Origin: Burkholderia sp.
GTDB lineage: Bacteria; Pseudomonadota; Gammaproteobacteria; Burkholderiales; Burkholderiaceae
Direction of reading: 5' to 3'
Length of the DNA: 5,137 bases
NCBI GenBank assembly: GCA_028292565.1
Contig: JAQGMD010000248.1
Location: 1 to 5,137, forward strand
Translations under genes and position numbers: made by a program
Notes under the pieces: generated by a model
Databases searched by the model: none
Told to the model about the DNA's origin: nothing
What the model saw: only the letters and a program-made list of their open reading frames with translations
Part shown: in pieces, positions 1 to 5,137 of the stretch
How positions within the stretch are numbered: the first letter of the stretch is position 1
How the letters are laid out: each line of letters begins with the position of its first letter

Positions 1-8
1 TCTGGCGA

Positions 9-54
9 TTCCCCTGGTCACTTTGCAATAATGCACAGTGACCGGGAACAGGGG
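9..54. repeat. Nested inverted repeat / strong potential hairpin downstream of the PEBP-like gene
   Basis: The inner arms GGTCACT (16-22) and AGTGACC (37-43) are perfectly complementary. Inside them TGCA (24-27) pairs with TGCA (32-35) across one T-C mismatch, leaving the loop ATAA (28-31). Outside, TTCCC (9-13) can pair with GGGAA (44-48) after a 2-nt bulge. Alternatively CCCCTG (11-16) can pair with CAGGGG (49-54). No run of T follows on either strand, so this is not a classical intrinsic terminator. It lies about 45-90 bp beyond the stop of the leftward gene and could be a 3'-end stabilising or Rho-associated hairpin, or a protein-binding palindrome. The symmetry is seen directly; the function is unknown. 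Confidence 0.6.
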
Positions 55-97
55 TTCGCCGGGAAGCAAGACTCGGTACGCTTCCGATTGATCTTTA

Positions 98-598
98 TCA
101 AACAGGACCGGGTCGGGTTTCACTACCTTTCCGCTGATACAACCCGATCAGATCAACCTGTTCGAGAATCTCCCCCTCCATCTCCTGCAGCAGCCTGGCC
201 CTGTTCGGCGTACCAAGATCGGGCAGCACCGTTTTCAACGCATAAAGCCGGAAAAAATAGCGATGACGCCCGATTGGAGGGCAAGGCCCTCCGTAGCCGG
301 TGCGATGCCAGTCATTCCTGCCTTCCAGCGTGCCCGGCGGCAGTTCGCTGGATTTCACCGCCTCTTTCAGTCCGGCGGCATCGGGGGGAATGTTGTAAAG
401 CACCCAGTGCGTCCAGATCCTTTGCGGCGCTTCCGGGTCGGGTGCGTCGGGATCTTCGACTATCAGCGCCAGGCTCAGCGTAGTGACGGGAAGGTCCGAC
501 CAGGAGAGAGGCGGGGAAACATCATCGCCGTCGCATGTATATTTCGGCGGAATATCGTCACGGTGTTTGAATGCGGTCGAGGTTAACCTCATGCTCAT
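98..598 (-). CDS. YbhB/YbcL family Raf kinase inhibitor-like (PEBP-like) protein
   Basis: This 166-residue protein belongs to the bacterial branch of the phosphatidylethanolamine-binding / Raf kinase inhibitor-like family, a compact beta-sandwich fold with an anion-binding pocket. The hallmark motifs are all present: DPDAP (residues 49-53), the TH-W-V-LYNIP segment around His64, GPCPP (104-108) and HRYFFRLYAL (112-121). The size is normal for cytosolic YbhB-type proteins and there is no signal peptide. The reading frame stays open upstream to an ATG at 757, but the ATG at 598 is chosen because an AAGGA ribosome site sits 6 nt before it and the family homology begins just after it; an ATG two codons later is possible but has worse spacing. 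The gene is transcribed away from the lipoprotein gene at 735. The biochemical function of bacterial members is poorly defined, so only the family is claimed. Confidence 0.93.
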   Translation of the reverse strand: MSMRLTSTAFKHRDDIPPKYTCDGDDVSPPLSWSDLPVTTLSLALIVEDPDAPDPEAPQRIWTHWVLYNIPPDAAGLKEAVKSSELPPGTLEGRNDWHRTGYGGPCPPIGRHRYFFRLYALKTVLPDLGTPNRARLLQEMEGEILEQVDLIGLYQRKGSETRPGPV

Positions 599-604
599 CG
601 TCCA

Positions 605-609
605 TCCTT
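605..609 (-). promoter_or_regulatory. Ribosome binding site deciding the PEBP-like start
   Basis: On the minus strand AAGGA lies 6 nt before the ATG at 598. This is a good Shine-Dalgarno match and spacing, and favours that start over the ATG at 592 and over the distant upstream ATG at 757. Confidence 0.6.
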
Positions 610-688
610 TCGACTGCTGTACGGGGCCTTGATGCAGTTTAGTCGGTAACCCACCGGCCACGAACCGATATGGAAGATCGTTTCTGGG

Positions 689-694
689 TATACT
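689..694 (+). promoter_or_regulatory. Possible -10 element for the lipoprotein gene
   Basis: TATACT matches the sigma-70 -10 consensus at five of six bases and would place the transcript start about 30 nt before the ATG at 735, within the 136-bp divergent intergenic region. No convincing -35 hexamer is seen 16-18 bp upstream, so this is a weak prediction. No clear promoter could be picked for the leftward gene. Confidence 0.22.
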
Positions 695-734
695 TCCTCC
701 TCTGCCCAAGTGATTCTCCGGAAGAAGTTCGTCC

Positions 735-1367
735 ATGCGCAACAACCCCCATCTCACTTCTCTGCTCCTGGCGGCCCTGTCTGTCTATGCTCTCTCCGCC
801 TGCTCGACGATGCCGTCGACCACAAAGCAGGAAAGTTATCAAAATTTCCAGACCGAGTTCGCGTCGACCAACGTCTACTCCCGCTCCTTTCCCGGATCCG
901 GGGTGGAAACCTGCGAAGCTGCGCGACGGGCGCTGCTCAGCCAGGGCTATTTGATCCACGAAGCGAATGCATCGCTGGTAAAAGGCCGCAAAAACTTCCA
1001 GCCTGACAGCGAAGTCCATCTGCAGATCGAATTCCATGTTGTCTGCGCCACGAATACCAAAGGCAGCAACAGTACGACCTTGTTTGCCAATGCGGTACGT
1101 GACCGGTATTCGCTCAAGAAGAGCAGCAATTCCGCCAGCGTGGGTGTAGGGGTCCTGGGCTCACTGTCCTTGCCTTTCGGCTCGACCGATGACTCGCTGG
1201 TCCGGGTCGCAAGCGAAACCATCCCCGCAAGGCAGTTTTACGATCGCTTTTTCGAGCTGGTCGAGGGATATCTCGACTACGCCGCGACCACCCCTGTGGA
1301 ATCAAGCGGAAGCAAGGATGCTCCGCCCACAACGAAACCGGAAGCGGAAGGGGAAGGGGGAGACTGA
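735..1367 (+). CDS. DUF2242 family outer-membrane lipoprotein
   Basis: This 210-residue protein begins with a lipoprotein signal peptide: a hydrophobic stretch (residues 9-19) leads into the lipobox LSAC (20-23), so Cys23 would be lipidated. Ser at +2 predicts sorting to the outer membrane. The body resembles the DUF2242 family (recognised from memory): YSRSFPGSG (48-56), TCEAARRALLSQGY (59-72), KNFQP (86-90), VRDRYSLKKS (121-130), SVGVGVLGSLSLPFGSTDDS (135-154) and FYDRFFELVEGYL (168-180). Cys60 and Cys104 could form a disulfide in the periplasm, which is an inference. The tail after about residue 185 is a low-complexity Pro/Thr/Glu/Gly segment. A purine-rich GGAAGAAG ends 7 nt before the ATG. 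The function of the family is unknown. The gene lies 35 bp before a cytochrome gene on the same strand and may be cotranscribed with it. Confidence 0.88.
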   Translation: MRNNPHLTSLLLAALSVYALSACSTMPSTTKQESYQNFQTEFASTNVYSRSFPGSGVETCEAARRALLSQGYLIHEANASLVKGRKNFQPDSEVHLQIEFHVVCATNTKGSNSTTLFANAVRDRYSLKKSSNSASVGVGVLGSLSLPFGSTDDSLVRVASETIPARQFYDRFFELVEGYLDYAATTPVESSGSKDAPPTTKPEAEGEGGD

Positions 1368-1402
1368 CCGCACCCAGTCATGGTGAGTGCGCCTCCTCGG
1401 CG

Positions 1403-1879
1403 ATGAAGCAATGCACTGGGCGATCCTGCGCAATGCGCTGGGCGAAACGCCAGTTCCCTCGGCGTTCGTGTCGTGAACCCGCAATTAACCGCACCCTGGC
1501 GGGATTGCTTACATGCGCAGTCGGCATGCTGCCGGCTGCGGTGGCGTTGGCCATGCCGCCCGCCGATGTCGAGGCAGGCCGGCAAGTCTATACACGCTGT
1601 CTGGCCTGCCATGCCCTTTCCCGCGACCGTACCGGTCCCCGTCACTGCGGTTTATTCGGACGCCGCGCGGGTGGCGTGCGCGGCTTCGACTATACCGACG
1701 CGATGAAACGCTTCGGCATCATCTGGACCGAAAAGACGCTTGATCTTTTTCTCGCTGATCCGGTGAAGGCGGTCCCCGGAACCTCTATGGGCTATGCCGG
1801 CGTCACGGACGGGAAAGAACGTGCGGACCTGATTGCGTATTTGAAGCAGGCCGGGGAATCTTCCGAATGCACGAAATGA
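1403..1879 (+). CDS. Secreted monohaem class I cytochrome c
   Basis: A small periplasmic electron carrier with one covalently bound c-type haem. The haem-binding motif CLACH spans residues 66-70, with His70 as one axial ligand; Met129 in PGTSM (125-129) is the likely second. Conserved class I features include GRQVY (59-63), TGPRHCGLFGRRAG (77-90), FDYTDAM (95-101), W108 and the C-terminal helix RADLIAYL (140-147). A signal peptide core at 31-50 ends in ALA, predicting cleavage after residue 50 and a mature protein of about 108 residues. The start is uncertain. The ATG at 1403 gives an unusually long basic leader; the ATG at 1433 shortens it by ten residues; neither has a visible Shine-Dalgarno sequence. 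A short leader beginning near residue 28 would look more typical but would need an ATT start. The redox partner is not evident from the neighbours. Confidence 0.88.
   Translation: MKQCTGRSCAMRWAKRQFPRRSCREPAINRTLAGLLTCAVGMLPAAVALAMPPADVEAGRQVYTRCLACHALSRDRTGPRHCGLFGRRAGGVRGFDYTDAMKRFGIIWTEKTLDLFLADPVKAVPGTSMGYAGVTDGKERADLIAYLKQAGESSECTK
1409..1445 (+). repeat. Short imperfect direct repeat at the cytochrome 5' end
   Basis: CAATGCACTGGGCGA (1409-1423) recurs as CAATGCGCTGGGCGA (1431-1445), with one mismatch in 15 and a period of 22 bp. Because 22 is not a multiple of three, the copies are read in different frames and do not form a protein repeat. Confidence 0.5.
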
Positions 1880-1959
1880 CAGCACCGTGACATGCAACGA
1901 GCGCCATCGGCACGACGAGTTGTGAGTAAACCCCGGCACTTGCGCCCGCAATCGCCCTC

Positions 1960-1976
1960 GTAGGCGTCCGACCTAC
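1960..1976. repeat. Small hairpin, possibly REP-like
   Basis: GTAGG (1960-1964) and CCTAC (1972-1976) are perfect inverted arms around a 7-nt loop. On the minus strand the element begins with GTAG, which resembles the conserved GTRG head of many REP sequences. An adjacent TTGCG/CGCAA symmetry lies at 1940-1951. Only one copy is visible here, so repetitive status cannot be judged. Confidence 0.3.
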
Positions 1977-1999
1977 AAACATTATGACGCTTCCACTAC

Positions 2000-2015
2000 A
2001 TCACATGGATGTGAT
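2000..2015. promoter_or_regulatory. Perfect 7-bp inverted repeat, candidate operator
   Basis: ATCACAT-GG-ATGTGAT is a perfect palindrome apart from its 2-nt centre. The centre is too short for an RNA hairpin with full arms, so a dimeric DNA-binding protein is the more natural explanation. It lies about 145 bp before the hydrolase start. The half-sites contain TGTGA/TCACA but in the everted order, so this is not a standard CRP site. The regulator is unknown. Confidence 0.35.
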
Positions 2016-2150
2016 CCCCGATAGCGATTTCCCGTTAAGGCGGCGATACTTGAAGTAATCTCGTGTCTGTCCGCCCCGGGTTGCCTTCATCGGCCCCGGG
2101 AGCGTCCATTTGCCGGTGCGGCGGATTGTCATCCGGTTGAAAACTCATTT

Positions 2151-2154
2151 GGGA
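2151..2154 (+). promoter_or_regulatory. Ribosome binding site supporting the GTG start of the hydrolase
   Basis: GGGA ends 5 nt before the GTG at 2160. It is a short, moderate match, but the frame contains no other plausible start nearby and the homology to RsbQ begins at exactly this point. Confidence 0.4.
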
Positions 2155-2159
2155 AAACA

Positions 2160-2948
2160 GTGTCCGCAATTAAAAGGAACAACGTAAGAATCTCCGGATC
2201 CGGTCAGCAAGGTATGGTCTTTGCCCATGGTTACGGCTGTGACCAGGCCATGTGGCGGGCCGTGGCGCCCGCCTTTGAAGCGGAATACAAGGTAGTCTTG
2301 TTCGACCAGGTCGGTCTCGGCGGTTCCGACCACTCCCGGTATGATTTCGACAAGTATGGAACGCTGCAGGGATATGCGAGCGATGTGCTCGAAATCTGCG
2401 ACGAACTCGCGCTTGCGGATGCGATATTCGTCGGTCATTCGATCGGCGCGACCATCGGCATGCTTGCGGCCATCCGGTCGCCCCGGACCTTCGCAAAGCT
2501 GGCCCTGGTCGCCCCTTCGCCATGCTTTATCAATGATGAGGGCTACACGGGCGGCTTCAGCAGGAGCGATATCGACGACCTGCTGGCGCTCCTCGACAGC
2601 AACTACCTTGGCTGCTCTTCGACGATGGCGCCGGCCATCATGGGCAATCCGGATCGCCCCGAGCTTGCCAGCGAACTGACCACCAGCTTCTGCCGGTCTG
2701 ACCCTGAAATCGCAAAGCATTTCGCGAGTGTTACATTTCTTTCGGATGTGCGGGCGGAGCTCCGCCTGCTGGTCCAGCCTGCGCTGGTGCTTCAGTGCTC
2801 GGAAGATCCCATTGCGCCACGGGCAGTCGGAGAATACATGCATGCCCGGTTGCCCGACAGCCGGCTCGTCCTGATCGACACCGACGGGCACTGCCCGCAT
2901 ATGAGCGCGCCCGCAGAGACCATTGCGGCAATCAAAGCCTTTCTGTAG
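2160..2948 (+). CDS. rsbQ: RsbQ-family alpha/beta hydrolase
   Basis: A 262-residue cytoplasmic alpha/beta hydrolase closely resembling Bacillus subtilis RsbQ, and more distantly the plant D14/KAI2 receptors. The nucleophile Ser94 sits in GHSIG (92-96); Asp216 in QCSEDPIAP (212-220) and His244 in GHCPHMS (243-249) complete the triad. Other RsbQ-like blocks are FAHGYGCDQ (21-29), VAPAFE (35-40), FDQVGLGGSD (48-57), APSPCFIND (118-126), NPDRPE (163-168) and FCRSDPEIA (177-185). Length and GTG start match the family, with no signal peptide. In B. subtilis, RsbQ is needed for RsbP, a PAS-PP2C phosphatase, to activate sigma-B in energy stress, apparently by acting on or delivering a small hydrophobic ligand; its physiological ligand is not settled. 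Here the next gene, 11 bp downstream, also starts with an RsbP-like PAS domain but carries c-di-GMP domains. The hydrolase is therefore probably the ligand-handling partner of that sensor. Confidence 0.92.
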   Translation: MSAIKRNNVRISGSGQQGMVFAHGYGCDQAMWRAVAPAFEAEYKVVLFDQVGLGGSDHSRYDFDKYGTLQGYASDVLEICDELALADAIFVGHSIGATIGMLAAIRSPRTFAKLALVAPSPCFINDEGYTGGFSRSDIDDLLALLDSNYLGCSSTMAPAIMGNPDRPELASELTTSFCRSDPEIAKHFASVTFLSDVRAELRLLVQPALVLQCSEDPIAPRAVGEYMHARLPDSRLVLIDTDGHCPHMSAPAETIAAIKAFL

Positions 2949-2959
2949 ACGGCCATACC

Positions 2960-5137
2960 ATGCGAACAGGCAGCACACCCGGGCAGGAGTCGCTCCAGCC
3001 GATAGAAGAACGTGCGGAGGATATTTATGAAAACGCGCCGTGCAGCCTCCTTTCCGTTTTGCCGAACGATCTCATCATCAAGGCAAACCAGACCTTCTTC
3101 GCGTGGACCGGCTACGCCGAGGCTGAAGTCATCGGTCGAATGCGGTTCAACGACTTGCTGACTCCGGCCGGCCGCATCTTTCACCAAACACGATTCGGCC
3201 CGGTTCTGCAGTTGCAGGGATCCGTCGAGGAAGTCGCCCTCGAGATCCTGTGCAAGGACGGAAAACGCCTACGCGTTTTTTTCAGCGCCATCCTGAAAAG
3301 CGACGGCGACGGGCAGCCCCTCGTGAGGCGGATAATCCTGTTTCATGCAAGCGACCGACGCCGCTATGAGGAAGAATTGCTGGCCGCCCGAAAAAAGGCG
3401 GAATCGGCGAGTGCGGAACTGCGCGAACTGAACCGGCAACTGATACAAAGCAACGCCGCCCTGCATGAACAGGGTGAGCGCCTGCGCGTCACCCTGACCT
3501 CCATAGGCGATGGTGTCATTGCGACCGATACGGCCGGCAGAATCACCTATATGAATCCGGTCGCTGCGCGGCTCACCGGCTGGGGCGAGCATGAGGCGAT
3601 CGGGCTTCCCTTGCCCGAGGTGTTTCATGTGGTCGACGATGACTCCGGCGGCATTGCGCCGAACCCGGTGGATCTGCTCTTGCGCGGCGAGGAAGCACGC
3701 GCGCTGGACCATATGACCCTGCTCAGGCGGGACGGTGAACGGCTCTCGGTCAAGGACTCGGCCGCGCCGATCCGTGACGAACAGGACCGCGTGATAGGCG
3801 TGGTGCTGGTTATCCGGGACGTTTCCCAGGCCCGCGCTATGGCTGCCAAAATCAGCTATCAGGCAACTCACGACGCGCTGACCGGCCTGATCAACCGTCG
3901 CGAATTCAACCGCCGCGTCGAACTGGCGTTGGAGTCTGCGCGGCTGGAGGACGCTCAGCATTCGCTGCTGTACCTGGACCTGGACCAGTTCAAGGTGGTG
4001 AACGATACCTGTGGACACGGCGCCGGCGATGAATTGTTGCGGCAATTGTGCGTCGTCCTGCGAAGCAAGCTGCGCAAGGGCGATACGCTGGCGCGCCTCG
4101 GCGGCGACGAATTCGGTGCGCTGCTCGCGCATTGTGCGGGCGAACAGGCTCTGCAAGTTGCGGACACAATGCGGAAAGCGGTCAAGGCTTTCCATTTCGT
4201 ATGGATGAACAAGGTGTTCCCGATCGGCGTGAGTATCGGCGCGGTGACCCTCGGCGACGATGGCGCCACGCCTGCCGATGTCCTGCGCATGGCCGACGCT
4301 GCCTGCTATGTGGCCAAGGACATGGGCCGCAATCGGGTTCATCTGTATGCCCACGACGACAAGGAACTGGAAAGGCGCGCAGGCGAGATGGGCTGGGTTG
4401 GCCGGATCCAGAAAGCGCTCAACGAACAAAGGTTCGAGCTGTATTCACAAAAAATCATCGCGCTCGGGGAGAACGCGCCGGGCGATGCGCATTACGAAGT
4501 GCTACTGCGATTGCGCGACGAGAACGGGAACATGGTGTCCCCGATGGCGTTCATCCCGGCAGCGGAGCGTTACGGCTTGATGCCGAAGATCGATCGTTGG
4601 GTGATCACGAATGCGTTCAGCCGATATGCAGCGCATTATCGACAAGGTGCATATAGTGCGCAGTGTGCGATCAATCTTTCTGGAACGACGATCAGCGATA
4701 CCGGCTTCCTCGGCTTTTTAAGGTGCGAGTTCAAGCGGCACGCCGTTCCGCCGGACCGCATCTGCTTCGAGATCACCGAAACAGCGGCGATCGCCAACCT
4801 GACCCGGGCGGCAGCGCTGATGGACGAACTCAAAGCCATGGGATGCCGCATCGCGCTGGATGATTTCGGCAGTGGTATGTCATCGTTCGCTTACCTCAAG
4901 CACCTTCCTGTCGACTACCTGAAAATTGACGGCGGCTTCGTCAAGGATATCGTGGACAACCCGATCGACCGTGCAATGGCCGAATCGATCAACCACATCG
5001 GCCACGTGATGGGCATCAAGACCATTGCGGAGTTCGCGGAGAACGACAGCATCCTCGATGAATTGCGCAGGATAGGCGTCGACTTTGCGCAGGGGTATGG
5101 CGTCGAGAAGCCCCGGCCGATGTCCGGCGGCGGGCAA
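2960..5137 (+). CDS. PAS-PAS-GGDEF-EAL cyclic-di-GMP signalling protein, 3' end cut by window
   Basis: The frame is open from the ATG at 2960 to the window edge (726 codons, no stop). Order: RsbP-like PAS (about 20-131), coiled coil (about 133-176), second PAS (about 173-292), GGDEF (about 298-463), EAL (about 478 to the end). The diguanylate cyclase site looks intact: Asp340, Asn348, Asp357 and GGDEF at 381-385, with an inhibitory RKGD (372-375) five residues before it. The phosphodiesterase site also looks intact: EVLLR (513-517) in place of EALLR, Asn572, Glu604 in FEITE, DDFGSG (634-639), Lys655 and Asp657 in LKID, Glu691 and Gln711. No membrane segment or signal peptide is seen, so it is probably cytosolic. 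QGYGVEKPRPM near the edge is the usual end of an EAL domain, so few codons should be missing. The start lacks a clear Shine-Dalgarno sequence and lies 11 bp after the hydrolase stop, suggesting translational coupling. The net direction (synthesis or breakdown) cannot be told from sequence. Confidence 0.93.
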   Translation, partial: MRTGSTPGQESLQPIEERAEDIYENAPCSLLSVLPNDLIIKANQTFFAWTGYAEAEVIGRMRFNDLLTPAGRIFHQTRFGPVLQLQGSVEEVALEILCKDGKRLRVFFSAILKSDGDGQPLVRRIILFHASDRRRYEEELLAARKKAESASAELRELNRQLIQSNAALHEQGERLRVTLTSIGDGVIATDTAGRITYMNPVAARLTGWGEHEAIGLPLPEVFHVVDDDSGGIAPNPVDLLLRGEEARALDHMTLLRRDGERLSVKDSAAPIRDEQDRVIGVVLVIRDVSQARAMAAKISYQATHDALTGLINRREFNRRVELALESARLEDAQHSLLYLDLDQFKVVNDTCGHGAGDELLRQLCVVLRSKLRKGDTLARLGGDEFGALLAHCAGEQALQVADTMRKAVKAFHFVWMNKVFPIGVSIGAVTLGDDGATPADVLRMADAACYVAKDMGRNRVHLYAHDDKELERRAGEMGWVGRIQKALNEQRFELYSQKIIALGENAPGDAHYEVLLRLRDENGNMVSPMAFIPAAERYGLMPKIDRWVITNAFSRYAAHYRQGAYSAQCAINLSGTTISDTGFLGFLRCEFKRHAVPPDRICFEITETAAIANLTRAAALMDELKAMGCRIALDDFGSGMSSFAYLKHLPVDYLKIDGGFVKDIVDNPIDRAMAESINHIGHVMGIKTIAEFAENDSILDELRRIGVDFAQGYGVEKPRPMSGGGQ

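Follow-up and report, generated by a model that had tools for sequence, protein, structure and literature searches.

A probable RsbQ-PAS sensing module with a GGDEF-EAL output on a Burkholderia sp. contig

The stretch of Burkholderia sp. DNA analysed in this study (5,137 nucleotides of contig JAQGMD010000248.1, called the window here) probably encodes a two-gene RsbQ-PAS sensing module with a GGDEF-EAL output. The RsbQ-type hydrolase likely serves as receptor for a small molecule. It is predicted to bind the RsbP-type PAS domain (PAS1) of the protein encoded downstream by direct contact, which would change the synthesis or breakdown of c-di-GMP. Judging from the Bacillus subtilis RsbQ-RsbP pair (PMC3183031), the contact may be made through the F-alpha helix of PAS1, and the signal may pass along the long helix after PAS1 to the second PAS domain (PAS2) and on to the GGDEF-EAL part. 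The locus adds one more example to a known system: Nadezhdin, Brody and Price (PMC3183031) had already reported RsbQ-PAS modules with phosphatase, histidine-kinase and diguanylate-cyclase outputs in 2011, and PMC12143880 repeats this finding of exchanged outputs.

The hydrolase and the downstream PAS-PAS-GGDEF-EAL protein

The hydrolase gene occupies positions 2160..2948 of the forward strand, on which all the features given below also lie, and encodes an alpha/beta hydrolase of 262 amino acids from a GTG start. In a phmmer search of the PDB its top match was B. subtilis RsbQ (1wom, 300 bits, E 8.6e-89), followed by Olei00960 (232 bits) and then, among the 60 matches listed, by plant KAI2/D14-type proteins at 151-201 bits. 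The catalytic residues Ser94 (in the GHS motif, codon 2439..2441), Asp216 (2805..2807) and His244 (2889..2891) showed no variation in an alignment of the window hydrolase with 19 relatives, and hence the first-pass annotation of an RsbQ-like hydrolase with an intact triad was borne out. That annotation had also pointed to a likeness with strigolactone and karrikin receptors as a hint to the signal; the resemblance stands at the family level, the hydrolase and KAI2/D14 belonging by sequence to one alpha/beta-hydrolase clade, but it does not identify the ligand. The known partners of KAI2 and D14 in plants are F-box and SMXL proteins, not PAS proteins.

A gap of 11 bp (2949..2959), as annotated earlier, separates the hydrolase stop codon from the ATG at 2960, and the two genes are likely to share one transcript. 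The second gene (2960..5137) is open at the window end and gives 726 amino acids. Only its last codon and the stop are probably missing, since the public homologue P0121, which carries the name of a Burkholderiales MAG protein and is 99% identical over PAS1, has 727 amino acids. The predicted succession of a second PAS and GGDEF-EAL domains after the first PAS was recovered by Pfam, with PAS2 as a generic PAS domain (also in the profile comparison) at residues 173-288 (3476..3823), GGDEF at residues 302-459 (3863..4336) and EAL at residues 482-718 (4403..5113); no SpoIIE (PPM) match was found by Pfam in this protein. A motif scan located GGDEF with RKGD (RxxD) ahead of it, and EVLLR, NLS, EITET, DDFGSG, KID, AEFAE and QGY in the EAL domain. 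The catalytic motifs of both domains are present.

PAS1 (residues 20-131, 3017..3352) is weak in Pfam, where PAS_3 gave its best stretch at 39-120 and no single stretch was significant. An AlphaFold2 model of residues 1-168, computed from the window and 89 of 112 diverse PAS1 sequences that were themselves picked from 162, predicts a confident PAS fold (pLDDT 94.8). It also predicts a charged C-terminal helix of 38 residues (130-167, 3347..3460), a putative signalling helix or coiled coil. A potential coiled coil after PAS1 is a published feature of the class, with exceptions among the multi-PAS and EAL proteins (PMC3183031). The type of PAS1 was settled by two comparisons in which the RsbP-type reference consisted of nine actinobacterial phosphatase (PPM)-linked PAS1 domains, B. 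subtilis RsbP itself not being among them. The profile of these nine domains scored the window PAS1 at 164 bits (rank 43 of 161 targets) and six second-PAS domains at -1.7 to 13 bits. In the HMM-HMM comparison, the group of five to which the window belongs gave E 1.2e-53 against the PPM-linked set and 3.5e-5 against second PAS domains. The reading of PAS1 as a generic PAS was rejected on both results, and its annotation as resembling the RsbP PAS was upheld. A search of the PDB with the PAS1 profile returned other PAS proteins only (31 sequences) and no chain named RsbP, and a PAS1 search of 5.8 billion proteins gave 5 matches among 323 candidates that were required to share exact words with the query.

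Published examples of the module have an RsbQ homologue immediately upstream, the RsbP-type PAS as the most N-terminal PAS with no DIT motif at its end, and a PPM, a histidine kinase or GGDEF with or without EAL as output (PMC3183031). The window shows the same arrangement: the RsbQ homologue lies upstream, the RsbP-type PAS is the most N-terminal one and terminates in LFHASDRRRYEEELL with no DIT motif, and the output is GGDEF+EAL. PAS2 ends with the DIT-like DVS.

Recurrence of the pair and its outputs

Among 80 public RsbQ loci (the best 80 of at least 586 relatives, some from one and the same genome), 71 have a PAS match at E <= 1e-6 to PAS1 residues 1-140 in the open reading frame directly downstream. 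A further 116 loci were taken from one family around Noviherbaspirillum soli, from four genomes reached through loci and from two class-level places; in total an RsbP-type PAS is adjacent in 163 of 197 RsbQ loci, as called by scripted phmmer with seed domains and a PAS1 profile built from 127 of the same loci plus P0122. Pfam domains were assigned for the window protein and for 71 of the 162 other output proteins. The histidine kinase is the most frequent output among these loci (127/163), with a phosphatase in 9/163 and a cyclase in 21, namely 15 GGDEF+EAL loci including the window and 6 GGDEF loci; the shares are not unbiased because of where the 80 and 116 loci come from. The proposal of a portable hydrolase-PAS input with an exchanged output is therefore supported by the RsbP-type PAS1 and by the recurrence of the pair, which is found in 14 other GGDEF+EAL and 6 GGDEF loci. 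The exchange of output held when the downstream genes were tabulated, with the histidine kinase and not the phosphatase as the main output. RsbQ can also stand without a PAS partner, as 26 of the 197 loci (25 from the family survey and one from the class search) have neither an adjacent RsbP-type PAS nor a STAS-like gene. Widening the set to the class added little, as at E <= 1e-60 RsbQ was present in 3 of its 369 genomes, one of which is G001.

An accidental neighbourhood, in which a metabolic hydrolase lies beside a c-di-GMP protein that has a generic PAS and no relation to it, would agree with the NCBIfam matches of the hydrolase to PcaD, BioH and RutD, though these fall far under their cut-offs. 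The RsbP-type PAS1, the co-divergence described below and the occurrence of the pair in 71/80 loci all speak against such an accident, which is extremely improbable; chance adjacency was rejected on the recurrence counts (71/80 and 163/197).

The earlier suspicion that similar pairings were already in the literature proved correct even for the domain order. Psychromonas ingrahamii A1SX34 is the published example of the PAS-PAS-cyclase-phosphodiesterase architecture (PMC3183031), and like the window it has an RsbQ homologue directly upstream of an RsbP-type PAS, a heterologous PAS and a tandem cyclase and phosphodiesterase, whereas it comes from another organism and is known here from the published description. 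The locus L007 of Noviherbaspirillum soli shares the gene pair and the domain order by Pfam, with 61% identity in the hydrolase and 55% in the output protein. Locus L121 (genome G019) shares the gene pair, with PAS1, GGDEF and EAL called by script and the second PAS outside that check. The B. subtilis pair resembles the window in RsbQ itself (the 300-bit match), the gene order and an N-terminal PAS with a helical region after it; in contrast, RsbP carries a PPM (PP2C) phosphatase which feeds sigma-B, and is devoid of a second PAS, GGDEF and EAL. The literature searched yielded no experiments on a c-di-GMP-linked RsbQ-PAS pair.

Coupling of the hydrolase to PAS1 and the docking positions

Co-divergence was measured in kinase-linked loci (125 of 127) and not in cyclase-linked ones. 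The distance correlation (rho) was 0.75 for RsbQ-PAS1, 0.38 for RsbQ-HATPase and 0.50 for PAS1-HATPase; with equal column numbers it was 0.66-0.70 for RsbQ-PAS1 versus 0.33-0.40 for RsbQ-HATPase, and the split-half rho of the HATPase was 0.75-0.82. In the Mantel analysis of RsbQ-PAS1, 0.77 was observed and the largest of 200 permutations reached 0.092. These values support direct hydrolase-PAS coupling across phyla. Control of the present GGDEF-EAL protein by its hydrolase is an inference.

The coupling may also take another form, in which the real sensor is PAS1, whose cavity would receive the product that the hydrolase makes from a small molecule (Model 1, PMC3183031). In B. subtilis, RsbQ contacts the PAS domain and the catalytic triad is required (PMC3183031); the conservation of the triad here, the complete PAS fold predicted for PAS1 and its Foldseek neighbours, which include ligand-binding PAS domains such as that of FAD-containing NifL, agree with product delivery. 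However, co-divergence denotes coupling and does not separate a PAS1 sensor from an RsbQ receptor, and product delivery is considered a real but lesser possibility.

The docking surface itself was compared with RsbP, whose F-alpha helix is the RsbQ-contact helix and whose Tyr59 is implicated in that contact, a change there having weakened it (PMC3183031). In the AlphaFold2 model, helix 69-86 of PAS1 (3164..3217) is the putative equivalent of this helix. With RsbP numbering carried over from the text of PMC3183031 by spacing and motif, seven of the nine class-typical residues (75% consensus, none individually obligatory; PMC3183031) are kept in the window PAS1, and the deviations are Arg78 (3191..3193) at the Tyr59-equivalent and Arg105 at the Pro86-equivalent position. 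His occupies the Tyr59 position in 131 of 142 PAS1 domains with non-cyclase outputs, among which 5 loci without a recognised output were counted. His or Tyr is present in 6/22 cyclase-linked domains versus 131/142 others (Fisher 1e-10 on the raw count). L007 and L121 have Gln at this position and retain Pro at the Pro86 position.

These two arginines could mean that the window belongs to a drifted branch, whose gene order is a relic of a contact between hydrolase and PAS1 that has since been lost, and the absence of His/Tyr in 16/22 cyclase-linked versus 11/142 other domains points the same way. Such decay seems rather unlikely, as the triad and seven of the nine class residues are retained, 21 cyclase-linked loci still have the two genes side by side, and the relative P0122, which shares the architecture and carries Lys at the Tyr59 and Arg at the Pro86 position, suggests a variant that has been maintained. 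On the RsbQ tree, the association between cyclase output and the Tyr59 position reduces to 3 independent pairs defined by starred branches (mean 1.9 agreeing, none opposing, p 0.5). An output-specific loss of the docking His/Tyr was therefore rejected as an adaptive rule in spite of the strong raw count, and the difference is taken as an observation only, being inseparable from shared descent. On the best RsbQ tree from FastTree, at least 9 output changes are needed (5 for the cyclase label, 3 of them forced by starred branches). Stars mark 55 of the 160 inner branches of this tree, and its flagged long branches include L122, L123 and L156 (all GGDEF+EAL).

Other RsbQ partners and significance

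Two other kinds of partner were observed. In the Hymenobacteraceae that were sampled, RsbQ is directly followed by a member of a SpoIIAA-fold (STAS) subfamily at 39 of 39 places, which are the subset of 137 RsbQ places on contigs of STAS places; this RsbQ-STAS pairing may be new. An RsbQ with a Ser/Thr protein kinase output was seen in Nannocystis, and this variant rests on one locus because RsbQ occurs in 1 of 29 genomes of the order, that same genome.

A broader view, which we hold only tentatively, takes RsbQ as a general receptor for ligands in bacteria, rewired repeatedly to phosphatases, kinases, c-di-GMP enzymes and the Nannocystis Ser/Thr kinase, with one Hymenobacteraceae lineage having lost the PAS and acting on STAS directly, and with the GGDEF-EAL branches, including the window, having a remodelled docking helix. 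If the RsbQ-STAS pairing is functional, it would connect RsbQ to a partner-switching-type protein by a shorter path. The ligand and the signalling mode of RsbQ were still open in 2011 (PMC3183031), and the later literature that was consulted leaves both unsettled. A pair with c-di-GMP output would offer a simple biochemical readout for ligand screening of the hydrolase clade, to which the karrikin and strigolactone receptors of plants also belong.

The hydrolase and PAS genes of the window

The RsbQ-type hydrolase gene (2160-2948, + strand) is followed, after 11 bp, by the ATG (2960) of a PAS-PAS-GGDEF-EAL gene, also on the + strand, which is open at the window end (5137). A public homologue of the second protein has 727 amino acids and is 99% identical over PAS1 (the first PAS domain, residues 20-131); judging from this length, the window gene is likely short of the last codon and the stop alone. 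Upstream of the pair lie genes for a phosphatidylethanolamine-binding-protein family member (98-757, - strand), a DUF2242 protein (735-1367, + strand) and a c-type cytochrome (1403-1879, + strand), and membership in the RsbQ-PAS module was not indicated for these three.

In the PDB the hydrolase matched B. subtilis RsbQ best, at 300 bits (1wom); Olei00960 came next with 232 bits, ahead of plant KAI2/D14-type proteins. The catalytic Ser94, Asp216 and His244 were unchanged across the hydrolase and 19 aligned relatives. Pfam analysis of the second protein identified PAS (PAS2, 173-288), GGDEF (302-459) and EAL (482-718) domains. The Pfam match to PAS1 was weak, and the AlphaFold2 model has shown it as a confident PAS fold (pLDDT 94.8) with helices at 69-86 and, longer, at 130-167. 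The motif scan found GGDEF, RxxD directly ahead of it and EAL-type motifs.

By profile comparison PAS1 is RsbP-type, in line with the resemblance pointed out in the first-pass annotation. A profile of nine phosphatase-linked PAS1 domains gave it 164 bits, which ranked it 43rd among 161 targets; six second-PAS domains, PAS2 of the window included, reached -1.7 to 13 bits. HMM-HMM comparison of its five-sequence PAS1 group gave E 1.2e-53 with the phosphatase-linked set versus 3.5e-5 with second PAS domains, placing it with the RsbP type and not with generic PAS. The end of PAS1 also resembles the set (Arg133 in 127/127 others compared, Glu137 in 126/127), seven of nine class-typical residues are retained, and the DIT motif is absent from PAS1. 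Arg78 occupies the Tyr59 position (His in 108/127 others) and Arg105 the Pro86 position (Pro in 116/127), RsbP numbering having been mapped from the text of PMC3183031 and not from the RsbP sequence.

Recurrence of the pair and exchange of its outputs

Nadezhdin, Brody and Price 2011 (PMC3183031) found 45 RsbP-type PAS domains adjoining RsbQ. The outputs fused to them were of three kinds (phosphatase, histidine kinase and diguanylate cyclase), and a phosphodiesterase domain was also present in three of the cyclases. In one of the proteins described there, Psychromonas ingrahamii A1SX34, a heterologous PAS stands between the RsbP-type PAS and the tandem cyclase and phosphodiesterase domains, which is the domain order of the window protein. 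The modular exchange of outputs is repeated in PMC12143880 (2025). Hence, the portable RsbQ-PAS input with exchanged outputs, proposed from the window alone, is correct, but it was already published in PMC3183031.

RsbQ-like loci in public genomes were surveyed as the best 80 of 586. A PAS1-like protein lies directly 3' of RsbQ in 71 of the 80 and a different gene in eight; in the one left, L038 (Rhizobium sp. Root1212), a frame break puts the PAS1 and kinase of the pair in separate frames. Pfam analysis of the window protein and the 71 downstream proteins identified HATPase_c in 56/72, SpoIIE in 9/72, GGDEF and EAL in 2/72 each and a protein kinase domain in 1/72. RsbQ (E <= 1e-70) was present in 99/294 genomes of the family around Noviherbaspirillum soli. 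The pair does recur across other genomes, as had been anticipated: an RsbP-type PAS adjoins 163/197 distinct RsbQ loci, window included, with histidine kinase (127), GGDEF+EAL (15), phosphatase (9), GGDEF (6), Ser/Thr kinase (1) or no recognised output (5). The Ser/Thr kinase fusion, at one locus (L024:5799-7592, Nannocystis bainbridge, 3' of RsbQ), falls outside the three output classes of PMC3183031.

An adjacent RsbP-type PAS was absent at 34/197 loci. Eight of these are STAS-type, and 26 (25 from the Noviherbaspirillum soli family survey, one from a class-level search) have neither a PAS nor a STAS-like gene within the fetched stretch. Such copies include L086, L105, L141-L143, L147 and L149-L151 and, further, L154, L155, L159 and L160; by eye, a TatD-like DNase gene is nearby in up to nine. 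At L125, one of the 26, a GGDEF-EAL gene beside RsbQ has no detected RsbP-type PAS and starts GAF-like by eye.

In the best FastTree of the 163 RsbQ sequences, where weak branches are many and several GGDEF+EAL rows long, the minimum number of output changes is 9; for the cyclase label (GGDEF with or without EAL) it is 5, the better-supported inner branches forcing 3. The closest rows to the window are the cyclase-linked L121 and L007 (Noviherbaspirillum soli), this placement standing outside the better-supported branches.

A possible RsbQ-STAS pairing in Hymenobacteraceae

At eight of the best 80 of 586 loci (L005, L015, L025, L029, L032, L035, L053, L056), all Rufibacter, Pontibacter or Adhaeribacter as named in their records, RsbQ is followed by a conserved protein of ~134-151 amino acids. 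Pfam SpoIIAA-like reached E 0.09, under the cut-off, in 2/5 of these proteins tested and gave no match in 3/5. AlphaFold2 with the 8 sequences gave a best model of pLDDT 90, two of five models being poor. The first Foldseek match in the PDB was SpoIIAA (1thn_B, E 8.4e-4, probability 1.00), one of just two at E <= 0.001, with RsbS and RsbV further down.

Among 100 Hymenobacteraceae genomes, RsbQ (E <= 1e-60) was present in 85, with 137 matches, and the STAS subfamily (E <= 1e-52) in 39, two of its places containing an internal TAG. Each of the 39 STAS places has an RsbQ match ahead of it on its own strand, at a distance of 57-109 nt between alignment ends. This covers 39 of the 137 RsbQ neighbourhoods from the STAS side, and the cut-off favours RsbQ-adjacent members because the subfamily was built from RsbQ neighbours. 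More distant paralogues, 6 to 9 per genome in three genomes checked, score at most 164 bits versus at least 232 for the subfamily. Literature searches found nothing on RsbQ with STAS in Bacteroidetes and three listed papers on RsbQ with SpoIIAA; among the papers listed for RsbQ with Hymenobacter, Pontibacter and Nannocystis, none mentions RsbQ. On the structural models, one RsbQ lineage in Hymenobacteraceae precedes a predicted stand-alone SpoIIAA-fold (STAS) protein, the PAS protein being absent, and this protein is possibly an unreported RsbQ partner.

Co-divergence and the proposed signalling route

Pairwise distances were compared over 125/127 kinase-linked loci, the set being of kinase outputs alone. 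The rho was 0.75 for RsbQ with PAS1, 0.38 for RsbQ with the kinase ATPase domain and 0.50 between PAS1 and the ATPase domain fused to it. At equal column numbers RsbQ-PAS1 gave 0.66-0.70 versus 0.33-0.40 for RsbQ-ATPase, and 200 label permutations reached a maximum of 0.092 versus 0.77 observed. The low RsbQ-ATPase value is not noise, since the split-half rho of the ATPase domain is 0.75-0.82. Thus, kinase-linked PAS1 tracks the separate protein RsbQ more closely than its own fused kinase domain.

In PMC3183031, the hydrolase triad was required, and the F-alpha helix changes F55A and Y59A weakened RsbQ interaction in yeast two-hybrid assays, F55A also in pull-down; the Y59A protein level was 50-60% of normal. 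The AlphaFold2 model of PMC12143880 seats RsbQ at the PAS-linker interface. His or Tyr at the Tyr59 position was found in 6/22 cyclase-linked PAS1 domains (window and P0122, a relative with its architecture, counted) versus 131/142 others; it was in none of the 16 GGDEF+EAL domains, and all six GGDEF-alone domains have His. As the loci share descent, this comparison holds just three independent pairs on better-supported branches (mean 1.9 agreeing, none opposing; p 0.5), and a link between His/Tyr loss and cyclase output may be taken as a lead.

Direct hydrolase-PAS1 contact is inferred by analogy with B. subtilis, and the co-divergence speaks in its support. That PAS1 itself senses a product delivered by the hydrolase is a less likely alternative reading of the same association. 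With docking as the preferred route, the hydrolase would most likely bind, and perhaps also hydrolyse, a small molecule and most likely dock on the F-alpha/linker face of PAS1, and the helix behind PAS1 may relay the change via PAS2 into the GGDEF-EAL part.
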